Shown in pieces: positions 1 through 64,000 of a stretch of 64,000 nucleotides of DNA; position 1 is the stretch's first letter, and every line of letters begins with the position of its first letter. The notes under the pieces were generated by a model. That model did no database searches, was not told the DNA's origin, and worked only from the letters and a program-made list of their open reading frames with translations. Where the stretch lies: contig NZ_JASZYG010000005.1 in NCBI RefSeq assembly GCF_030317105.1, positions 248,001 through 312,000 of the forward strand, given 5' to 3'. The position numbers and the translations under genes were made by a program. This DNA comes from Variovorax brevis. GTDB lineage: Bacteria > Pseudomonadota > Gammaproteobacteria > Burkholderiales > Burkholderiaceae_C.

Positions 1-678
1 GGCGCGCACGCCATGGTCGATGCGATCGGCGCCGAGCAGTTCGATGGCGTCACGCACGCCGTCGGCGCCACTGGATTCCCCGGCATGCACGGTGCGTCGA
101 AGGCCCGCCGCGCCTGCACGCCTGAAAGCTTCTGCAAATCGTGGACCGGTGCGTCCGGCGGCTGCCTCGTTGCCGTCGATGGAAAGCGCGACCACGCGGG
201 GATGCTTCAAGGCCACCAGCGCATCGACCAGTTCGGCCGCCGCGTCCGCGGATTGCGTGCGCAACAGGCTCACGCAGAGGCCGACCGGCGGAAGTCCGTC
301 CTGTTCCGCCGCCTTGAAGCCGGCATCGATCGCGTCGATCATGTCAGGCAGGCGCCCGTGCCACGCCTTCCAGTGCGTGGGGTTGAAGATCACGTCTGCG
401 TAGCCCGCGCCGTTGTCGGCCAGGCGCCGGGCGTAGCCATGGCTCAGTTCCGCCAGGCGTTCGCGCGTGGAAGCCAGGCCGCAGGCCCAGTCGAGGAAGT
501 GCAGGAAGTCGGCCAGGCCTTCGAACTCGAAAAGGCGCTCGCGCGGGCGGGGCATCGGCACGCCCGCCTGCGCAGCCCATTGTTCGAGCACGGCGGGTTC
601 GAAGCAGCCTTCGAGGTGGGCATGAACCTCTGCCTTGGGCAGCGTGCGCAGCCGCCCGGTGCCAGCGTCGTTCAGCAC
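1..678 (-). CDS. adenosine deaminase family amidohydrolase, 3' end cut by window edge
   Basis: Reading the minus strand from a GTG at 678 gives 226 codons open to the window edge. Metallo-deaminase signatures appear in order: KAEVHAHLEG (zinc histidines about residues 19 and 21), TVHAGE (His198, Glu201 as catalytic acid) and RIDHGVRA (His222) at the cut end. Family members hydrolytically deaminate adenosine or adenine in the cytoplasm. The missing part should hold the last zinc-ligand aspartate. The GTG overlaps the stop of the upstream SDR by seven bases, so the two are probably co-translated. Substrate cannot be fixed: adenosine, adenine and other aminopurine deaminases share these motifs. 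Family assignment is strong; exact activity is open. Confidence 0.85.
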   Translation of the reverse strand, partial: MLNDAGTGRLRTLPKAEVHAHLEGCFEPAVLEQWAAQAGVPMPRPRERLFEFEGLADFLHFLDWACGLASTRERLAELSHGYARRLADNGAGYADVIFNPTHWKAWHGRLPDMIDAIDAGFKAAEQDGLPPVGLCVSLLRTQSADAAAELVDALVALKHPRVVALSIDGNEAAAGRTGPRFAEAFRRAGAAGLRRTVHAGESSGADGVRDAIELLGADRIDHGVRA

Positions 679-1436
679 GTCACGCCGCCATCGATGACCA
701 GGCTCTGGCCGGTCATGAACGAGCCAGCCCTGGACGCGAGGAACACCGCCGCGCCGGCAATCTCGTCCGGCTCGCCGATGCGGCGCAGGGGCGTGGTCGC
801 GTTGCGGTGCTCCAGCGTCTTGGGGTCGTCCCACAGCGCTTTTGCAAAGTCGGTCTTGATGAGCCCCGGCGCGATGCAGTTCACGCGCACGTTGTGCGGG
901 CCGTACTCCACGGCAAGGTTGCGTGCGAGTTGCATGTCCGCTGCCTTCGACACGCAGTAGGCACCGATCACCGATGAGCCGCGCAGGCCACCGATGGACG
1001 AGACGATGATGATCGCGCCGTCCTTGCGCTCGATCATCTGCGGCGCCGCGAAGTTGATGAGCCAGTGGTTGGCGATGACGTTGTTCTCGAGGATCTTGCG
1101 GAACTGGTCGTCCTCGATGCCGCCAAAGGGGCCGTAGTACGGGTTGGACGCCGCGTTGCACACGAGGATGTCGACCTTGCCGAGCTGGCGCGTGGTTTCG
1201 TCGACCAGGTGCTTGAGGTCGTCCTTGGACGAGATGTTGGCGGGTATGGAAATGGCCGCGCCTTCGCCGTGCGCCTTGTTGATGGCGTCGCGCACTTCCT
1301 CGCACGGGCCGGGCTTGCGCGACGAGATGACGACCCTGGCGCCGTGCTCGGCAAGACGTTCGGCGATCGCACGGCCGATGCCGCGGGACGAGCCGGTGAT
1401 GATGGCGACTTTGCCGGTGAGGTTGAAGAGGGACAT
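672..1436 (-). CDS. SDR family oxidoreductase
   Basis: This is a 254-residue classical short-chain dehydrogenase. The Rossmann motif TGSSRGIG lies near residue 13, the structural CNAA motif near residue 90, and the catalytic serine with YCVSK in the middle. The C-terminal VIDGGVTC is typical of FabG-like enzymes that act on hydroxyacyl or alcohol substrates with NAD(P)H. The start at 1436 is chosen because the encoded MSLFNLTGKVAIITG matches family N-termini and an AAAGGAA-type ribosome site precedes it; upstream codons look like leader. It overlaps the deaminase downstream. A terminator between it and the enoyl-CoA hydratase operon suggests its own promoter in 1437-1510. Substrate unknown. 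Confidence 0.9.
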   Translation of the reverse strand: MSLFNLTGKVAIITGSSRGIGRAIAERLAEHGARVVISSRKPGPCEEVRDAINKAHGEGAAISIPANISSKDDLKHLVDETTRQLGKVDILVCNAASNPYYGPFGGIEDDQFRKILENNVIANHWLINFAAPQMIERKDGAIIIVSSIGGLRGSSVIGAYCVSKAADMQLARNLAVEYGPHNVRVNCIAPGLIKTDFAKALWDDPKTLEHRNATTPLRRIGEPDEIAGAAVFLASRAGSFMTGQSLVIDGGVTC

Positions 1437-1510
1437 GGGGCGGGTTCCTTTGATTCGCTTGCTGGCTTGCGTGCGCACGGCGGAGCGAAACTGTACTTCG
1501 CGCCCGGGGA

Positions 1511-1540
1511 AAATGAAAACGCCGGCGCAGGGCCGGCGTC
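1511..1540 (-). terminator. Rho-independent terminator of the acyl-CoA operon
   Basis: On the minus strand an 8-bp stem ACGCCGGC / GCCGGCGT with a five-base loop is followed by TTTCATTTT. It lies about 20 bases after the stop of the enoyl-CoA hydratase, so it should end the operon that starts at 11202 and separate it from the SDR and deaminase genes. Confidence 0.8.
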
Positions 1541-1560
1541 TTGTTGGTGACAGCGTGTGC

Positions 1561-2349
1561 TTAGCCGCGGAACTCGGGCTTGCGCTTCTCGATGAACGCC
1601 GCGACAGCTTCGTGGTGGTCGGCGGTCTGGTGCGACATCACCTGGAAGGCGGCCGACATTTCGAGCAGCGTATCGAGGCGGCTGTGCAGCGCTTCGCGCA
1701 ACAAACGCTTGGCCAGGCGCACGGCGTGTGGCGGGTTGGCGGCGATCTGCTCGGCGAGTTCGCGGGCCGCTGGCATCAGTTGCTCGCGTGGCACCACACG
1801 AGAGACCAGGTTCCACTCGGCGGCTTGCTTGGCGTCGATCATCTGGCCCGTCAGCGTGAGCTCGGTCGCGCGCGAGAGGCCGATGATGCGCGGCAGGAGC
1901 CATGCACCACCGTCGCCCGGGATGATGCCGAGCTTGACGAAGCTCTCGGCGAACTTCGCTTCTTCCGCCGCGACGCGGATGTCGCACATGCAGGCGAGGT
2001 CCAGCCCCGCGCCGATGGCGTGGCCATTGACTGCGGCGATCACCGGCACTTCGAGGTTGAACAACGCAAGCGGCAGCTTCTGGATGCCAAGGCGATATTC
2101 GCGCCGCAGTTCCATTGGCGCCATTTCGCTGTAGCGGCCCATGTCTTTCACATTGCCGCCGGACGAGAAGGCCGAGCCGGCGCCGGTCAGGATGACGGCG
2201 CGCACCGAATGGTCGGCGTGGATGCGATCGATGGCCGCGAGGAACTCGGGCACGGCGCTGTTGCCGGTGAGGGCGTTGCGGGCCTCGGGGTCGTTCATCG
2301 TGAGCGTGACGATGTGGCCGTCTAGCTCGTATTTCAGAAAGTTGTTCAT
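1561..2349 (-). CDS. enoyl-CoA hydratase/isomerase family protein
   Basis: A 262-residue crotonase-fold protein. Family landmarks are the N-terminal VTLTMNDPEARNAL, the oxyanion-hole stretch FSSGGNVKDM and the second stretch IPGDGGAWLLPRIIG. The alanine/threonine usually found after IPG is Asp here, so hydration rather than isomerisation should not be taken for granted. Members hydrate or isomerise enoyl-CoA esters during beta-oxidation-like degradation. It is the last gene of the nine-gene acyl-CoA operon; its ATG directly abuts the stop of the upstream acyl-CoA dehydrogenase, which suggests translational coupling, and a terminator follows. Confidence 0.9.
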   Translation of the reverse strand: MNNFLKYELDGHIVTLTMNDPEARNALTGNSAVPEFLAAIDRIHADHSVRAVILTGAGSAFSSGGNVKDMGRYSEMAPMELRREYRLGIQKLPLALFNLEVPVIAAVNGHAIGAGLDLACMCDIRVAAEEAKFAESFVKLGIIPGDGGAWLLPRIIGLSRATELTLTGQMIDAKQAAEWNLVSRVVPREQLMPAARELAEQIAANPPHAVRLAKRLLREALHSRLDTLLEMSAAFQVMSHQTADHHEAVAAFIEKRKPEFRG

Positions 2350-3333
2350 TTACAGGATCTCCTCCATGACGAATTGCAGCACCGACGGCGCGGCGTTGCC
2401 GATCGTCGACTCGCCGACGATGCGGTTCCAGTACGCCTCGCTGCCATCGGCCATGCGCCATTCGTGCAGGCGGCGGCTGTAGAGCTGGAGGTCGAATTCC
2501 TCGGTGACGCCGATGGCGCCGTGCAGTGCGTGCGCAGTCGATGCGACCAATGGCACCGATGTGCTGGTGCGCGACTTGGCGGTGGCTGCTGACAGCAGGG
2601 CGGGGATCTTGGCGCCGGCCTTGAAGGCCAGCTCGGCGGCGACGCCGGCGCAGGCTACGTGCTCAGCCATCACGCTGAGCTGGTGCTGGATCGCCTGGAA
2701 CTTGCCGATGGAGCGGCCAAACTGGACGCGGTCGTTGCAGTAGCCCAGCGTCATCGAGAACATGCGCTCCATCGCGCCGGCCATGGCGGCGGCGTGCAGG
2801 GCGGCGCTGAACACTGCGACCTCGCTGCCGTTGTCGCCGAGGGGTGTGCCGACGGCCTCTTTGTTCCAACGCAAGGATGCGACGAGACTCCCGCGCACGC
2901 CGGTCGCGGTGCGTGCCGCCTTCTTGCAATCGAGCAGCACGAGTTGCCCGTCGACATTCGCGAGCGCAAAGTCCGCGATGCTGCCGAACGCGACATTGGC
3001 CGCGCTCACCGATCCATCGGCTTCACGCCGCGCATGGCCCACGAGCGTGACCATGCCTTCGGGCGCCGCCACATCGCGCAACAAGCCACGCGCTGCAATG
3101 CTCTGCGCGGCAGGCACCGGCACGGCGTGCCGGCCAAAGGCCACGAAGATCGGAAAGATCGCTTCCAGGTCGAGCCCCGCGCCGCCCGCGTCTTCGCTGG
3201 CCATGAGTTCGAGGAACCCGTTCCCGGCCAGCGACTTCCACAGTTCGGCAGGCGAGCCGCCGTTCTCGATCGCACGTATCGCGGCCGGCGTGCACTGGTC
3301 CACGAGGATGGCCTCGATGGCTTCTGTAAACAT
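2350..3333 (-). CDS. acyl-CoA dehydrogenase-like subunit (short, pair partner)
   Basis: At 327 residues this is shorter than the usual 380-400 of acyl-CoA dehydrogenases. It has the N-terminal helical domain (LAGNGFLELMASEDAGGAGLDL) and a recognisable C-terminal domain (CNDRVQFGRSIGKFQAIQHQL), but its middle FAD-binding strand motifs are weak and the C-terminal GGT/GGS-x-E-x-Q motif is absent. Small subunits of this sort pair with a full dehydrogenase as alpha2-beta2 enzymes in actinobacterial steroid catabolism (FadE28-FadE29 type). The full-length partner is the gene 19 bases upstream. I infer a heteromeric acyl-CoA dehydrogenase; this subunit alone may be non-catalytic. Confidence 0.85.
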   Translation of the reverse strand: MFTEAIEAILVDQCTPAAIRAIENGGSPAELWKSLAGNGFLELMASEDAGGAGLDLEAIFPIFVAFGRHAVPVPAAQSIAARGLLRDVAAPEGMVTLVGHARREADGSVSAANVAFGSIADFALANVDGQLVLLDCKKAARTATGVRGSLVASLRWNKEAVGTPLGDNGSEVAVFSAALHAAAMAGAMERMFSMTLGYCNDRVQFGRSIGKFQAIQHQLSVMAEHVACAGVAAELAFKAGAKIPALLSAATAKSRTSTSVPLVASTAHALHGAIGVTEEFDLQLYSRRLHEWRMADGSEAYWNRIVGESTIGNAAPSVLQFVMEEIL

Positions 3334-3352
3334 GTTCTTGTCTCCTTTTACT

Positions 3353-4513
3353 TCAGCGCAAACCGAGGCCGCGCGCGATCATGCCGCGCAGGATTTCGCG
3401 CGTGCCGCCACGCAGCGAGAAGGTCGGCGAGATCTGGCTCAGGTAGGTGAGGGTGCGGTACAGGTCGGCGTCGACGGCACGCGTCGGGTCGGCCGCGACG
3501 GCTGCCTCGATGGCGGCCGGAATCGTTTGCTCGAACTCCGTGCCGATGTCCTTGACCAATGCCGCTTCGACGACGGGGCTTTCACCGCGCGCGAGCTTGG
3601 TGGTCACCGCAACCGACAGGCTGCGCAGCGTCGCGAGTTGCGTGGTGAAGCCGCCGATCAGTGTCGCGTCAGAAGGCGAGAAGCCCGTCTTGCGCAGAGT
3701 GGCCAGCCAGGTGTCGAGCAAGACGATGCTTGAATACAAACGCTCCGGACCGCTGCGCTCGAAAGCCAGTTCAGCGTTCACTTGCATCCAGCCGCTTCCT
3801 TCGTCGCCGATGAGCGCATCGTCTTTGAGGAACACGTCGTCGAAGGTCACTTCCGAGAAGTGCGCGTCACCCGTCAGGTCGACGATCGGGCGGATGTTGA
3901 TGCCGGGCAGCGAGAGGTCGACGATCAGTTGCGACAAGCCGCCTTGCCGATCCTCTGGCGCGCCCGAGGTGCGCACCAGTGCGATCATGTAGTGCGAGCG
4001 ATGCGCGTTGGTCGTCCAGATCTTGCGGCCCGTCAGGCGCCAGCCGCCGTCGACCTTCGTCGCGCGCGTGCGCACGCTGGCCAGGTCGGAGCCGGAATTG
4101 GGCTCGCTCATGCCGATGCAGAAGAAGGCTTCGCCGCGGCAGATGCGCGGCAGGTAGAAATCCTTCTGCGCCTCGGTGCCGAACTTGTTGATCAGCGGGC
4201 CGCTCTGGCGGTCGGCGATCCAGTGCGCTGCGACGGGTGCGCCGGCTGCAAGCATTTCCTCGACGAGTACGAAGCGGCGAAAGGCATCGAGCCCTGCGCC
4301 GCCGTATTGCGCCGGCAAGGTGATGCCGACCCAGCCGCGCTCGGCCAGGCGCCGACTGAACGCCGCATCGAAGCCCATCCACGTGCGCGCCCGAACTTCA
4401 GGCGCCGCGGGCTCCAGTTGCGTTGCCAGGAACTCGCGCACTTCCTTGCGAAAGGCCTGCGCCTCCTCGGGCAACTGCGCAAGGCGGAACGCTTCGAGCA
4501 ATTGGGTGGTCAT
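3353..4513 (-). CDS. acyl-CoA dehydrogenase (pair partner, full length)
   Basis: A 386-residue flavin-dependent acyl-CoA dehydrogenase. The N-terminal domain includes GITLPAQYGGAGLD, the middle domain has the FAD-contact signature CIGMSEPNSGSDLAS followed by GRKIWTTNAH, and the C-terminus carries RGGTREILRGMIARGLG. Members introduce a 2,3-double bond into acyl-CoA esters and pass electrons to ETF. The shorter homologue immediately downstream lacks the C-terminal motif, so the two likely form a heteromer. Part of the minus-strand operon from 11202; the gap to the upstream SDR is 40 bases. Acyl-chain specificity cannot be read from sequence. Confidence 0.92.
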   Translation of the reverse strand: MTTQLLEAFRLAQLPEEAQAFRKEVREFLATQLEPAAPEVRARTWMGFDAAFSRRLAERGWVGITLPAQYGGAGLDAFRRFVLVEEMLAAGAPVAAHWIADRQSGPLINKFGTEAQKDFYLPRICRGEAFFCIGMSEPNSGSDLASVRTRATKVDGGWRLTGRKIWTTNAHRSHYMIALVRTSGAPEDRQGGLSQLIVDLSLPGINIRPIVDLTGDAHFSEVTFDDVFLKDDALIGDEGSGWMQVNAELAFERSGPERLYSSIVLLDTWLATLRKTGFSPSDATLIGGFTTQLATLRSLSVAVTTKLARGESPVVEAALVKDIGTEFEQTIPAAIEAAVAADPTRAVDADLYRTLTYLSQISPTFSLRGGTREILRGMIARGLGLR

Positions 4514-4553
4514 TGCAATATCTCCGTTTGCTTAGGTCGGTGCAGCACGGCGT

Positions 4554-5501
4554 TCACGCCGGCACACCCTCGCTTGCAGGAATCTCACCCGTCGTCAATG
4601 CATTCGGCGCAGCCTTCTTCACCAGATCCGGAATCAGATCACCCAGCTCCTCCACCGTCCAGCGCCCCGTCTTCTCGATGCGCGGACCCGCATGCCAGCC
4701 TTCCGCCACCGTGATGCGCCCACCGCGCGCGCCGAACACGCGCCCCGTGATGCCACTCGACGCCTCGCTCCCCAGCCACGCCACCAGCGGCGCGACGTTC
4801 GACGGGTCGAGCGGGTCGAAGCCGGGTGCTTCGTTGCGGATCGCCTGCCACTTGGGGCTGGCAAAGATGTCTTCGGTCAGGCGGCTCATGGCGGTCGGGT
4901 AGATGGCGTTCACCGTCACACCGTAGCGGTCCAGCTCGCGCGATGCAATCACCGACAGCGCGGCGATGCCGGCCTTGGCCGCGCCGTAGTTCGACTGGCC
5001 GGCGTTGCAGTACAGGCCCGAGGACGAACTGGTGTTGATGAGGCGTGCCACGCGCTGGCGACCGGCCTTCGATTCCTCGCGCCAGTAGGCTGCGGCGTGG
5101 CGCGAAGGTGCGAAGGTGCCGCGCATGTGCACGCGGATCACCGCGTCCCAGTCTTCCTCTTCCATGTTGACCAGCGTGCGGTCGCGCAGGATGCCGGCGT
5201 TGTTCACCAGCACGTCGAGGCCGCCGAAGGTGTCGATGGCGGCGTCGATCATGCGCTTGGCGCCTTTCCAGTCCGCGACGTCGTCGCCGTTGGCGATGGC
5301 TTGCCCGCCCATGGCTTCGATCTCGGCCACGACTTCGAGGGCCGGGCCGGTGGCCGAGCCGGGACCGCCGTCACCGCGGCCGCCCAGGTCGTTCACCACG
5401 ACCTTCGCGCCGTGGCGTGCGAATTCCAGCGCGTACTCGCGCCCCAAACCCCGGCCTGCGCCGGTGACGACGACCACGCGGTCCTTGCAAAGCTGCTTCA
5501 T
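4554..5501 (-). CDS. SDR, MFE-2-like (3R)-hydroxyacyl-CoA dehydrogenase type
   Basis: 315 residues with TGAGRGLGREYALEFARHG then VVVNDLGG, a combination typical of the dehydrogenase part of peroxisomal multifunctional enzyme 2 / 17-beta-HSD type 4 and its bacterial stand-alone relatives. VNNAG and NYGAAKAG (catalytic Tyr-x3-Lys) follow. It probably oxidises a 3-hydroxyacyl-CoA to a 3-ketoacyl-CoA, the step between the hydratase and the thiolase of this operon. I start it at the ATG at 5501 because GGAG lies seven bases upstream; the longer open frame would run far into the Bug receptor gene. About 60 residues longer than a minimal SDR at the C-terminus. Confidence 0.9.
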   Translation of the reverse strand: MKQLCKDRVVVVTGAGRGLGREYALEFARHGAKVVVNDLGGRGDGGPGSATGPALEVVAEIEAMGGQAIANGDDVADWKGAKRMIDAAIDTFGGLDVLVNNAGILRDRTLVNMEEEDWDAVIRVHMRGTFAPSRHAAAYWREESKAGRQRVARLINTSSSSGLYCNAGQSNYGAAKAGIAALSVIASRELDRYGVTVNAIYPTAMSRLTEDIFASPKWQAIRNEAPGFDPLDPSNVAPLVAWLGSEASSGITGRVFGARGGRITVAEGWHAGPRIEKTGRWTVEELGDLIPDLVKKAAPNALTTGEIPASEGVPA

Positions 5502-5515
5502 CTGTTGCTCCTTCA

Positions 5516-6508
5516 TCATTTCTGCGCGAGATCGACCTGCTTTGACAAGGCGCGGTAGCGCGCGGTCTCCGAAGCGATCATCTCTGCCATTTCCTTGCTG
5601 CCGACGGTGTAGACCTCGGCGCCTGCCGTCTCGGTGACGTAGGTCTTGAACTCCGGTTGCGCCATCGCCTTGAGCAGCGCAGTTTCCAGCGTCTTCACCA
5701 CGGGCTCGGGCGTCTTGGCCGCAACGCCCAGGCCGATCCACACATACAGGTCGTAGTTGGGCTGGCCGCTCTCACGCACCGTGGGCACGTTGGCCAGCTT
5801 GGGGTGGCGCTCCTTGCCGGTCACCGCCAGCGCGCGCACCTTGCCCGAGGCGATCAGCGGCAGCGCACCGCCAACGTCCAATAGCGCCAGGTCCACCTGT
5901 CCGCCCATCAGGTCGGTCTGCACCTGGCCCGGCGTCTTGTAGGGGATGTAGTTGAACTCCACGCCAGCACCCTGCTGCAGCATCAGCGCGCCGATGCGGT
6001 AGTGGTTGCTGTAGCTGGCCATGCTGACGTTCTTGGGCGACTTCTTCGCGGCAGCCATCGCTTCGGCATACGTCTTGTACGGCGACGATGCGCCCGTCAC
6101 CAGCACCGCGGCGCTGCGCAGCATGGTCGCGACGGGGCGCAGGTCTTTCTGCGCGTCATAGGGCAGGCTGTCGTTGATGAGCGGGTTGATGACCATCGAC
6201 GAGGGCGAGAGCATCAGCACGCTGTAGCCGTCCGCCGGCGAAGCCAGCAGGGCCTGTACGGCCAGCACCGCGTCGCCGCCCGGCTTGTTGTCGATGAAGG
6301 TGGACTGTCCCTTGAGTTCCGGCGTGACCAGCTTGGCGACCAGGCGCGTGATGGTGTCCGAGCCGCTGCCCGGGCCCAGCGGCACGATGAAGCGCACGGG
6401 GTGCGAGGGGAAGGGGTCAGCGGCCTGCGCTTGCTGCAAGGGCAGGGCGAAGGTTGCCAGCGCGGTCAGCGCGGCGCTTAGCAGGTGGATGGTCTTGAAG
6501 GTCTTCAT
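5516..6508 (-). CDS. Bug/TctC tripartite tricarboxylate transporter receptor
   Basis: A 330-residue periplasmic solute receptor. The first 32 residues are a signal peptide ending in QAQAA; then comes PVRFIVPLGPGSGSDTITRLVA, the usual Bug N-terminal strand and ligand loop, and DNKPGGDAVLAVQALLASPADGY. Such receptors bind organic acids for TctAB transporters, but no tctA or tctB is nearby, as is common in Comamonadaceae. Its place inside the acyl-CoA operon (23 bases after an acyl-CoA dehydrogenase, 14 before the SDR) suggests that it captures the carboxylic acid degraded by the operon. The start follows from the signal peptide. Confidence 0.93.
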   Translation of the reverse strand: MKTFKTIHLLSAALTALATFALPLQQAQAADPFPSHPVRFIVPLGPGSGSDTITRLVAKLVTPELKGQSTFIDNKPGGDAVLAVQALLASPADGYSVLMLSPSSMVINPLINDSLPYDAQKDLRPVATMLRSAAVLVTGASSPYKTYAEAMAAAKKSPKNVSMASYSNHYRIGALMLQQGAGVEFNYIPYKTPGQVQTDLMGGQVDLALLDVGGALPLIASGKVRALAVTGKERHPKLANVPTVRESGQPNYDLYVWIGLGVAAKTPEPVVKTLETALLKAMAQPEFKTYVTETAGAEVYTVGSKEMAEMIASETARYRALSKQVDLAQK

Positions 6509-6531
6509 GCTTTGTCTCCGTGATTGATGGG

Positions 6532-7656
6532 TCACATGCGGTCGAGGCGCGCGGCCTGCGCGTCCACGTCGCCGAAAAGATGGTCGAGCACGTGGATGCG
6601 GCGCAGGCAATGGCCCACCGCGTATTCCTCCGTCATGCCGATGCCGCCGTGCGACTGGATCGCCTGCTGGCACAGGGCTCGCGCGTAGCGGCCGATGGCG
6701 AGCTTGGCGCGGGGCAGGTCGGTGGTTGAGTTGGATCCGGTCGGATCGTCCACTGCGACCGCAGCGGCAATGGCCATGCTGCGCGCCAGCTCCAGCACGA
6801 CGGCCATCTCGGAGATGCGATGGCGCAGCGCCTGGTATTCGCCGATGAGGCGGCCGAACTGCTTGCGGGTGTTGACGTAGGCGGTCGTGAGCGAGAAGGC
6901 GGCTTCCATCGTGCCGACCATGTCGGCGCAGACGGCTGCGGTGCCGGCGGCGATGGTGGCGCGGATGGCGGCTGCGGCATGCGCGTGGTTCGTCGCGTCG
7001 CCCAGTGGTTCCGCTGTGGTGACGTCGAGGACGAGTTCGCCGGCCGGCGTGTCGTCGATCAGGCGGTAGGTGCGCAGCTTGGCGGCGCTTGCATCGACGA
7101 GGAAGAGGGCGAGGCCGTCTTCATCGCCGGGCTGGCCGCTGACGCGCGCGCTCACGACGAAGCGGCTCGCCGCACCGGCATGCAGCACGAGCGACTTGGC
7201 GCCATCGAGACGCCACTGTTCGCCATCGCGACGGGCACGCGTTTCGACCCAAAGAGATTCGTGCCGGCCGGCCGCTTCGTCATGCGCCCACGCCATGCGC
7301 AGTTCGCCATGCGCGAGAGCCGGCAGCAGCGCATCCTTCTGCGCCGCGCTGCCCGCCGACAGCACCGCAGTCGAAGCCAGCACGCTCGACGCCAGATATG
7401 GCTCCAGCAGCAACGCACGGCCATAGGCCTGCATCACCGGCAGCCGATCGGCTGCGCCACCGTCCAGCCCACCAAACGCTTCGGGAATGCCCAGGGCCGT
7501 CACGCCGAGTTCAGCGAGCTTGCTCCACGCCGCTTCGCTCCATCCCGCCTCGGAGCCCGCAATCGCACGGCGCTGCTCGAAGCCGTAGTGGTCATCCAGC
7601 AGACGCGAAAGGCTTTCCGCCAATGCCTGCTGCTCTTCGTTCAATTCAAATTGCAT
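6532..7656 (-). CDS. acyl-CoA dehydrogenase-like subunit (second pair)
   Basis: 374 residues in the acyl-CoA dehydrogenase fold. The N-terminus has LSRLLDDHYGFEQRR and LGIPEAFGGLDGG; the C-terminal domain has YVNTRKQFGRLIGEYQALRHR and SHGGIGMTEEYAVGHCLRRI. The final GGT/GGS-x-E-x-Q motif is missing, as in the short subunit at 2350-3333. The gene begins six bases after the full-length dehydrogenase, so the two probably form an alpha2-beta2 enzyme like the FadE pairs of sterol-degrading bacteria. Substrate unknown. Start ATG at 7656 gives the expected N-terminal helix. Confidence 0.9.
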   Translation of the reverse strand: MQFELNEEQQALAESLSRLLDDHYGFEQRRAIAGSEAGWSEAAWSKLAELGVTALGIPEAFGGLDGGAADRLPVMQAYGRALLLEPYLASSVLASTAVLSAGSAAQKDALLPALAHGELRMAWAHDEAAGRHESLWVETRARRDGEQWRLDGAKSLVLHAGAASRFVVSARVSGQPGDEDGLALFLVDASAAKLRTYRLIDDTPAGELVLDVTTAEPLGDATNHAHAAAAIRATIAAGTAAVCADMVGTMEAAFSLTTAYVNTRKQFGRLIGEYQALRHRISEMAVVLELARSMAIAAAVAVDDPTGSNSTTDLPRAKLAIGRYARALCQQAIQSHGGIGMTEEYAVGHCLRRIHVLDHLFGDVDAQAARLDRM

Positions 7657-7662
7657 GGCGCT

Positions 7663-8835
7663 TCATCCCAGGAGTGTCTTGGCCAGAATGTCCTTCTGCA
7701 CTTCGCTGGAGCCGCCGTAGATGGTGGCTGCGCGGAAGAAGAAGTAGCGGGGCGACGCGGCTGCGAGCGGGTGCAGGGCATCGGGGCCTTCACCGTCGCG
7801 GCGCTCCAGGCCGGCCGGGCCGGCGAGGCGTGCGATCAGCGAGGTCAGCTCCTGCATCGTCTCCGAGCCCTTGACCTTCAGCACCGACGCAAAGCCCGGG
7901 TTCTTGTGACCGATCTCGGGGTCGAGCAGGAAGCGCCAGTTGGTCAGCTCCAGCGCGCGCACTTCGGCGCCGAGCATGGCGAGTTCGGTGCGCACCTTGG
8001 CGTCGTCGATCAGGCGCTTGCCGCCTTGCTGGATCTTCTCGGCGAGTTCATGCGCGTAGCCCAGGCGCTCCCAGCACAGGCCGATGCTCGCGATGTTGGT
8101 GCGCTCGCTCGCCAGCAGGTACTTGGCGCAATCCCAGCCACGACCTTCCTCGCCCACGAGGTTGGCCACCGGCACGCGCACCTTGTCGAAGAACACTTCG
8201 TTCAGGTGATGCTGCCCGTCGATGGACACGATGGGCCGCACCGAGACGCCCGGCGTCTTCATGTCGATCAGCAGGAACGAGATGCCGTCCTGCTTGCGCG
8301 CTGCCTGCTCGGTGCGCACCAGCGCGAAGATCCAGTCGGCGTGATGGGCCGAGGTGGTCCAGATCTTCTGGCCGTCGACCACGTATTCATCGCCGTCGCG
8401 GACCGCCTTGGTGCGCAGCGACGCGAGGTCCGATCCCGAGTCCGGTTCCGAGAAGCCCTGGCAGAACCACAGGTCGTTGCGCGCCAGCTTCGGCAGGAAG
8501 AACTTCTTCTGCGCCTCCGTGCCAAAGCGCAGCAGCACCGGCCCCAGCATCGCGACGTTGAAGGGCAGCGGCTGCGGCGCAGCGGCGCGTTGCAGTTCCT
8601 CGACGAGGATCAGCCGTTCGGCAGTGCCAAGCCCCGCACCGCCGTATTCCTGCGGCCAATGCGGCGCAGCCCATCCCCGCTCGTGCAGGATGCGCTGCCA
8701 CGCCACGACGTCCTGCTTGCGGGCTGCATGACCCTTGCTCAGGCGCTCGCGGATCCCGGCCGGCAGGCGGTCCCGGATGAAGCCGCGTACCTCTTCGCGA
8801 AAAGAAGCCTGGCTCGGGCTCAATGTGAGGTCCAT
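7663..8835 (-). CDS. acyl-CoA dehydrogenase (second pair, full length)
   Basis: A 390-residue acyl-CoA dehydrogenase. It has WPQEYGGAGLGTAERLIL in the N-terminal domain, FCQGFSEPDSGSDLASLRT and GQKIWTTSAHHADWIFALVRT in the FAD/substrate middle domain, and YGGSSEVQKDILAKTLLG at the end. The start at 8835 (MDLTLSPSQ) sits 17 bases after the thiolase stop and matches family N-termini; the open frame upstream is antisense-like noise through the thiolase. It probably pairs with the adjacent downstream dehydrogenase that lacks the C-terminal motif. Electron acceptor should be ETF. Confidence 0.92.
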   Translation of the reverse strand: MDLTLSPSQASFREEVRGFIRDRLPAGIRERLSKGHAARKQDVVAWQRILHERGWAAPHWPQEYGGAGLGTAERLILVEELQRAAAPQPLPFNVAMLGPVLLRFGTEAQKKFFLPKLARNDLWFCQGFSEPDSGSDLASLRTKAVRDGDEYVVDGQKIWTTSAHHADWIFALVRTEQAARKQDGISFLLIDMKTPGVSVRPIVSIDGQHHLNEVFFDKVRVPVANLVGEEGRGWDCAKYLLASERTNIASIGLCWERLGYAHELAEKIQQGGKRLIDDAKVRTELAMLGAEVRALELTNWRFLLDPEIGHKNPGFASVLKVKGSETMQELTSLIARLAGPAGLERRDGEGPDALHPLAAASPRYFFFRAATIYGGSSEVQKDILAKTLLG

Positions 8836-8852
8836 GGTGCTGGCCGCGTTGT

Positions 8853-10040
8853 TCAGTTCTTGCCGTACAGCGTGACGACGCAGGCGCCGCCGAGGCCGAC
8901 GTTGTGCTGCAAGCCGAGGCGCGCGCCTTCGACCTGGCGTTGGTCCGCGCTGCCACGCAATTGATGCGTGAGTTCGTAGCACTGCGCCAGGCCCGTCGCG
9001 CCCAGTGGATGGCCCTTCGACAACAAGCCGCCCGACGGGTTGATGACGACCTTGCCGCCATAGGTGTTGTCGCCGTCCTTCACGAACTTCTCGGCGCCGC
9101 CTTCCGGGCAAAAGCCCAATGTCTCGTAGCTGATGACTTCGTTCTGCGCGAAGCAGTCGTGCAGCTCGCACACGTCGATGTCGTCCGGGCCGACGCCCGC
9201 CGTTTCGTACACGCGGTTCACGGCGGCGCTGGTCATGTGCGTGCCGATCCAGCTCAGCATCGACGGCGGCTCGAAGGACTCGATCGGGTCCGTGGCCATC
9301 GCTTGCGCGAGGATCTGCACGTCGGTGCGCAGGCCGTGCTTCTTCGCAAATCGCTCCGACACCAGCAGCGCCGCTGCGCCGCCGCAGGTGGGCGGGCAGG
9401 CCATCAGGCGCGTCATCACGCCGGGCAGGATCACCTGGTCGTTCATGACGTCTTCGGTCGTCACGATCTTGCGGAAGAGGGCGAGCGGGTTGTTGGCCGC
9501 ATGGCGGCTGGCCTTGGCGCGCACGGCCGCGAAGGTCTCCATGCTGCAACCGTAGCGCTCCATGTATTCGCGGCCGGCGCCGCCGAAGGTGCGAATGGCT
9601 TGGGGCATGCCGTCCATGTCGGGCGTCAGGCCGCGCAGCACGGGCAGGAAGCGCTCGCGCGTCGGCGGGCGGTCGTCCCAGTGCGACTTGAGGGCGCCGG
9701 CCTGCATCTGCTCGAAGCCCAGCGCGAGAACGCAATCCGCGTCGCCCGAGGCAATCGCCTTGCGTGCCAGGTACAGCGCGGTGGAGCCCGTCGAGCAATT
9801 GTTGTTCACGTTGACGATCGGGATGCGCGTCATGCCGACTTCATACAACGCCGTCTGGCCCGAGGTGCTGTCGCCGTAGACGTAGCCCACGTAGGCTTCC
9901 TGCACCGCGTCGTAGCCGATGCCCGCATCGGCGAGCGCACGGCGGGTGGCTTCGGCGCCCATCTCGGTGTAGCTCAGGCTCTTGCCCGGCTTGGCGAAGG
10001 GGATCATGCCGACGCCGGCAACGATTACTTTTTCAGTCAT
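8853..10040 (-). CDS. SCPx-type thiolase / acetyl-CoA acetyltransferase family (lipid-transfer protein)
   Basis: A 395-residue thiolase-fold protein of the sterol-carrier-protein-x / Ltp group. The nucleophilic Cys82 sits in [20 protein letters not shown] and [17 protein letters not shown] supply the histidines, and a GLGGA-type sequence ends the protein. These enzymes cleave 3-ketoacyl-CoA (thiolytic or, for some Ltp proteins, retro-aldol). The start at 10040 (MTEKVIVAGVGMIPF) is canonical. Second gene of the operon. The truncated thiolase at the right end of the window is a clear relative, sharing [15 protein letters not shown] and the same C-terminus with a few substitutions. Confidence 0.92.
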   Translation of the reverse strand: MTEKVIVAGVGMIPFAKPGKSLSYTEMGAEATRRALADAGIGYDAVQEAYVGYVYGDSTSGQTALYEVGMTRIPIVNVNNNCSTGSTALYLARKAIASGDADCVLALGFEQMQAGALKSHWDDRPPTRERFLPVLRGLTPDMDGMPQAIRTFGGAGREYMERYGCSMETFAAVRAKASRHAANNPLALFRKIVTTEDVMNDQVILPGVMTRLMACPPTCGGAAALLVSERFAKKHGLRTDVQILAQAMATDPIESFEPPSMLSWIGTHMTSAAVNRVYETAGVGPDDIDVCELHDCFAQNEVISYETLGFCPEGGAEKFVKDGDNTYGGKVVINPSGGLLSKGHPLGATGLAQCYELTHQLRGSADQRQVEGARLGLQHNVGLGGACVVTLYGKN

Positions 10041-10062
10041 GTGATGGTCCTGAGGGATGGAT

Positions 10063-11202
10063 TCAGAGCTTGCGCGAGATGAGGTCGCGCTGGACTTCAC
10101 TCGTGCCGCCGAACACGCGCGTAATGCGGTAGTCGGTGAAAGCGCGCGCAATCGGGTACTCCAGCATGTAGCCGTAGCCACCGTGCAGCTGCACCATGTC
10201 GTCGATGCACTTCCACAGCGTCTCGGTCGCGAACAACTTGGCGATCGCGGCTTCCTGCACGCTGATACGGCGCGTCATGTGCTCGCCGATGTAGTAGTCG
10301 ACCAGCGTGCGCGCGGCCACCGTCTGCGCCTTGATGTCGGCGAGCTTGAACTTGGTGTTCTGGAAGTCCCACACCGTGCCGTCGAAGGCCTTGCGCTCCT
10401 TCACGTACTCGATGGTCTGCTCCAGCAGGCGCTCGAGCTTGGCCACGGAGTAGACGGCGATGATCAGCCGCTCCTGCGCCAGTTCCTGCATCAGGCAGAC
10501 GAAGCCCTTGTTCTCTTCGCCCAGCAGGTTGTCGACCGGTACGCGCACGTTGTCGAAGAAGAGTTCGGTGGTGTCGGCGGCCGGCTGGCCCACTTTCTCC
10601 AGCTTGCGGCCGCGGCGGAAGCCGGCGCGGTTGGCCTCGACCATGATCAGGCTCACGCCCTTGGAGCCGGCCTTCGGGTCGGTCTTGCAGGCCACCAGCA
10701 CCATGTCGCAGTTCAGGCCGTTGCTGATGAAGGTCTTGCTGCCGTTGATGACGTATTCGTCGCCGTCGCGCACGGCGGTGGTGCGGATCGACTTCAGGTC
10801 GGAGCCGGTGCCGGGTTCGGTCATGGCGATGGCCATGATCGTCTCGCCGCGGCAGATCTTCGGCAGCCAGCGCTGCTTTTGCTCCTCGGTGCCGAAGCGC
10901 ACGATGTAGGGCGCGGTGATGTCCGAGTGCACCGACAGGCTGAAGCCAGAGACGCCCGAGCGATGCAGTTCCTCGGCCAGCACGCAGGAGTGGCCGAAGT
11001 CGCCACCGCCGCCACCGTATTCGCTCGGCACGGTCACGCACAACAGGCCTTCGCGGCCGGCCTTCAGCCAGGTCTCGCGATCGGTGCGGCCAGCCTTGTC
11101 CCATTCGGCCTGGCGCGGCAGGCATTCACGCTCGAAGAACCGGCGCGCGGTGTCGCGCAGCATTTCGTGGTCTTCGCGGTAGACGGTACGGTTGATGTTC
11201 AC
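10063..11202 (-). CDS. acyl-CoA dehydrogenase, first gene of the operon
   Basis: 379 residues with a GTG start at 11202 preceded by AAGGAG at suitable spacing. Signatures: EYGGGGGDFGHSCVLAEEL, AMTEPGTGSDLKSIRT, DGDEYVINGSKTFISNG, YVKERKAFDGTVWDFQNTK, and a terminal RVFGGTSEVQRDLISRKL. It resembles the long-chain/isovaleryl-CoA dehydrogenase branch, because the Glu of YEGT in medium-chain enzymes is Gly here. No short partner adjoins it, so it is probably a homotetramer. It leads the minus-strand operon; its promoter should lie within 11203-11340, where I see no clear sigma-70 boxes. Confidence 0.92.
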   Translation of the reverse strand: MNINRTVYREDHEMLRDTARRFFERECLPRQAEWDKAGRTDRETWLKAGREGLLCVTVPSEYGGGGGDFGHSCVLAEELHRSGVSGFSLSVHSDITAPYIVRFGTEEQKQRWLPKICRGETIMAIAMTEPGTGSDLKSIRTTAVRDGDEYVINGSKTFISNGLNCDMVLVACKTDPKAGSKGVSLIMVEANRAGFRRGRKLEKVGQPAADTTELFFDNVRVPVDNLLGEENKGFVCLMQELAQERLIIAVYSVAKLERLLEQTIEYVKERKAFDGTVWDFQNTKFKLADIKAQTVAARTLVDYYIGEHMTRRISVQEAAIAKLFATETLWKCIDDMVQLHGGYGYMLEYPIARAFTDYRITRVFGGTSEVQRDLISRKL

Positions 11203-11350
11203 AGGGTCTCCTTGTCTTGAAGGAGATTCTGGGAGGGGCGTACCGGGGGGGCACTACCCCGATCGGGTGGCGGGGTGGGGGTGGCCGACTGAGTCCGGGC
11301 GCGCGGGTTCGGCCAAACTCAGCCGGACCGCGCATTTGCAGTCAATCAGT

Positions 11351-11365
11351 TAAAATGCATGCATT
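11351..11365 (+). promoter_or_regulatory. -10 box with overlapping palindromic operator for the fitAB-like pair
   Basis: TAAAAT at 11351-11356 could be a -10 box and overlaps a perfect 12-base palindrome, AATGCATGCATT (11354-11365). Ribbon-helix-helix antitoxins repress their own operon at such inverted repeats. No convincing -35 box is visible at the proper spacing. Inferred from sequence only. Confidence 0.5.
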
Positions 11366-11388
11366 GAAAGCCAATCGAGGAAATGAAG

Positions 11389-11643
11389 ATGGCCATGCTC
11401 ACCGTACGCAATATTTCTGACGAAGTGCACCGGGCCCTCCGCGTGCGAGCTGCCCAGCACGGCCAAAGCATGGAGGCCGAGGTGCGAGAGATTCTTGAAT
11501 CCGTCGTCAGCCCGCAGGGGCGGGTGAAGCTTGGCTCGCTGCTTGCCGCCATGGGCCGGCAGGCCAGATTGACCGATGAGGAATTTGTCGTCTTCGAGCA
11601 GGTGCGCGACACGGCTCCCGCCCGTCCGGTGAGCTTCGAATGA
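11389..11643 (+). CDS. fitA: FitA-like ribbon-helix-helix antitoxin
   Basis: An 84-residue protein beginning MAMLTVRNISDEVHRAL, with an RHH fold near residues 1-45 (ending AEVREILESV) and a C-terminal tail that would wrap the PIN toxin (KLGSLLAAMGRQ). It closely follows gonococcal FitA. An in-frame ATG at 11383 exists, but GAGG at 11377-11380 is better spaced for 11389. The gene overlaps the toxin by four bases (ATGA), so synthesis is coupled. As an antitoxin it should neutralise FitB and repress transcription from the palindrome just upstream. Confidence 0.88.
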   Translation: MAMLTVRNISDEVHRALRVRAAQHGQSMEAEVREILESVVSPQGRVKLGSLLAAMGRQARLTDEEFVVFEQVRDTAPARPVSFE

Positions 11644-12059
11644 TCCTCCTGGACACCAACGTGGTGTCGGAGCCACTTCGCCATGCGCCCGACATCCGGG
11701 TCATCGAATGGATCGACGCCCAGCCGTTGGAAACCCTCTTTTTGTCTGCCATCACAGTTGCCGAACTGCGCGCCGGCGTTGCACTCCTGCCCGCCGGCAA
11801 GCGGCGATCAGGCTTGCAGCAAAACCTGGAGAAGCAGGTGCTGCCGCTGTTTGCTGGGCGCGTGTTGCCCTTCGATCTGGCTTGCACCCCGGCTTTTGCC
11901 GCACTGATGGCCAAGTCCCGGGCAATGGGACGTGCCATTGCCACGGCCGATGGCTGCATTGCAGCCATCGCCGTAGCCAACGGCTTCACAGTTGCCAGCC
12001 GCGACACCGCCCCCTTCGAGGCCGCCGGTGCAGCGGTGATCAACCCGTGGAAAGGGTAA
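11640..12059 (+). CDS. fitB: FitB-like PIN-domain toxin ribonuclease
   Basis: 139 residues forming one VapC/FitB PIN domain. The four metal-binding acidic residues are visible: Asp5 (LLDTN), Glu42 (VAELRAG), Asp104 (ATADG) and Asp122 (ASRDT). The C-terminal NPWKG is also like FitB. PIN toxins cleave RNA with Mg2+ or Mn2+ when freed from antitoxin. Start overlaps the antitoxin stop. Full length with an intact active site, so it should be functional. The pair stands alone between two operons on opposite strands, which fits a small mobile or plasmid-derived addiction module. Confidence 0.9.
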   Translation: MILLDTNVVSEPLRHAPDIRVIEWIDAQPLETLFLSAITVAELRAGVALLPAGKRRSGLQQNLEKQVLPLFAGRVLPFDLACTPAFAALMAKSRAMGRAIATADGCIAAIAVANGFTVASRDTAPFEAAGAAVINPWKG

Positions 12060-12156
12060 AGGCGGCCGTCCGTCGCTACTGCGTCTTCGTCGGCGTCATG
12101 AACGCATTGTGCGGAAGGACGGACGCCGGGCATGCGGCAAGGTGGCGGGGTCAGGC

Positions 12157-13050
12157 CTACCCCGTGATGATCGGCTTCAGCGCCTCGATCTCAGCAACCA
12201 TGAAGTCGAAGAATGCGCTGACGCGTGCCGTCTTTCGGATCTCCGGCATCGCCAGCAGCCGCCAGTCCCGCGACAGTGCAGGAATGGGCCCCAGCACCCG
12301 CACCAGGTCTGCCTCCGAGTCGCCGAGAGCCGTCGGCAGGGGTGCGACGCCAACGCCGGCCTTCGCCGACAGCAGCAAGCCGAGCACACTGCCGCTACGG
12401 GCCGCAACGTTCGCGTTCGGTGCCACCTGGCGCAGCCACTGGCTCGCCCGGTGGCCTGACATGTTTTCTTCGAACCCCGCCAGCGGATGCAGCGCCAACT
12501 CCTCGATGGAAGAAGGCTTGCCATGGCGCGCCACATAGTCCTTGCTCGCGTAGACGGCCCACAGCGAGTCGCCCACCTTTCGCCCCACCAGCGCCGCATC
12601 GTCGGTGTCGCCCGATCGCAGCGCAACGTCGGCCTCGCCGGTGCGCAGGTCGACGTACTTGTCGCTCATCACGAATTCCACGTGCATGTCGGGATGCTGC
12701 GCATGAAAGCGGTCCAGCAGCCCCGACTTGGTCAGCCGATTGACCAATGGCTCCGGGCAAGTGAGACGAATCACGCCTGCCGCATTGCGCCTTGAGACGA
12801 CCAGCGCCTGCTCGAAGCCATCGACCGCCTGCTCGACCTGCCGGGCGGTGTCGAGCATCTCCATGCCGAAGTCGGTGAGCCTGTAGCCGCTGGTGTGGCG
12901 TTGAACCAGGGCGCGCCCGATGTGCCGCTCCAACGCGGTCAGCCGCCGCTGCACGGTCGATTGATCGACCTCCAGCGCGCGGCCCGCCGCCAGCGTGCTG
13001 CCATGCCGCGCCACCGCGACGAAGTACTTCAGGTCGTTCCAGTCGAGCAT
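12157..13050 (-). CDS. LysR family transcriptional regulator
   Basis: 297 residues with an N-terminal winged helix-turn-helix (LKYFVAVARHGSTLAAGRALEVDQSTVQRRL) and a C-terminal effector-binding domain. The DNA-binding part resembles the subgroup whose first residues read DWNDLKYF. It is divergent from the Bug receptor starting at 13163 with 112 bases between, the usual arrangement for a LysR protein that controls its neighbour in response to a small molecule, perhaps the receptor's ligand. Target and effector are inferred from position only. Confidence 0.92.
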   Translation of the reverse strand: MLDWNDLKYFVAVARHGSTLAAGRALEVDQSTVQRRLTALERHIGRALVQRHTSGYRLTDFGMEMLDTARQVEQAVDGFEQALVVSRRNAAGVIRLTCPEPLVNRLTKSGLLDRFHAQHPDMHVEFVMSDKYVDLRTGEADVALRSGDTDDAALVGRKVGDSLWAVYASKDYVARHGKPSSIEELALHPLAGFEENMSGHRASQWLRQVAPNANVAARSGSVLGLLLSAKAGVGVAPLPTALGDSEADLVRVLGPIPALSRDWRLLAMPEIRKTARVSAFFDFMVAEIEALKPIITG

Positions 13051-13162
13051 GGTCCGTTATGCACTATTGCGGCCCCGTTCCGCAAGTCCGCGCCTTTTCG
13101 GCGAATCGTTGCGGCCCTACGCTGGCTCGTCCAAACACTCCATCACTTCGAGGCAGCACACC

Positions 13163-14179
13163 ATGAAGACACGCCCCCTTGCGAATGGCCACTTGCCACG
13201 GCGCCGTGTGCTGATCGCCGGTGCCGCCGCTGCGATCCTGGCCCCGGCCGGCTTCGCGCAAACCCATTCCGCAGCGAAGCGCGAACGCCTTCGCATCATT
13301 TGCACCGGCCCCGCGGGCAGCGTGCCCGACATCGTGGCGCGGCGTTTCGGCGAGGAGCTCACGGGCGTGTTTGCGCAGCAGGTCGTCGTCGACAACCGAC
13401 CCGGTGCAGCGGGGCAGATCGCCGTCCAGGCACTCAGGTCGGCGCCGGCCGATGGATCGACCTGGCTGCTCGGGCAGGGAGCAATCGCGAGCCTGTACCC
13501 CACGTTGTACGAGCAGCTCGGCTACGACCCCGTGCGCGACCTGCTTCCTGTGTCGCTCGCCGCGGAGATGGACCTCGGCGTGCTCGTGGGTCCTGCCGTG
13601 CCTGCGGAAGTCGCCAACATGCATGCGCTGGTCGAGTGGATGCGGCGTCACCCCGCCGAAGCCAACGCGGCGTCACCGGGAACGGGCACCCTGCCGCACA
13701 TCCTGGAGGTCATGCTGTTCAATCAGGCCGGCTTGGACTGGCGCCATGTGCCGTACGCCGGCGGGCCCCCCGCCATGGTGGCGCTGATCGGCGGCCAGGT
13801 GGCCGTGCTCGCGCTGCCGGAAGGCCTGCTGCTGCCGCAACTGGCCAGCGGTCGCCTGAGGCTGCTCGGCACTTCCGGTCGCAAGCGCAGCCGGTTCTCG
13901 CCGGGAGTGGCCACGCTGGCCGAGCAGGGCTACGCGCGATCGGTGATGCGCGAGTGGTTCGCCTTCTTCCTGCCGGGCGGCGCATCGGCAAACGTCGCGG
14001 ACGAGGCGTCGGAGGCGGTGCGTAGCGCGGTCGCGCGCGCCGAACTGGCGAGGCGGCTGGAGGATTCGGCCATGGTCGCCGTGCACAGCACGCCTGCGCA
14101 ACTGGCCGCGAAAATCGAGGGCGACCGCAGGACGTGGGCACCGCTGCTGGTCAGCGCCGGCATTCGGGGCGACGCATGA
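13163..14179 (+). CDS. Bug/TctC tripartite tricarboxylate transporter receptor
   Basis: 338 residues. The N-terminus carries a twin-arginine-like stretch (RRRVLIAGAAAAIL) and a cleavage region ending GFAQT, so it is probably exported, perhaps by Tat. The body has RLRIICTGPAGSVPDIVARRF and VDNRPGAAGQIAVQALRSAPADG, standard Bug motifs around the ligand loop. The start at 13163 follows GAGG and lies just before the signal peptide; the longer frame would overlap lysR. It overlaps the methyltransferase by four bases, so the two form an operon under the divergent LysR protein. Ligand unknown. Confidence 0.9.
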   Translation: MKTRPLANGHLPRRRVLIAGAAAAILAPAGFAQTHSAAKRERLRIICTGPAGSVPDIVARRFGEELTGVFAQQVVVDNRPGAAGQIAVQALRSAPADGSTWLLGQGAIASLYPTLYEQLGYDPVRDLLPVSLAAEMDLGVLVGPAVPAEVANMHALVEWMRRHPAEANAASPGTGTLPHILEVMLFNQAGLDWRHVPYAGGPPAMVALIGGQVAVLALPEGLLLPQLASGRLRLLGTSGRKRSRFSPGVATLAEQGYARSVMREWFAFFLPGGASANVADEASEAVRSAVARAELARRLEDSAMVAVHSTPAQLAAKIEGDRRTWAPLLVSAGIRGDA

Positions 14180-15015
14180 CGGGCACCGTTATCGACGCCT
14201 GGGACCGTGCGGCCGAGGGCTGGAGCCGGAGCACGCCGCTCGTCCGTGCCTGGCTGCGCCAGGCCACCGCGGCGATGCTGGCCGAAGCACGGCTGCAACT
14301 AGGCGCGCGCGTGCTGGACCTGGCCGCCGGTGCCGGCGACCAGACGAAGGACATCGCACAAGCCGTCGGGTCGTCCGGCGACGTATTGGCGACCGACATA
14401 TCCCCGAGGATCCTGGACTTCGCCCGACAGAACATCCGGGACGCCGGCCTGCCGAATGTCCGCTTCGCCGTCGCCGATGCCCAGCAGCCCCTGCACGGCG
14501 AGGCGCCCTTCGATGCGGTGCTGTGCAGGCTCGGGCTCATGTTCTGCATGCGTCCGGACGCTGCGCTGGCTGCGACGTTCCAGGCATTGCGGCCGGGAGG
14601 TCGATTCGTCGCCCTGGTGTTCGGCGAACCCGCGAACAACCCCTGCATCTCGACCATGATGAAGCTGGCCCGCAAGCACCGGGGCCTGGACGCCAGCGCC
14701 TCGCCCTGCGCCGAAGGTGGCCTGTTCAGCCTGTCTGCACCCGGAAGGATGGCAAGCCTGCTGACCGCAGCGGGATATGCCGACGTGACGGTGGCGTCGT
14801 TGGACGCACCGTTCGAACTCCCCGATGCCGCCGCCTACATCGCCTTCGTTCGAAGCTCGGGTTCGCCCATCATGGAAGTCCTCGCGCCGCTGGATGCGCC
14901 CGCCAGGCAGGCGGCCTGGCAGGAGATGGAGGCGGCACTCCAGACATTTCAAAGCGCGCAGGGCTGGAGCGGGCCCAACGAGCTTCTGCTCTGTTCAGCG
15001 ACCCGGCCGGGTTGA
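14176..15015 (+). CDS. class I SAM-dependent methyltransferase
   Basis: 279 residues. The SAM-binding motif I VLDLAAGAGDQT lies near residue 50, acidic motif II ATDISPRIL near 75, and ADAQQPLHGEAPFDAVLCRLGLMF (posts 1-2) after it. Fold and order are those of UbiE/Methyltransf_11 enzymes. The ATG at 14176 overlaps the stop of the Bug receptor (ATGA), so translation is coupled. The substrate is not evident; arsenite, quinone or small-acid methylation are all possible within this family. Confidence 0.88.
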   Translation: MTGTVIDAWDRAAEGWSRSTPLVRAWLRQATAAMLAEARLQLGARVLDLAAGAGDQTKDIAQAVGSSGDVLATDISPRILDFARQNIRDAGLPNVRFAVADAQQPLHGEAPFDAVLCRLGLMFCMRPDAALAATFQALRPGGRFVALVFGEPANNPCISTMMKLARKHRGLDASASPCAEGGLFSLSAPGRMASLLTAAGYADVTVASLDAPFELPDAAAYIAFVRSSGSPIMEVLAPLDAPARQAAWQEMEAALQTFQSAQGWSGPNELLLCSATRPG

Positions 15016-15150
15016 ACTGTCGGGTCCGGCAATGGGTTGATGGCCGATGGCACGCGCTCGGCCGTTCCGACGATGAATCAGGGGGGCGGCGGGCGGATGC
15101 CTGCGGATTTGACGTTGACTGGCTCCTGCGAGTCACAATGCCGCGGACAC

Positions 15151-17973
15151 ATGCCCACCAAGCCCCAGCCCCGCAAACCCGAACGCGCACCCGACGCCTC
15201 CGCGCTGAAGCCGCTGGTCACCACCAAGATGGTCCCCCCGCGCAGCGCCGGCCGCATCGTCGCGCGCGACGCGCTGCTGACCCGCCTGATGGAAGCCCGC
15301 CGCCGCCGCTGCCTGGTGCTGCAAGGCCCGGCAGGCGCCGGCAAGACCACCACCCTCGTGGCCTGGCGCCAGGCCCTGCTGCCGCTGGGCTTCGACGTCG
15401 CCTGGCTTACCCTGACGCCCGAGGACAACGAACTCACCCGCCTGCTCGACTACCTGCTGGCCAGCCTCGCCCAGACCGCGCCCGGCGTCACGCAGGAGGC
15501 GGCGGACTTCGCCGGCCGCGGCGTCGATAGCGAGGCCGTCGAGCGCACGCTGATCGCCCTGGTGCGCTCCATCGCCGCCCACCCGCGCGACCTGGTGCTG
15601 GTGCTCGACGACCTGCACCACCTGGACGACCCGCGCATCCACGAGGCCTTGCAATGGTTGCTCGACTACGCGCCCGCCAACCTGCACCTGATGCTGGCCT
15701 CGCGCAGCAGCGCGCCCGTGTCGCTTGAGCGCCTGCGCGCCGAAGGCCAGGTGCTGGAACTCGACGTGCGCGACCTGCGCTTTTCGCCCGCGGAATCGGA
15801 GCGCTTCCTGCAATCGCAGCTCGGCAGCATCGACCACCGCGACGCGATGCTGCTGCACGAACTCACCGACGGCTGGGCCGCCGGCTTGCAACTGCTGGCC
15901 ATCAACTGGAAGAAGCGCCGGCAGGAACTGGTAGCCGGCACGTCGTCAGCAGACGCCAAGGCCCCCGGCGACTTCGTGCGCACGCACGTGCAAGACCCGC
16001 AGGCCTTCGCCGCCTACTTCGAAAAGGAAGTGCTGTCGCGCCTCTCGCCGCTGGAACTGGACCTGCTCATCAGCGTGTCGGCATGCAGCCGCTTCTGCGC
16101 GCCGCTGTGCGCCGTGCTGCTCGGCCGTCCCGAAGGCGATCCCGCCATGGCGCCCCTGCTCGCACGGCTTGAGGCCGAGAACCTGTTCATCGTGCCCGTG
16201 GAAAGCACCGAGCGCGAGACCTGGTACCGCCTGCACCCGCTGCTGCGCGAAACCCTGCGCGAGCGCCTCGACGCGCGCAGCGAGGCCGACCAGCAACAGG
16301 TGCACCACATCGCCTGGCAATGGTTTCGCGACCACGGCCACATCGACGAAGCCGTGCGTCAGGCCGTGGCCGCGGGTGAGGGCGCAGCCGCCGCGGCGCT
16401 GGTCGAAAAGTCCGCCAACGGCTTGGCCGTGCGCGGCGAACTGCGCAAGCTCATCGGCTTGGTGCGCCAGCTGCCGGCCGCCCAGGTGCAGGCGCGCGTC
16501 GGCCTGCGGCTGTGGATGATCCGCGTCGAGCTGTTCGCGCGCGAGTTCGCCGCCTTTGCCGACAACATCGAGCGCCTGCGCAAGGACATTCCGCCCGACG
16601 ACGCCATCAGCCATTTCTCGCTCACGCTGATGCAGGCCACGCTCTCCGTGCAGCAGGACGACACCGACGCCGCCATCGCGCTGCTGCCGCGCCTGCTCGC
16701 GGCGCCCGAAGGCGCGGACGCCATGGCCATCGGCGGGCGCGACAACATCCTGTCGTGGCTCTACATGCACCGCGGCGAATACGACCACGCCCGGCGCATC
16801 CAGCAGGACAACCCCATCCGCCTGATCAACGGGGTGCCCTTGCGCGGCACGCCATCGGGCACGCTGCAAGGCCGTGCCCTGGTCGGCCTGAGCTACGCCA
16901 TGGAAGGCCGCATGACGCAGGCCGAGCGCATCTACCGCGACGTGCTGCGCGAAGCCAACGAAGGCGGCAGCAGTTGCATCGACCCGGCCTACCTCGCGAC
17001 CGCGCTGCTGGGTGAGGTGCTTTACGAACACGACGAAGCCGCCGCCGCCTTGCAACTGCTGGAAGACCGCGTCGATGCGCTGGAGCGCGTGTCGATGCCC
17101 GACTCCGTGCTGCGCGTGCACCGCACGCTGGCCGGATCGCACTGGGTGGCGGGGCGAAGGATGGAAGCCATGGCCTGGCTGGAGCGGCTGGAGGACTACA
17201 GCGCCGCGCTGGGCCTGGACCGCCTGCTGGTGCACAGCCTGGTCCTGCAGATGCAATACCGCTTGCAGATAGGCGACGTGGCCGAGGCCGAAGTGGCGCT
17301 GACCCGCGCCAGCGAGATCGACGCGCGGCATGCGAACGCGGCGCAAAGCGCGCTGGGCGAGATCGCCATCGTCACCGAGCGGGCGCGCATCAAGTGGGCG
17401 ATGGCGCGCGGGGATCTTGACGACGCGGCAAGGCGCATCGAGCCGCTGATTGCGAACATCGAGCTGCGCGGACGGCAGCGGTTGATTGCGCAGTTGAAGT
17501 TGATCCAGGCGACCATCGAGCGGCGGCGCGGGCGGATGGATGCGGCGAGGGAATGCACGGTGGCTGCGCTGCGGCGCGGGCATCGGCTGGGGTTGGTGAG
17601 GAGTTTGCTGGATGCGGATCCGGGGGTGCTCGAACTCGTCGCTGAAGTTGCCAGGGATGCGCAGTTGGATCCGGTGTTGGGGTTTTATGCGGAGAGGTTG
17701 GGGAGTGCGGGGAGAGGGCTGCACGCGACCGATGCGAAAGCCGCGATCAATGTGGAGACAAGTGGGGGAAGGCGTCCCGTTGAACCATTGAGTGAACGCG
17801 AGCGAGACGTGCTGGGCTTACTTGCGCAAGCGATGCCTAACAAGAAAATTGCGCTGGCGCTCGGTTTGTCCATCGATACCGTGAAGTGGCATCTGAAAAA
17901 CATCTACGGTAAGTTGGGTGTCGCAGGGCGAGACGAGGCGGTGGCGTGGATGAGAGCCGCGGACGCAGCATGA
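15151..17973 (+). CDS. MalT-like LuxR family ATP-dependent transcriptional regulator
   Basis: About 940 residues with the layout of large MalT-type regulators. A P-loop (GPAGAGKTTT, about residues 59-68) and a Walker B (LVLVLDDLHHLDD, about 148-160) mark the NTPase; a long helical TPR-like middle part follows; the C-terminus has a LuxR helix-turn-helix (SERERDVLGLLAQ to STIDTVKWHLKNIYGKL-like, about 865-930). Such proteins bind ATP and an inducer, then activate promoters. The start at 15151 is chosen because the peptide then reaches the usual LVTTKMVPPR quickly; an upstream ATG at 15037 adds 38 unlike residues. Codon choice becomes less GC-biased in the last 400 bases, next to the low-GC scar. 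Target genes unknown. Confidence 0.88.
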   Translation: MPTKPQPRKPERAPDASALKPLVTTKMVPPRSAGRIVARDALLTRLMEARRRRCLVLQGPAGAGKTTTLVAWRQALLPLGFDVAWLTLTPEDNELTRLLDYLLASLAQTAPGVTQEAADFAGRGVDSEAVERTLIALVRSIAAHPRDLVLVLDDLHHLDDPRIHEALQWLLDYAPANLHLMLASRSSAPVSLERLRAEGQVLELDVRDLRFSPAESERFLQSQLGSIDHRDAMLLHELTDGWAAGLQLLAINWKKRRQELVAGTSSADAKAPGDFVRTHVQDPQAFAAYFEKEVLSRLSPLELDLLISVSACSRFCAPLCAVLLGRPEGDPAMAPLLARLEAENLFIVPVESTERETWYRLHPLLRETLRERLDARSEADQQQVHHIAWQWFRDHGHIDEAVRQAVAAGEGAAAAALVEKSANGLAVRGELRKLIGLVRQLPAAQVQARVGLRLWMIRVELFAREFAAFADNIERLRKDIPPDDAISHFSLTLMQATLSVQQDDTDAAIALLPRLLAAPEGADAMAIGGRDNILSWLYMHRGEYDHARRIQQDNPIRLINGVPLRGTPSGTLQGRALVGLSYAMEGRMTQAERIYRDVLREANEGGSSCIDPAYLATALLGEVLYEHDEAAAALQLLEDRVDALERVSMPDSVLRVHRTLAGSHWVAGRRMEAMAWLERLEDYSAALGLDRLLVHSLVLQMQYRLQIGDVAEAEVALTRASEIDARHANAAQSALGEIAIVTERARIKWAMARGDLDDAARRIEPLIANIELRGRQRLIAQLKLIQATIERRRGRMDAARECTVAALRRGHRLGLVRSLLDADPGVLELVAEVARDAQLDPVLGFYAERLGSAGRGLHATDAKAAINVETSGGRRPVEPLSERERDVLGLLAQAMPNKKIALALGLSIDTVKWHLKNIYGKLGVAGRDEAVAWMRAADAA

Positions 17974-18545
17974 GAAGCAAGTACGTCACCCTGGGCTACG
18001 AGCAGCATTCTTCGCAGAAGTGAAGAACTCTGGCTTTCAAGCTCTGTCCACTGCGATTTGACCGCCCTGTCTGGCAGGGCTGAAATCCCCGCTCGAAGTT
18101 TGGTGATCTCGGTGGCTTGCCACGCGTGGACCTGTGCTGAATGAACCAATATCGGCGTGAACTCCGCCCAATCAACCCACGCGCCTTCTTCAACACGTTC
18201 GCTCTGAAAGCTCATACACCGTCCAATTTGCGGCAATCCGAGCTGAATGCAGACGAGATCGAGGAGGCTTCGCGCCTGCCCAAGTGCCATTCCGCTTTGG
18301 CGTCGCACACCCAATTCGTCACACATTTGGATGCTCGTGATCGAGCGAACTCGATGTGTGTTGGAGTCGATTCTCTGTTCCAACACGTCCAAGACTCGCG
18401 AGGCCCACTGTTTCTGCGTAAGGTTCTCAGACAATGGCAGATCTCCGGAATGCGCGGCGCCCAACGATAGCGCAAGGCCTTTCAAAATTGCGATCAAGGT
18501 GTCGCTTGGTTGCACGGCAATGCAACGTAAAGTGCTACGGATCAT
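17904..18545 (-). CDS. hypothetical ORF in low-GC scar, probably a fragment
   Basis: An open frame of about 213 codons on the minus strand in DNA clearly less GC-rich than its surroundings. The middle part (DTLIAILKGLALSLGAA, VLDVLEQRI, CIQLGLPQIG) has protein-like composition, but I recognise no family. The last 23 codons or so run antisense through the 3' end of the MalT-like gene, so the frame has no stop of its own there. This looks like a gene whose end was lost by recombination rather than an intact gene. Start unknown; 18545 is the ATG nearest the junction with the DUF1524 remnant. It could also be non-coding. Confidence 0.3.
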   Translation of the reverse strand: MIRSTLRCIAVQPSDTLIAILKGLALSLGAAHSGDLPLSENLTQKQWASRVLDVLEQRIDSNTHRVRSITSIQMCDELGVRRQSGMALGQARSLLDLVCIQLGLPQIGRCMSFQSERVEEGAWVDWAEFTPILVHSAQVHAWQATEITKLRAGISALPDRAVKSQWTELESQSSSLLRRMLLVAQGDVLASHAASAALIHATASSRPATPNLP

Positions 18546-19046
18546 TGGCCAAGTGACGAGGAGTTCACCAACGCGTGGATGACAGGACACGCGTACTCGG
18601 CGTTGAACAATGCCCGAATCGTGCATATCCTCAAGAGGATAAGTGACGCGTATCGCACGTCGAAGTCTGAGCAGGTGAGGTTGAGTGGTCCGCTGACCGT
18701 AGAGCATCTGATGCCTCAGTCATGGATAAAGCGTTGGCCTCTTGCAGACGGATCCGCCGGTGTTGAAAATCCTTGGGACCAATCTGCTTCAGATGAGAGG
18801 GTTCAAGCTACCCGCGCTCGAAACGCCGCATTGCAGACTTTTGGCAATCTCACACTTGTCACTGGTAGTCTCAACAGTTCGATTTCAAATGGTGATTGGC
18901 TCACGAAGCGAGCCGCAATTGAAGCGAACAGTCTGCTTCCTCTGAATCTCCAAATTCGAACGGAAGCAACGTGGGATGAGGCTGCAATCGACAAGCGTGG
19001 TCGGCATCTCCTGTTTCACGCCTTGTCGATTTGGCCTCGCACATAG
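18531..19046 (+). pseudogene. C-terminal remnant of a GmrSD-type (DUF262/DUF1524) restriction-like protein
   Basis: From 18531 the frame reads a C-terminal GmrSD/DUF1524 His-Me-finger domain: HWPSDEEFTNAW, then LTVEHLMPQSW (His of the nuclease motif), FGNLTLVTGSLNSSISNGDW..K and a final ALSIWPR. The whole DUF262 N-terminal NTPase part, several hundred residues, is missing. An in-frame stop at 18528 closes the frame and homology continues upstream of the first ATG (18579), so the gene lacks its own start. Intact GmrSD proteins cut modified phage DNA. Lower GC than the flanks supports horizontal origin. Probably inactive; a short product of 155 residues from 18579 is possible. Confidence 0.75.
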
Positions 19047-19240
19047 TTTCGTTCGACGCCCCTATGACTTCGAGCGACCCAGCATCCGCTTGATATAGCT
19101 CTGTCGGGCGGGGGGGCCTATCGTCCCGCCATTTCCTGGGTCGAAGTGAGCCATACGGCCGCGGGGTTGCGCGCCTGGTTCCCGTGAGCCAAGATGTTTG
19201 GGTAACACGCACCTTGTGTTCGCCAATCCAGGAGGTTTCG

Positions 19241-19990
19241 ATGCTTCCACATCTTTCCCTCGACCTTACTCGTCGCCGCTTGGTCATGGCGGTCGGCGCC
19301 TGTGCTGGCTTCACAGTGTTATGGCCGAATCACGCGGGTGCCCAACCAACCCCCCGCCCCATCCCCATCGGCATCATCGGCTCCGGCCGCATAGGCGGCA
19401 CCATCGGCTCCCTCTGGGTCAAATCCGGCCACCCGGTCCTCTTCTCCTCCCGCCACCCCGAAGAACTCAAGGACCTCGTCGCCGGTCTCGGCCCGCTCGC
19501 CAAGGCGGGCACCGTCGCCGAAGCCATCGCCTTCGGCGAAGCCCTCTTCATCGCCGTCCCCTACGGCGCATTGCCACAGATCGGCAAGGACTTCAGCGGC
19601 AGCTTCAAAGGCAAGGTCATGCTCGACGCCTGCAACGCCGTGGCAGGGCGTGACGGGTCATCCGTGGCCGACGAGGTGGAGCAGGAGGGCATCGGTGTCG
19701 TCTCGCAAAAATACCTTTCCGGCGCGAGGCTGGTGCGGGCGTTCAACACCATGTCGTACACGATCTTCGCGCGCGAGGCCAACCGGCCCGATCCGAAGCT
19801 GGCGATCCCGATCGCCGGCGACGACGCTCAAGCCCTGAAGGTGGCGGCGCAACTGGTGCGCGACGCCGGCTTCGATCCGGTGGTGGTCGGCAAGCTGGCC
19901 GACGCCAAGCGCTTCCAGCGCGGCGGGCCGGGCTATGGGCAGTCGGTGAGTGCGGCGGAACTGAAGCAGAAGCTGTCGCTGGCGCCATGA
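19241..19990 (+). CDS. exported NADP oxidoreductase-like protein (F420-dependent NADP reductase family fold)
   Basis: 249 residues starting at 19241 after a very good AGGAGG site. Residues 1-35 form a signal peptide with a twin-arginine-like core (RRRLVMAVGACAG) ending HAGA. The mature part begins with a Rossmann dinucleotide fold (GIIGSGRIGGTIG), then ADH-like LFIAVPYGALPQI, LDACNAV and VRAFNTM, which match the NPR1/F420-dependent NADP reductase family. Export of a nucleotide-binding oxidoreductase by Tat would fit cofactor loading in the cytoplasm. It overlaps the transporter gene downstream by four bases. Substrate unknown; true F420 use is unlikely in this group of bacteria. Confidence 0.82.
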   Translation: MLPHLSLDLTRRRLVMAVGACAGFTVLWPNHAGAQPTPRPIPIGIIGSGRIGGTIGSLWVKSGHPVLFSSRHPEELKDLVAGLGPLAKAGTVAEAIAFGEALFIAVPYGALPQIGKDFSGSFKGKVMLDACNAVAGRDGSSVADEVEQEGIGVVSQKYLSGARLVRAFNTMSYTIFAREANRPDPKLAIPIAGDDAQALKVAAQLVRDAGFDPVVVGKLADAKRFQRGGPGYGQSVSAAELKQKLSLAP

Positions 19991-21357
19991 CGTCGGCGGC
20001 GCCTCAGCGCGGGCTGCCGGGCGTGTTGCAAGGCTGGTTGCGAAAGGCCGTGCCGGCGACGCCGCAGGAACTGGCCGCCGCGCTGTGGTCCTTCGGCTAT
20101 TTCTTCGCGCTGCTGGCGGGCTACTACGTGCTGCGGCCGCTGCGCGACCAGATGGGCATTGCCGGCGGCACGCGCGCGCTGCCGTGGCTGTTCACCGCAA
20201 CCTTCCTGACGCTGCTGGCGGCGCAGCCGGTGTACGGCGCGCTGGTGGCGCGTCTGCCGAGGGCGCGCTTCATCCCGATCGTCTATCACTTCTTCGTGCT
20301 CAACCTGGCGGTGTTCTGGCTGCTGCTGGCGCTGGACGTCGCGCCGGTGATCGTGGCGCGCGTGTTCTTCGTGTGGGTGAGCGTGTTCAACCTGTTCGCC
20401 GTCGCGGTGTTCTGGTCGTTCATGGCGGACCTGTTCACGAGCGAGCAGGGCAAGCGGCTGTTCGGCTTTATCGGCGCGGGCGGTACGGCCGGCGCGTTGC
20501 TGGGGCCGGTGATCACCATTGCGCTCGCGGTGCCGCTGGGGCCGCACAACCTGCTGATCGCGGCGATCGTGTTCCTGGAGATCGCGGTGTTCTGCGCGGC
20601 GCGCCTGGAGCGCAGCGCGGGCACGTCGCAGGGGTCGGCGCAGCGGCGTGATGGCGATGCGGCGCAGCGTGTGGGCGGCAGTGTCTTCGCCGGCCTGTCG
20701 GGGTTGCTGCGCTCGCCGTACCTGCTGGGTGTCGCCGCGTGGGTGAGCCTGCTGTCCTTCGGCGCGACGATCCTCTATCTGATGCAGGCGAACCTGGTGT
20801 CATCCAGCGTGCAGGGCGCCGGCGCGCAGACCCGCATCTTCGCGAGCGTCGACCTGATCGTGGGCCTGCTGACGCTGGCCACGCAGGTCTTCGCGACGGG
20901 GCACTTCCTCAAGCGCTTCGGCACCGGCATTGCGGCGGCTGCGCTGCCTGCGGTGTATGTGGTCGGCTTCGTGGTGCTGTGGTGGAGCCCCGTGCTGATG
21001 GTCGTGCTGGTGTTCCAGGTGGTGCAGCGGTGGATGAACTTCGCCATCGCCAATCCGGCGCGGCAGGTGTTCTTCACGGTCGTCGGGCGCGAGGAGAAGT
21101 ACAAGGCCAAGAACATGATCGACGTGGTGGTCTATCGCGGCTCCGACGCGCTCTATGGCTGGGTTTTCAGCAGCTTGCAGGCAATGGGGCTCAAGATTGG
21201 CGCCATCGCCTTGTGTGCGCTGCCGGTGGCATTGTTGTGGGCGCTGCTGTCAACGGCGCTGGGGCGCACGCAGGAGCGGCGCACTAGCTTGCAGGGCAAC
21301 CCACCGCAAGCGGATCTGCCGAGAATGCCAATGGCAATCGAAAAGCAGAAGCTGTAG
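19987..21357 (+). CDS. MFS-type / NTP-NDP exchange-like membrane transporter
   Basis: 456 residues with about twelve hydrophobic segments. The early sequence SFGYFFALLAGYYVLRPLRDQMGIAGG is the hallmark of bacterial proteins related to ATP:ADP antiporters (Tlc type) and often annotated as MFS; FGFIGAGGTAGALLGPVI and NFAIANPARQVFFTVVGREEKYKAKN follow, also typical. In free-living bacteria the substrate is not established, and exchange of nucleotides should not be assumed. The ATG overlaps the stop of the exported oxidoreductase, so they form an operon. It converges on a small gene at 21386. Confidence 0.85.
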   Translation: MTSAAPQRGLPGVLQGWLRKAVPATPQELAAALWSFGYFFALLAGYYVLRPLRDQMGIAGGTRALPWLFTATFLTLLAAQPVYGALVARLPRARFIPIVYHFFVLNLAVFWLLLALDVAPVIVARVFFVWVSVFNLFAVAVFWSFMADLFTSEQGKRLFGFIGAGGTAGALLGPVITIALAVPLGPHNLLIAAIVFLEIAVFCAARLERSAGTSQGSAQRRDGDAAQRVGGSVFAGLSGLLRSPYLLGVAAWVSLLSFGATILYLMQANLVSSSVQGAGAQTRIFASVDLIVGLLTLATQVFATGHFLKRFGTGIAAAALPAVYVVGFVVLWWSPVLMVVLVFQVVQRWMNFAIANPARQVFFTVVGREEKYKAKNMIDVVVYRGSDALYGWVFSSLQAMGLKIGAIALCALPVALLWALLSTALGRTQERRTSLQGNPPQADLPRMPMAIEKQKL

Positions 21358-21385
21358 TTGTCCGCCGCGCGCGCGCCGGGCGACC

Positions 21386-21793
21386 TCACTCGCCCATGCT
21401 GCCCGGCTTCGGCGGGGCTTCGACCTTCTTGTCCCCGATCGACAACGTGCCAATGCCCTCCTTGCGCGCACCACCCACTTCGTAGGCGAATTCGAAGTGG
21501 ACGCGCGCCTTGTCTTCCGGCAGCGTTTCGCTCGACTTGATCGAGATGAATTTTTCCTTCATCCAGTGGGCGATGAACTCCGACGTGCCATTGACCACCC
21601 CCAACGCGCAACCGGAAAGGATCCCGCCCTGGGTGATGAACCGTGCCGGCCATGCGCCCATCTGGTCGAAGCGCGGCAGCGTCAGCAAGGCCTCCTCGCG
21701 CTCGGATCTGGTCGCTGGCCAGTCAAACTCTGCGGCATCCCATTCATGACGCTGTACACGCAGTTCCCGCAGGCATTGGCGAAGCAAGGCCAT
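21386..21793 (-). CDS. hypothetical protein
   Basis: 135 residues from an ATG at 21793 with a strong AAGGAG at eight bases; the open frame goes up to a TTG at 21904 without a ribosome site. No family recognised. The middle is mildly hydrophobic (FITQGGILSGCALGVVNGTSEF), and the C-terminal half is charged (YEVGGARKEGIGTLSIGDKKVEAPPKPGS), like a small beta-rich domain. No signal peptide is evident. It converges with the transporter gene, 28 bases apart, and has no co-directional neighbour nearby. It may be a single-gene unit. Confidence 0.6.
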   Translation of the reverse strand: MALLRQCLRELRVQRHEWDAAEFDWPATRSEREEALLTLPRFDQMGAWPARFITQGGILSGCALGVVNGTSEFIAHWMKEKFISIKSSETLPEDKARVHFEFAYEVGGARKEGIGTLSIGDKKVEAPPKPGSMGE

Positions 21794-22133
21794 TGCGCTC
21801 TCCTTCAAATCGAAGTCGCCAAAAACGCGGGCACCATCGTGAAAATGGCCGGCCTTGTGGCCGCAGTCCGCAACGCTGGAAATGGGCGCCTTCACATTGC
21901 TCAATCGTGTAGAGGTTGTACCGGTGCACCATCCCTCTGGAAACTAGTCTTTGGGTGAGAGTGGCCCTCTCCTTTGGTTTAGTGTCAGAAGCTGACAGGC
22001 GAGGGGTCGGCCGCCGCACGCCGCCCCCATCAGCGCTACGATGCGTTCGAACGATCCGCTTTTGCCGATCGCTTCAGCCAGCCCGCGCATCTGGCGGTCC
22101 GCTTTGCGCGCATCAAAACCCGGAGGCCCACGA
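21794..22133. other. intergenic stretch upstream of two divergent genes
   Basis: About 340 bases between the unknown gene (minus) and the aldolase gene (plus). I see no conserved RNA and no repeat. TACGAT near 22036 could be a weak -10 box for the aldolase. The minus-strand frame continues into this stretch from a TTG at 21904, so a longer form of the unknown gene cannot be fully excluded. Confidence 0.4.
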
Positions 22134-22925
22134 ATGCAAAACCCCCCGAACGCGTCGCCTGCGAAGGGCATCATGCCCATGCCCGCCATTCCCAAGATCG
22201 AGGACCCCGCGCAAGAGCGGATCAATCGCAAGCGCAAGCTGGCGGCGGCTTTTCGGCTGTTCTCGAAATTCGGCTTCGACGAAGGCGCGGCCGGCCACAT
22301 CACGGCCCGAGACCCCGAGAAGCCGGATCACTTCTGGGTCAATCCGTTCGGCATGCACTTCAGCCTGATCCGCTCATCGGACCTGATCCTGGTGAACCAT
22401 CATGGCGAAGTGGTGGAGGGCAGGCACCCGGTCAACGCCGCGGCATTTGCCATCCATTCGCAGGTGCATCAGGCGCGCCCGGACTGCGTGGCCGCAGCCC
22501 ATGCGCATTCGCTGCACGGCAAGGCGTTTTCTTCGCTGGGACGGCTGCTCGACCCGATCACGCAGGACGCCTGTGCCTTCTACGAGGATCACAGCCTGTT
22601 CGACGACTTCACCGGCGTGGTGCTGGATTTGAGCGAAGGCGAACGCATTGCGAATGCGCTGGGCAAAGGCAAGGCTGCCATCCTTCGCAACCACGGCTTG
22701 ATCACGGTGGGCGGCACGGTGGACGAGGCGGCTTGGTGGTTCATCACCATGGAAAGGTCTTGCCAGGCGCAATTGCTCGCCTCGGCAGCCGGCACGCCCA
22801 TCCAGATTGCGCGTGAGCACGCACTGGCCACGCGGGAGGTGATCGGTACGCCGGTCGCGGGCTGGTTCCAGTTCCAGCTGCTGTATGCGCGCATCACCAA
22901 GGAGCAGCCGGATCTGGTCGACTGA
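22134..22925 (+). CDS. class II aldolase/adducin family protein
   Basis: 263 residues starting at 22134 after CGGAGG; an upstream ATG at 22041 adds a low-quality leader. The zinc-binding histidines are in AAHAHSLHGKAF, a further His is in RNHGLITVGGTVDEAAWWFITMERSCQAQLLA, and GAAGHITARDPEKPDHFWVNPFGMHF is the phosphate-loop region. Members are Zn-dependent sugar-phosphate aldolases or decarboxylases, but this shorter adducin-like group in Proteobacteria has largely unknown roles. The CoA ligase follows by about 100 bases on the same strand and may be co-transcribed. Confidence 0.9.
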   Translation: MQNPPNASPAKGIMPMPAIPKIEDPAQERINRKRKLAAAFRLFSKFGFDEGAAGHITARDPEKPDHFWVNPFGMHFSLIRSSDLILVNHHGEVVEGRHPVNAAAFAIHSQVHQARPDCVAAAHAHSLHGKAFSSLGRLLDPITQDACAFYEDHSLFDDFTGVVLDLSEGERIANALGKGKAAILRNHGLITVGGTVDEAAWWFITMERSCQAQLLASAAGTPIQIAREHALATREVIGTPVAGWFQFQLLYARITKEQPDLVD

Positions 22926-23023
22926 GGCGTGGTCTTGCAATAGTTGGCGCGTTGACAAAGGGCTGGCCCCGGCCCCCCGATGAGGGTGGTCGGGCGGCGG
23001 CGCAGGGCCTGTCTACTGGGTGG

Positions 23024-24595
23024 ATGCAACATCCAGACGAAGCGCTCTTTCACGGCTCGACCTTCGCCGAGCTGTACCGCTCCGCGTTCAAGGGCTTCGC
23101 GACGCGCGAGGCGCTGGTTGGCGGCGGTGTGCGCATGACGTACCGGCAACTCGAAGAGGCCTGCCATCGCATGGTGCGCTGCTTCGAGTCAATGGGCTTG
23201 AAGCGGCAAGACGGCATCGCGGTGCTCGCGACCAATCGGCCCGAGTCGGTGGCGACCATCATCGCAGCGCATCTGATGGGCCTGACGTACACGCCGCTGC
23301 ATCCGCTGGGCTCGGAAGATGACCAGGCTTTCATCCTCGCGGATGCCAAGGTGATGGCGCTGGTCGTCGATGTGCCACGGCATGCCGATCGTGGGCTGGC
23401 GCTCACACAGCGCGGCATCGTCAGGCATGTTCTGACGCTGGGGCCGGCCATCTACGGCACCGATCTGCTGGTTGCGTCGGCCGGATCGGACGGCAGCGAC
23501 ATCGAATTGCAGGTGCGGCCCGACGACATCCTCAAGATCGCCTACAGCGGCGGCACGACCGGCAAGTCCAAGGGCATCGTGCATCACCAGCGCACGGTGG
23601 TGACGTCGGCGTTGCAACAGTTGGCGGGCTGGGAGTGGCCACAGGAGGTGCGCTTCCTGGCGGCCACGCCGGTGTCGCACGCGGCGGGCGCGATGATCCT
23701 CACGACCTTTTTGCAAGGCGGCACGGTGCATCTGCTGGACCGGTTCACGCCGGGCGGCTTCCTGAAGATGGTGGCCGCCGAACGCATCACCACGACCTTC
23801 CTGGTGCCCACGCAGATCTACGGCCTGCTCGATTCACCCGAACTGGGCGAGCACGACATCGCGAGCCTGAGCTTGGTGCTCTACGGCGCCGCACCCATGG
23901 CGCCGGCGCGGCTGCGACAGGCGTTGAGCCGCATGGGCCCGGTGTTCGCGCAGGTGTACGGCCAGGCCGAGGCGCCCATGACCATCAGCTACCTGCGCCG
24001 CGATGAGCACGACCTGGATCGTCCGCACCTGCTCGGCAGTTGCGGCCGCAGCCTGCCGGGCAACCAGGTGCGTCTGCTCGATGCCGACCACAAGGAGGTG
24101 GCCGTCGGCGAGATCGGCGAGCTGTGCGTGCGCGGTCCGCTGCTGATGTCGGGCTACCTCAACCGTCCCGAAGAAACGGCGAAGGCCTTCGCCGGCAACT
24201 GGCTGCACACCGGCGACATGGCGCGGCGCGACGCGGATGGCTATCTGTACCTGGTCGACCGCGCCAAGGACATGATCATCTCGGGCGGCTTCAACGTGTA
24301 TTCGAGCGAGGTGGAGAACTGCCTTGCGCTGCACCCGGCCGTGGCGCTCTCGGCCGTCATCGGCGTGCCGCATGAGAAGTGGGGCGAGGCGGTGATGGCG
24401 GTGGTGGTGCTGAAGGAGGGCGCGCGGGTAGCCGCTGATGAACTCATCGCGTTTGTCACCGAGCGCAAGGGCGTGGTGCAGGCGCCGAAGGTGCTGGAGT
24501 TCGCGGAGGCGCTGCCGTTGACTGCGTTGGACAAGGTGGACAAGAAGGCGTTGCGGGCGAGCTATTGGGAGGGGCGCAATCGGGCGGTGGCGTGA
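23024..24595 (+). CDS. AMP-forming acyl-CoA synthetase
   Basis: 523 residues of the adenylate-forming (ANL) family. The P-loop-like motif IAYSGGTTGKSKGI lies near residue 170; VYGQAEAP, LHTGDMARRDADGYLYLVDRAKDMIISGG (hinge Asp/Arg) and the C-terminal lysine region ALDKVDKKALR complete the family set. It activates a carboxylic acid to the CoA thioester with ATP. The start at 23024 (MQHPDEALFHG) is favoured over a TTG at 22952. The last 150 bases use a less GC-biased codon set. Substrate unknown; the sequence resembles ligases for medium-chain or aryl acids more than FadD. Confidence 0.9.
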   Translation: MQHPDEALFHGSTFAELYRSAFKGFATREALVGGGVRMTYRQLEEACHRMVRCFESMGLKRQDGIAVLATNRPESVATIIAAHLMGLTYTPLHPLGSEDDQAFILADAKVMALVVDVPRHADRGLALTQRGIVRHVLTLGPAIYGTDLLVASAGSDGSDIELQVRPDDILKIAYSGGTTGKSKGIVHHQRTVVTSALQQLAGWEWPQEVRFLAATPVSHAAGAMILTTFLQGGTVHLLDRFTPGGFLKMVAAERITTTFLVPTQIYGLLDSPELGEHDIASLSLVLYGAAPMAPARLRQALSRMGPVFAQVYGQAEAPMTISYLRRDEHDLDRPHLLGSCGRSLPGNQVRLLDADHKEVAVGEIGELCVRGPLLMSGYLNRPEETAKAFAGNWLHTGDMARRDADGYLYLVDRAKDMIISGGFNVYSSEVENCLALHPAVALSAVIGVPHEKWGEAVMAVVVLKEGARVAADELIAFVTERKGVVQAPKVLEFAEALPLTALDKVDKKALRASYWEGRNRAVA

Positions 24596-24635
24596 ATGCT
24601 GTCCCCTGCGTGCGCGATTGGCCAAAATGCGCCTC

Positions 24636-27600
24636 TCACCCATGCAACGCCTTCGCCAGGCTGCAAGCAATATCCCCAGCAACCAACGGCTTCGCCAACA
24701 CATCCCGCACGCCGATCTCGCGCGCACGCGTCGTCAGCGCCGGCGTGACGTAGCCGCTCATCAACAGGATCGGAATGTCCGGCCGGATGCGCCGCAGTTC
24801 CCGCGCGAGTTCGGAGCCCGTCATCTCCGGCATTGCCTCGTCCGACAGCACGGCCTGGAACCGGTGCGGCGTGGCCCGGAAGCTCGCGAGCGCTGCCGTG
24901 CTCGACGCGAAACCCACGGGCTCGTAGCCGAGGTCCGCCATCATCTCTTCGCCCAGCCGCACCAGCGACTCCTCGTCGTCCACGAGCAGCACGGTTTCGC
25001 CCGCACCGGAGGGCAATTCCTGCGGCGCACTCGCGGGTGCCGCCACCGTGCGTTGCCATGGCACGAACACCGTCATCGTCGTGCCGTGCCCCACCAGGCT
25101 TTGCACCTCGATGCCGCCGCCCAAGTCGGTCACGATGCCGTGCACCAGCGACAGGCCCAGCCCGGTGCCGACACCCACTTCGCGGGTCGTGAAAAACGGA
25201 TCGAAGATGCGTTCGAGCACGCCGGGCGCGATGCCGGCGCCGCTGTCCTCCACGACAAGGCGCACGTACTTGCCGGATGTCAGTATGCTGGTCGTGACGG
25301 CCAACGGCTGCGCCAGTTCGATGGTCGAGACGCCGACCCGCAACGTACCCGTTGAGCGCATTGCCTGCGCCGCGTTCGCGCACAGGTTCACCACCACCTG
25401 ATGCAGCTGCGTCGGGTCACCCATGACCGCGGCATCGCCCACGTCGATGTGATGTTCGAGCACCATGCCCGATGGCAACGAGGCCGAGACGACTTCCAGC
25501 GCTTCGGCCACGATGGTCTGCACGTGCACCGGCACGCGCTCGCCGACGCCGCTGCGGCTGAAAGCGAGGATGCGTTCGACCAGCGACTTGGCGCGCATCG
25601 CGGCGCTCATGGCCGCGTCGATGTGGCGCTGCTGCGCGGTGCCGGGCACCGCTTCCTTCTGCGCCATTTCGCCATAGCCGAGGATGGCCGCAAGGATGTT
25701 GTTGAAGTCGTGCGCGATGCCGCCGGCCAGCGTGCCGATGGCCTCCAGCTTTTGCGCCTGCCGCAGTTGCGCCTCGAAGCGGTCGCGGTCCGCCTCGGCG
25801 GTGCGGCGGTCGGTCACGTCTTCCATCGAGCCGGCCACGCGGTAGGCGCGCCCGCGCGCGTCGCGCACCGCCACGCCGCGCTGGCGATACCAGTGCCATT
25901 CGCCCGAGGTGTGGCGGATGCGGTATTCGCAACTGAAGTGCGGCGTCAGGCCACGCAAATGTTGCGAGAGCGCTTGCCGCATCGCGGCCTCGTCGTCGGG
26001 GTGGTATTGGCCGCTGTTGATCCACTCGCGCCGTGGCCGCAGCGGCTCCCCGGGCTCGCGTCCCAGCAGGGTCTGCGCGCGGGGCGAAAGAAAGAGCATG
26101 TCGCGCCGCAGGTCCCAGTCCCACAGGCCTTCGTTGGAACCGGCCACCGCGAGCTGGTAGCGCTCTTCGGACTGGCGCAAGGCCTGCTCGACCCGCTTTT
26201 GCGCATCGATGTCGCTGGACGATCCGGCCCAGCGGATGGCGCGGCCTTCCGCATCGCGCACCGACTTGCCGCGGATGCGCACCCAACGGTATTCGCCGTC
26301 GGGCTGGCGCACGCGGTATTCGCCGTCGCGCACATCGACCTCGCCGCGGAAATGGCGGTCAAGGTCATCGGTGTAGCGTTGCGCGTCGTCCGGATGCAAC
26401 TGCAGCAACGCGAGCCACTCGGCGCGCGTGCGCACGGTCAGGTCGGACTGGATGCCGCAGATCTCCATCGCCCGCGGCGAGGTGAACATGCGGTCGTTGA
26501 CGATGTCCCAGTCGCTGACGCCGTCTTTCGAGCCCGCGACCGCGAGCGCGAAGCGTTCTTCGCTCTGGCGCAAGCCTTCTTCGGCACGCCGTCGCGCATC
26601 GACGTCGCTCACCGAGCCGGCCATGCGCACCGCACCGCCGGCCCCGTCGCGCACGCAGACGCCGCGCACGCGCACCCAGCGGTAGACGCCGTCGGGATGC
26701 AGCACGCGGTACTCCTCTTCGTACGCGGGCGTCTTGCCGGCGAGGTGGTCGTCGAGCGCTGACCAGCGGATCGCTTCGTCGTCCGGATGGCAATGGATCT
26801 GGTTGAACCAGTCGCGCGCCGGCTCCGAATCCGGGCCCGGCTGCATGCCCAGCAGTTCGCGCGTCCGCGGTGAGCCGAACATGCGGTTGCTGGCGTGATC
26901 CCAGTCCCAGATGCCGACGTCGGCACCGCTCACGGCCAGCGCGAAGCGCTCGCGCGCCGCTTCGAGCGAACGGCGTGTCGTGTCGATGCGCCGGAGCTGC
27001 CGCGTGGCCAGCGCCAGCAGGGCGGCGGCGAGGCCAGCCAGCGCCAGCGTGCGCACCGCGGAACTGATGGCTTCTTCGCGCCACGGAGCCAGCGCCGCGG
27101 AAACATCACGCGTGATGGCCACGACCAGGGGATAGTCCGGCACCGCCTGCAACGAGCCGAAGCGCTCCACGCCGTCGATCGGGCTCACGGTGCGAACCGG
27201 CCCGGCGCCACCGGCCTGCGCAGCCAGCAACTCATCGGACAGCGGCAGGCGCTTGCCCAGCGACGCATCCGCGCTCGGCTGGCGCGCGAGCAGCATGCCG
27301 TCGCGCCGCAGCAGCGAGATCTTGGTGCTGGGCTCGCCCTGCACGTCGCGGTAGAACTGCTGGAAGTAGTCGACACGCCCCCGCGCCCCGACCGCGCCGG
27401 CAAACCTGCCATCGGCAGTCTCAAGCCGGCGCGCCATCGGAAACACCACCGCGCGATCGATGGCACTGATCGTGACGTTGCCGACCAGCAGCTTGCCGGT
27501 CATGTCTTCGCGCGCGGCCTGGAACACATCGACGTTCGCCGCGCTGGGCACGCCTTCGGGCAGCGGGTGCCGCAGCGAGTTGGCACGGGCGATGCCGTCG

Positions 27601-27953
27601 GCGCGCACCAGCACCAGGCCGTCGATCTGCACCAGGCCCACGGCCTGGTCGCGCAGGTAGGCATGCAGTGCCGCCGGCTCCATGGCATCGACCACGCCTT
27701 GGCGGTACTGGTCCTGGATGTGGCGCAGCACCACATCGACCGCCTGCAAGGTGCGGGCCGTCTGCTCGGCGATGGTGCGTGCCTGCGTGTCGAGTTCGCT
27801 GCCGGTCTGCGCGACCGTGGCGCGGTAGCCGCGCACGATGTCGAGCGCCGCAAATCCCACGATCGCCGCGATGAATAGCGCCCCGATCCACGGCACGCTG
27901 CGCCGCAGCGAGCGCTGGGCCAGCCAGCCATCGAGGGACGTGGGGATCTTCAT
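24636..27953 (-). CDS. hybrid histidine kinase with dCache-like sensor, three PAS domains and receiver
   Basis: 1105 residues. A membrane segment at about 22-42 and another near 297-315 frame a periplasmic sensor (dCache-like, with VDVVLRHIQDQYRQG and VVFPMARRL). Three PAS/PAC repeats follow (about 335-720), each with a RWVRIRG- or WHWYRQRG-type PAC end. HisKA has its phosphoacceptor His748 in GGIAHDFNN, HATPase lies around 860-970, and a C-terminal receiver has Asp1038 (SDEAMP) and Lys near LAKP. It overlaps the small receiver gene upstream by four bases, so they are co-translated. The signal is unknown; the PAS set resembles kinases sensing small molecules or redox. Confidence 0.9.
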   Translation of the reverse strand: MKIPTSLDGWLAQRSLRRSVPWIGALFIAAIVGFAALDIVRGYRATVAQTGSELDTQARTIAEQTARTLQAVDVVLRHIQDQYRQGVVDAMEPAALHAYLRDQAVGLVQIDGLVLVRADGIARANSLRHPLPEGVPSAANVDVFQAAREDMTGKLLVGNVTISAIDRAVVFPMARRLETADGRFAGAVGARGRVDYFQQFYRDVQGEPSTKISLLRRDGMLLARQPSADASLGKRLPLSDELLAAQAGGAGPVRTVSPIDGVERFGSLQAVPDYPLVVAITRDVSAALAPWREEAISSAVRTLALAGLAAALLALATRQLRRIDTTRRSLEAARERFALAVSGADVGIWDWDHASNRMFGSPRTRELLGMQPGPDSEPARDWFNQIHCHPDDEAIRWSALDDHLAGKTPAYEEEYRVLHPDGVYRWVRVRGVCVRDGAGGAVRMAGSVSDVDARRRAEEGLRQSEERFALAVAGSKDGVSDWDIVNDRMFTSPRAMEICGIQSDLTVRTRAEWLALLQLHPDDAQRYTDDLDRHFRGEVDVRDGEYRVRQPDGEYRWVRIRGKSVRDAEGRAIRWAGSSSDIDAQKRVEQALRQSEERYQLAVAGSNEGLWDWDLRRDMLFLSPRAQTLLGREPGEPLRPRREWINSGQYHPDDEAAMRQALSQHLRGLTPHFSCEYRIRHTSGEWHWYRQRGVAVRDARGRAYRVAGSMEDVTDRRTAEADRDRFEAQLRQAQKLEAIGTLAGGIAHDFNNILAAILGYGEMAQKEAVPGTAQQRHIDAAMSAAMRAKSLVERILAFSRSGVGERVPVHVQTIVAEALEVVSASLPSGMVLEHHIDVGDAAVMGDPTQLHQVVVNLCANAAQAMRSTGTLRVGVSTIELAQPLAVTTSILTSGKYVRLVVEDSGAGIAPGVLERIFDPFFTTREVGVGTGLGLSLVHGIVTDLGGGIEVQSLVGHGTTMTVFVPWQRTVAAPASAPQELPSGAGETVLLVDDEESLVRLGEEMMADLGYEPVGFASSTAALASFRATPHRFQAVLSDEAMPEMTGSELARELRRIRPDIPILLMSGYVTPALTTRAREIGVRDVLAKPLVAGDIACSLAKALHG

Positions 27954-28321
27954 GGCAGCGGGGGGTTCGAGACGCGGCGAACGACGGCCGTCAGCGCCTC
28001 ACGCCGCACCGGCTTGGGCAGCACGCAGGCCACGCCCAGCGAGCGCGCCAAGTCGCCGCAGGCTTCGACGCTGGCGTGAAACATGGCCGAGAGCATCAGC
28101 ACCGGCGTGCCGGCATGTTCGGCCGTGATGCGGTGCAAGGTCGCGGCGCCGTCGCGGCGCGGAAAGGCCACGTCCACCAGCACCAGTTGAAAGGGCGCCC
28201 AGGCGCCGCCCGTGCTTTCGTCGGCGACCCGCCATCCCGATTCGGTCAGCCACTCGCGCAGCAGCTCGAAGGTCTGCCGTTCGGCGTCGATGACCAGCAC
28301 GGTCGGGCCTGCGTTGTTCAT
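27950..28321 (-). CDS. single-domain response regulator (receiver only)
   Basis: 123 residues, one receiver domain without output. VLVIDAERQ supplies the acidic pocket, Asp50 in LVLVDVAFPRRDG is the phosphoacceptor, LMLSAM carries the conserved Ser/Thr and LPKP the Lys103. The start at 28321 is the ATG at the natural domain boundary. It overlaps the hybrid kinase by four bases and is the first gene of that pair, so it probably takes phosphate from the kinase or serves as a phosphate sink. The OmpR-type regulator is divergent, 254 bases away. Confidence 0.85.
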   Translation of the reverse strand: MNNAGPTVLVIDAERQTFELLREWLTESGWRVADESTGGAWAPFQLVLVDVAFPRRDGAATLHRITAEHAGTPVLMLSAMFHASVEACGDLARSLGVACVLPKPVRREALTAVVRRVSNPPLP

Positions 28322-28575
28322 GGTCGCCCTGGCGCGCGAAGGGCGCGCGTGGCTGGCGTTCGGGGGCACATCGTGATCTCCGGAGCGTCGTTGGATGCTT
28401 CATTGAGTCCTCGATCCATTGCGGCTGCGTTGCAGGACGACAGCGCGAAGATTACATCTGCAATCGGGCGCGTGGCGAGAGCCGTCGCGGACATCGCCCA
28501 AACCGCTTCGACGCGTCTACGATATTGGCCGCGCGGGCCCGGCACCGACGTCGGGCCACCCAAGTGGGGGTCATC

Positions 28576-29313
28576 ATGGAAGTTGTATCGAGCGTGCTGC
28601 CGCATGTGCTGGCGCTGGACGACGATCCCGCCGTCCGCGACCTGATCGCCGAATACCTTGCCGACAACGAACTGCGCGTGACCGCGGTGGCGTCGGGCCG
28701 GGAACTGGCCGACATCATGTCGCGCGAGATGGTCGACCTGGTCATCCTGGACGTCCGGCTTCCCGGCGAGGACGGCATGCAGATCGCGCGCCGCCTGCGC
28801 GAGGAATCGCAAATCCCGATCCTGATGCTGACCGGCCGGGCGGACGAAGCCGACCGCGTGATGGGGCTGGAACTGGGCGCCGACGACTACCTGACCAAGC
28901 CATTCAGCCCGCGCGAACTGCTGGCGCGCGTGCGCGCCCTGCTGCGCCGCGCCAGGATCCGCGCCACCGTGGCCGACGAGATTTCCAAAGTGCGCGCCTA
29001 CCGCTTTGGCGGGTGGGAACTGAACGTCGGCTTGCGGCGGCTGAAGTCGGCGCAGGGCGAGCCGGTGGAACTGACGAACGGCGAGTTCAGCTTGCTCACC
29101 GCCTTCCTGTCGGCGCCGCGCCGGGTGCTGACGCGCGACCAGTTGCTGGAACTCTCCCGCATGCACAACGCGGAGGTCTATGACCGTTCGATCGACGTGC
29201 AAATATTGCGCCTTCGCAGAAAGATCGAGGTCGATCCGGCGCATCCGCAGTACATCCGCACGGAGCGGGGCGCTGGCTACCTCTTTGACGCGCCTGTTGA
29301 CGCGTTGAGGTAG
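28576..29313 (+). CDS. OmpR/PhoB family response regulator
   Basis: 245 residues: an N-terminal receiver (Asp59 in LVILDVRLPGEDG, Lys108 in LTKPFSP) and a C-terminal winged helix (FGGWELNVGLRRL to DVQILRLRRKIE). The start is the ATG at 28576 after a GTGGGGG-rich site. It is divergent from the receiver plus hybrid kinase, so the three likely form one signalling unit with two possible outputs: DNA binding through this protein and an unknown one through the single receiver. Converges on emrB, with 35 bases between the stops. Confidence 0.92.
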   Translation: MEVVSSVLPHVLALDDDPAVRDLIAEYLADNELRVTAVASGRELADIMSREMVDLVILDVRLPGEDGMQIARRLREESQIPILMLTGRADEADRVMGLELGADDYLTKPFSPRELLARVRALLRRARIRATVADEISKVRAYRFGGWELNVGLRRLKSAQGEPVELTNGEFSLLTAFLSAPRRVLTRDQLLELSRMHNAEVYDRSIDVQILRLRRKIEVDPAHPQYIRTERGAGYLFDAPVDALR

Positions 29314-29348
29314 CCAGACTCTTTCAACCGCCTCGCCGGCCCGCGGGC

Positions 29349-30896
29349 TCAGTGCCCCGCCTGCGTCATGTCCACGCTGCGGCTGGGCTTGGGCGCAATC
29401 CAGATCACCACCGCGGAGAGCAGGAAGGCAGCGCCCACGAGCCACATGATCTGGTTCGTCGCGAGCATCACGCTCTGGCCTTGCAGCAGGTTGTCCATCA
29501 TGCTGCGCACCTGGTCGCCCGACAGGCCCGACGCGGCGAGCTTGCCGGCGGTCTCGCCCATGGGGTCCATCATCCCCACCATCTCGGCGTGCAGCGCGCT
29601 GGTGCGGTCTTCCCACATCGTGGTGACCATCGAGGTCGCGAACGCGCCGGACAGCGTGCGCATGAAGTTCTGCAAGCCGGCGCCCGCGGCCGTCTCATGC
29701 TCTTCGACGCTGCCCAGCGTGAGCGCGGTGAGCGGCACGAAGAAGAAGGGCAGGCCCAGGCCCATGAGGATCAGCGGAATCGCGATCTGCCAGTAGGTCA
29801 TGTCGGTGGTCGCGACGGTGCGCAGCACCATCACCCCGGCCAACAACAGCAGCCCCGCAAAGATGAGCAGGCGCGGGTCCACCTTCGCGATCAGCTTGCC
29901 GGCAATCGGCGCGCAGAACACGGCGAGCACGCCCGACCACGCCGTCGTCAACCCCGCCCATGTGGACGTGTAGCCCATGTACGACTGCAACCACAGCGGC
30001 GTCAGCACGTTGGCACCGAACATCGCACCGAAGCCGAGCGAGATCGTGATGACACCGGCTGTAAAGCCACGATGGCGGAACACGCGCAAGTCGACGATCG
30101 GGTGCTCCTCGGTGAACTCCCAGATCAGGAAGGCCACGAAGCCCACCGCCGCGACAACCGCCAGCATGCAGATCTCCGTCGAGGCGAACCAGTCATGCTC
30201 CTTGCCAAGGTCGAGCATCAGTTGCAAGGCCGAGACGAAGACGATCAGCAGCATCAGCCCCACAGTGTCGATCGGTGCGCGCACCAGCGGCGCCTCGTAG
30301 CGCTTGAGCATGCGCCACGCGATCGGCGCGACGAACATCGCAATCGGCACGTTGATGAAGAAGATCAGCGGCCACGAGAAGCTGTCGCACAGCCACCCGC
30401 CCAAAATCGGCCCGAGGATGGGCGCGACCAGCGTCGTCATGGCCCACAAGGCCATCGCAGCGGGCGCCTTGTCCTTCGGGAAGATGCGCAGCAGCAGCGT
30501 CTGCGACAGCGGCATCAGCGAGCCACCCGAGAGGCCTTGCAGCACGCGCCCCAGCACGAGCATGCCCAGCGAGTTGGAAACACCGCAGAGCGCTGAGCAG
30601 GCGCCGAAGAGCAGCATCGCGGTGGCGAACACGCGCACCGCGCCGAAGCGCCCGGCGATCCAGCCGGTGAGCGGCACAATGATGGCCTCCGCCACCGCGT
30701 ACGAGGTGATCACCCAGGTGCCCTGGCTGCTGCTGATGCCCAGGCTGCCGGCGATGTTCGGCACCGAGACGTTGGCGATCGTCATGTCCAGCACCGCGAT
30801 GAAGTTCGCGGCCGCGAGCACGATGGCCGCCAGCCACAGCATGCCGCCTTGCAGCGGCGCTTCGGCTTCGCAAGCCGATGTCGAGTTTCGCGACAT
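29349..30896 (-). CDS. emrB: EmrB/QacA family (DHA2) MFS multidrug transporter
   Basis: 515 residues with about 14 hydrophobic segments. DMTIANVSVPNIAGSLG (motif D1), GRVLQGLSGG, and the motif C-like ILGPILGGWL are typical for DHA2 drug:proton antiporters. The start at 30896 follows GAGGAG; the longer frame would overlap emrA. It is the third gene of the nodT-emrA-emrB unit and should form with the EmrA adaptor and the NodT channel a tripartite pump from inner membrane to medium. Substrate not deducible; EmrB-type pumps export hydrophobic or uncoupler-like compounds. Confidence 0.93.
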   Translation of the reverse strand: MSRNSTSACEAEAPLQGGMLWLAAIVLAAANFIAVLDMTIANVSVPNIAGSLGISSSQGTWVITSYAVAEAIIVPLTGWIAGRFGAVRVFATAMLLFGACSALCGVSNSLGMLVLGRVLQGLSGGSLMPLSQTLLLRIFPKDKAPAAMALWAMTTLVAPILGPILGGWLCDSFSWPLIFFINVPIAMFVAPIAWRMLKRYEAPLVRAPIDTVGLMLLIVFVSALQLMLDLGKEHDWFASTEICMLAVVAAVGFVAFLIWEFTEEHPIVDLRVFRHRGFTAGVITISLGFGAMFGANVLTPLWLQSYMGYTSTWAGLTTAWSGVLAVFCAPIAGKLIAKVDPRLLIFAGLLLLAGVMVLRTVATTDMTYWQIAIPLILMGLGLPFFFVPLTALTLGSVEEHETAAGAGLQNFMRTLSGAFATSMVTTMWEDRTSALHAEMVGMMDPMGETAGKLAASGLSGDQVRSMMDNLLQGQSVMLATNQIMWLVGAAFLLSAVVIWIAPKPSRSVDMTQAGH

Positions 30897-30907
30897 GGCA
30901 GGTCTCC

Positions 30908-32080
30908 TCAATGCACGCTGCGCGTGTCGATGGTGGCGTGCATCGACAGGCCCACCTGCAACGGACGCTTCGCCAGCTCCTGCGCATCCAGGCGGATGCG
31001 CACCGGCAGACGCTGCACGACCTTGATCCAGTTGCCGGTCGCGTTCTGCGCCGGGATGGTCGCGAAGGCCGCGCCTGTTCCGCCGGCCAAGCCTTCGACG
31101 ACGCCGTGGTACGTCACCTTCTTGCCGTAACGGTCCGACGCCAGCGTGACCGGCTGGCCGACGCGCACGCGGTCGAGCTGCACTTCCTTGAAGTTCGCGT
31201 CCACATGCATGTCGCCCACCGGCACGACCGACAGCAGCGCCGCGCCGGGCTGCACTTGCTGGCCGAGTTGCACCGTGCGCTTGGCGATCACGCCGTCGAC
31301 CGGCGCGCGGACCACCGTGCGTTCGAGGTTCACGCGCGCCTGGTCGCGGCGGGCGCGGGCCAGCGTGACTTCGGGGTTGGTGTCCTCCGTGGTGTCGGCG
31401 ATCAGCACCGCGTTGGCTTCGCGCGAGCCGATCGCCGCCTTGTGGTTGGCGCGCGACTGGAGCGCATTCGCCTGCGCGGCCGCCAGGCTGGCCTGCGCGG
31501 TGTCGAAGGCGTTGCGCGCCTTGGTGAGTTCGTCGCCCGACACGGAGCCCGAGTCGGCGAGCGCCTGGCGCCGCGACAGGTCGACGCGTGCACGTTCGAA
31601 GTCGGCTTGCGCGGAGGCGACTTGCGCCGCGGCGCGCTGCTGGTCGGACGCGCGAGCGGCAATCTGCGCCGCCAGGCTGCTGTCGCTCGCGACGTAGCCG
31701 CGCACGCGCCGCACCGCGCGGCCGAGTTCGGCTTCGGCCTGGTCGAGTGCCAGGCGCGCATCGGTGTCGTCCAGCACGACCACGACATCGCCACGCTGCA
31801 CGGCTTGCGTGTCAGCGACGCGCACTTCGCGCACGATGCCGCTGATCGCGGGCGTGACTTGCGCCGTCTCGGTCGCGGCATAGGCGTTGTCGGTCGAGAT
31901 GAAGCGCGAGGCGTGGATGTACTCGTAGCCGCCATAGCCGGTGGCTGCGGTCAGCACCGTCAAGCCCAGCATCACGAAGAGACGCTTGCGGCTGGGGCCG
32001 GCGGGCTTGACGGTTTCATCCTCATGCGCGACGACGGCGTCGCCAGCGGCTTGCAGCAGGTCGGTTTTCATCTTGGACAT
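30908..32080 (-). CDS. emrA: EmrA/HlyD family efflux adaptor
   Basis: 390 residues: a cytoplasmic leader, one membrane helix near 38-58 (LFVMLGLTVLTAATGYGGY), then DNAYAATETAQVTPAISGIV, the usual lipoyl-like barrel, a long coiled coil (QAEAELGRAVRR to AALAAAQANA), and a beta-barrel with VRAPVDGVIAKRTVQLGQQV and DANFKEVQLDRVRVGQPV. The start at 32080 has AGGAG at good spacing. It is a periplasmic adaptor linking EmrB with the NodT outer-membrane channel. 34 bases separate it from nodT; 11 from emrB. Confidence 0.93.
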   Translation of the reverse strand: MSKMKTDLLQAAGDAVVAHEDETVKPAGPSRKRLFVMLGLTVLTAATGYGGYEYIHASRFISTDNAYAATETAQVTPAISGIVREVRVADTQAVQRGDVVVVLDDTDARLALDQAEAELGRAVRRVRGYVASDSSLAAQIAARASDQQRAAAQVASAQADFERARVDLSRRQALADSGSVSGDELTKARNAFDTAQASLAAAQANALQSRANHKAAIGSREANAVLIADTTEDTNPEVTLARARRDQARVNLERTVVRAPVDGVIAKRTVQLGQQVQPGAALLSVVPVGDMHVDANFKEVQLDRVRVGQPVTLASDRYGKKVTYHGVVEGLAGGTGAAFATIPAQNATGNWIKVVQRLPVRIRLDAQELAKRPLQVGLSMHATIDTRSVH

Positions 32081-32114
32081 GGTGATCTCCTGTTCAGGTT
32101 CGAGAGAGAGGGGT

Positions 32115-33581
32115 TCAGTTCTGTGTGGCGACGTAGCCACCGCCAAGGGCGCGCACGAGTGCGACGTCGAGCGTGAAAGCGCGTGATTGCAGGTCGCTCT
32201 GCGTGCGCAGGTTGGCCAGCAGCGTGTCTTCGGCGGACAGCACTTCGAGGTAGTTCGACAGGCCGCCTTCGTAGCGGTTGTTCTGCAGCCGCCACGCCTC
32301 GCGCGCGGCGCCCACGGCTTCGTCGGTGCGCGCCAGTTGCGGGCCGAGCGCCTTCTGGCTCACGGCTGCATCGGCCACGTCCTGCAGCGCCTGGACGACC
32401 GTGCCGTCGTAGCTCGCCACGGCCTGCGCGTAGTCGGCATTGGCACCGCCCAACTGGGCACGCAGCCGGCCGCCGTCGAAGATCGGCAGGGAGATGGCCG
32501 GGCCGATGCTGCCGATCGACGAGCCGTTCTTGCTGAGCATGTCCAGGCCGAGCGACTGCACGCCGATGAAGGCGACGAGGTTCACGTTCGGATAGAAGGC
32601 GGCGCGTGCCTGGTCAATGCGCTTGGCGGTGGCTTCCGCGCGCAGGCGGGCGGCCACCACGTCGGGCCGGCGGCCGATCAGTTCGGCAGGCAGTTGCGAG
32701 GGCAGGCCGAAGGCGCGTTGCAGGCGCACGGTCGGGCGGGAAATGCTCAGCGCGCGATCGGGTCCGGCACCGACCAGTGCCGCGATGCGGTTGCGTTGCA
32801 GCGCCAGTTGCTCCTCGATGGACAGCACCTCTGCCTGCGCCGAGGCGCGGCGCGCATCGACCTGCTTGACGCTTGGCAGGGTTTCAAGGCCGTTGTCGAA
32901 GCGGCGCGTCAGCAGATCGGCGGTCTTGCTGCGAACCGTGAGCGCGGCTTGGGCCGTGTCGAGCGCGGCATGCTGGCGCGCCAGTTCCGCATAGGCCGAG
33001 GCGATGGACGTCGCCAGGATGATCCGCGCCTGCGCCGCGTCGGCGCGCGCCGCATCGGCATCCGAGGTGGTGGCGGCCAGGGCTGCGCGGTTCTTGCCCC
33101 AGAAGTCGATCTCCCAGGAGAAGTCGAGCGTGGCGCGGCCGTAGCCGTTCCAGCCTTCGGGTGTCGCGTTGCGCGGGCTCAGGTAGTTGTAGCTCTGCTT
33201 CTGGCTGGTGATCGACGCGTTGGCGCCGACTTGCGGCATCAGTGCGGCATCGGCCGACTGCACGAAGGCTTGCGCACGGCGCAGTCGCGCGTCCGCGGCT
33301 GCCACGCTCGGTGCGTCGGCGAGCGCTTCGGCGATCAACTGGTCGAGTTGAGCGTCTTCGTAGTTGCGCCACCATGCGTCGACAGGCCACGGGGCCGGGG
33401 CGGCCGCAAAGCTCTGCGCGGTGGCGTACTGCGTGACCGGCTTGACCTGCGGTTCCGCTTCGCGCGCCGGCAGTTGGGCGCAGGCGGAGATCATGGCGGC
33501 GGTGATGGTCGCGAGCGCGGCCGAGAGGGTTCGGGTTGCCCCCGCGCCTTGCTGTGCGGGATTCGATGGCTTGTCTGTCAT
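32115..33581 (-). CDS. NodT family outer-membrane efflux lipoprotein
   Basis: 488 residues. The N-terminus has a lipoprotein signal with lipobox ISAC (Cys34), followed by a TolC/OprM-type outer-membrane factor: two repeats with WWRNYEDAQLDQLIAEAL, LDFSWEIDFWGKNRAAL and PSVAAADARLRRAQA. Late motifs ISLPIFDGGRLRAQL and NRYEGGLSNYLEVLSAEDTLL are standard. It leads the efflux operon, so the promoter with repeats at 33675-33711 should act on it. The order nodT-emrA-emrB is common in Burkholderiales, often under a MarR repressor, though no regulator gene adjoins. Confidence 0.93.
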   Translation of the reverse strand: MTDKPSNPAQQGAGATRTLSAALATITAAMISACAQLPAREAEPQVKPVTQYATAQSFAAAPAPWPVDAWWRNYEDAQLDQLIAEALADAPSVAAADARLRRAQAFVQSADAALMPQVGANASITSQKQSYNYLSPRNATPEGWNGYGRATLDFSWEIDFWGKNRAALAATTSDADAARADAAQARIILATSIASAYAELARQHAALDTAQAALTVRSKTADLLTRRFDNGLETLPSVKQVDARRASAQAEVLSIEEQLALQRNRIAALVGAGPDRALSISRPTVRLQRAFGLPSQLPAELIGRRPDVVAARLRAEATAKRIDQARAAFYPNVNLVAFIGVQSLGLDMLSKNGSSIGSIGPAISLPIFDGGRLRAQLGGANADYAQAVASYDGTVVQALQDVADAAVSQKALGPQLARTDEAVGAAREAWRLQNNRYEGGLSNYLEVLSAEDTLLANLRTQSDLQSRAFTLDVALVRALGGGYVATQN

Positions 33582-33674
33582 GGGATGTCGCGCTCCATGC
33601 GATGGGTTGCTGATGGAGGCGAATCGTGCGGACGACCGGTTGACTGCACATTTCTCGCCGGCGACCGGTGTGTG

Positions 33675-33711
33675 TCATTTGAAATCGGGGCGCTGCGTTT
33701 CATTTGAAATC
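33675..33711 (-). promoter_or_regulatory. pair of direct repeats upstream of nodT
   Basis: TCATTTGAAATC occurs at 33675-33686 and again at 33700-33711, 25 bases apart start to start, with each copy centred on the short palindrome ATTTGAAAT. The spacing of about 2.5 turns places the copies on opposite faces. They lie 94-130 bases before nodT and 85-121 before the divergent thioesterase gene. They look like an operator, but which regulator is unknown. Confidence 0.5.
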
Positions 33712-33758
33712 AAGACGCGTCGCCTTCGACATGCACGCCGTGTGGTCGCCTCATAGAT

Positions 33759-33770
33759 TTGAGCGCTCAA
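33759..33770. repeat. perfect palindrome TTGAGCGCTCAA before the thioesterase gene
   Basis: A 12-base perfect palindrome at 33759-33770, 25 bases ahead of the thioesterase ATG. It may be an operator for the plus-strand gene pair; no regulator gene adjoins and there is no further support. Confidence 0.35.
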
Positions 33771-33795
33771 GCAGACAACCCAATGGAGCGCAGCG

Positions 33796-34239
33796 ATGCA
33801 ACAACTCACCTACCGCGGCACCGTCTACCCCTGGCAGTGCGACCACATGGGCCACATGAACGTCATGTGGTACACGGGCAAGTTCGACGAGGCGGGCTGG
33901 CAGTTCTTCGGCTCGCTCGGCCTCACGCCGGCCTGGCTGAAGGAGGCTGGGCGCGGCATGGCGGCGGTCGAGCAGCTGACGCAGTACCGGCGCGAGTTGC
34001 ACGCGGGCGACCTGGTGTCGATCCACTCCGAACTGATCGACGTGAAGGCGAAAGTGCTGCGCATCCGCCACGAGATGCGGCGCGGTGACCAGGCGGATGA
34101 CGTCGTGGCGGTGAGCACGCTCACTGCCGTGTTCATGGACGCCTCGGCACGCAAGGCCTGCGCGTTTCCGCAGGCGATGGCCGATCGGTGGCGCGAAGAC
34201 GCGGGGCGCGGGCTTGCGAGCGAGAAGGAGGCCGTATGA
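33796..34239 (+). CDS. thioesterase family (hotdog, 4HBT-like) protein
   Basis: 147 residues of hotdog fold. The N-terminal RGTVYPWQCDHMGHMNVMWYTGKFDEAGW is the 4-hydroxybenzoyl-CoA-thioesterase/YbgC-like signature with the catalytic Asp in CDHMGHMN. Later IHSELIDVKAKVLRIRHEM matches the central strand pair. It probably hydrolyses an acyl-CoA. The start at 33796 has GGAG upstream. It overlaps the small membrane protein gene by four bases. Divergent from the efflux operon; shared regulation through the repeats between is possible. Confidence 0.88.
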   Translation: MQQLTYRGTVYPWQCDHMGHMNVMWYTGKFDEAGWQFFGSLGLTPAWLKEAGRGMAAVEQLTQYRRELHAGDLVSIHSELIDVKAKVLRIRHEMRRGDQADDVVAVSTLTAVFMDASARKACAFPQAMADRWREDAGRGLASEKEAV

Positions 34240-34652
34240 AGACCGACCTGGAACCTGCCGGAAAGCGCACGCCTGTCGTTGCCGGCGTACGCGTCAATCT
34301 CAGGCGCACCTGGCGGTCGATGGCCGTTGTACTGTTCGAGAAGGATGGCCTCAACACCTTCTTCCAGCACGCCAGGAATGTGCTGACCGGCGCCGCCATC
34401 GTCGGCGCGGGCCTCTATGCGATCAACCACGTCGGCGTGTCGCCGCTGCGTGGCATGTGGGCGATTCACACCGCGGGCTACGCGATCGCGGCCCTGGGCG
34501 CGCTGCTGCTGGGGCTCAACCTTTTCGACGGGTTGCGCCGCTTGACGCGGCTGCGCCAGCCCCGGTTCCTGAAGTTCTCAGCGGTCCTGCTCTATGTGGC
34601 GCTGTCGATCCGGCTGACGCAGGTCATTCTTTACCTGCGAACGCCACTGTGA
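34236..34652 (+). CDS. small three-helix membrane protein of unknown function
   Basis: 138 residues with hydrophobic stretches near 47-66, 72-96 and 112-132, and a cytoplasmic basic N-terminus (RVNLRRTWRSMAVV). No known family recognised. The ATG at 34236 overlaps the thioesterase stop (ATGA) and is preceded by GAAGGAGG within the upstream gene, so both are translated together. The location suggests an accessory membrane function tied to thioesterase substrates. Converges on the porin gene, eight bases between stops. Confidence 0.7.
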   Translation: MKTDLEPAGKRTPVVAGVRVNLRRTWRSMAVVLFEKDGLNTFFQHARNVLTGAAIVGAGLYAINHVGVSPLRGMWAIHTAGYAIAALGALLLGLNLFDGLRRLTRLRQPRFLKFSAVLLYVALSIRLTQVILYLRTPL

Positions 34653-34659
34653 GCCAGGA

Positions 34660-35592
34660 TCAGAACACGACGCTGACCGAGCCCGTCATCTTCGTGTCCT
34701 GCTTGATGCCGAAGCGGTTGTCGCCGCCGATGATCACGGCCACGTTCCAGTTGACGGGCGTGGTCGGGATCGGGCCTGACAGCGCGAGCGTCAGGTGACG
34801 AAAGGCGCTGCCGATCGGCCGGGTGCCCACGAAGCAGCCGTTGACGACGAAGGCTTCGTTGGCTGCGCAGTTCACGCCGAAGGCCGTGTCGCGTGTGCCG
34901 AGGTAGGTGCCTTCCTTGCTGTAGGTGTAGGCGCCCAGCGTGCCGGTGAAGGTCAGGTCGTAGGGCAGGGGCTGCGTGTAGACGACGCTCCAATACGTGT
35001 CGCCCTTGTTTCCCCAGACCACGTCGTTCAGCAGCGTCTGTGCGTTGACCGCGATCGGTCCATAAGTCAGGCCCAGCTTGGTCTCCAGCGCGTTGGCGTG
35101 CACGCCGTTGATGTAGACATAGCCCGTCATGCCCGCCGTGTAGCCGAGGTCGCCCACGATGTTGCCGCTGTAGGCGCCGTAGAAGTCGTTCTCGACGGAC
35201 TTGGGGTGCTGGAAGTCGGTGATGCTCCGGTCGTCATACGAGCGGCCCAGTTGCTTGTACGAGTAGTTGATGGTCGAGGCCCAGTAGCCGAAGCTCCAGC
35301 CGCTCGTGTGGACGAAGTCGATGCCCCACTGCAACGCCACGCGCGACGACTCCGGCGCATCGGCGCCCGCATTGCCGAGCGGTGCGCCATTGCCGTAGGT
35401 GGTGGTCGCACCGCGCAGCACGTAGGGGTAGGCCAGGTCGATGTGCTTCGTGACGGTCCACGGACCGGCGTCGGCCGGGGCATCTGCGGGCTTGTCGGTG
35501 GACTGCGCCATCGCGCTCGTCGTGGCGAAGACGAAGACGGCGGCGGCAATGCTGCCGGGGGCGGGGCGAGGGAACGAACGCATGAGAGGCAC
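34660..35592 (-). CDS. TorF/Gcw_chp-type putative outer-membrane porin, last gene of the guanidine operon
   Basis: About 310 residues: a signal peptide ending SAMAQS, then a beta-rich mature part full of Tyr/Trp strands (FVHTSGWSFGYWASTINYSY, DLGYTAGMTGYVYI), alternating polar and aromatic residues and a terminal VSVVF, as in outer-membrane barrels of the Gcw_chp/TorF group. GTG at 35592 is preferred because GGAG precedes it by six bases; ATG at 35583 is the alternative. It starts 29 bases after the allophanate hydrolase stop on the same strand, so it can be the last gene of the guanidine operon, serving as an uptake channel. That role is inferred. Confidence 0.8.
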   Translation of the reverse strand: MPLMRSFPRPAPGSIAAAVFVFATTSAMAQSTDKPADAPADAGPWTVTKHIDLAYPYVLRGATTTYGNGAPLGNAGADAPESSRVALQWGIDFVHTSGWSFGYWASTINYSYKQLGRSYDDRSITDFQHPKSVENDFYGAYSGNIVGDLGYTAGMTGYVYINGVHANALETKLGLTYGPIAVNAQTLLNDVVWGNKGDTYWSVVYTQPLPYDLTFTGTLGAYTYSKEGTYLGTRDTAFGVNCAANEAFVVNGCFVGTRPIGSAFRHLTLALSGPIPTTPVNWNVAVIIGGDNRFGIKQDTKMTGSVSVVF

Positions 35593-35621
35593 TGGGTACT
35601 CCGGGGTTGAAAAAATTGAAA

Positions 35622-37039
35622 TCACGTGTGGCGGCGAGCGGTGAAGCCGGTTGCGCCCAGGGTGGCCGATGCGCCGGCCAGCGACCGCTGCCAGCGTTGG
35701 GCCAGGTGCAGCAGCGGCACGTCCTGATGCGCGGGCGCGGCGAAGGTCACGCCAAAGGGCAGGCCATCCCGCAGCAAGGAGAAAGGAAGCGCCACGCCTG
35801 CGCAATCGAGCAGGTTCATGAAGTTGGTGTACAGGCCGAGCTGGCTGTTGAGGCGGACCGGCTCTTCCAGCATGGCCGCAATGCCCGGGTGGGAGGGCAC
35901 GGTCGGCAGCAGCAGCACATCGACGCTGCGCCAGGTTTTCCCGCATTGCCGCTGAAGCGCGCGCAGCTGGTAGAAGGCGGCAAAAGCGTCGGCCGCCAGC
36001 GGCTTGGCGCCGCCGAGCGTGATCTCGCGCGTGACCGGAAACACGGCTTGCGGCTGCGTGTCGATGAAGTCGCGGATGGCCTGGTAGCGCTCGGCGACCC
36101 ATGGACCTTCGTACAGCAGCCGTGCGGCTTCGAGAAAAGGCGCGAAATCGATGGTGGTGATTTCCGCGCCCAGCTGGCGGGCGTGATCGCAGGCCGCGTC
36201 GAAGGCTTGTGCGTAGCCAGGCTGGAAGAACTGCAGTTGATCCGCCGCAGGCACGCCGAGGCGAAAGCGTGTGGCGCTGCCGAAATCAACGCCGTGGGCT
36301 TGCGCGGGCCGCGCGTACGAATCCGCTTCGTCGTAAGCCTTGGCCACCTTGAACACGCGATGCGCATCCGCGGCCGTCAAGGCAAAGATCGAGGGTGTGT
36401 CGAGCGAGCGGCAGGCCGGCACCACGCCCGTGGTCGACAGCAGCCCGCAGGTCGGCTTCAGGCCTACGAGGTGGTTGAAGGCAGCGGGCACGCGGCCTGA
36501 GCCTGCCGTGTCGGTGCCCAGCGCGAAGCTGACCTGGCCCAAAGCAACAGCCACCGCCGAGCCGAGCTGGAGCCACCCGACACGCGCGCCGAATCGAAGG
36601 CGTTGAGGCAGGCGCCGTAGGGCGAGCGCGTGCCGTTCAGGCCGGTCGCGAACTGGTCCAGGTTGGTCTTGCCGACGGCGATGGCGCCGGCGTCGAGCAA
36701 CTGTTGGACGACGAAGGCACTGGCGGGCGGCAGGTAGGCATAGTCGGGGCAACCGGCGGTGGTGGGCACGCCGGCCAGGTCGATGTTGTCCTTGATGGCG
36801 AACGGGATGCCGTACAGGGGCAGGCCTGCGGGCCCACGTTCCTGCAAGGCGCTGGCGCGTGCGCGCAGTGCGCGGGCGTCGATGCGGTGGATCCAGGCAT
36901 GGTGCGTGTCCACCTCCGTCGCCGCGATGACAGCCTCGATCACGTCGAGCGGCGTGCGCGTGCCTTTGCGGTAGTCGGCCTGCAGGCTGGCAATTTCCAG
37001 CGAGAAGCCGACACGATGAATGGGGACGCGCGCGTTCAC
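35622..37039 (-). pseudogene. atzF: allophanate hydrolase (amidase-signature), frameshifted and lacking the C-terminal domain
   Basis: Start is GTG at 37039, overlapping the carboxylase stop by four bases. N-terminal frame: GFSLEIASLQADYRKG, catalytic Lys in IPFAIKDNIDLAG, then RVSGGSSS. At about 36563 one base seems missing (a G on the coding strand, where GSSSGSAVAV is expected), and the rest continues in another frame with the nucleophile Ser in TDTAGSGR. Restored, the protein is about 472 residues, an amidase domain only; typical AtzF is near 600 with a C-terminal domain. Allophanate hydrolase turns allophanate into ammonia and CO2, the last step of guanidine or urea-carboxylase pathways. 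The shift may be real or a sequencing error. Confidence 0.85.
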
Positions 37040-40000
37040 GCAGCCAACTCCGCGGCAATCCGGTCTTCTTCGGCGCGTGCGGTCGAAGGATCGGTTGCGG
37101 GCATCAGCACCACCACCTCTTGTCCGGCCCCGACTGCTGCGCCTTCGGTGCAGCGCACGCTGTGCACACGGCCTGTAAAGGGCGCCGTCACTGCGAATTC
37201 CATCTTCATGGATTCGACGACCACCAGCGTGTCGCCTTGCGCCACGACGTCGCCTTGATGCACCGCGACCTTCCAGACGCTGCCGGGGACCTGGCTGCAA
37301 ATGGCGCTGGCACCCTCGGGCAGGTCGAGCGCGTCATCTGCAGGCGTGGTGAGTGAAGCTTCGTCCACGTATTCGGCCTGCCCCTGCACGCGCCAGCGCT
37401 CGCGTTCGGCCTCGAAGGCCAGCTGTTGCGTGGTCTTGAAGCTGGCGATGTCTTCTGCGTTGCCATCCAGAAACTCGCGGTACTCGCGCATGCTGAATTC
37501 GCCCGGTTCGATGCGCACCGGGTAGCGGCCCGCGGGGAAATCGCTGCGGATGCGCAGCAGCTCTTCCTCACCGACCGGGTAGAAGCGGATCTGGTCGAAG
37601 AAGCGCAGCAGCCAGGGCTTGCCTGCTTCGAAGGCGGCGGCGCCGCTGGACGCATCGCGCCAGCGGTTCCACATCTGCAGCGTGCGCCCGACGAACTGGT
37701 AGCCGCCGGGGCCTTCCATCCCGTAAACGCACATGTAGGCCCCGCCGATGCCCACCGCGTTCTCCGGTGTCCAGGTGCGCGCCGGGTTGTACTTGGTGGT
37801 GACGAGGCGATGACGCGGATCGACCGGCGTGGCGACCGGTGCGCCGAGGTATACGTCGCCCAGGCCGAGCACGAGGTAGCGCGCGTCGAACACGATGCGG
37901 TGCACGTCCTCGATGCTGTCCAGCCCGTTCATGCGGCGGATGAACTCGATGTTGCTCGGGCACCAGGGCGCGTCGGGGCGCACCGATTGCATGTACTTGT
38001 CGATGGCCAGCCTGGTTGCGCTGTCGTCCCACGAGAGCGGCAGGTACACGGTGCGCGAAGGCACGGTCAGGTCGTCGGTGTCGCCGAATTCGTCGTCGGC
38101 CAAGGCAATGGCGTCGATCAACGCGGCGCGATCGACGCGGCGCGGGTCATAGTGCAGCTGCAGCGATCGGATGCCCGGCGTGAGGTCGATGATGCCGTCG
38201 ATGCCTTGGGCTTGCAGGGCAGCGTGCAGTGAATGGATGCGCATGCGCAGCGCGATGTCGAGTTGCAACTCGCCGAGTTCGACCAGCAAATAGCGGTCGC
38301 CGGCCTGCCGCACGACCAACGCGGGGCGGCCCGTGGAGGCTTCGCGCTCGAAGACGACCGGCGATGCGAGGTGCGACGCATCCTGCGCGCGGCCCACGAA
38401 AGCGGGTGCCGCCGGCGCCTGCAGTTCGTGGACCCAACGGTCCTGCGCATCCTGCAGCGCCAGCGCCTCGGCTTGCGATACGCAGCGAAAGCGCACGCTG
38501 TCACCGGGACGCAGTTGCCCCAGCTTCCAGCGCTCGGCCGCCACCACCACCGCAGGGCAAACGAAGCCACCGAGGCTCGGACCATCGGGGCCGAGGATCA
38601 CGGGCATGTCGCCGGTGAAGTCGATCGCGCCGATGGCGTAGGCGTTGTCATGGATGTTCGACGGGTGCAGGCCCGCCTCGCCGCCATCGCGACGCGCCCA
38701 GGTGGGCTTGGGGCCGATGAGTCGCACGCCGGTGCGGCTCGAGTTGTAGTGCACCTCCCAGGGCGTGTCGAAGAAGGTCGCGATGTCGCCGTCGGTGAAG
38801 AAGTCGGGCGCGCCATGCGGGCCGTACAGCACGCCGATTTCCCATGGCGTGGCGCCTTGCGCGTAGGTCGGCACTGCGGCGGCGTCGAGCGTGAGGTGCG
38901 CAGGCGCAAGCGCCTGCTCGCCGACGTGCAGCATGTCTCCGGTGCGCAGCGTGCGGCCGCCGTGGCCGCCGAATTGGCCCAGCGTGAAGGTGGAGCGACT
39001 GCCGAGATAGGCCGGCACGTCGATGCCGCCGCGCACGGCCAGGTAGGCGCGGCTGCCGCCCGTCGATTCGACTGCGCCGATTTTCAGGACGCTGCCGGCT
39101 TTCACGTGCGTGGCCTGCCAGAGGCGCACCGGTTGCGCGTCGAGCGTGACGCGCATCGCCGCGCCACACACCGCGATCACGGCGTCGTGGTGAAAGCGAA
39201 GGGTCGGGCCGCTCATCGTGCATTCGAGGCCGGCGGCGTCGCTGTCATTGCCGACGATGCGGTTCGCCAGGCGGAATGCGAGGTCATCCATGGGACCGGA
39301 GGGCGGCACGCCGACGTCCCAATAGCCTTGGCGGCCGGGCCAGTCCTGCACGGTGGTCTGCACGCCCGCTTCGAGCACTTCAAAGGCCTTGGGCTGGTAG
39401 CTGAAGTCGGCCAGCGATCGCGTGACGATGCGGCCTTCGACGAAATCCGCCGATGCGGAGATGGCGCGCAGGTAGCGCAGGTTGGTCTCGATGCCCGCCA
39501 GCCGCGTGCTCGCCAGCGCGGCTTGCAACTTTTGCACGGCATCGGCCCGGTCGCGTCCGGTGACGATCAGCTTGGCGATCATCGGGTCGTAGTTGGGCGG
39601 CACTTCACTGCCGGTGGCGACCCAGGTCTCGATGCGTGTGTCGTCGGGGAAGGCCACTTCGGTCAGGCGTCCGGCGCTCGGCTGGAAGTTGCGTGCCGGG
39701 TCTTCGGCGTAGAGGCGCACCTGGATCGAGGCGCCTTGCGCTTCGGGTGCAGACAGCGCAAAAGACTCGCCGCGTGCAAGCCGAACCATCCAGCCCACGA
39801 GGTCGATGCCGGTGACCTGTTCGGTGACGCCATGCTCCACTTGCAGGCGGGTGTTGACTTCCAGGAAGTAGAAGGCCTGCGTGTCGGCGTCGAGCACGAA
39901 TTCCACCGTGCCGGCGGAGCGGTACGACACTGCCTTGCCCAGCCGAACCGCCGCATCCAGCATCGCCGTGCGCGTTGCCGCATCGAGGTGCGGCGCTGGG

Positions 40001-40722
40001 GTTTCTTCAACGACCTTCTGGTTGCGACGCTGCGCCGAGCAGTCGCGCTCTCCCAGCGCGATGACATGGCCTGCGCCGTCGCCGAACACCTGCACTTCGA
40101 TGTGCCGCGCGCGCTCGACGAACTTTTCGAGGAAGAGGCCCGCGTCCTTGAAGTTGGCTTGCGCCAGGCGCTGCACCGCTTCGAAGGCAGGCGCCAGTTC
40201 GGCTGCGTCACGCACCAGCCGCATGCCGATGCCGCCGCCGCCGGCCGTGCTCTTGAGCATCACCGGGTAGCCGATGCGCTCGGCTTCGGAAAGGGCAGAG
40301 CCGAGGTCAGCCAGCAGTCCGCTGCCCGGCAGCAAGGGCACGCCATGTTCTTCAGCGAGCGCACGCGCCGTGTGCTTGAGGCCGAAGGCGAGCATTTGTT
40401 GCGCGGTCGGCCCGATGAAGGCGATGCCCGCGGCTTCGCAGGCCTGCGCAAAGCCGGGGTTTTCGGAGAGGAAACCGTAGCCCGGATGAATGGCGCCGGC
40501 ACCCGTGTCGCGCGCCACCGCCAGGATGCGATCCGCGTCGAGGTAGCTCTGCGCCGCCGGCGCCGGGCCGATGCACACGGCCTCGTCGGCCTGCTGCACG
40601 TGCGCGGAATCGGCGTCCGCTTCCGAGTACACCGCAACGGATTTCAGGCCGAGCGCACGAAGCGTACGGATGATGCGGCACGCGATCGCGCCACGATTGG
40701 CGATCAATACTTTGTCGAACAT
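37036..40722 (-). CDS. biotin-dependent guanidine/urea carboxylase
   Basis: 1228 residues. Biotin carboxylase part ([20 protein letters not shown]-grasp [17 protein letters not shown]) to about 450; then AHS2/KipA-like ([18 protein letters not shown]), AHS1/KipI-like ([28 protein letters not shown], about 1000-1030) and a C-terminal biotinyl domain with biotin Lys1173 (ESMKMEF). It carboxylates urea or guanidine with ATP and bicarbonate. Annotated widely as urea carboxylase, but the ykkC riboswitch and two deiminase-type partners argue for guanidine, giving carboxyguanidine. An Asp-to-Asn change has been reported to separate the two activities; I cannot place it here. Start ATG 40722 is canonical; an in-frame ATG 48 bases earlier exists. 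Confidence 0.9.
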
Positions 40723-40818
40723 GATGTGAAGAACCTCGTTGGCGAGTCGTCCCGCCAGTTGTTCATGCATGCCGGGGTCGTCCCCGGCACGGCGCCTCGT
40801 TGCGAGGCGCGTGGTCCG

Positions 40819-41463
40819 CTAATCCCAGATCAGCAACTCGGCCGGGGTCGGGTTGTACGCATTGCAGGGGTTGTTCAACTGCGGGCAGTTGGAGATCAAC
40901 ACCAGCACGTCCATCTCCGCCAGCAACTCGACGTATTTCTGCGGCGCGGAAATGCCATCGGCAAAGGTGAGGCCACCTTCGGGCGTCACCGGCACGTTCA
41001 TGAAGAAGTTGATGTTGGCGCCGATCTCGCGCTTGCCCAGGCGCGTGTCGTGCGCGCAGGCCCGCAGGAAGTTGTCGCGGCAGCTGTGCATGTAGCGCTT
41101 GCCGAGGGCATAGCGCACGCTGTTGCTCTCCTGCGCGCAGGCGCCGCCGAGGGTGTCGTGCCGGCCGCAGGTGTCGGCGACGACGGTCAGCATGCGATTG
41201 CCCTGGTTCGAATACAGGACCGTGCCCGTCGTGATGTAGAGGCTCTTTTGCCGGCGCAAGGTGCGCTGCGCGTCGAAGCGTTCGCTGCGGTCGTGCAGGT
41301 TGAAGAAAAGCGTGTCCACCGCCTGGTTGCCTTCGAGGTCGAGGATGCGCAGTGTCTGGCCGGCCTTGAGTTCCTTCACCCACGGCTCGCCGGCGGCAAC
41401 GGTTTCGCGGAACACGGCCGTCTCGGGCGTGCGGGGGCTGGCAGTCAGTTGTGTTGTCGTCAT
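40819..41463 (-). CDS. carboxyguanidine deiminase subunit (urea amidolyase-associated protein UAAP2 type)
   Basis: 214 residues of the DUF1989-like family once named urea amidolyase-associated. Signatures are [38 protein letters not shown] (Cys and His metal or active-site set), [18 protein letters not shown] and [18 protein letters not shown]. Related pairs form a heteromeric enzyme (CgaA/CgaB) that deiminates carboxyguanidine to allophanate and ammonia. It ends 96 bases before the carboxylase start, the largest gap in this operon, and starts eight bases after the sister subunit stop. Which of CgaA or CgaB it equals I cannot say. Start ATG 41463 after GAGG. Confidence 0.88.
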
Positions 41464-41471
41464 GTCGGGCC

Positions 41472-42176
41472 TCACAGGTAAAGGCGGTCGGTGTTGATGA
41501 AGCCGCGCTGGTTCTCCTCGCAGGACAGGCGGCAGATCTCGGCCACGGAGGCGTCGGCGCGCTCCAGTTGCATGCGAACCGGCTTGGGCGCATACACGTC
41601 GCTGGGGTCCAGCGGGTGCTGGATCGCGGTGAGCACGATCAGCGTGTCCATGGGCGCATAAAGCTCGACCAGATCGCCGGCCTTCGAGTTGCCGGACGAG
41701 AAACGGAAGCCGCCGTCCTCGCGCACGTCCACGCGGCTGAAGAGGTTGAGCGTCATCTGCAGGTCCGAGATGTTCAGGCCCCACTTGCCCATCTCGACCA
41801 GCAGGTTGTCCTGCCCGTTGCGATGGAATCCGTTGCGCAGTTCCTGGTAGCGGCCGTGGCCGTACTGCACTTCGACCTCGGCCGCATCCGATACGCCGCC
41901 GATCGGGTCATGCCAGCCGCAGGTGTCGCGCACGATGGCGGCCAGCACGCGGCCCATGTCGGAGTAGAGGCAATGGCCAGCGGTGAGCTTCGCCGTGTGC
42001 TGGCACTTGAGCGTGTCGGGCAGGTTGAGGCGCTCGCTCTTCTCGTGAGCGTTGAGCATCAGCAGGCTGACGTTGGCTCCCCCCTCGATGTCGGTGATGC
42101 GCAGCGACTGGCCGCGCTTGACGATGAGCGAGGTGTGTCCGCCGCCCGGGATGGTTTCTTCAAGCAATGACGACAT
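41472..42176 (-). CDS. carboxyguanidine deiminase subunit (urea amidolyase-associated protein UAAP1 type)
   Basis: 234 residues, paralogous to the downstream gene. It has [41 protein letters not shown] with the same Cys-x-x-His, [18 protein letters not shown] and [27 protein letters not shown]. In guanidine assimilation the two proteins act together on carboxyguanidine to give allophanate. It overlaps the ABC ATPase gene by 17 bases and precedes its sister by eight. The start ATG 42176 has GGGA upstream. The pair's presence is the enzymatic reason to prefer guanidine over urea as the pathway substrate, since urea carboxylation alone would not need a deiminase. Confidence 0.88.
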
Positions 42177-42981
42177 GGAGGTTCCCTTGTTCGATGTTGT
42201 GGGCGGGCCGTGGCAGCCCTCGCTCGATGGCGGCTTTCGCGAGCGACAACTGGCCGTTGGCGTCGCCACCACGGTCCAGCGGAATGTCGTAGGTGATGCG
42301 TGCGCCGTACGCGCCCGGCGCCTGCGGATCGATGCGGCACTTGTCGAAGACCAGCATGCGGCTGCCCAGCGCGAAGCCTTCCTTGAGGTCGTGCGTGACC
42401 ATGAAAATGGTCAGCCCGGTCTCGCGCCAGAGGCCCAGCAGCAACTCGTGCATGTCGCGCCGCACGCCGGGGTCCAGCGCGCCGAAAGGCTCGTCGAGCA
42501 GCAGGATGCGCGGCTTGGTGATGAGCGCTTGCGCAATCGCCAGCCGCTGCTGCATGCCGCCCGACAACTGGCTCGGGTACTTGTGCAGCGACGCACCAAG
42601 GCCCACGCGCTCCAGCATCGCCACCGCTTCGTCCCGCGCGGCCTTGCGCTTGGCACCGAAGAGCTTGCCGACGAAGGGCGACGCCGGCAGTTCCAGGCCG
42701 ATCATCACGTTGCGCAGAACATCCAGATGCTCGAACACCGAGTATCGCTGGAACACCACGCCGCGGTGCCGGTCCGGCTCCGAGGGCAGGGCCTTGCCGT
42801 CCAGCAGGATGCTTCCCTTGCTGCATTGCTCCTGCCCCAGCAGCAGCCGCAGGAAGGTGGACTTGCCGCAGCCCGAGGCGCCGACCATCGAGCAGAACTC
42901 GCCTTCCTTCACCGTGAGGTTCAGCCGCTCCAGCACGACCTGGTCGTCGTAGCTTTTCCAGACGTTGCGTACTTCAAGCAT
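42160..42981 (-). CDS. ABC transporter ATPase, guanidine/urea-type uptake system
   Basis: 273 residues of a nitrate/taurine-type ABC ATPase. Walker A GASGCGKST at 34-42, Q-loop GVVFQRYSVF, signature LSGGMQQR, Walker B ILLLDEPFGALD and H-loop MVTHDLKEGF are all present, so it should hydrolyse ATP. Residues after about 215 form a short extra C-terminal region (PQAPGAYGARITYDIPLDRG) common in the copies linked to these operons. It overlaps the permease by eight bases and the next gene by 17. Supplies guanidine or a related cation in the proposed pathway. Confidence 0.93.
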   Translation of the reverse strand: MLEVRNVWKSYDDQVVLERLNLTVKEGEFCSMVGASGCGKSTFLRLLLGQEQCSKGSILLDGKALPSEPDRHRGVVFQRYSVFEHLDVLRNVMIGLELPASPFVGKLFGAKRKAARDEAVAMLERVGLGASLHKYPSQLSGGMQQRLAIAQALITKPRILLLDEPFGALDPGVRRDMHELLLGLWRETGLTIFMVTHDLKEGFALGSRMLVFDKCRIDPQAPGAYGARITYDIPLDRGGDANGQLSLAKAAIERGLPRPAHNIEQGNLHVVIA

Positions 42982-43792
42982 GGCGTGCTCCTCCGAACCA
43001 CGGAAAGGCGCGCTTCGTGATGAAGGCCAGCGCCAGGTCCATGAGCCAGGCGAGCAGGGTGATCCACACCACGTAGGGCAGGATCACGTCCATCGCCAGG
43101 TAGCGCCGCACCAGGAAGATCCGGTAGCCCAGGCCGTCGGTGGACGCAATCGCTTCCGCGGCGATCAGGAAGAGCCATGCCGAGCCCAGCGACAGGCGCA
43201 GCGCGACCAGCAGGCGCGGCACCAGTTGCGGCACGATCACGCGCAGGATCAGCGTCCAGCTGTTGGCGCCCAGCGTCTGCGCTTTCACCCACACCTCGCG
43301 CGGGATCTCGTTGGCACGCTGCTGCAGGTCGCGCACCATCACCGGCGTGATGCCGATGACGATGAGCACCACCTTCGACAGTTCATCGAGCCCGAACACG
43401 ATGAACAGGATCGGCAGCACCGCCAGCGGCGGGATCATCGAGATCACCGTCACGAAGGGCGAGAAGCTGGCCGCGAAGAACGGAAAGCTGCCCAGCAGGA
43501 TGCCCGCGACAAGCGCCAGCACCGCACTGACGGCCAGCCCGATGCCCAGGCGCTTCAGGCTCGCCCCGGTGTCGACCCACAGCAGGTAGTCGCCGGTGCG
43601 CTTGTCCTCGGTGAAGGCGTACTGGTGGATGGCTTCCGTCATCTGCACCGCACTGGGCAGCAGCTTGTCGTCGGGGTTGTCCGCCAGCCGCGCCGTCGAC
43701 CCGAGGAAGTAGACGGCCAGGAGAATGACGAACGGCATCAGCAGGAGGAACACGGCGTTCCCTCGACCGGGTCGTCGATTGATGAGGCGCAT
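42974..43792 (-). CDS. ABC transporter permease, guanidine/urea-type uptake system
   Basis: 272 residues with about six hydrophobic segments (PFVILLAVYFLGS near the N-terminus). The EAA-like ATPase contact appears as LQQRANEIPREVWVKAQTLGA followed by LRVIVPQLVPRLLVALRLSLGSAWLFLIAAE. The family is the binding-protein-dependent permease of nitrate, sulfonate and taurine systems. It lies 36 bases after the substrate-binding gene and overlaps the ATPase gene. Substrate is deduced from the operon and riboswitch only. Confidence 0.92.
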   Translation of the reverse strand: MRLINRRPGRGNAVFLLLMPFVILLAVYFLGSTARLADNPDDKLLPSAVQMTEAIHQYAFTEDKRTGDYLLWVDTGASLKRLGIGLAVSAVLALVAGILLGSFPFFAASFSPFVTVISMIPPLAVLPILFIVFGLDELSKVVLIVIGITPVMVRDLQQRANEIPREVWVKAQTLGANSWTLILRVIVPQLVPRLLVALRLSLGSAWLFLIAAEAIASTDGLGYRIFLVRRYLAMDVILPYVVWITLLAWLMDLALAFITKRAFPWFGGARHA

Positions 43793-43828
43793 GGCGCAGG
43801 CCCTCGCGGTTGCGTTGTTGGAATCGGT

Positions 43829-44905
43829 TTAGAGCTTGCCTTCGGCCGCCATGCGGACGTAGCTCTGGTCGAAGCGCAGCTTGAGGTTGTTCTTGTTGCC
43901 CACGACGGCGCCGCCGTCGAAGGCCATGCCGATGGCATCGGGGCTCTTCACGCCCTGGCCGAGAATGCCGTGGTCGAAGGAGAACTTCGCGACGCGGCTC
44001 ATGATCTTGGGCATGTCGGGGCTGGTCGCGAACTTCAGCGCCGCTTGCGGCGTGTAGAAGAGGGCGGTGGTCGACAGCTGTGCCTTGAAGCCCGCGAGGT
44101 CGGTGCCCGAGGCCTTGGCCATCGCGGTGAGGGACCTGGTCGCGCGATCGTCCTTGGCGGTCATGACCGACATCATCTCGAACCACGCGCCCGTCAGCGC
44201 CTTGCCGAAGTTGGGGTTGTCGTTGAGCGTCTTCGTGTTGACGACCATCATGTCCATCAGCTCGCCGGGCAACTGGTGCGAGGTGTAGACCAGCGATGCG
44301 TCCTGCCCGTCGGCCAGCGTGGAGAGCATCGGGTTCCACGTCACCGCATTCTTCACCGAAGGCGTGGCAAAGGCCGCCACGATGTCGGCGTCACTGGTGT
44401 TGACCACCTTGATGTCGCGTTCGCTCATGCCCACCGATTCGAGTGCGCGCGCCAGGAAGTAGTGCGACACCGAGAACTCGACCAGGTTCACCGTCTGGCC
44501 CTTGAGGTCCTGCAGCTTCTTGTTCTTGCCCTTGATGACGATGCCGTCGTTGCCGTCGGAATAGTCGGCCACGATGATGGCGGTCGAGTCGACGCCGCCG
44601 GCGGCCGGGATGGTCAGCGCATCCATGTTGGCCATGGCGCAGCCGTCGAACTTGCCCGCGGTGTACTGGTTGATCGACTCCACATAGTCGTTGAGTTGCA
44701 CGACGCTGATGTTGACGCCGTACTTCTTGCCCCACTTCGCGAAGATGCCCTGCGCCTGCGCTTCGGCCCAGGGCATGAAGCCGGCATAGATGGAGGAGCA
44801 CACCTTGAAGTCGGTGCGCGGCGCTGCTGCGACTGCGGATTGCAGGCAGGCCAGGGTGGCGAGGCACAGCGTCGCGCTGCTGATGAATCTGGAAAGCTTT
44901 GACAC
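43829..44905 (-). CDS. ABC transporter substrate-binding protein, guanidine/urea-type
   Basis: 358 residues. GTG start at 44905 with GAGGATC upstream. A signal peptide of about 27 residues ends VAAAPRT. The mature part has VCSSIYAGFMPWAEAQAQGIFAKWGKKYGVNISVVQLNDYVESINQYTAGKFDG, like NMT1/THI5-type periplasmic receptors of nitrate or taurine ABC systems; MDALTIPAAGG and ALTGAWFEMMSVM follow. First gene behind the guanidine-I riboswitch and terminator. It probably delivers guanidine or a guanidine-bearing compound. Confidence 0.92.
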   Translation of the reverse strand: MSKLSRFISSATLCLATLACLQSAVAAAPRTDFKVCSSIYAGFMPWAEAQAQGIFAKWGKKYGVNISVVQLNDYVESINQYTAGKFDGCAMANMDALTIPAAGGVDSTAIIVADYSDGNDGIVIKGKNKKLQDLKGQTVNLVEFSVSHYFLARALESVGMSERDIKVVNTSDADIVAAFATPSVKNAVTWNPMLSTLADGQDASLVYTSHQLPGELMDMMVVNTKTLNDNPNFGKALTGAWFEMMSVMTAKDDRATRSLTAMAKASGTDLAGFKAQLSTTALFYTPQAALKFATSPDMPKIMSRVAKFSFDHGILGQGVKSPDAIGMAFDGGAVVGNKNNLKLRFDQSYVRMAAEGKL

Positions 44906-44929
44906 GTTGGATCCTCAAGTAGGGTGAAA

Positions 44930-44984
44930 CAGAAAAGCCCGGGAGCGGCGCGGTCTTGCGATCGCGTCCATCTCCCGGGCTTTT
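44930..44984 (-). terminator. riboswitch-controlled intrinsic terminator of the guanidine operon
   Basis: On the minus strand AAAAGCCCGGGAG (44984-44972) pairs perfectly over 13 bases with CTCCCGGGCTTTT (44945-44933), followed by CTGTTT. The left arm is also the conserved 3' end of the guanidine-I aptamer. Ligand binding should hold the arm in the aptamer and let transcription continue, so guanidine turns the operon on. Confidence 0.88.
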
Positions 44985-45069
44985 GTCCCGCCGTGTAACC
45001 CCTACCGAGGTCGACAGCTCTCGGACCAGCGTTCGCCTGGTCAGCGAACCGGAACCCTAGCCATCCATT
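44969..45069 (-). promoter_or_regulatory. guanidine-I (ykkC) riboswitch aptamer
   Basis: The minus strand carries the ykkC core in order: GCTAGGGTTCCGG (45063-45051), a hairpin GTTCGC/GCGAAC, TGGTCCGAGAGC, and the 3' core ACACGGCGGGAC then AAAAGCCCGGGAGA. Those blocks match the guanidine-I consensus nearly base for base. It lies 64 bases before the substrate-binding gene and overlaps the terminator. Bound guanidinium should block the terminator and raise expression of transporter, carboxylase, deiminase and hydrolase genes. Confidence 0.93.
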
Positions 45070-45119
45070 TGCAAATTGTGCGTGTCAACCGGTTTGTCGC
45101 CGGCTCCCGCAATGGTTGC

Positions 45120-45136
45120 AGCAGGAGTCGTGCCAA
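45120..45136 (-). promoter_or_regulatory. candidate sigma-54 (-24/-12) promoter for the guanidine operon
   Basis: TTGGCACGACTCCTGCT on the minus strand matches the RpoN consensus YTGGCACGRNNNTTGCW except one base, with GG and GC ten bases apart. Transcription would start near 45110, about 45 bases before the riboswitch. It would place the operon under nitrogen control with an NtrC-like activator. A TTGACA at 45088-45083 exists, but its -10 partner is weak. Confidence 0.6.
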
Positions 45137-45285
45137 CTATTGGATGGGTCTGGAGCGGGGTTCGGTGCGTGCGTTGCCCCCGATTGGTGCTGGGCGAGCC
45201 GCGGCGTCACGAACTTGGTGCGACGAAGCGCATCAACGGCAGGCCTGAAATCTGCTTTTGTCTTCGCTCTCTCGCGCGATGCGAG

Positions 45286-45342
45286 CCAGGACGACTTGGG
45301 CCTTTTGTACTCACGCAAAAGGCAGACATGCTGGACGGCCAG
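45286..45342 (+). promoter_or_regulatory. candidate guanidine-II (mini-ykkC) riboswitch before the oxygenase gene
   Basis: Two hairpins carry the ACGR tetraloop that defines mini-ykkC RNAs: CCAGG-ACGA-CTTGG (45286-45299, one G-U pair) and CTGG-ACGG-CCAG (45331-45342). Between them lies an 8-bp hairpin (45300-45307 with 45316-45323). The second ACGR hairpin ends 13 bases before the AAGGAG site of the oxygenase. CCTTTTGT at 45301-45308 can also pair with ACAAAGG at 45353-45359 and so hide the ribosome site. Guanidine-II riboswitches act at translation in this way. Confidence 0.7.
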
Positions 45343-45368
45343 ACACTCATCAACAAAGGAGCTTCACA

Positions 45369-46409
45369 GTGTCGGGACCCAGCAGAAAACACACCGCCTT
45401 CCAGGCCTTGCCGGTGGTGGACATCACCAGCCTCCATTCCCCCCATCTGCACGAACGCCAGCAGGCCGCCGACCAGCTCGGCCAAGCCGCACGCGATGCG
45501 GGCTTCTTCTATCTCACGGGCCATCGCGTCAGCGAGTGCAGCATCGAGGCACTCATCGAACGCGCGAAGGCCTACTTCGCGCAGCCGCATGAAGTGAAGA
45601 TGCGCAACTACATCGGCGAATCGACCAACCACAGCGGCTACGTGCCGGAAGGCGAAGAGCGCTTCAGCGAGAACGTGATCGACCGCAAGGAAGCGTACGA
45701 CGTCGGCTTTGACCATGAGTCGGTGGAAGGACGCAGGCCGCTGCTGGGGCCCAACCGCTGGCCCGAGATGCCCGGCTTCAGGGAGGACGTCAGCGCCTAC
45801 TACAAGGAAGTGCTGGCCCTGAGCAAGCTGCTGTTCCGCGGCTTTGCACTCGCGCTCGGCGTGGAAGAAGACCGCCTGGTGCGCCACGTGAACCAGCCGC
45901 CGAGCCAACTGCGTTTGATCCACTACCCCTTCGACGAAGTGCCGAAGGGCGAAGGGCAAGGCATCGGCTCGCACACCGACTACGAGTGCTTCACCATCTT
46001 GCTGCCGACCGCGCCGGGGCTGGAAGTCATCAACGGGGCGGGCGAATGGATTTCCGTGCCGGTGATGCCGGGCGCCTTCGTCATCAACATCGGCGACATG
46101 CTCGAAGTGCTGTCCAACGGCGCCTTCGTGGCCACGCGCCATCGCGTGCGCAAGGTGCCGCAAGAGCGCTATTCCTTTCCGCTCTTCTGCGCCTGCGACT
46201 ACGACACCGTCATCGAACCCATCGTGCCGCGCGCTGCGCAGGACGGCCCGAGCCCCTACACGCCGTTGAATTGCGGCGACCACATCTACGCGCAAACGCA
46301 GCAGACCTTCACCTACCTCAAGCAACGCATCGCACGCGGCGAGCTGAAGCTGCCCGAGGGCGCGCGCACGGTGGACAGCTTCGGCCGCAAGGCAGAGGTG
46401 GTGCTGTGA
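45369..46409 (+). CDS. 2-oxoglutarate/Fe(II)-dependent oxygenase (isopenicillin-N-synthase family)
   Basis: 346 residues from a GTG at 45369 with AAGGAG seven bases upstream. N-terminal DIOX_N part LPVVDITSL..ARDAGFFYLTGHRV; double-stranded beta-helix with iron ligands His202 and Asp204 (GSHTDYECFTILLPT) and His258 (ATRHRV), and the 2-oxoglutarate Arg267-x-Ser269 (ERYSFPLF). All catalytic residues are intact. The family includes ethylene-forming enzyme, which releases guanidine from arginine, but identity here cannot be claimed. It leads a plus-strand unit behind the candidate guanidine-II riboswitch and is head to head with the guanidine operon. I infer hydroxylation of an N-substituted guanidine. 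The next gene overlaps by one base. Confidence 0.9.
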   Translation: MSGPSRKHTAFQALPVVDITSLHSPHLHERQQAADQLGQAARDAGFFYLTGHRVSECSIEALIERAKAYFAQPHEVKMRNYIGESTNHSGYVPEGEERFSENVIDRKEAYDVGFDHESVEGRRPLLGPNRWPEMPGFREDVSAYYKEVLALSKLLFRGFALALGVEEDRLVRHVNQPPSQLRLIHYPFDEVPKGEGQGIGSHTDYECFTILLPTAPGLEVINGAGEWISVPVMPGAFVINIGDMLEVLSNGAFVATRHRVRKVPQERYSFPLFCACDYDTVIEPIVPRAAQDGPSPYTPLNCGDHIYAQTQQTFTYLKQRIARGELKLPEGARTVDSFGRKAEVVL

Positions 46410-47347
46410 TGCACTTGCTCGAACTCATCGAGCGCCACCCGCGCCGTCCGGCGCAACAAGTGCCCGAGTGGATGATGGGCCTGTATCGCCGTCACTGCAT
46501 CGCCTTTGCCGATGGCAGCAGCGACATCGAGACGCAGGTGTTCTGGCTGCAGAGCCGAAATTTCTCGATCGACCTTCGCCTGCCGCGCAATGACGGGTTG
46601 GTCGCGTTGGCAAAGCCGTGGGCGGCGTATTCGAAGGCCGAACTGGAAGTGCTCGGCAACTACGAGGGATGGGTTGCCGAATCGGTATGGGATGGCGCGC
46701 AACTCGTGTGGCGCGAACCCACTGCCCTGCAGCTGCACGATCGCTGGCCCGAGCCGGCGCCCTTGCAGCGCGTTGGCAACTGCATGGTCGAGTTCGCGCC
46801 GAGCGGTGCGTACGTCGAGGATTGGCGCCTGCAGCCTTCGGCGCCCGGTCCGCTGGTGGGCCTGCGCCTGCTGGAAGAGAAGGAGATGGGCACCGGCCGC
46901 GTGCTGCACCGCGGCGGCGGCCTCATCGTCAGCGGCAAGCACGCGGGGCTTGTGCTCGGGCGCGTGGAGCCACCCGCCGGGCAGGGTTCATTCCTCGAAC
47001 AGGTGCTGACGGCCGCAGGCAACGAGCAGGGCTTGCGTGGCCTGTTCAACTTCGAAACTTCCATCGCCCGCGGCTCCGTGCAGGACGGTTTCATCACCAC
47101 GCATTCGACGCTGCCCGGTCGTGTGGGGCAGCCGGTCTTCGCGCTCGATGGCTTCAGCGTGGACGCCGACGGCATCGTGCATCAGTTGGTGAAGCGCGGC
47201 GGCATCACGTGCGAGCGCCGCTTCGAAGTCGATGTGATCAAGGCCGGCATGGCATGGCCGCAGTCCACTGCGCAAACGGATTCGGCACGCGACTGGCGAC
47301 ATCGCGAATCGGCCACGCTCGGCCGCTACACGCATTCATTGATCTGA
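46409..47347 (+). CDS. conserved hypothetical protein of the oxygenase operon
   Basis: 312 residues; the ATG at 46409 shares one base with the oxygenase stop (TGATG), so translation is coupled. No domain recognised. The sequence is rich in aromatic and acidic residues. LRLLEEKEMGTGRVLHRGGGLIVSGKHAGLVLGRVEPPAGQ in the middle and GFSVDADGIVHQLVKRGG near the end look like beta-sheet barrels of the lipocalin type, but that is only an impression. No signal peptide. Its place suggests a protein working with the oxygenase on the same guanidine-related compound. Confidence 0.72.
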   Translation: MHLLELIERHPRRPAQQVPEWMMGLYRRHCIAFADGSSDIETQVFWLQSRNFSIDLRLPRNDGLVALAKPWAAYSKAELEVLGNYEGWVAESVWDGAQLVWREPTALQLHDRWPEPAPLQRVGNCMVEFAPSGAYVEDWRLQPSAPGPLVGLRLLEEKEMGTGRVLHRGGGLIVSGKHAGLVLGRVEPPAGQGSFLEQVLTAAGNEQGLRGLFNFETSIARGSVQDGFITTHSTLPGRVGQPVFALDGFSVDADGIVHQLVKRGGITCERRFEVDVIKAGMAWPQSTAQTDSARDWRHRESATLGRYTHSLI

Positions 47348-47358
47348 AAGGACGTCCC

Positions 47359-47481
47359 ATGCCCAACAACCCCATCGACTCCAAGGATCTCTTCCCCTGC
47401 TGCGCCCGCGCAGGGCTTGCCGTGTTGCTCGCGGACCTGTTTCGCGCACTGCAACGCAAGCGGGCCATGCAGCGGGCCTGA
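47359..47481 (+). CDS. 40-residue small protein of the oxygenase operon
   Basis: From ATG at 47359 to TGA at 47479 with AAAGGA six bases upstream, starting 11 bases after the previous stop. The peptide has an acidic start with a CC pair (DLFPCCARAG), a hydrophobic centre (LAVLLADLF) and a basic end (RKRAMQRA). It could be a small membrane-associated or partner protein. No family known. Its ribosome site, spacing and strand make translation likely; function is open. Confidence 0.5.
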   Translation: MPNNPIDSKDLFPCCARAGLAVLLADLFRALQRKRAMQRA

Positions 47482-47550
47482 ACGTCGAGTACCGGGCTGC
47501 GAGCATGAGGCAGCGCTCACGTGGTAGCGTGACGCCAAGCCAGGCTCCAA

Positions 47551-47997
47551 ATGTTCAAGCACATCCTCGTCGCCACCGACGGTTCGGCCCTTGCCACGCG
47601 AGCCGTCGCCTCTGCCATTGAACTGGCCAGCGTGCACGGTGCGCAGCTGCTGGTGCTGACGGTGGTGCCGGTCTACCCCGAAAGCAACTTCGTCGGCGGC
47701 AGCGCCATCTTCGACGCGAAGGACATGGGACGCATCGAGCAGGGTCTCGCCCAGGATGCACAGGCGCTGATGGAGCAGGCCGCGCAGTCCGCCGCGGACC
47801 GGGGCGTCAAGGCCGGGACGGTGGTGATGCATTCCGACGCGGTGGGCGAAACGATCATCGCCGCGGCAAGAAAGCACCAGTGCGACCTGATCGTGATGGC
47901 CTCGCACGGCAGGAAGGGCATCAAGCGCTTGCTGCTGGGCAGCGAAACACAGCGTGTGCTGAGCCGGGCGCAGATTCCTGTGCTGGTCTTGCGTTGA
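47551..47997 (+). CDS. universal stress protein, UspA family
   Basis: 148 residues, a single Usp domain. HILVATDGSALATRAV is the N-terminal nucleotide-binding strand and MASHGRKGIKRLLLGSETQRVL a near-consensus G-2x-G-9x-GS ATP motif with Ala in the first position. It binds ATP and helps stress survival by means not known in detail. It lies 69 bases after the small protein on the same strand, so it may be co-transcribed or have its own promoter. Converges with the PaaI-like gene. Confidence 0.92.
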   Translation: MFKHILVATDGSALATRAVASAIELASVHGAQLLVLTVVPVYPESNFVGGSAIFDAKDMGRIEQGLAQDAQALMEQAAQSAADRGVKAGTVVMHSDAVGETIIAAARKHQCDLIVMASHGRKGIKRLLLGSETQRVLSRAQIPVLVLR

Positions 47998-48092
47998 GTG
48001 ATGCGCTGGCGTGCGGCAATGGCGTGAATGCCGCAAGGCGCATGTCGCTGCACGGGACTTCTGCCCCGAAGCCCGTTTGAGTGCCCGCCGAC

Positions 48093-48533
48093 TCAGCGCG
48101 TCCCCGGCACGCTCATGACAAAGATCCCGCTCGCACGCAGCACCAAGCGCTCGCCCACCTTCAGCAGGCAACTCGCGTTGGTGAGCCGCCCGCCCACCTT
48201 GTGGACGTCGACATGCGCTTCGAGCCAGTCACCTTCACGCACGGCGCCGATGTAGTCCACGCTCAGGCTTGCCGTCGCAGGCGGCGCCGGCAGGCTCAGT
48301 TGGCGTCGCAGCACCGCCCCGAATGCCGTGTCGGCCAGCGTCGCCAGGAAGCCGCCGTGCACGATGCCGATGGAATTGAGATGGTCGGGCGTGATGCGCG
48401 TGGCGAGCACCGGCCGTTCGTCGTGCAGGAAGAAGGGGCCGACCAATCGCACGAAGCCGCGGTCCAATGTCTTGAGGGTGGTGTATCCGGGCGGGGCGTC
48501 GGCCGACGCAGCGCCGTTGTCTGCGGTGTTCAT
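48093..48533 (-). CDS. PaaI family thioesterase
   Basis: 146 residues of hotdog fold. HLNSIGIVHGGFLATLADTAFGAVLRR carries the HGG-x..D(E) active-site loop of PaaI-type thioesterases; LSVDYIGAVREGDWLEAHVDVHKVGGRLTNASCLL is the following central strand pair. It hydrolyses acyl-CoA esters, often phenylacetyl or hydroxyphenylacetyl-CoA in relatives. The start ATG at 48533 gives the usual N-terminal length. Divergent from the transglutaminase-like gene (185 bases between). Confidence 0.9.
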   Translation of the reverse strand: MNTADNGAASADAPPGYTTLKTLDRGFVRLVGPFFLHDERPVLATRITPDHLNSIGIVHGGFLATLADTAFGAVLRRQLSLPAPPATASLSVDYIGAVREGDWLEAHVDVHKVGGRLTNASCLLKVGERLVLRASGIFVMSVPGTR

Positions 48534-48718
48534 GCAGTCATTGTGACGCGCCGACACACCGGTTTGCCGTGCCGCGGCGACTCGCTGCCTCGATCCATCC
48601 GGGCGCAGCGCACTCCGGCGGCGTGGATCTTGCAATTTCATCGCTCCGCCTACGCGCCGCCCGGCACATCGGCCCTATAACCGCTTGACACGCCCGCCGT
48701 TGTCGAAGGACCTCCCCC

Positions 48719-49510
48719 ATGAGAATCCATGCCGAATGCAAGATGACCGTCAAGGCCGCGGAGGACTGCCCCGTGGTGGCCATGATGCGTCCTCGCAGTG
48801 GCGAGGCGCAGTGGATGGTGAGCGAGGTCTACGAAATGCGGCCGTGGGTGCCAACGACCGAATACGTCGACCCGTACGGCAACCTGTGCCAGCGCCTGAC
48901 CATTCCCGCCGGCGAGATGCGCATCGAAGTCAGCACGGTGATGGAGACCGAAGAGCACATCGCCGTCGCACCCGATGCGGGCGTCACGCCGATTGCCCGC
49001 CTGCCTTCGGACGTGCTCGTGTTCCTGCTCCAGAGCCGCTACTGCCCGTCCGACAAGATGGAAGACCGCGCCAGGGAGATCACCCAAGGCGTCGATCCCG
49101 GCTATGCGCAAGTGGAGGCCATCCGCGCGTGGATCCACGAGAACGTGGAATACAAGTACGGCGTGAGCGATGGCAGCACCGATGCGCTGGACACGCTCGA
49201 CGCCGGCTCCGGCGTGTGCCGCGACTTCGCCCACATCGGTGTGGCGCTGTGCCGCGCGCTGCGCATCCCGGCGCGCATAGTGGTGGGCTATCTGTACGAA
49301 CTCGACCCGATGGACATGCACGCCTGGTTCGAAGCCTACGTTGGCGGGCGCTGGTACACCTTCGACGCCACGCAGGCCGAGCCGCGCGGAGGCCGCATCG
49401 TCGTGGCCTATGGCCGCGATGCGGCGGACGTGGCCTTTCTCTCCAATTACGGCCCGCTCGAAATGGGCGACATGAAAGTCAGCGTGCACTGCGTAGGTCC
49501 CGCGCGCTGA
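48719..49510 (+). CDS. transglutaminase-like cysteine protease-fold protein
   Basis: 263 residues. The papain-like triad is visible: Cys167 (GSGVCRDFAHIGVALCRAL), His201 (DMHAWFEAYV) and Asp216 (TFDATQ). The N-terminal beta part (HAECKMTVKAAEDCPVVAMMRPRSG) is typical of this bacterial group. Members may act as proteases, amidases or isopeptidases; no specific substrate known. Starts at ATG 48719, 185 bases from the thioesterase start. The hybrid kinase follows after 160 bases with no terminator seen. Confidence 0.88.
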   Translation: MRIHAECKMTVKAAEDCPVVAMMRPRSGEAQWMVSEVYEMRPWVPTTEYVDPYGNLCQRLTIPAGEMRIEVSTVMETEEHIAVAPDAGVTPIARLPSDVLVFLLQSRYCPSDKMEDRAREITQGVDPGYAQVEAIRAWIHENVEYKYGVSDGSTDALDTLDAGSGVCRDFAHIGVALCRALRIPARIVVGYLYELDPMDMHAWFEAYVGGRWYTFDATQAEPRGGRIVVAYGRDAADVAFLSNYGPLEMGDMKVSVHCVGPAR

Positions 49511-49670
49511 AAACGCCAGACGCGCGATGGCTTGGGGTGGCGGTTCCCAAGGCGGCAAGCGCCGGAACACTTGGCGCAAGGCGAATCCGGCTCGACGGCG
49601 CGGCCCCGGCTGACGCAAGGGCGGGCGCTTTTCGAACAAGAATACCGGACCCTTCCTCCACCCGCAACCC

Positions 49671-52600
49671 ATGGCAATCCACCAAGCCGAAAGTACCTGG
49701 CCCTTCCTGACCGGAGGCGGGCAACTCGCTGGACTGATTGCCGGCCGCGACTGGAGCCGCACCCCGGTCGGCCCGCTTGGCGACTGGCCGCCTCACATGA
49801 AAGCCGCCACCGCGCTCATGCTGCGCTCGGTGGTGCCCATCGTCATGCTGTGGGGCGAAGACGGTGTCATGGTCTACAACGACGCCTATTCCGTCTTTGC
49901 CGGACAGCGCCATCCGCAGCTGCTCGGCTCCAACGTTCGCGAAGGCTGGGACGAAGTCGCCGACTTCAACGACAACGTCATGAAAGTCGGCCTCGCGGGC
50001 GGAACGCTGAGCTACACCGACCAGGAACTCACCCTCTACCGGAACGGCAAGGCCGAGCGCGTGTGGATGAACCTGGACTATTCGCCATTGCTGGACGACG
50101 GCGGCATGCCCGTCGGCGTCATGGCCATCGTCGTGGAGACGACAGAAAAGGTCATCGCGGAACGCCACATGCTGCGCGAGAGCGAGCGCTTCGAACAGCT
50201 TTTCGAGCAGGCGCCGGGCTTCATGGCCATGCTCGCCGGGCCGCATCACCGCTTCGTGTTCGCCAATCCGGCGTATCAGCGTCTGACCGGTCATCGCCAG
50301 CTGATGGGTCGCACCGTGGCGCAGGCGCTGCCCGACGCGGCGGCTCAGGGCTATGTCGACCTGCTCGACAAGGTCTACGCGACCGGAGAGGCCTTTACCG
50401 CGCACGGCTCCCGCTACGCCATGCAGGTGCATGAAGACGGCCCGGTACAGGACCGCTATGTCGACTTCGTGTTCCAGCCCATCCGCGATGCGACCGACAC
50501 CGTCACGGGCATCTTTGTCGAGGGCGTGGACGTCACCGCGCGGCTGGCGTCGGAGACGGCGCGGCGAGAAAGCGATGCGCGCCTGGCGCTCGTCATCGAA
50601 GGCGCGAAAGACCACGCGATATTGGCGACGGATGCGCTGGGTTTCGTCACCGACTGGTCGGCCGGCGCCGAGGCCATCTTCGGCTGGAGCGCCAAGGAAA
50701 TCGTTGGGCGCACCGCTTCCACGCTCTTCACGCCCGAAGATCGCGCCCGGCGCGCGGACGTGATGGAACTGGAGACAGCCGCGCGCGAGGGTTGCGCCAC
50801 CGACGAGCGCTGGCATCTGCGCAAGGACGGCACGCGCGTGTACATGAACGGTTCCGTGCGCCCCCTGCCAAATGATGCGCACGGCCGGCCCCGCGGCTTC
50901 CTGAAGATTGCGCGGGACGAGACGGCGCGCAAGCTCGCGCTGGGTTTCTCGGACGCGCTGGCCTCGCTGCCCGAGCGCCTGCTCGATCTGGATGCCCCCG
51001 CGGACATCACCTTTGCCTCCCTGCGGCTGCTTGGCGAGACATTGAGCGCGAGCCGGGTGGGGTTCGGCACCATCGACGCCGTGGCCGACACCCTGCATGT
51101 CGAGCGCGACTGGACGGCGCCCGGCGTGCAAAGCCTGGCCGGCGTCACCCCGCTGCGCGACTACGGCTCCTTCATCGACAGCCTGAAGCGCAACGAATTC
51201 ATCAACATCGCCGATGTGCGCGAAGACGCGCGAACGTCCTCCGCCGCGCCTGCGCTGGAAGCACTCGACAGCCGCGCTTTCGTGAACGTGCCGGTGATGG
51301 AGCAGGGCGTGCTGGTGGCGGTGCTTTACGTCAACAACACCAGCGTGCGCCCCTGGACGCCCGAGGAACTGGCCTTTGTGCGCGAGATGGCCGAGCGCAC
51401 GCGTTCAGCCGCCGAACGCGCGCGCGGCGTGGTGGCGCTGCGCCTGAGCGAAGTCCAACTGCGCGAGGCCAACGAGACGCTGGAGGCCAATGTGCGCGCG
51501 CGCACAAAGGAACTGATGGCCGCCGAGGAAGCGCTTCGCCAGTCGCAGAAGATGGAAGCCATCGGCCAGCTCACCGGCGGCATTGCGCACGACTTCAACA
51601 ACCTGCTGGGCGGCATGAGCACCAGCCTGCAGGTGCTCGAGCGGCGCATCGCCGCGGGCAAGTTCGACAACTCCGCGCGCTACCTCGGCATGGCGCAGGA
51701 TTCGGTGCGCCGCGCGGCCGCACTCACGCATCGCCTGCTGGCCTTTTCACGGCGCCAGACGCTGGACCCGAAGGCGGTCGACGCCAACCGGCTGATCGGC
51801 GGCATGGAAGACCTGATCCGTCGCACCATGGGGCCGAGTGTCGAGGTCGAAGTGGTTGGCGCGGGCGGCCTGTGGTCCATCAAGGTCGACCCCTCGCAAC
51901 TGGAGAACACGCTGCTCAACCTGTGCATCAACGCGCGCGACGCGATGGCGCCCAACGGCGGCAGGCTCACCATCGAGACGGCCAACAAATGGCTGGACCA
52001 GCGCGCGGCCTCGGAGCGCGATTTGCCCACCGGCCAATACATCTCGATTTGCGTGACCGACACCGGCGCGGGCATGTCGGCCGAAACCATTGCGCGCGCT
52101 TTCGATCCGTTCTTCACGACCAAGCCGATGGGGCAGGGCACGGGCCTGGGCCTGTCGATGGTCTACGGCTTCGTCAGGCAATCGGGCGGGCAGGTGCGCG
52201 TGTATTCGGAACTGGGCAAGGGCACGACCATGTGCCTCTACCTGCCACGCCATCTGGGCAGTGCGGAGGCAGACCCCGAACAGCCGGACGATGAAGCGGC
52301 GGAGCCGGGCGATGGCGAAACCGTGCTGGTGATCGAGGACGAAGCGACCATCCGCATGCTGATCGTCGAAGAGCTGGAGGGCGCCGGCTACCGCGTGCTG
52401 TCGGCCGAAGACGCACCCGGCGGGCTGCGCCTGCTGCAGTCGGATGCGCGCATCGACCTGCTGCTGACGGACGTGGGATTGCCGGGTGGCCTGAACGGCC
52501 GCCAGGTGGCCGATGCAGGGCGCGTCGCCCGGCCGCAGCTCAAGGTGCTGTTCATCACCGGCTACGCGGAGAATGCGGCGGTGGGCAATGGGCTGCTGGA

Positions 52601-52679
52601 GCCGGGCATGGAGGTGATCACCAAGCCCTTCGACATTGCGGCGCTGGCGCGCAAGGTGAGGGAGATGGTCGAGCGGTAG
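49671..52679 (+). CDS. soluble hybrid histidine kinase with PAS, GAF and receiver domains
   Basis: 1002 residues without membrane segments. PAS-type regions at about 50-160, 175-290 (FEQAPGFMAMLAGPHHRFVFAN) and 300-415 (ITDWSAGAEAIFGW-like), a GAF at about 425-580, a coiled-coil linker, HisKA with His640 (GGIAHDFNN), HATPase (NLCINARDAM; DTGAGMS; GTGLGLSM) and a C-terminal receiver with Asp934 (LLTDVGLPGG). The GAF part resembles phytochrome- or PAS-linked sensors, but no bilin Cys can be claimed. Starts at ATG 49671. Cytoplasmic sensing is inferred. Converges with the deacetylase-like gene, 14 bases between the stops. Confidence 0.9.
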   Translation: MAIHQAESTWPFLTGGGQLAGLIAGRDWSRTPVGPLGDWPPHMKAATALMLRSVVPIVMLWGEDGVMVYNDAYSVFAGQRHPQLLGSNVREGWDEVADFNDNVMKVGLAGGTLSYTDQELTLYRNGKAERVWMNLDYSPLLDDGGMPVGVMAIVVETTEKVIAERHMLRESERFEQLFEQAPGFMAMLAGPHHRFVFANPAYQRLTGHRQLMGRTVAQALPDAAAQGYVDLLDKVYATGEAFTAHGSRYAMQVHEDGPVQDRYVDFVFQPIRDATDTVTGIFVEGVDVTARLASETARRESDARLALVIEGAKDHAILATDALGFVTDWSAGAEAIFGWSAKEIVGRTASTLFTPEDRARRADVMELETAAREGCATDERWHLRKDGTRVYMNGSVRPLPNDAHGRPRGFLKIARDETARKLALGFSDALASLPERLLDLDAPADITFASLRLLGETLSASRVGFGTIDAVADTLHVERDWTAPGVQSLAGVTPLRDYGSFIDSLKRNEFINIADVREDARTSSAAPALEALDSRAFVNVPVMEQGVLVAVLYVNNTSVRPWTPEELAFVREMAERTRSAAERARGVVALRLSEVQLREANETLEANVRARTKELMAAEEALRQSQKMEAIGQLTGGIAHDFNNLLGGMSTSLQVLERRIAAGKFDNSARYLGMAQDSVRRAAALTHRLLAFSRRQTLDPKAVDANRLIGGMEDLIRRTMGPSVEVEVVGAGGLWSIKVDPSQLENTLLNLCINARDAMAPNGGRLTIETANKWLDQRAASERDLPTGQYISICVTDTGAGMSAETIARAFDPFFTTKPMGQGTGLGLSMVYGFVRQSGGQVRVYSELGKGTTMCLYLPRHLGSAEADPEQPDDEAAEPGDGETVLVIEDEATIRMLIVEELEGAGYRVLSAEDAPGGLRLLQSDARIDLLLTDVGLPGGLNGRQVADAGRVARPQLKVLFITGYAENAAVGNGLLEPGMEVITKPFDIAALARKVREMVER

Positions 52680-52693
52680 GGGCGCCCAGCGCT

Positions 52694-53803
52694 CTACTGC
52701 ACGAATTGCCGCGCCAGCTCGTCGATCAAATCGCGCTGGAAGGCCGCGAAACGTTCGTTGGGCTGCTGCGCCATCGCCAGCTCCAGCATCGGATCGACGA
52801 CGCCGGTGCGCACGTCGGCCAGCGTCTCGACGATCGCGTGGCCGCAGAAGGGCACGTAGGCTTCGGAGTAGCCGCCTTCGTGCACGATCACCAGGCGCCC
52901 GTCGCAGTGGCGCTGCGCGGCCTCCCGCACCAGGCGCGTCATGGCGCGGTAGCTGTCACTGTGCAGCAGCATCCGCGCCAGCGGATCGACCGCGTTCGCG
53001 TCCAGGCCGCTGGCCACCACGATCAGCTCGGGCCGGAAGGCATCCAGGGCGGGCAGGACGATGCGCTCCAAGGCATGCAGGTAGGCGTCGTGCCCGCCGC
53101 CCGGCAGCAGCGGGATGTTGATGTTCGCGCCCAGGCCGGCGCCCGCGCCGCGCTCCTCCGCGCCGCTGTAGCCGGGCGGAAAGCAGCGATCCTGGTGCAG
53201 CGAGATGGTGAGGGTGTTCCGGTCCTCGTAGTAGATCGACTGCGTGCCGTTGCCGTGGTGAACGTCCCAGTCAAGCACCGCGACGCGCTCGATGCCATGT
53301 TTGGCGCGCGCAGCCTCGATCGCGATGGGGATGTTGGCCAGCAGGCAGAAGCCCATCGGCTTGTCGCGCAGGCAGTGATGACCCGGTGGACGCGAGAGCG
53401 AGAAGGCGTTGCGCGAGCGCCGCGACATCACCGAGTCGATCGCGCCGATCGCAAGGCCGGCCGACAGGGCGGCGATCTCGTAGCTGCCTGGACCGAAGGG
53501 CGCGTAGTCGCCGAGGTCGCCGCCGCCGGCATCGCTCAGCGCCTTGAAGCGCGACAGGTATTCGCGTGGATGGATGCGCAGCAGGTCTTCCTCGGTCGCG
53601 GGCGCCGCGCTGCGGATGTCCAGTGAAGCGGCCAGGCCGGACACCTGGATCAGCGAGAGCAAGCGGCGCTTGGATTCGGGCGATTCCGCATAGCCGGCAG
53701 CCGAGGGCGGCTGCACCCAGCCGCCCACCGGCAGGATGAGCGCGTGCATGCCGCCGGTATGCCAGAAGGTGCGTTCGTCGGTGAAGAAGGCAGTCTTGTC
53801 CAT
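52694..53803 (-). CDS. class II histone deacetylase-like / acetylpolyamine amidohydrolase
   Basis: 369 residues of arginase/deacetylase fold. Catalytic His142-His143 (RPPGHHC), zinc ligands Asp180 and His182 (DWDVHHGNGTQ) and Asp268 (SGLDANAVDP), and Tyr312 (HEGGYSE) are all present, so it should be active. Bacterial relatives remove acetyl groups from polyamines or small amides. The ATG at 53803 starts the canonical KTAFFTDERTFWHTG. It follows an MFS carrier gene by 43 bases, which suggests uptake plus deacetylation of one compound, under the divergent LuxR protein. Substrate is inference. Confidence 0.92.
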   Translation of the reverse strand: MDKTAFFTDERTFWHTGGMHALILPVGGWVQPPSAAGYAESPESKRRLLSLIQVSGLAASLDIRSAAPATEEDLLRIHPREYLSRFKALSDAGGGDLGDYAPFGPGSYEIAALSAGLAIGAIDSVMSRRSRNAFSLSRPPGHHCLRDKPMGFCLLANIPIAIEAARAKHGIERVAVLDWDVHHGNGTQSIYYEDRNTLTISLHQDRCFPPGYSGAEERGAGAGLGANINIPLLPGGGHDAYLHALERIVLPALDAFRPELIVVASGLDANAVDPLARMLLHSDSYRAMTRLVREAAQRHCDGRLVIVHEGGYSEAYVPFCGHAIVETLADVRTGVVDPMLELAMAQQPNERFAAFQRDLIDELARQFVQ

Positions 53804-53846
53804 GGGATGTCCTCGAGAAGTGAGTGATGCAGTGGAAGTGAAAGGA

Positions 53847-55046
53847 TCAGCCGCGTTCGACGCGCAGCAGGCAGGAAAAGGACAGCACGCCGATCGCCGC
53901 CGCGGCGAGGAACAGCGCCTGCAGGCTGGCACCCGCATCGAGCAGCAAGCCAGCCAGCAGCGGCCCGACCGCCAGGCCGGCGCCGATGACGAAGTTGAGC
54001 GAGGCGACAAGGCGTCCCGAGCCGTCGTGCTTTGCCACCGCAGCAAGGATGAAAGGCAGCACGAAGGTCCAGGCGAACTTGAAGGCAAAGACCGTGGCCG
54101 CGTAGGCGAGCACCGTGGACCCGACGGACAGCCCCAGCAGCGAAGCGACGAGGATCGCGTAGCCCAGGAGCAGCATGGCCTTGCGTGCGAAGCGGCCGCC
54201 GATGTACGAGGCGCATGCAGCGCCGGCGATGCCCATCACGCTGGCGATGGCGAGCAGGTCGCCGTTGAGCCCGGCGCCGACGCCTGCAAGCTCGGCCGCC
54301 TTGCTGGCGAAGGTCCACACGCCACCGATCGCCACGTAGAAGGCCAGCACGCCGGCGATCGACAGCACGGCCATTGCGAGCCGGGTGCCGGCTCCGTCGG
54401 CCTTGGCGTGCGCGACATTCCCGCCGTTGCCGCCGTTGCCGCTGCCCTGACCGATCCCCGGGTCGAAGCCCCGGATCAACGGCGCGGCCAGCAGCGTCAG
54501 CACGGCCAGCGCAAAGTACAGCGCACGCAGCCCGAACGCCGCGAACAATTGCGGCAGGAGGTAGAGGCCAACGGCGCCGGCGACCAGTTGTCCGATCACC
54601 CACAGGCCATAGACGCGGTCGCGGTTCGCGCTGGCCGCGGCGCTGGTCATGCACAGCACCATCAGCGTGCCGCCGCCCAGCGCCGTGAGGGCGCGCAGCG
54701 CGAGCAGTACGGCGAAGTCGCCGGGCATCCACCACGCGGTGAGCAGGTTGCCCAAGCCGAGCAGCAACACCGCCACGGCCGCGACGCGCCGCGCATCGGC
54801 ACGGCCCAGCCACAGGAAGGACGGCAGGGTCGCGCAGCTGAAGGCGCCCAGCTCCACGAAGAAATAGGTGCCGATCTGCGATGCGCTCAGGCCCAGTTGG
54901 GCGCCCAGCTGCGCGGCCACCGCCGGCGCCACGAGCAACAGCAGCGGCGTGATGGCCGCGAAGACGACGAGCGACACCAGCGTGGATGCGGTGAATCCGC
55001 GACCGGAAGCGAGCGGGGGGAGCGGCAGGGCATGCATGCTTTTCAT
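53847..55046 (-). CDS. MFS transporter
   Basis: 399 residues with twelve hydrophobic segments in two halves. SLVVFAAITPLLLLVAPAVAA begins the first; a loop with GSGNGGNGGN sits between the halves; no motif A of drug exporters is strong. The ATG at 55046 (MKSMHALPLPPLASG) begins the co-directional pair with the deacetylase-like gene. Probably imports or exports the deacetylase substrate or product. The LuxR-type gene is divergent across 311 bases. Confidence 0.88.
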   Translation of the reverse strand: MKSMHALPLPPLASGRGFTASTLVSLVVFAAITPLLLLVAPAVAAQLGAQLGLSASQIGTYFFVELGAFSCATLPSFLWLGRADARRVAAVAVLLLGLGNLLTAWWMPGDFAVLLALRALTALGGGTLMVLCMTSAAASANRDRVYGLWVIGQLVAGAVGLYLLPQLFAAFGLRALYFALAVLTLLAAPLIRGFDPGIGQGSGNGGNGGNVAHAKADGAGTRLAMAVLSIAGVLAFYVAIGGVWTFASKAAELAGVGAGLNGDLLAIASVMGIAGAACASYIGGRFARKAMLLLGYAILVASLLGLSVGSTVLAYAATVFAFKFAWTFVLPFILAAVAKHDGSGRLVASLNFVIGAGLAVGPLLAGLLLDAGASLQALFLAAAAIGVLSFSCLLRVERG

Positions 55047-55268
55047 GGCGTTGAATCGGTGCTTGGTTGGCGGGCGGGCTGCCCGGATCGGCTCGCATTG
55101 TGGAAAGCGGACTGCGCGATGCACAGACGTTCAAGTGGACGCTGCGGTAAACCCGCAGGCCGGCGCGGTGCCTCTGTGCGAACCGGGCGCGCAGGCGGGG
55201 CGCAGAACCGGCCGCGCTGCCCTGGAGCCCGTCAGCCCCGTTCATTTGGAGGGGCTGCCCGCACCGCC

Positions 55269-55297
55269 TTTCAAGTGCCGAAGGCGGCACGTATGAT
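55269..55297 (+). promoter_or_regulatory. putative luxR promoter with inverted repeat in the spacer
   Basis: TTTCAA (55269-55274), 17 bases, then TATGAT (55292-55297) resembles a sigma-70 promoter. GTGCCG-AAGG-CGGCAC (55275-55290), a six-base inverted repeat, fills the spacer and could bind the LuxR protein itself. The remaining 55047-55268 holds no gene and no other RNA that I can see, apart from another TTCAAGTG near 55129. Confidence 0.45.
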
Positions 55298-55357
55298 CAA
55301 AAACACCGATCCGACGCCCGCCTGCAGGGAGGCTGCCGGCACCCCAAAGGAGCACAG

Positions 55358-56479
55358 GTGAATCGCAGCGCAGACAACGGGCAGCAGAGGCAGCACCGCG
55401 ATCCGTACCTGGACATGCCGCCCGCCATCAGCCTCGACGAGTACGCCGGCACCCCGCTGGCGCCGCGCCGCGGCGACTTCGCCGGCCCCTTCGGCAGCGA
55501 CGGCAGGGCCGCGCGCGAACTCAGCCTGCTGCTGCTCGACCTCTATGCGCTGGCCCAACGCAGCGGCATCGGCGAGTTCGAGAACAGCTTCTTTCGCTGC
55601 CTGTCGGGCTATCTGCCCTTCGATGCCGGGTGGACTGGCGTGACCACGCTCACGACCACAGGCCCGGTGATCCACAACAGCTTCGTCTACGGCTTGCCCA
55701 GCGAGTTCTTCTCGAGCTGGCAAGCGGTGCGCGACTGCGATCCCCTGGTGGAGGGCATCGGTGGCCGCTATGGCAAGGCCTTCGCGATCTCGATCGTGGC
55801 GCCGGGCATTGCGCCGCGCTTTCGCGACTGGGCGGTCGGCTGGGGGCTGGCGCAGTTGATGGTGGTGTGCGTGCTCGACCAGCGCTTCGGGCTGGCCACC
55901 TTCCTGTCGGTCTACAGGCGCTCGCTCGACAAGCCCTTCAGTGCCGAAGACATGCAGCGCGTCGAAGACATGATGCCCCACCTGGCGGCGGCGCTGACCG
56001 TCAACCGGTCCTTCCGGCTGACGCATGAGCGCGGGGAGAGCAGCTCCGCGCCCACGCGCGCCATCTGCGACGGCTTCGGCGCGGTGCATCAGGCCGACAA
56101 GGCCTTCGAGACCTTGCTGCGCGGCGAATGGCCCGGCTACCATGGCCAGCACCTGCCACCCAACTTGCAGGAGTACCTGCACGCGCACGGCAACGGCAAG
56201 GCGGTCTACGTCGGCGAAACGCTGCGCATCGAATGCTCGCCCATCGCCGGGCTCTACCAACTGGAGGCCAGCCCGCGATCGCTGTTGGACCGCCTCAGCC
56301 CGCGCGAGCTGGCGGCCATCCGCTACTACGGCGAAGGCCTCTCGCACAAGGAAGTGGCGCAACGCATGGCGATTTCACCCACCACCGTGCGCCACTACGT
56401 GCGTTGCGCCTACAAGAAGCTGGGCATGCACGACAAGAGCGAGATTCCCTGGCTGCTGGGCCTGCAAGGCAAACGCTGA
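55358..56479 (+). CDS. LuxR family transcriptional regulator
   Basis: 373 residues starting at GTG 55358 after AAAGGAG. The N-terminal 250 residues form an unknown GAF-like sensor (FDAGWTGVTTLTTTGPVIHNSFVYG); the C-terminus is a LuxR helix-turn-helix (LSPRELAAIRYYGEGLSHKEVAQRMAISPTTVRHYVRCAYKKLGM). It is divergent from the MFS and deacetylase genes and probably controls them. No homoserine-lactone synthase nearby, so it may sense a metabolite or the acetylated substrate. Role inferred from position. Confidence 0.88.
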   Translation: MNRSADNGQQRQHRDPYLDMPPAISLDEYAGTPLAPRRGDFAGPFGSDGRAARELSLLLLDLYALAQRSGIGEFENSFFRCLSGYLPFDAGWTGVTTLTTTGPVIHNSFVYGLPSEFFSSWQAVRDCDPLVEGIGGRYGKAFAISIVAPGIAPRFRDWAVGWGLAQLMVVCVLDQRFGLATFLSVYRRSLDKPFSAEDMQRVEDMMPHLAAALTVNRSFRLTHERGESSSAPTRAICDGFGAVHQADKAFETLLRGEWPGYHGQHLPPNLQEYLHAHGNGKAVYVGETLRIECSPIAGLYQLEASPRSLLDRLSPRELAAIRYYGEGLSHKEVAQRMAISPTTVRHYVRCAYKKLGMHDKSEIPWLLGLQGKR

Positions 56480-56548
56480 AGGATCGTCGACAACGGAAGT
56501 CAAGGTACGTCGCCGACGCCGGGTCCCTTGCCCGGCTCGCCGGCCACT

Positions 56549-56818
56549 TCAGTACTTGATCTCCCGTTTTTCCTGACGACCGTCCTGCTTGGTATCGCGC
56601 TTGTCGTGTCGGCACGCGGCGTTGCTTTGCTGGTTCGCCTGTCTGCAGTCGACTTTGTTCGAACGCGCTTCCTGCTTGGCGTTCTGATTGGCCGACCTGC
56701 CCTCCTGTCGCTGCTGCGATTGATTGGTTGCCAGCGCCGTGCCCGACAGGGCGAGAAGGCTGCCCGCGGCGAGCAGTTGGACTGCCCGGCCCCAGCGTAC
56801 TTTTCCCGAATCGATCAT
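56549..56818 (-). CDS. small exported Gln/Lys/Arg-rich protein
   Basis: 89 residues with a signal peptide (AVQLLAAGSLLALSG up to ALATN) and a mature hydrophilic part rich in Q, N, R and K (QSQQRQEGRSANQNAKQEAR). Two in-frame ATGs lie six bases apart; AGGAG fits the second, 56818, at seven bases. Cysteines in VDCRQANQ and AACRHDK could make one disulfide. No known family. It begins the group of exported low-complexity proteins continuing to 58450. Confidence 0.6.
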   Translation of the reverse strand: MIDSGKVRWGRAVQLLAAGSLLALSGTALATNQSQQRQEGRSANQNAKQEARSNKVDCRQANQQSNAACRHDKRDTKQDGRQEKREIKY

Positions 56819-56994
56819 TTGCATGCTCCTCTTGTTTCGCACGGGGGATCCGTCTGCGAATGCTTCGCGCTGGCCGGTGCGTCGATCGCACTGGCAAGCG
56901 CAAGGTCCACTTCAACGAAGCGCAGCATCGCCTCCATGAGCGCTTCGCGAACTACCCGGCGAGCTCGGCTTCATGCCGGCGCCGGGGCACGCCC

Positions 56995-57624
56995 CTAATA
57001 CGGGGCATTGACCACGACGAACTGCGATCCTTGTGGCTGGTACCAGGTGCCTCCGCATTGCTGGTAGACCATGCCGCCGTAGTTCACCGGGACACAGCTG
57101 GGCGGCACAGACGGGACCATCGAGCCGATCACGGCGGAGGTCACGGCGACCGCGGCGCCGACGGCCACGGCGCCAGCGACCGGGTGATAGTCGTTGTCCC
57201 AGCCGCCACAGCAGTTGCCGCTGGCATTCACGTTGACGTTCCGGTTCACGTTGACGTTCTGGTTGACGTTGACGTTGGTGTTGCGGTTCGCATTGACGTT
57301 GGTGTTCCGGTTGGCATTGGCATTGGTGGCGCGGTTGCTGTTGACGCTGTTGGCGCTGGAACTGCGAACATCATTGGTGCGGGCGTCGGCCCTGTTGGGG
57401 TTGGCCTGCGCGGCTTGTCTGCCGCCACCACCCGCAGCACCCGCGCGAGCACCGCCTCCGCCGCCGCCTCCACCTGCGCGAGCACCGCCACCACCACCAT
57501 GGGCTGCGGCACGTCCACCGCCGCCTTCCCGACCAGCGGCCTGCGCCGCGGGGGTCAGTGCGAAGCTGGCCAGAACGAGGGCAGCCAGTGGGACCGCCAG
57601 CAACTTGTCGAATGATCCGTTCAT
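56995..57624 (-). CDS. exported glycine- and asparagine-rich protein
   Basis: 209 residues: a signal peptide to about residue 28 (PAAQAAG), a Gly-rich block (GGGGGARAGGGGGGGGARAG), an Asn repeat block of NVN/NRN units (about 80-135), and a C-terminal domain with a hydrophobic helix (GAVAVGAAVAVTSAVIGSMV) and two Cys with YQQCGGTWYQPQ. Such C-termini occur in surface or exopolymer proteins that stay membrane-linked. It ends 10 bases before the DUF2092 gene stop-to-start interval (57625-57634), so both probably share one mRNA. Function unknown. Confidence 0.75.
   Translation of the reverse strand: MNGSFDKLLAVPLAALVLASFALTPAAQAAGREGGGGRAAAHGGGGGARAGGGGGGGGARAGAAGGGGRQAAQANPNRADARTNDVRSSSANSVNSNRATNANANRNTNVNANRNTNVNVNQNVNVNRNVNVNASGNCCGGWDNDYHPVAGAVAVGAAVAVTSAVIGSMVPSVPPSCVPVNYGGMVYQQCGGTWYQPQGSQFVVVNAPY
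57225..57360 (-). repeat. short tandem repeat coding for Asn-Val/Asn-Arg units
   Basis: Six-base-type units reading GTTGAC and variants on the plus strand encode about 20 Asn-x pairs within the gly/asn-rich protein. The copies are imperfect. They may expand or contract, changing the length of the surface stalk. Confidence 0.7.
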
Positions 57625-57634
57625 GGTCGTTCTC

Positions 57635-58450
57635 CTAGTTGGTCTTCGCCGGAACAAATTCGATCTTCTTTGCCCCCTTCGGCGGCGCGAACTTGAAGCT
57701 TGTCTGGTTGAAAGGCGGCTTCAGGTCCCAGTCCATGAGGCTGACCGATTGGGGGCGGGCCTCGTCGGCACGATTGGTGATCACGAGCTTGCGCGGCAAT
57801 GGCTTTGTGCCACTTGCAATCCATATCTGCCAATCGAAATCGCCCTGGCGAAACGCGTAGTGGTCGCAGGGAACATTGCCGACGAGATCCGGCCCGGCAT
57901 TCATGGCCGACTCGATCTTGTCCACCGGCGCAGCCGGGGTGCCCCAAAGGAACAGGTCGGCCAACGGAATTTCAACGCCGTAGCGCTCTTCCAGCTTGCT
58001 GACCAGGTCGCTGTTCGACCCCGCGAAGTCCACCGACGAGTAGTACTTCAGCGCAGGAAAGTAGAGCGTCGCAGTCTTGCCGTCAAAGACGAGTTCGCGA
58101 TCGGAGCGAATGGTGTGCATGCGGGCGCGCAGCTTGTCCGGTCGCTGCACGTCCACGGTGGCAGACGCGGTGTGCAGCAATTTCTGGCCGTCGACCAGAA
58201 CGCGCTCGCCCGTCAGCGAGGTCGTCGTACGGAAGCGCTGCAAGGTCTGCAAGTAGGCCCCCATGTCCTTGAGTGCCTGGATCGACGCCGGATCGACGGC
58301 ATTCGCGGCGGGTGCAGCGGGTGCAGCGGGTGCAGCGGGTGCAGCGGGTGCTGCTGGCGCCGCCGTGCCTGCCGGCGCCGTTTGTGCGACGACGACAGGC
58401 GCCGCCAGCGACAAGGCCAGCACGGCCGATGTGAGTCCTGCAATTTTCAT
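57635..58450 (-). CDS. DUF2092 family exported protein
   Basis: 271 residues. Signal peptide to about residue 22 (VVVAQT), then an AAP-repeat linker (residues about 28-50), and a DUF2092 domain: ALKDMGAYLQTLQRFRTTTSLTGERVL, KLRARMHTIRSDRELVFDGKTATLYFPALKYYS and DHYAFRQGDFDWQIWIASGTKPLPRKLVITN. The fold is LolA/LolB-like, beta-rich with a hydrophobic cavity, and probably handles a lipid or polymer in the periplasm. It is upstream of the Asn-rich gene on the same strand. Known only as a domain of unknown function. Confidence 0.88.
   Translation of the reverse strand: MKIAGLTSAVLALSLAAPVVVAQTAPAGTAAPAAPAAPAAPAAPAAPAANAVDPASIQALKDMGAYLQTLQRFRTTTSLTGERVLVDGQKLLHTASATVDVQRPDKLRARMHTIRSDRELVFDGKTATLYFPALKYYSSVDFAGSNSDLVSKLEERYGVEIPLADLFLWGTPAAPVDKIESAMNAGPDLVGNVPCDHYAFRQGDFDWQIWIASGTKPLPRKLVITNRADEARPQSVSLMDWDLKPPFNQTSFKFAPPKGAKKIEFVPAKTN
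58311..58355 (-). repeat. 9-base tandem repeat, four perfect units and one variant
   Basis: GGTGCAGCG repeats four times exactly (58311-58346) and a fifth is GGTGCTGCT. In the DUF2092 gene the unit adds one Ala-Pro-Ala triplet, so changes in number preserve frame and alter linker length. Confidence 0.85.
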
Positions 58451-58584
58451 GTCGGCTCCTTTGGGCGCTGAACAGCAAATCAAGCTGAACAACAGCAGCA
58501 TGCGCGCTCGATTCGTGCAGCGCATTGACGATTATCAACCGCGATGCTCACGCGCGGCGCATGGAGAGAGCCGCAGGCGATGGA

Positions 58585-59562
58585 TCAATCCACTTTGGCG
58601 CCCGACACCTGCACCAGCTTCTGGATCACCGGCCCGCTCGCCTCGAAGTTCTTCCTGAACTCCGCCGAGCTGTTGCCCATGGCCACGAGGCCGAAGGCCT
58701 GGAAGCGGGCCTTCATGGCGGCGGTTTGCGTCGCGGCGCGGGCTTCCTTTTCAAGCCTTGCGAGGATGGCCGGTGGCGTCTTGGCAGGCGCCGTCAGCAT
58801 CACGCCGCCCAGCGGCTTGAACTCTTCATCGGTGAAGCCCGCTTCCGCCATCGTCGGCACGTTGGGCAACTCCGACAGGCGCTTCTCGCCGATGATGGCC
58901 AGCGGGCGCAGGCTGCCGCTCGCGATGTGCGGCGCCATCGTGCCCAGCGTGCCGATGCCCATCGGGATCTGGCCGGCGATCATGTCCTGGATCATCGGCG
59001 CCTCGCCCTTGTAGGCGACGTGCGTCATGTCCAGCTTGCGCGATTCACTCAAATGCGCGTTGAGCAGGTGGCTCGACGATCCGACGCCGAACGATCCGTA
59101 GTTGACCTTGCCCTTGTTGGCTTGCGCCCAGGCCACGAACTCCTTCATGTTGCGCGCGGGCACGTCCTTGTTGACGGCGAACACCAGGCTGGCCGAGCAG
59201 ATCTCGGTGATGAAGGCGAAGTCGCGCCGCACGTCATAGGGCACCTTCGCGAACATGTACTGCGCGTAGTAGATCGGCGTGGCGTGCGACATGAAGATCG
59301 TGTAGCCGTCCGGCTGCGCGCGCGCCACGATGGACGCGCCGAGCATGCCCGAGGCACCCGGCTTGTTGTCGACGATGACGGTCTGCTTCAGGCTCTTGCC
59401 CAGTTCGTCGGCCAGCACGCGTGCCAGCACGTCGGTCGCGCCCGCGGGCGGCGCGGGCACGACGATGGTGATGGGCCGCGTCGGGTAGTCCTGGGCGATG
59501 GCGTGCGCGCCGCACGCGAGTGCGGCGACGGCGATGAGGGCCTTGCTGATGAGATGGCGCAT
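58585..59562 (-). CDS. Bug/TctC tripartite tricarboxylate transporter receptor
   Basis: 325 residues. Signal peptide ends AHAIAQ. YPTRPITIVVPAPPAGATDVLARVLA and VDNKPGASGMLGASIVARAQPDGYTIFM are the family motifs. It lies 76 bases after the feruloyl-CoA-synthase-like gene and is the last of the second acyl-CoA operon. It probably binds the aromatic or related acid activated by that ligase. The start ATG 59562 is set by the signal peptide. No TctA/TctB genes are in the window. Confidence 0.93.
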   Translation of the reverse strand: MRHLISKALIAVAALACGAHAIAQDYPTRPITIVVPAPPAGATDVLARVLADELGKSLKQTVIVDNKPGASGMLGASIVARAQPDGYTIFMSHATPIYYAQYMFAKVPYDVRRDFAFITEICSASLVFAVNKDVPARNMKEFVAWAQANKGKVNYGSFGVGSSSHLLNAHLSESRKLDMTHVAYKGEAPMIQDMIAGQIPMGIGTLGTMAPHIASGSLRPLAIIGEKRLSELPNVPTMAEAGFTDEEFKPLGGVMLTAPAKTPPAILARLEKEARAATQTAAMKARFQAFGLVAMGNSSAEFRKNFEASGPVIQKLVQVSGAKVD

Positions 59563-59638
59563 GGGTTTCTTGTCTCCGGTTTCATGAATGGGGTCAGGGC
59601 TGCCTTGCGCAGTGCGCGCGGACTTCCTCGGCGTCGGC

Positions 59639-61522
59639 TCAGCGCGTCGTCGCGATGTGCGGGCCGGGCCGGTCGCCGAACAGTTCGTCCACCAGATGCG
59701 CGCGGCGCGAGCGCGTGGTGGACTGGTTGACGTAGCCCTTGTCGGCAATCTCGTTGGCGTCCATCGAGGGTGGCTCGGCCATCAGCATCAAGCGCTCGAC
59801 GCGCAGGCTGGCGCTGCCGGTGTCCTTGCGCAGACGTTCGCTGATGGCGGCGACGAGCCCGGGGTGAACCGACAACTCGGCGGCACTGAGTCCTGCGAGT
59901 TCGGGCATCAGCCGCTGGCAGGCCGCCACGTTCGGCCATGCGAGCGCCGCAACGTAGTTCTGGTCGTGCCCGCAGATCACCGCATCGGTGATGAGTGGCG
60001 TGCAGCGCTCGACGAGGCCCAGGCGAATCGAGCCGGTGCGCACCCACGTGCCGTTGACGAGCTTGAAGTCTTCCGCCACGCGGCCATCGAAGCGCATGCC
60101 CTTGGCAGGGTCTTCCATGTCCACCAGGCGCACGGCGTCGCCGAGCTTGAAAAAGCCTTCCTCGTCGAACGCGGCCGCGGTGAGGTCGGGCCGTGCCACA
60201 TAGCCGGTGAAATTGTGGGCGCCGCGCACGCGGATCTCGTAGCGGTCGCCGTCCAGCGGCACCAGCTTGATCTCGGTGCCGGGCGCCGGCGCGCCGATGT
60301 TGCTCAGGTCGTCGCTGGCCCAGTTGCGATAGGTGCCGACGCCGGTGGTCTCGGTTGAAGCCAGGCCGGTACCGAACACGATGCGCTCGCCGACGGTGCG
60401 CTCGGCCATGCGCTGGATGCGTTCGTTCACATCCTTGGGCAGGCTCGCGCCGCCGTAGCCGAAGTTGATGACGCGCGCAAACAGGCTGCGCGCGAGCTGC
60501 GGGTCGCGCTCCAGTTCTGCCGCGAGCATCGTCCATGCGGACGGCACGCTGGTCAGCAGCGTCGGCGAGATCTCGCGCAGGTTGCGCACCGTGCGATCGA
60601 ACATCCCGGGCAGCGGCCTGCCGTCGTCGATGTAGTGCGTGGCGCCGAGCAACACCGAACGGCCGAGGTTGAGCACGCCGCCGAGCGCATGGTGCCAGGG
60701 CAGCCAGTCGAGGAAGACCGGCGGTTCATCCTCGGCCAGCTTCGCGAACATGTTCGAGAGGTTGGCCGCGCAGGCTTGCAGGTTGCTGTAGCTGACGGGC
60801 ACGCCCTTGGGGACGCCCGTCGAGCCGGAAGTGAAAAGAACCTTGGCGACGTCGTCGTTCTTGATCGCCGCGTGCGCCGCGGCAACCTTGTCGCGACGCT
60901 GCCCTGTGAGTTCGGCGTCTGACAACGCCTTCCATGCGTGCTGGCCCGGCCCGGCGCCGTTCACGGCGATGACGGGCACGTCGGCGCAGCCCAGCGCCGC
61001 AATGGCGCGCTGGAACGTGGCTGCGTCCTGCACGAAAAGGGCTGCGGGCGGTACGAGTTCGCACACGCCTTTGAGGCGCGCGAAGTCGCTGCTCAGCAGC
61101 GAATAGGCCGGCGACACCGGCGCGACCGGCACGCCCACGTATTCCGCCGCCATCGTCAGCACGAGTTGCTCGAGCGAGTTCGGCGACAGGATCACCAGCG
61201 GCTTGCCCTGGCCCAGGCCCATCTCGAGCAAGGCGGCGCCCACCGCTTGCACTTGTTGCCACATGCGCCGCCAGGTGATGCGCTTCCATTCGCCGCCTTG
61301 CGCATCGCGCTCGCAAAACGCCGGCACGTCGCCGCGCTTGCTTGCCCAGTGCGGGATGAAGCCGGCAAAGCCGGTGCGCCCTGTCGGCTGGGGTGTGATG
61401 GGCGAACGCAGGATCAGCGTGCCATCCGCGCGCCGTTCGCAGACGGCCTTGCGGATGTCGTAGGGCACCGGCCGGTAGCGCACGGGGGAGGGTGCAAGGG
61501 CTTCGGTGGCGAGGGTGGTCAT
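59639..61522 (-). CDS. feruloyl-CoA synthase-like AMP-dependent acid-CoA ligase
   Basis: 627 residues, longer than usual FadD-like ligases and like feruloyl-CoA synthase (Fcs). The N-terminal RYRPVPYDIRKAVCERRADGTLILRSP is typical, LFTSGSTGVPKGVPVSYSNL is the P-loop, FGTGLASTETTG the A5 motif, FFKLGDAVRLVDMEDPAKGMRFDGRVAEDFKL the A7-A8 hinge. It activates an aromatic (cinnamate or benzoate type) acid with ATP and CoA. An inverted-repeat hairpin lies in the 128 bases between it and the upstream SDR gene. Acid identity not shown. Confidence 0.9.
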   Translation of the reverse strand: MTTLATEALAPSPVRYRPVPYDIRKAVCERRADGTLILRSPITPQPTGRTGFAGFIPHWASKRGDVPAFCERDAQGGEWKRITWRRMWQQVQAVGAALLEMGLGQGKPLVILSPNSLEQLVLTMAAEYVGVPVAPVSPAYSLLSSDFARLKGVCELVPPAALFVQDAATFQRAIAALGCADVPVIAVNGAGPGQHAWKALSDAELTGQRRDKVAAAHAAIKNDDVAKVLFTSGSTGVPKGVPVSYSNLQACAANLSNMFAKLAEDEPPVFLDWLPWHHALGGVLNLGRSVLLGATHYIDDGRPLPGMFDRTVRNLREISPTLLTSVPSAWTMLAAELERDPQLARSLFARVINFGYGGASLPKDVNERIQRMAERTVGERIVFGTGLASTETTGVGTYRNWASDDLSNIGAPAPGTEIKLVPLDGDRYEIRVRGAHNFTGYVARPDLTAAAFDEEGFFKLGDAVRLVDMEDPAKGMRFDGRVAEDFKLVNGTWVRTGSIRLGLVERCTPLITDAVICGHDQNYVAALAWPNVAACQRLMPELAGLSAAELSVHPGLVAAISERLRKDTGSASLRVERLMLMAEPPSMDANEIADKGYVNQSTTRSRRAHLVDELFGDRPGPHIATTR

Positions 61523-61559
61523 GTTGTCTTGTCTCCGGAAACTCTTTTGATCGACTGCG

Positions 61560-61640
61560 GCAGCGGGGTCAATCGATGCCCCCGCTGCGATCCCCACTAT
61601 GGAGACGCCGAGCCACATGGGTGGCCTTGTTCGGCGTCTC
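61560..61640. repeat. two intergenic inverted repeats (RNA hairpins)
   Basis: GCAGCGGGG (61560-61568) pairs with CCCCGCTGC (61580-61588). GAGACGCCGA (61602-61611) pairs with TCGGCGTCTC (61631-61640), and within it GCCAC/GTGGC (61612-61616, 61621-61625). No T-run follows either on either strand, so they are not standard terminators. They fall inside the transcript between the SDR and the ligase gene and may modulate mRNA stability. Confidence 0.65.
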
Positions 61641-61650
61641 GCAAGCCGCG

Positions 61651-62475
61651 TTACTGCGGCGAGCCAGCCACCGCCACGACCTGGCCGGTGATGTAGTTCG
61701 ACTCGGGCAGGCAGAACAGGTACACCGCGCCTGCTGCTTCTTCCGGCGTGCCGCCACGGCCCAGCGGGTTGCGCTGTGCGTGCGACTTCAGCAGTTCGGG
61801 GTTCAGGCCCACGCGGATGTCGCGGCCTTCGATGTTCACCGTGGCGCCGGCCTTGGCGTCGGCGTTCGTCATGCGGGTGTGGATCAGGCCGAAAGCCACC
61901 GCGTTGACGTTGACCTTGAAGCGACCCCACTCACGGCTGAGCGCGCGCGTCATGCCGATCACGCCGGCCTTGGCCGACGAATAGTTCATCTGGCCGGCGT
62001 TTCCGTTGAGCGCCGAAGTCGACGACACGTTGACCACCTTGCGATGCACTTCGATGCCCTTTTCCGCGTCGGCGGCGGCTTGTGCCTTGATGACCGGATA
62101 GGCCGCGCGCAGGATGCGGAAGGGCGCCGTCAGGTGGCAGTCCATGATGGCGTACCACTGCTCGTCCGTCATGCGCTGGATCACGTCGTCCCAGGTGAAG
62201 CCGGCGTTGTTCACGATGATGTCGATGCCACCGAAGCTGTCGACCGCCGTCTTGATGTAGCGCTCGGCGAAGTCCGGTGCGCTGACGTTGCCGGCGCAGG
62301 CCACGGCCTCGGCGCCGCTCTTCTTCAGCAGCTCGACCGTCTCTTGCGCCGGATCGGCGTCGAGGTCATTGACGACGATGCGTGCGCCCTGGCTGGCGAG
62401 CTTCATCGCGATGGCCTGGCCGATGCCGCGGCCCGAACCGGTAACGAGGGCGACCTTGCCGTCGAGTGTTCCCAT
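61651..62475 (-). CDS. SDR family oxidoreductase (hydroxyacyl-CoA dehydrogenase-like)
   Basis: 274 residues: VTGSGRGIGQAIAMKLASQG, VVNDLDADP, VNNAGFTWDD, and the active site SSTSALNGNAGQMNYSSAKAG (Tyr-x3-Lys). The C-terminus LFCLPESNYITGQVVAVAGS is common to the group acting in acyl-CoA degradation. It lies between the MaoC genes and the ligase in the same direction. It should oxidise the 3-hydroxyacyl-CoA formed by the MaoC hydratases. Start ATG 62475. Confidence 0.9.
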   Translation of the reverse strand: MGTLDGKVALVTGSGRGIGQAIAMKLASQGARIVVNDLDADPAQETVELLKKSGAEAVACAGNVSAPDFAERYIKTAVDSFGGIDIIVNNAGFTWDDVIQRMTDEQWYAIMDCHLTAPFRILRAAYPVIKAQAAADAEKGIEVHRKVVNVSSTSALNGNAGQMNYSSAKAGVIGMTRALSREWGRFKVNVNAVAFGLIHTRMTNADAKAGATVNIEGRDIRVGLNPELLKSHAQRNPLGRGGTPEEAAGAVYLFCLPESNYITGQVVAVAGSPQ

Positions 62476-62510
62476 TTTGTGTATCTCCGAAAGAATGAAA
62501 GGGTGATGAG

Positions 62511-62927
62511 TCAGAGCGCGACCACGGCATCACCAACGATTTTGGTGTCGCCATACTGGTTGCGCGTTTCGATTTCGAGCTTCACGCGCTTCTCGCCGTC
62601 GGCTTCGAACTTTTCGACCACGCGGCCACTGCAAGTGATCTGGTGGCCCAGGTGCGTGATGCCCGTGAAGCGCACGCCGAAGCTGCGGATCTGGCGCTGG
62701 TCGACCCACTGCGTGAGCAGTCGGCCGAGGTAGGCCATCGACAACATGCCGTGCGCGAACACGTCCGGCATGCCGGCCTTGCGGGCGTAGTCGGTGTCGA
62801 TGTGGATCTGGTTGTGGTCGCCCGAGGCGCCGGCGAACAGGGCCAGCGTGGTGCGGGTGATGGCCGGCAGTGCCAGCGGGGGCAGGGTGTCGCCGACGTC
62901 GACGGCTGCGAATGTGGGTTGGCTCAT
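62511..62927 (-). CDS. MaoC-type hydratase, C-terminal-like subunit
   Basis: 138 residues of hotdog fold with the hydratase-2 motif: the catalytic Asp and His in FAGASGDHNQIHIDTDYARKAGMPDVFAHGML. It hydrates an enoyl-CoA. Start ATG 62927; the upstream gene ends at 62945, so a longer start would overlap. It follows another MaoC-like gene by 17 bases; in related pathways two such proteins form a heterodimer, as in steroid side-chain hydratases. Confidence 0.9.
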   Translation of the reverse strand: MSQPTFAAVDVGDTLPPLALPAITRTTLALFAGASGDHNQIHIDTDYARKAGMPDVFAHGMLSMAYLGRLLTQWVDQRQIRSFGVRFTGITHLGHQITCSGRVVEKFEADGEKRVKLEIETRNQYGDTKIVGDAVVAL

Positions 62928-62944
62928 GGTGTCTGCTCCTGCCT

Positions 62945-63385
62945 TCACTTGTTCTTGTGGACCAGCACGCTGCGCAGGTCGGCCACGTGCTCGCCGCGCT
63001 GGTTCGTCACGCGCGATTCGCGCACCACGAAGCTCAGGGCGCCGCCCTTCTTGTCGTAGATGTCGGCGATGTGCGTCTCGAACTGCAGCGTGTCGCCGGC
63101 GTAGGCCATGCGGTGGTACTTGAAGGTCTCCTCGCCGTGCAGGATGCGCGAGGTGACGATGCCCAGCTCCTCACGCCAGGCGTTCGAGGGGATCTGGAAT
63201 TCCAGCGAGAAAAGGAAGGTCGGCGGCAGCGGCAGGCCGGGATGGCCCGCGTCGCGCGCAGCGGATTCGTCGATGTAGACCGGGTTCGTCTCGCCGATCG
63301 ACTTCGCGAAGAAGCGCATCTGCCCGGCCTCGGCCCTGGCCGTGTAGACCGGCAGCTTCATGCCGATGTGTTTCTTGTCGATCAT
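62945..63385 (-). CDS. MaoC-like FAS1-type dehydratase subunit
   Basis: 146 residues with YTARAEAGQMRFFAKSIGETNPVYIDESAARDAG, LPPTFLFSLEF and ILHGEETFKYHRMAYAGDTLQFETHIADIYDKKGGAL. This is the N-terminal MaoC-like domain (FAS1-type) that lacks the strict Asp-x-His catalytic set and pairs with a catalytic partner, here the gene downstream. Start ATG 63385, five bases after the thiolase stop. Confidence 0.88.
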   Translation of the reverse strand: MIDKKHIGMKLPVYTARAEAGQMRFFAKSIGETNPVYIDESAARDAGHPGLPLPPTFLFSLEFQIPSNAWREELGIVTSRILHGEETFKYHRMAYAGDTLQFETHIADIYDKKGGALSFVVRESRVTNQRGEHVADLRSVLVHKNK

Positions 63386-63390
63386 GTGAT

Positions 63391-64000
63391 TCAAGCCTTC
63401 TTGTAGATGGTCACGACGCCCGCGCCGCCGAGGCCCAGGTTGTGTTGCAACGCGACCTTGGCGTTCGCGACCTGGCGTTGGTCGGCCGTGCCACGCAACT
63501 GATGCGTGAGCTCGTAGCACTGCGCGAGGCCGGTGGCGCCCAGCGGGTGGCCCTTGGAGAGCAGGCCGCCCGAGGGGTTGGTGACCCAGCGCCCGCCATA
63601 GGTGTTGTCGCCGTCGTTCACCAGCTTCTCGGCTTCGCCTTCGCCGCACAGGCCCAGGCCTTCGTAGGTCAGCAGTTCGTTCTGGGCGAAGCAGTCGTGC
63701 AGCTCGATCACGTCGACGTCCTTCGGGCCGACGCCGGCCTGCTCGTAGGCCTGCTTTGCGGCCAGTGCCGTCATGTCGAAGCCGACGACGCGGATCATGT
63801 CCATGGCGTCGTAGGTGCTGGGCAGGTCGGTCGCGAGTGCCTGGCCGGCGATCAGCACGTCGGTGCGCAGGCCGCGCTTGCGGGCGAATTCTTCCGACAC
63901 CACGATGGCCGCGGCGCCGCCGCAGGTGGGCGGGCAGGCCATCAGGCGGGTGATGACGCCGTCCCACAGCATGGGCGAGTTCATCACGTCTTCGGTCGTC
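63391..64000 (-). CDS. SCPx-type thiolase, 5' end cut by window edge
   Basis: 203 codons to the edge, reading in from a partial codon at 64000. The C-terminal half of an SCPx/Ltp-like thiolase: [35 protein letters not shown] (His), [24 protein letters not shown] and [14 protein letters not shown]. The nucleophile Cys should lie outside the window. It is very like the thiolase at 8853-10040. It begins the second acyl-CoA operon as seen so far; upstream genes may exist beyond the edge. Confidence 0.9.

Follow-up and report, generated by a model that had tools for sequence, protein, structure and literature searches.

According to the main text of Sinn et al. (2025, PMC12508155), MgdH hydroxylates methylguanidine and MgdL accelerates the breakdown of the product to guanidine and formaldehyde. 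In the V. boliviensis gca operon described there, mgdH and mgdL are internal genes, positioned between gca and atzF. The riboswitches of V. boliviensis differ in ligand range: guanidine-II binds guanidine and methylguanidine alike, with apparent KD values of 93 µM and 83 µM, respectively, whereas guanidine-I binds guanidine (44 µM) and not methylguanidine at up to 1 mM. Regulation by two guanidine riboswitch classes together, each with its own ligand range, is named in the same text as a subject for further study. The binding of methylguanidine as well as guanidine by guanidine-II is also given in the main text of PMC5486947, and in the crystal structures of the class, as described there, the ACGR loops and G-C closing pairs hold guanidine, with the two hairpins arranged head to head. 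The linker between the hairpins is stated to be 7-40 nt long in this class (PMC7544219, main text).

We analysed a stretch of 64,000 nucleotides from Variovorax brevis, here called the window. By homology, it holds the genes of the V. boliviensis gca operon as presented in the main text of PMC12508155, namely gca, cgdA/B, mgdH, mgdL, an ABC importer and an amidase, together with the same two riboswitch classes, guanidine-I and guanidine-II (Table 1). The difference is that mgdH-mgdL of the window are transcribed divergently and are preceded by a separate leader. This leader, 45283-45371, probably (about 0.83) serves the two genes as a translational ON switch and belongs to a divergent form of guanidine-II (mini-ykkC type).

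Table 1. Genes and RNA elements of the guanidine/methylguanidine locus, in window coordinates
Feature	Position	Strand	Basis or detail
Amidase, likely allophanate hydrolase	35622-37058	-	PF01425
Urea/guanidine carboxylase (gca)	37036-40722	-	TIGR02712, 1908 bits; start at 40722, after the riboswitch
Canonical guanidine-II riboswitch upstream of gca	40742-40789	-	RF01068, 43.6 bits
UAAP2 / DUF1989, likely second deiminase subunit	40819-41784	-	TIGR03424, 330 bits, residues 123-320
UAAP1 / DUF1989, likely carboxyguanidine deiminase subunit, start uncertain	41472-42272	-	TIGR03425, 321 bits; PF09347
ABC transporter ATPase	42160-42981	-	
ABC transporter permease	42974-43792	-	
ABC transporter substrate-binding protein	43829-44905	-	TIGR03427
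Intrinsic terminator (AAAAGCCCGGGAG / CTCCCGGGCTTTT), overlapping the guanidine-I 3' end	44933-44984	-	Fold
Guanidine-I riboswitch of the divergent operon	44970-45071	-	RF00442, 86.5 bits (cut-off 63)
P1 hairpin CCAGG-ACGA-CTTGG	45286-45299	+	5 pairs, ACGA loop 45291-45294; covariation among relatives
Linker hairpin, directly 3' of P1	45300-45323	+	Folding: 9 pairs, one closing U-G
Linker tail, 7 nt, between linker hairpin and P2	45324-45330	+	
P2 hairpin CTGG-ACGG-CCAG	45331-45342	+	4 pairs, ACGG loop 45335-45338; covariation among relatives
P3, GACACT 45342-45347 with AGTGTC 45368-45373	45342-45373	+	Folding
Shine-Dalgarno AAGGAG	45356-45361	+	Sequence
mgdH homologue, 2OG-Fe(II) oxygenase, likely methylguanidine hydroxylase	45369-46409	+	Pfam DIOX_N, 2OG-FeII_Oxy
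mgdL homologue, likely N-(hydroxymethyl)guanidine lyase	46409-47347	+	Profile homology

The guanidine operon and the divergent mgdH-mgdL genes

The two divergent coding starts are separated by 463 bases, and a sigma-70 promoter scan of this intergenic region found none. The facing operon had been assigned to guanidine-I control in the original prediction, and a guanidine-I is present there, with an RF00442 score above the cut-off and a terminator that overlaps the aptamer. The terminator region folds with -37.5 kcal/mol (44986 to 44918) and was not listed by a simple scan with a loop limit of 8. This guanidine-I (RF00442), encoded on the opposite strand of the intergenic region, is a separate aptamer driving the other operon. 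The UAAP2 coordinates are those of the open reading frame as listed, the true start being further in. Since the guanidine-I and the canonical guanidine-II pass Rfam and the mgdH leader fails, we describe the locus as two riboswitches and one candidate.

The oxygenase of the window is 55-57% identical to the Vreelandella/Halomonas homologues of loci L080, L082 and L076, with the HxD, H and RxS residues kept. In these three loci the gene is located downstream of gca, in agreement with the description of mgdH in V. boliviensis, and the likeness to MgdH is read through them rather than from the published protein A0A265DXP8 itself. The tblastn scores to the three were 377-386 bits; the nearest solved structure to MgdH was that of an ethylene-forming enzyme, at 160 bits. 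For MgdL, comparison by hhalign with the ORFs that follow mgdH in L080, L082, L076, L067, L042 and L086, with Vreelandella among the six, gave a probability of 99.0 and an E value of 6.3e-18, a likeness read through those ORFs rather than from the published protein A0A265DXW6 itself. The window MgdL had no match in Pfam or NCBIfam at E up to 1e-5 and no sequence relative among solved structures at E up to 1, and tblastn with it at 1e-8 missed the Vreelandella ORF after mgdH. By analogy with the described pair, the window MgdH/MgdL would convert methylguanidine to guanidine.

A homologue of mgdH at E up to 1e-60 was present in one of 61 genomes, the window's own, 36 of the others being of the same genus. 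The substrate-binding protein of the cassette (35622-47347) was found at E up to 1e-100 in one of 61 genus genomes, which was again its own. This rarity in the genus suggests that the guanidine/methylguanidine cassette was gained by transfer. The GC content of the cassette per 2 kb is 62.6-68.6%, lowest at 44-46 kb. In a plasmid collection, oxygenase homologues of 49-56% identity occurred on 8 of 72,556 records, including two filed as Klebsiella pneumoniae, one of which has 5.4 Mb and is likely a chromosome.

Twin-hairpin leaders before mgdH homologues

The two ACGR hairpins that had been predicted just before the ribosome site of the oxygenase were found as P1 and P2, the oxygenase starting with the GTG at 45369. 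Both loops are of the ACGR type with G-C closing pairs, and the element adjoins the ribosome site of a guanidine-metabolism gene, as is characteristic of the guanidine-II class. The P1-P2 linker of 31 nt is within the length range given for this class. A hairpin between P1 and P2 had also been predicted and is present, with nine pairs upon folding instead of the eight originally counted. Its folding energy is -12.7 kcal/mol, and none of 200 shuffles was equally low.

The homologue set was the best 80 of at least 486 confirmed from a scan of named genomes, making 81 leaders with the window, so that the results describe nearer relatives only. Under a fixed rule that takes two ACGR loops, each with at least four pairs, twin hairpins precede 50 of the 81 homologues, and the count is the same when a spacing limit of 20-95 is added. 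With the spacing-limit rule, the pattern arose by chance in 4 of 16,200 dinucleotide shuffles of the leaders; among 7,032 windows drawn at random from these loci it was present in 31, with the qualification that genuine gca riboswitches may lie in some of those windows. The hairpins of the original prediction are thus kept among relatives. L043, whose P1 has three pairs, is the 51st twin leader by model R1 (40.3 bits; see below). The carriers belong to Variovorax, Pseudomonas, Stutzerimonas, Gilvimarinus, Marinobacter, Microbulbifer, Thalassolituus and Halieaceae, with one acidobacterial MAG. On the MgdH tree the twin-leader label is clustered, needing 6 changes as compared with 24.5 when shuffled, a figure helped by near copies. 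The remaining 30 of the 81 homologues have no twin, and in the 20 of these scanned with R1 the mgdH start was unmatched. In four halophile loci (L067, L076, L080 and L082) mgdH lies downstream of gca and the twin leader is absent.

Compensating changes in the leaders of relatives, as had been proposed for a check, are present in both stems. After near copies were dropped, the rows for P1 came from 24 and those for P2 from 27 of 50 leaders, 23 and 25 of them distinct. For P1, 91.3% of the cells were paired and five of six pairs changed on both sides; for P2, the values were 90.0% and three of six. The covariation in each stem exceeded all 500 shuffles, with the caveat that kinship between rows can give such an excess even where there is no structure. 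The inner four stem pairs belonged to the selection rule and the fifth did not; this fifth pair was formed in 23 of 23 rows of P1 and 21 of 25 rows of P2, with five pair types each. A sixth pair was present in roughly half of them (11/23 in P1, 14/25 in P2). When the partner strand was slid, the covariation score fell from 0.397 to at most 0.161 for P1 and from 0.269 to at most 0.131 for P2. The motifs are short and the Rfam score is weak, as a chance resemblance would have it; set against the shuffle counts, the covariation and the clustering on the MgdH tree, such a coincidence is extremely improbable. P1 with the following GCCTTTTG was picked out as terminator-like by a simple scan (2 found, 0.6 expected), which would suit a transcriptional attenuator or a protein-binding site with no ligand-binding RNA. 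The other twin leaders, however, have no such T-rich tail after P1, and the conserved part consists of the ACGR loops and G-C closing pairs that hold guanidine in the crystal structures (PMC5486947, main text), making this explanation very improbable.

The covariance-model check with RF01068 formally failed, with 10.8 bits at the window leader (E 5.7) against a gathering cut-off of 32 bits, and six other sites of its own genome scored 14-18 bits, above the window leader. The cut-off was missed at the mgdH leader in the window and in all 14 twin-leader loci scanned. Sub-threshold matches fell exactly at the mgdH leaders in three of five loci scanned (L010, 29.3 bits; L028, 24.9 bits; L035, 21.7 bits). 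With its score below the cut-off, the site is assigned to a divergent subtype, presumed to function in the manner of the class, and not to RF01068 membership.

R1, a model of the leaders, was trained on 26 sequences out of the 51, excluding the window, L009, L014, L016, L018, L020, L029 and L043 plus 17 near copies. R1 matched the window leader with 20 bits (E 3.5e-4, 64 kb searched), second to the gca guanidine-II at 23.4 bits. Over the whole own genome, the window leader came first among the matches listed (E 0.046), the next scoring 17.9 and 17.6 bits, and the gca guanidine-II site was absent from the matches listed. Among the loci kept from training, L043, L016, L014, L009 and L020 matched at E of 6.2e-6 or lower and L018 and L029 weakly; L009, the nearest relative, reached 29.3 bits (E 4e-6). 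The 43 other leaders scanned (26 training, 17 near copies) scored 41-73 bits. Across 369 genomes of the class, R1 gave 19 matches, of which three precede gca, one (L097) is a canonical guanidine-II site and the remaining 15 show, by eye, one clear hairpin each; tblastn found no mgdH in these 19 loci of about 3 kb each. The L097 site (1501-1577; G211:C43:64279-64355, minus; L127 in the canonical set) is a guanidine-II of 38.6 bits just before an ORF that, read from the letters, resembles a fatty-acid desaturase.

The low scores of the window in both models, also as compared with L009 and the leaders elsewhere, together with a G-U pair in its P1, would be in keeping with a decayed copy, that is, a real family whose member in the window, owing to its weak P1, has lost the ability to switch. 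The two loops and the two stems are nevertheless intact in the window. Variovorax sp. OV329 (L009) is the nearest relative; its genes between gca and mgdL have the same layout, and its oxygenase is 82-83% identical in protein sequence. The G-U pair of the window P1 is A-U in L009, a one-sided change that keeps the stem, and the linker hairpin differs in sequence and keeps its form. These observations argue against decay, which we consider improbable.

As compared with RF01068 guanidine-II, the mgdH leaders have in common the two ACGR-loop hairpins, the G-C closing pairs and the adjacent ribosome site of a guanidine gene, and they differ in the P2 core and in a shorter or hairpin-bearing linker. 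The P2 core CTGG/CCAG (CUGG/CCAG in RNA) was present in 48 of 50 mgdH leaders and in none of 24 readable canonical sites, a contrast that may be exaggerated because the canonical set was picked by the Rfam model. That set held 27 of 30 RF01068 loci (34 matches) after the three weakest were dropped, two of the 27 being just under the cut-off, and 24 were readable by the same rule. The P1 core CGGG/CCCG occurs in 45 of 50 mgdH leaders, and that of the window departs from it. Measured in the same manner, the linkers are 12-13 nt in 17, 20-33 nt in 29 and 60-79 nt in 4 of the 50 mgdH leaders, whereas those of the 24 readable canonical sites are 16-19 nt, with one of 23 nt. In the count that gives 31 nt for the window, the four long linkers have 57-78 nt. 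The 23 dereplicated linkers of 20-33 nt folded with a mean of -8.1 kcal/mol as compared with -4.0 kcal/mol when shuffled, 13 of them at 0.05 or lower. In 21 of the 23 the linker hairpin begins 0-1 nt downstream of P1, and the tail is 7-10 nt in 21. In our reading, the hairpin may stand in for a portion of the tether and leave P1 and P2 able to make the head-to-head contact of the crystal structures. Taken at the level of sequence, these features support the placement of the mgdH leaders as a divergent guanidine-II subtype below the current Rfam cut-off.

The candidate expression platform

Two kinds of platform have been put forward in the main texts of earlier work. For Gloeobacter, the proposal was a stem-loop that overlaps both P2 and the ribosome site and is exclusive of P2 (PMC5486947), and a putative anti-Shine-Dalgarno was placed in the linker, following the model of Reiss and Strobel (PMC9094411). 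Both were considered for the mgdH leaders.

In the window, P3 encloses the Shine-Dalgarno site, pairs the GTG start and has base 45342 in common with P2. In 29 dereplicated leaders, the P3 strands paired with a mean of -10.1 kcal/mol as compared with -7.4 kcal/mol when swapped between leaders (sd 0.43), and none of 20,000 swaps was as low; P3 reached -8 kcal/mol or lower in 23 of the 29 and was weaker in 6. The overlap of P3 with the 3' arm of P2 is one base in the window and more where P2 is longer. In the free RNA, the formation of P1 and P2 requires 0.2-12.6 kcal/mol, and P3 should therefore win without ligand.

The unpaired probability of the Shine-Dalgarno showed no effect upon forming P1 and P2, the mean going from 0.31 to 0.30, up in 9 and down in 11 of the 29 leaders. 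The opening energy of the start region, a second measure that was computed after this result, fell from 11.2 to 7.5 kcal/mol upon P1 and P2 formation, with a drop of more than 0.3 in 27 of 29. In the 26 leaders left when L014, L018 and L029 were dropped, the decrease was 3.6 kcal/mol as compared with 1.0 kcal/mol in shuffled spacers. Leader by leader, it beat the shuffles at 0.05 or lower in 10 of 26; the window showed a drop of 5.7 kcal/mol versus 0.8 kcal/mol shuffled (0.03), and the value for the nearest relative L009 was 0.50. Upon P1 and P2 formation in the window, the Shine-Dalgarno went from 0.80 to 0.56 unpaired and the start codon from 0.00 to 0.58. Apart from the unpaired probability of the Shine-Dalgarno, these folding calculations make hairpin P3, overlapping both P2 and the ribosome site, the likely platform.

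In the original prediction, one arm of the linker hairpin could also cover AAGGAG. The pairing of this 5' arm with the Shine-Dalgarno region is indeed possible in the window, at -9.0 kcal/mol, and reaches -9.5 kcal/mol in L010 and L011; a guanidine-II-type element that agrees with our main reading in all but the platform, with the linker arm in that role, would account for it. Across the family, on the other hand, there is no indication of co-variation. The own pairs of 23 leaders were no better than swapped ones (-6.61 versus -6.32 kcal/mol, 4,318 of 20,000 as low), and the linker arm was rejected as an anti-Shine-Dalgarno. The pairing is also -3.2 kcal/mol in L009, and the linker hairpin of the window is itself stronger than the pairing of its arm with the Shine-Dalgarno. 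A linker platform is thus unlikely, and P3 is retained in the mechanism below.

Recurrence of the arrangement and implications for methylguanidine metabolism

Two guanidine classes within one intergenic region of about 460 bases had been thought striking. They are present, and the arrangement is recurrent rather than unique: with a guanidine-I model of 16 sequences (R2), guanidine-I was located on the other strand in 24 of the 51 twin leaders, 212-879 nt before the modelled leader and within 340 nt in 22. The presence of a guanidine-II-type element opposite the guanidine-I operon, the core of the original prediction, is supported by the leader conservation and the compensating changes. The other 27 twin leaders include Pseudomonas loci in which mgdH, mgdL and the substrate-binding protein are consecutive, with no gca in flanks of up to 6 kb.

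Other combinations of these elements were observed. In 12 Paraburkholderia/Trinickia loci (L046, L048, L051, L054, L062, L063, L065, L069, L071, L072, L073 and L075), mgdH has no twin leader and lies between two guanidine-I copies, one per strand; tblastn with the window MgdL gave no match in these loci. Pseudomonas chengduensis L044 and similar loci hold three guanidine-I within about 6 kb (5564-5661, 10109-10209 and 11495-11612), one canonical guanidine-II and the mgdH leader.

From sequence comparison, an RNA of the guanidine-II type very probably controls the two enzymes of methylguanidine demethylation. We infer the ligand (guanidine or methylguanidine), the direction of the switch and the enzyme activity in this organism, and propose the following mechanism. 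Without ligand, the strand just 3' of P2 would pair with the Shine-Dalgarno/start region as P3, lowering translation. Binding of guanidine or methylguanidine would join the loops of P1 and P2 and fix P2, upon which the overlapping P3 would be broken and the start freed. MgdH and MgdL would then convert methylguanidine to guanidine, and degradation of this guanidine would fall to the divergent operon, controlled by guanidine-I and an internal guanidine-II.

It is conceivable, though doubtful, that the mgdH leaders, recognisable by their almost constant P2 core and their short or structured linker, constitute a separate specificity class related to guanidine-II and tuned to methylguanidine, the substrate, with the facing guanidine-I reading only guanidine, the product. 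If so, one intergenic region would measure both ends of the demethylation step.

In the literature examined, covering parts of main texts, we found no guanidine-II element directly before mgdH, and within that coverage the gene association with mgdH is apparently new to the guanidine-II class. The class that accepts methylguanidine would stand alone, in several genera, before genes with methylguanidine-consuming homologues. The question of joint control by two guanidine classes may thereby become testable in culturable strains.
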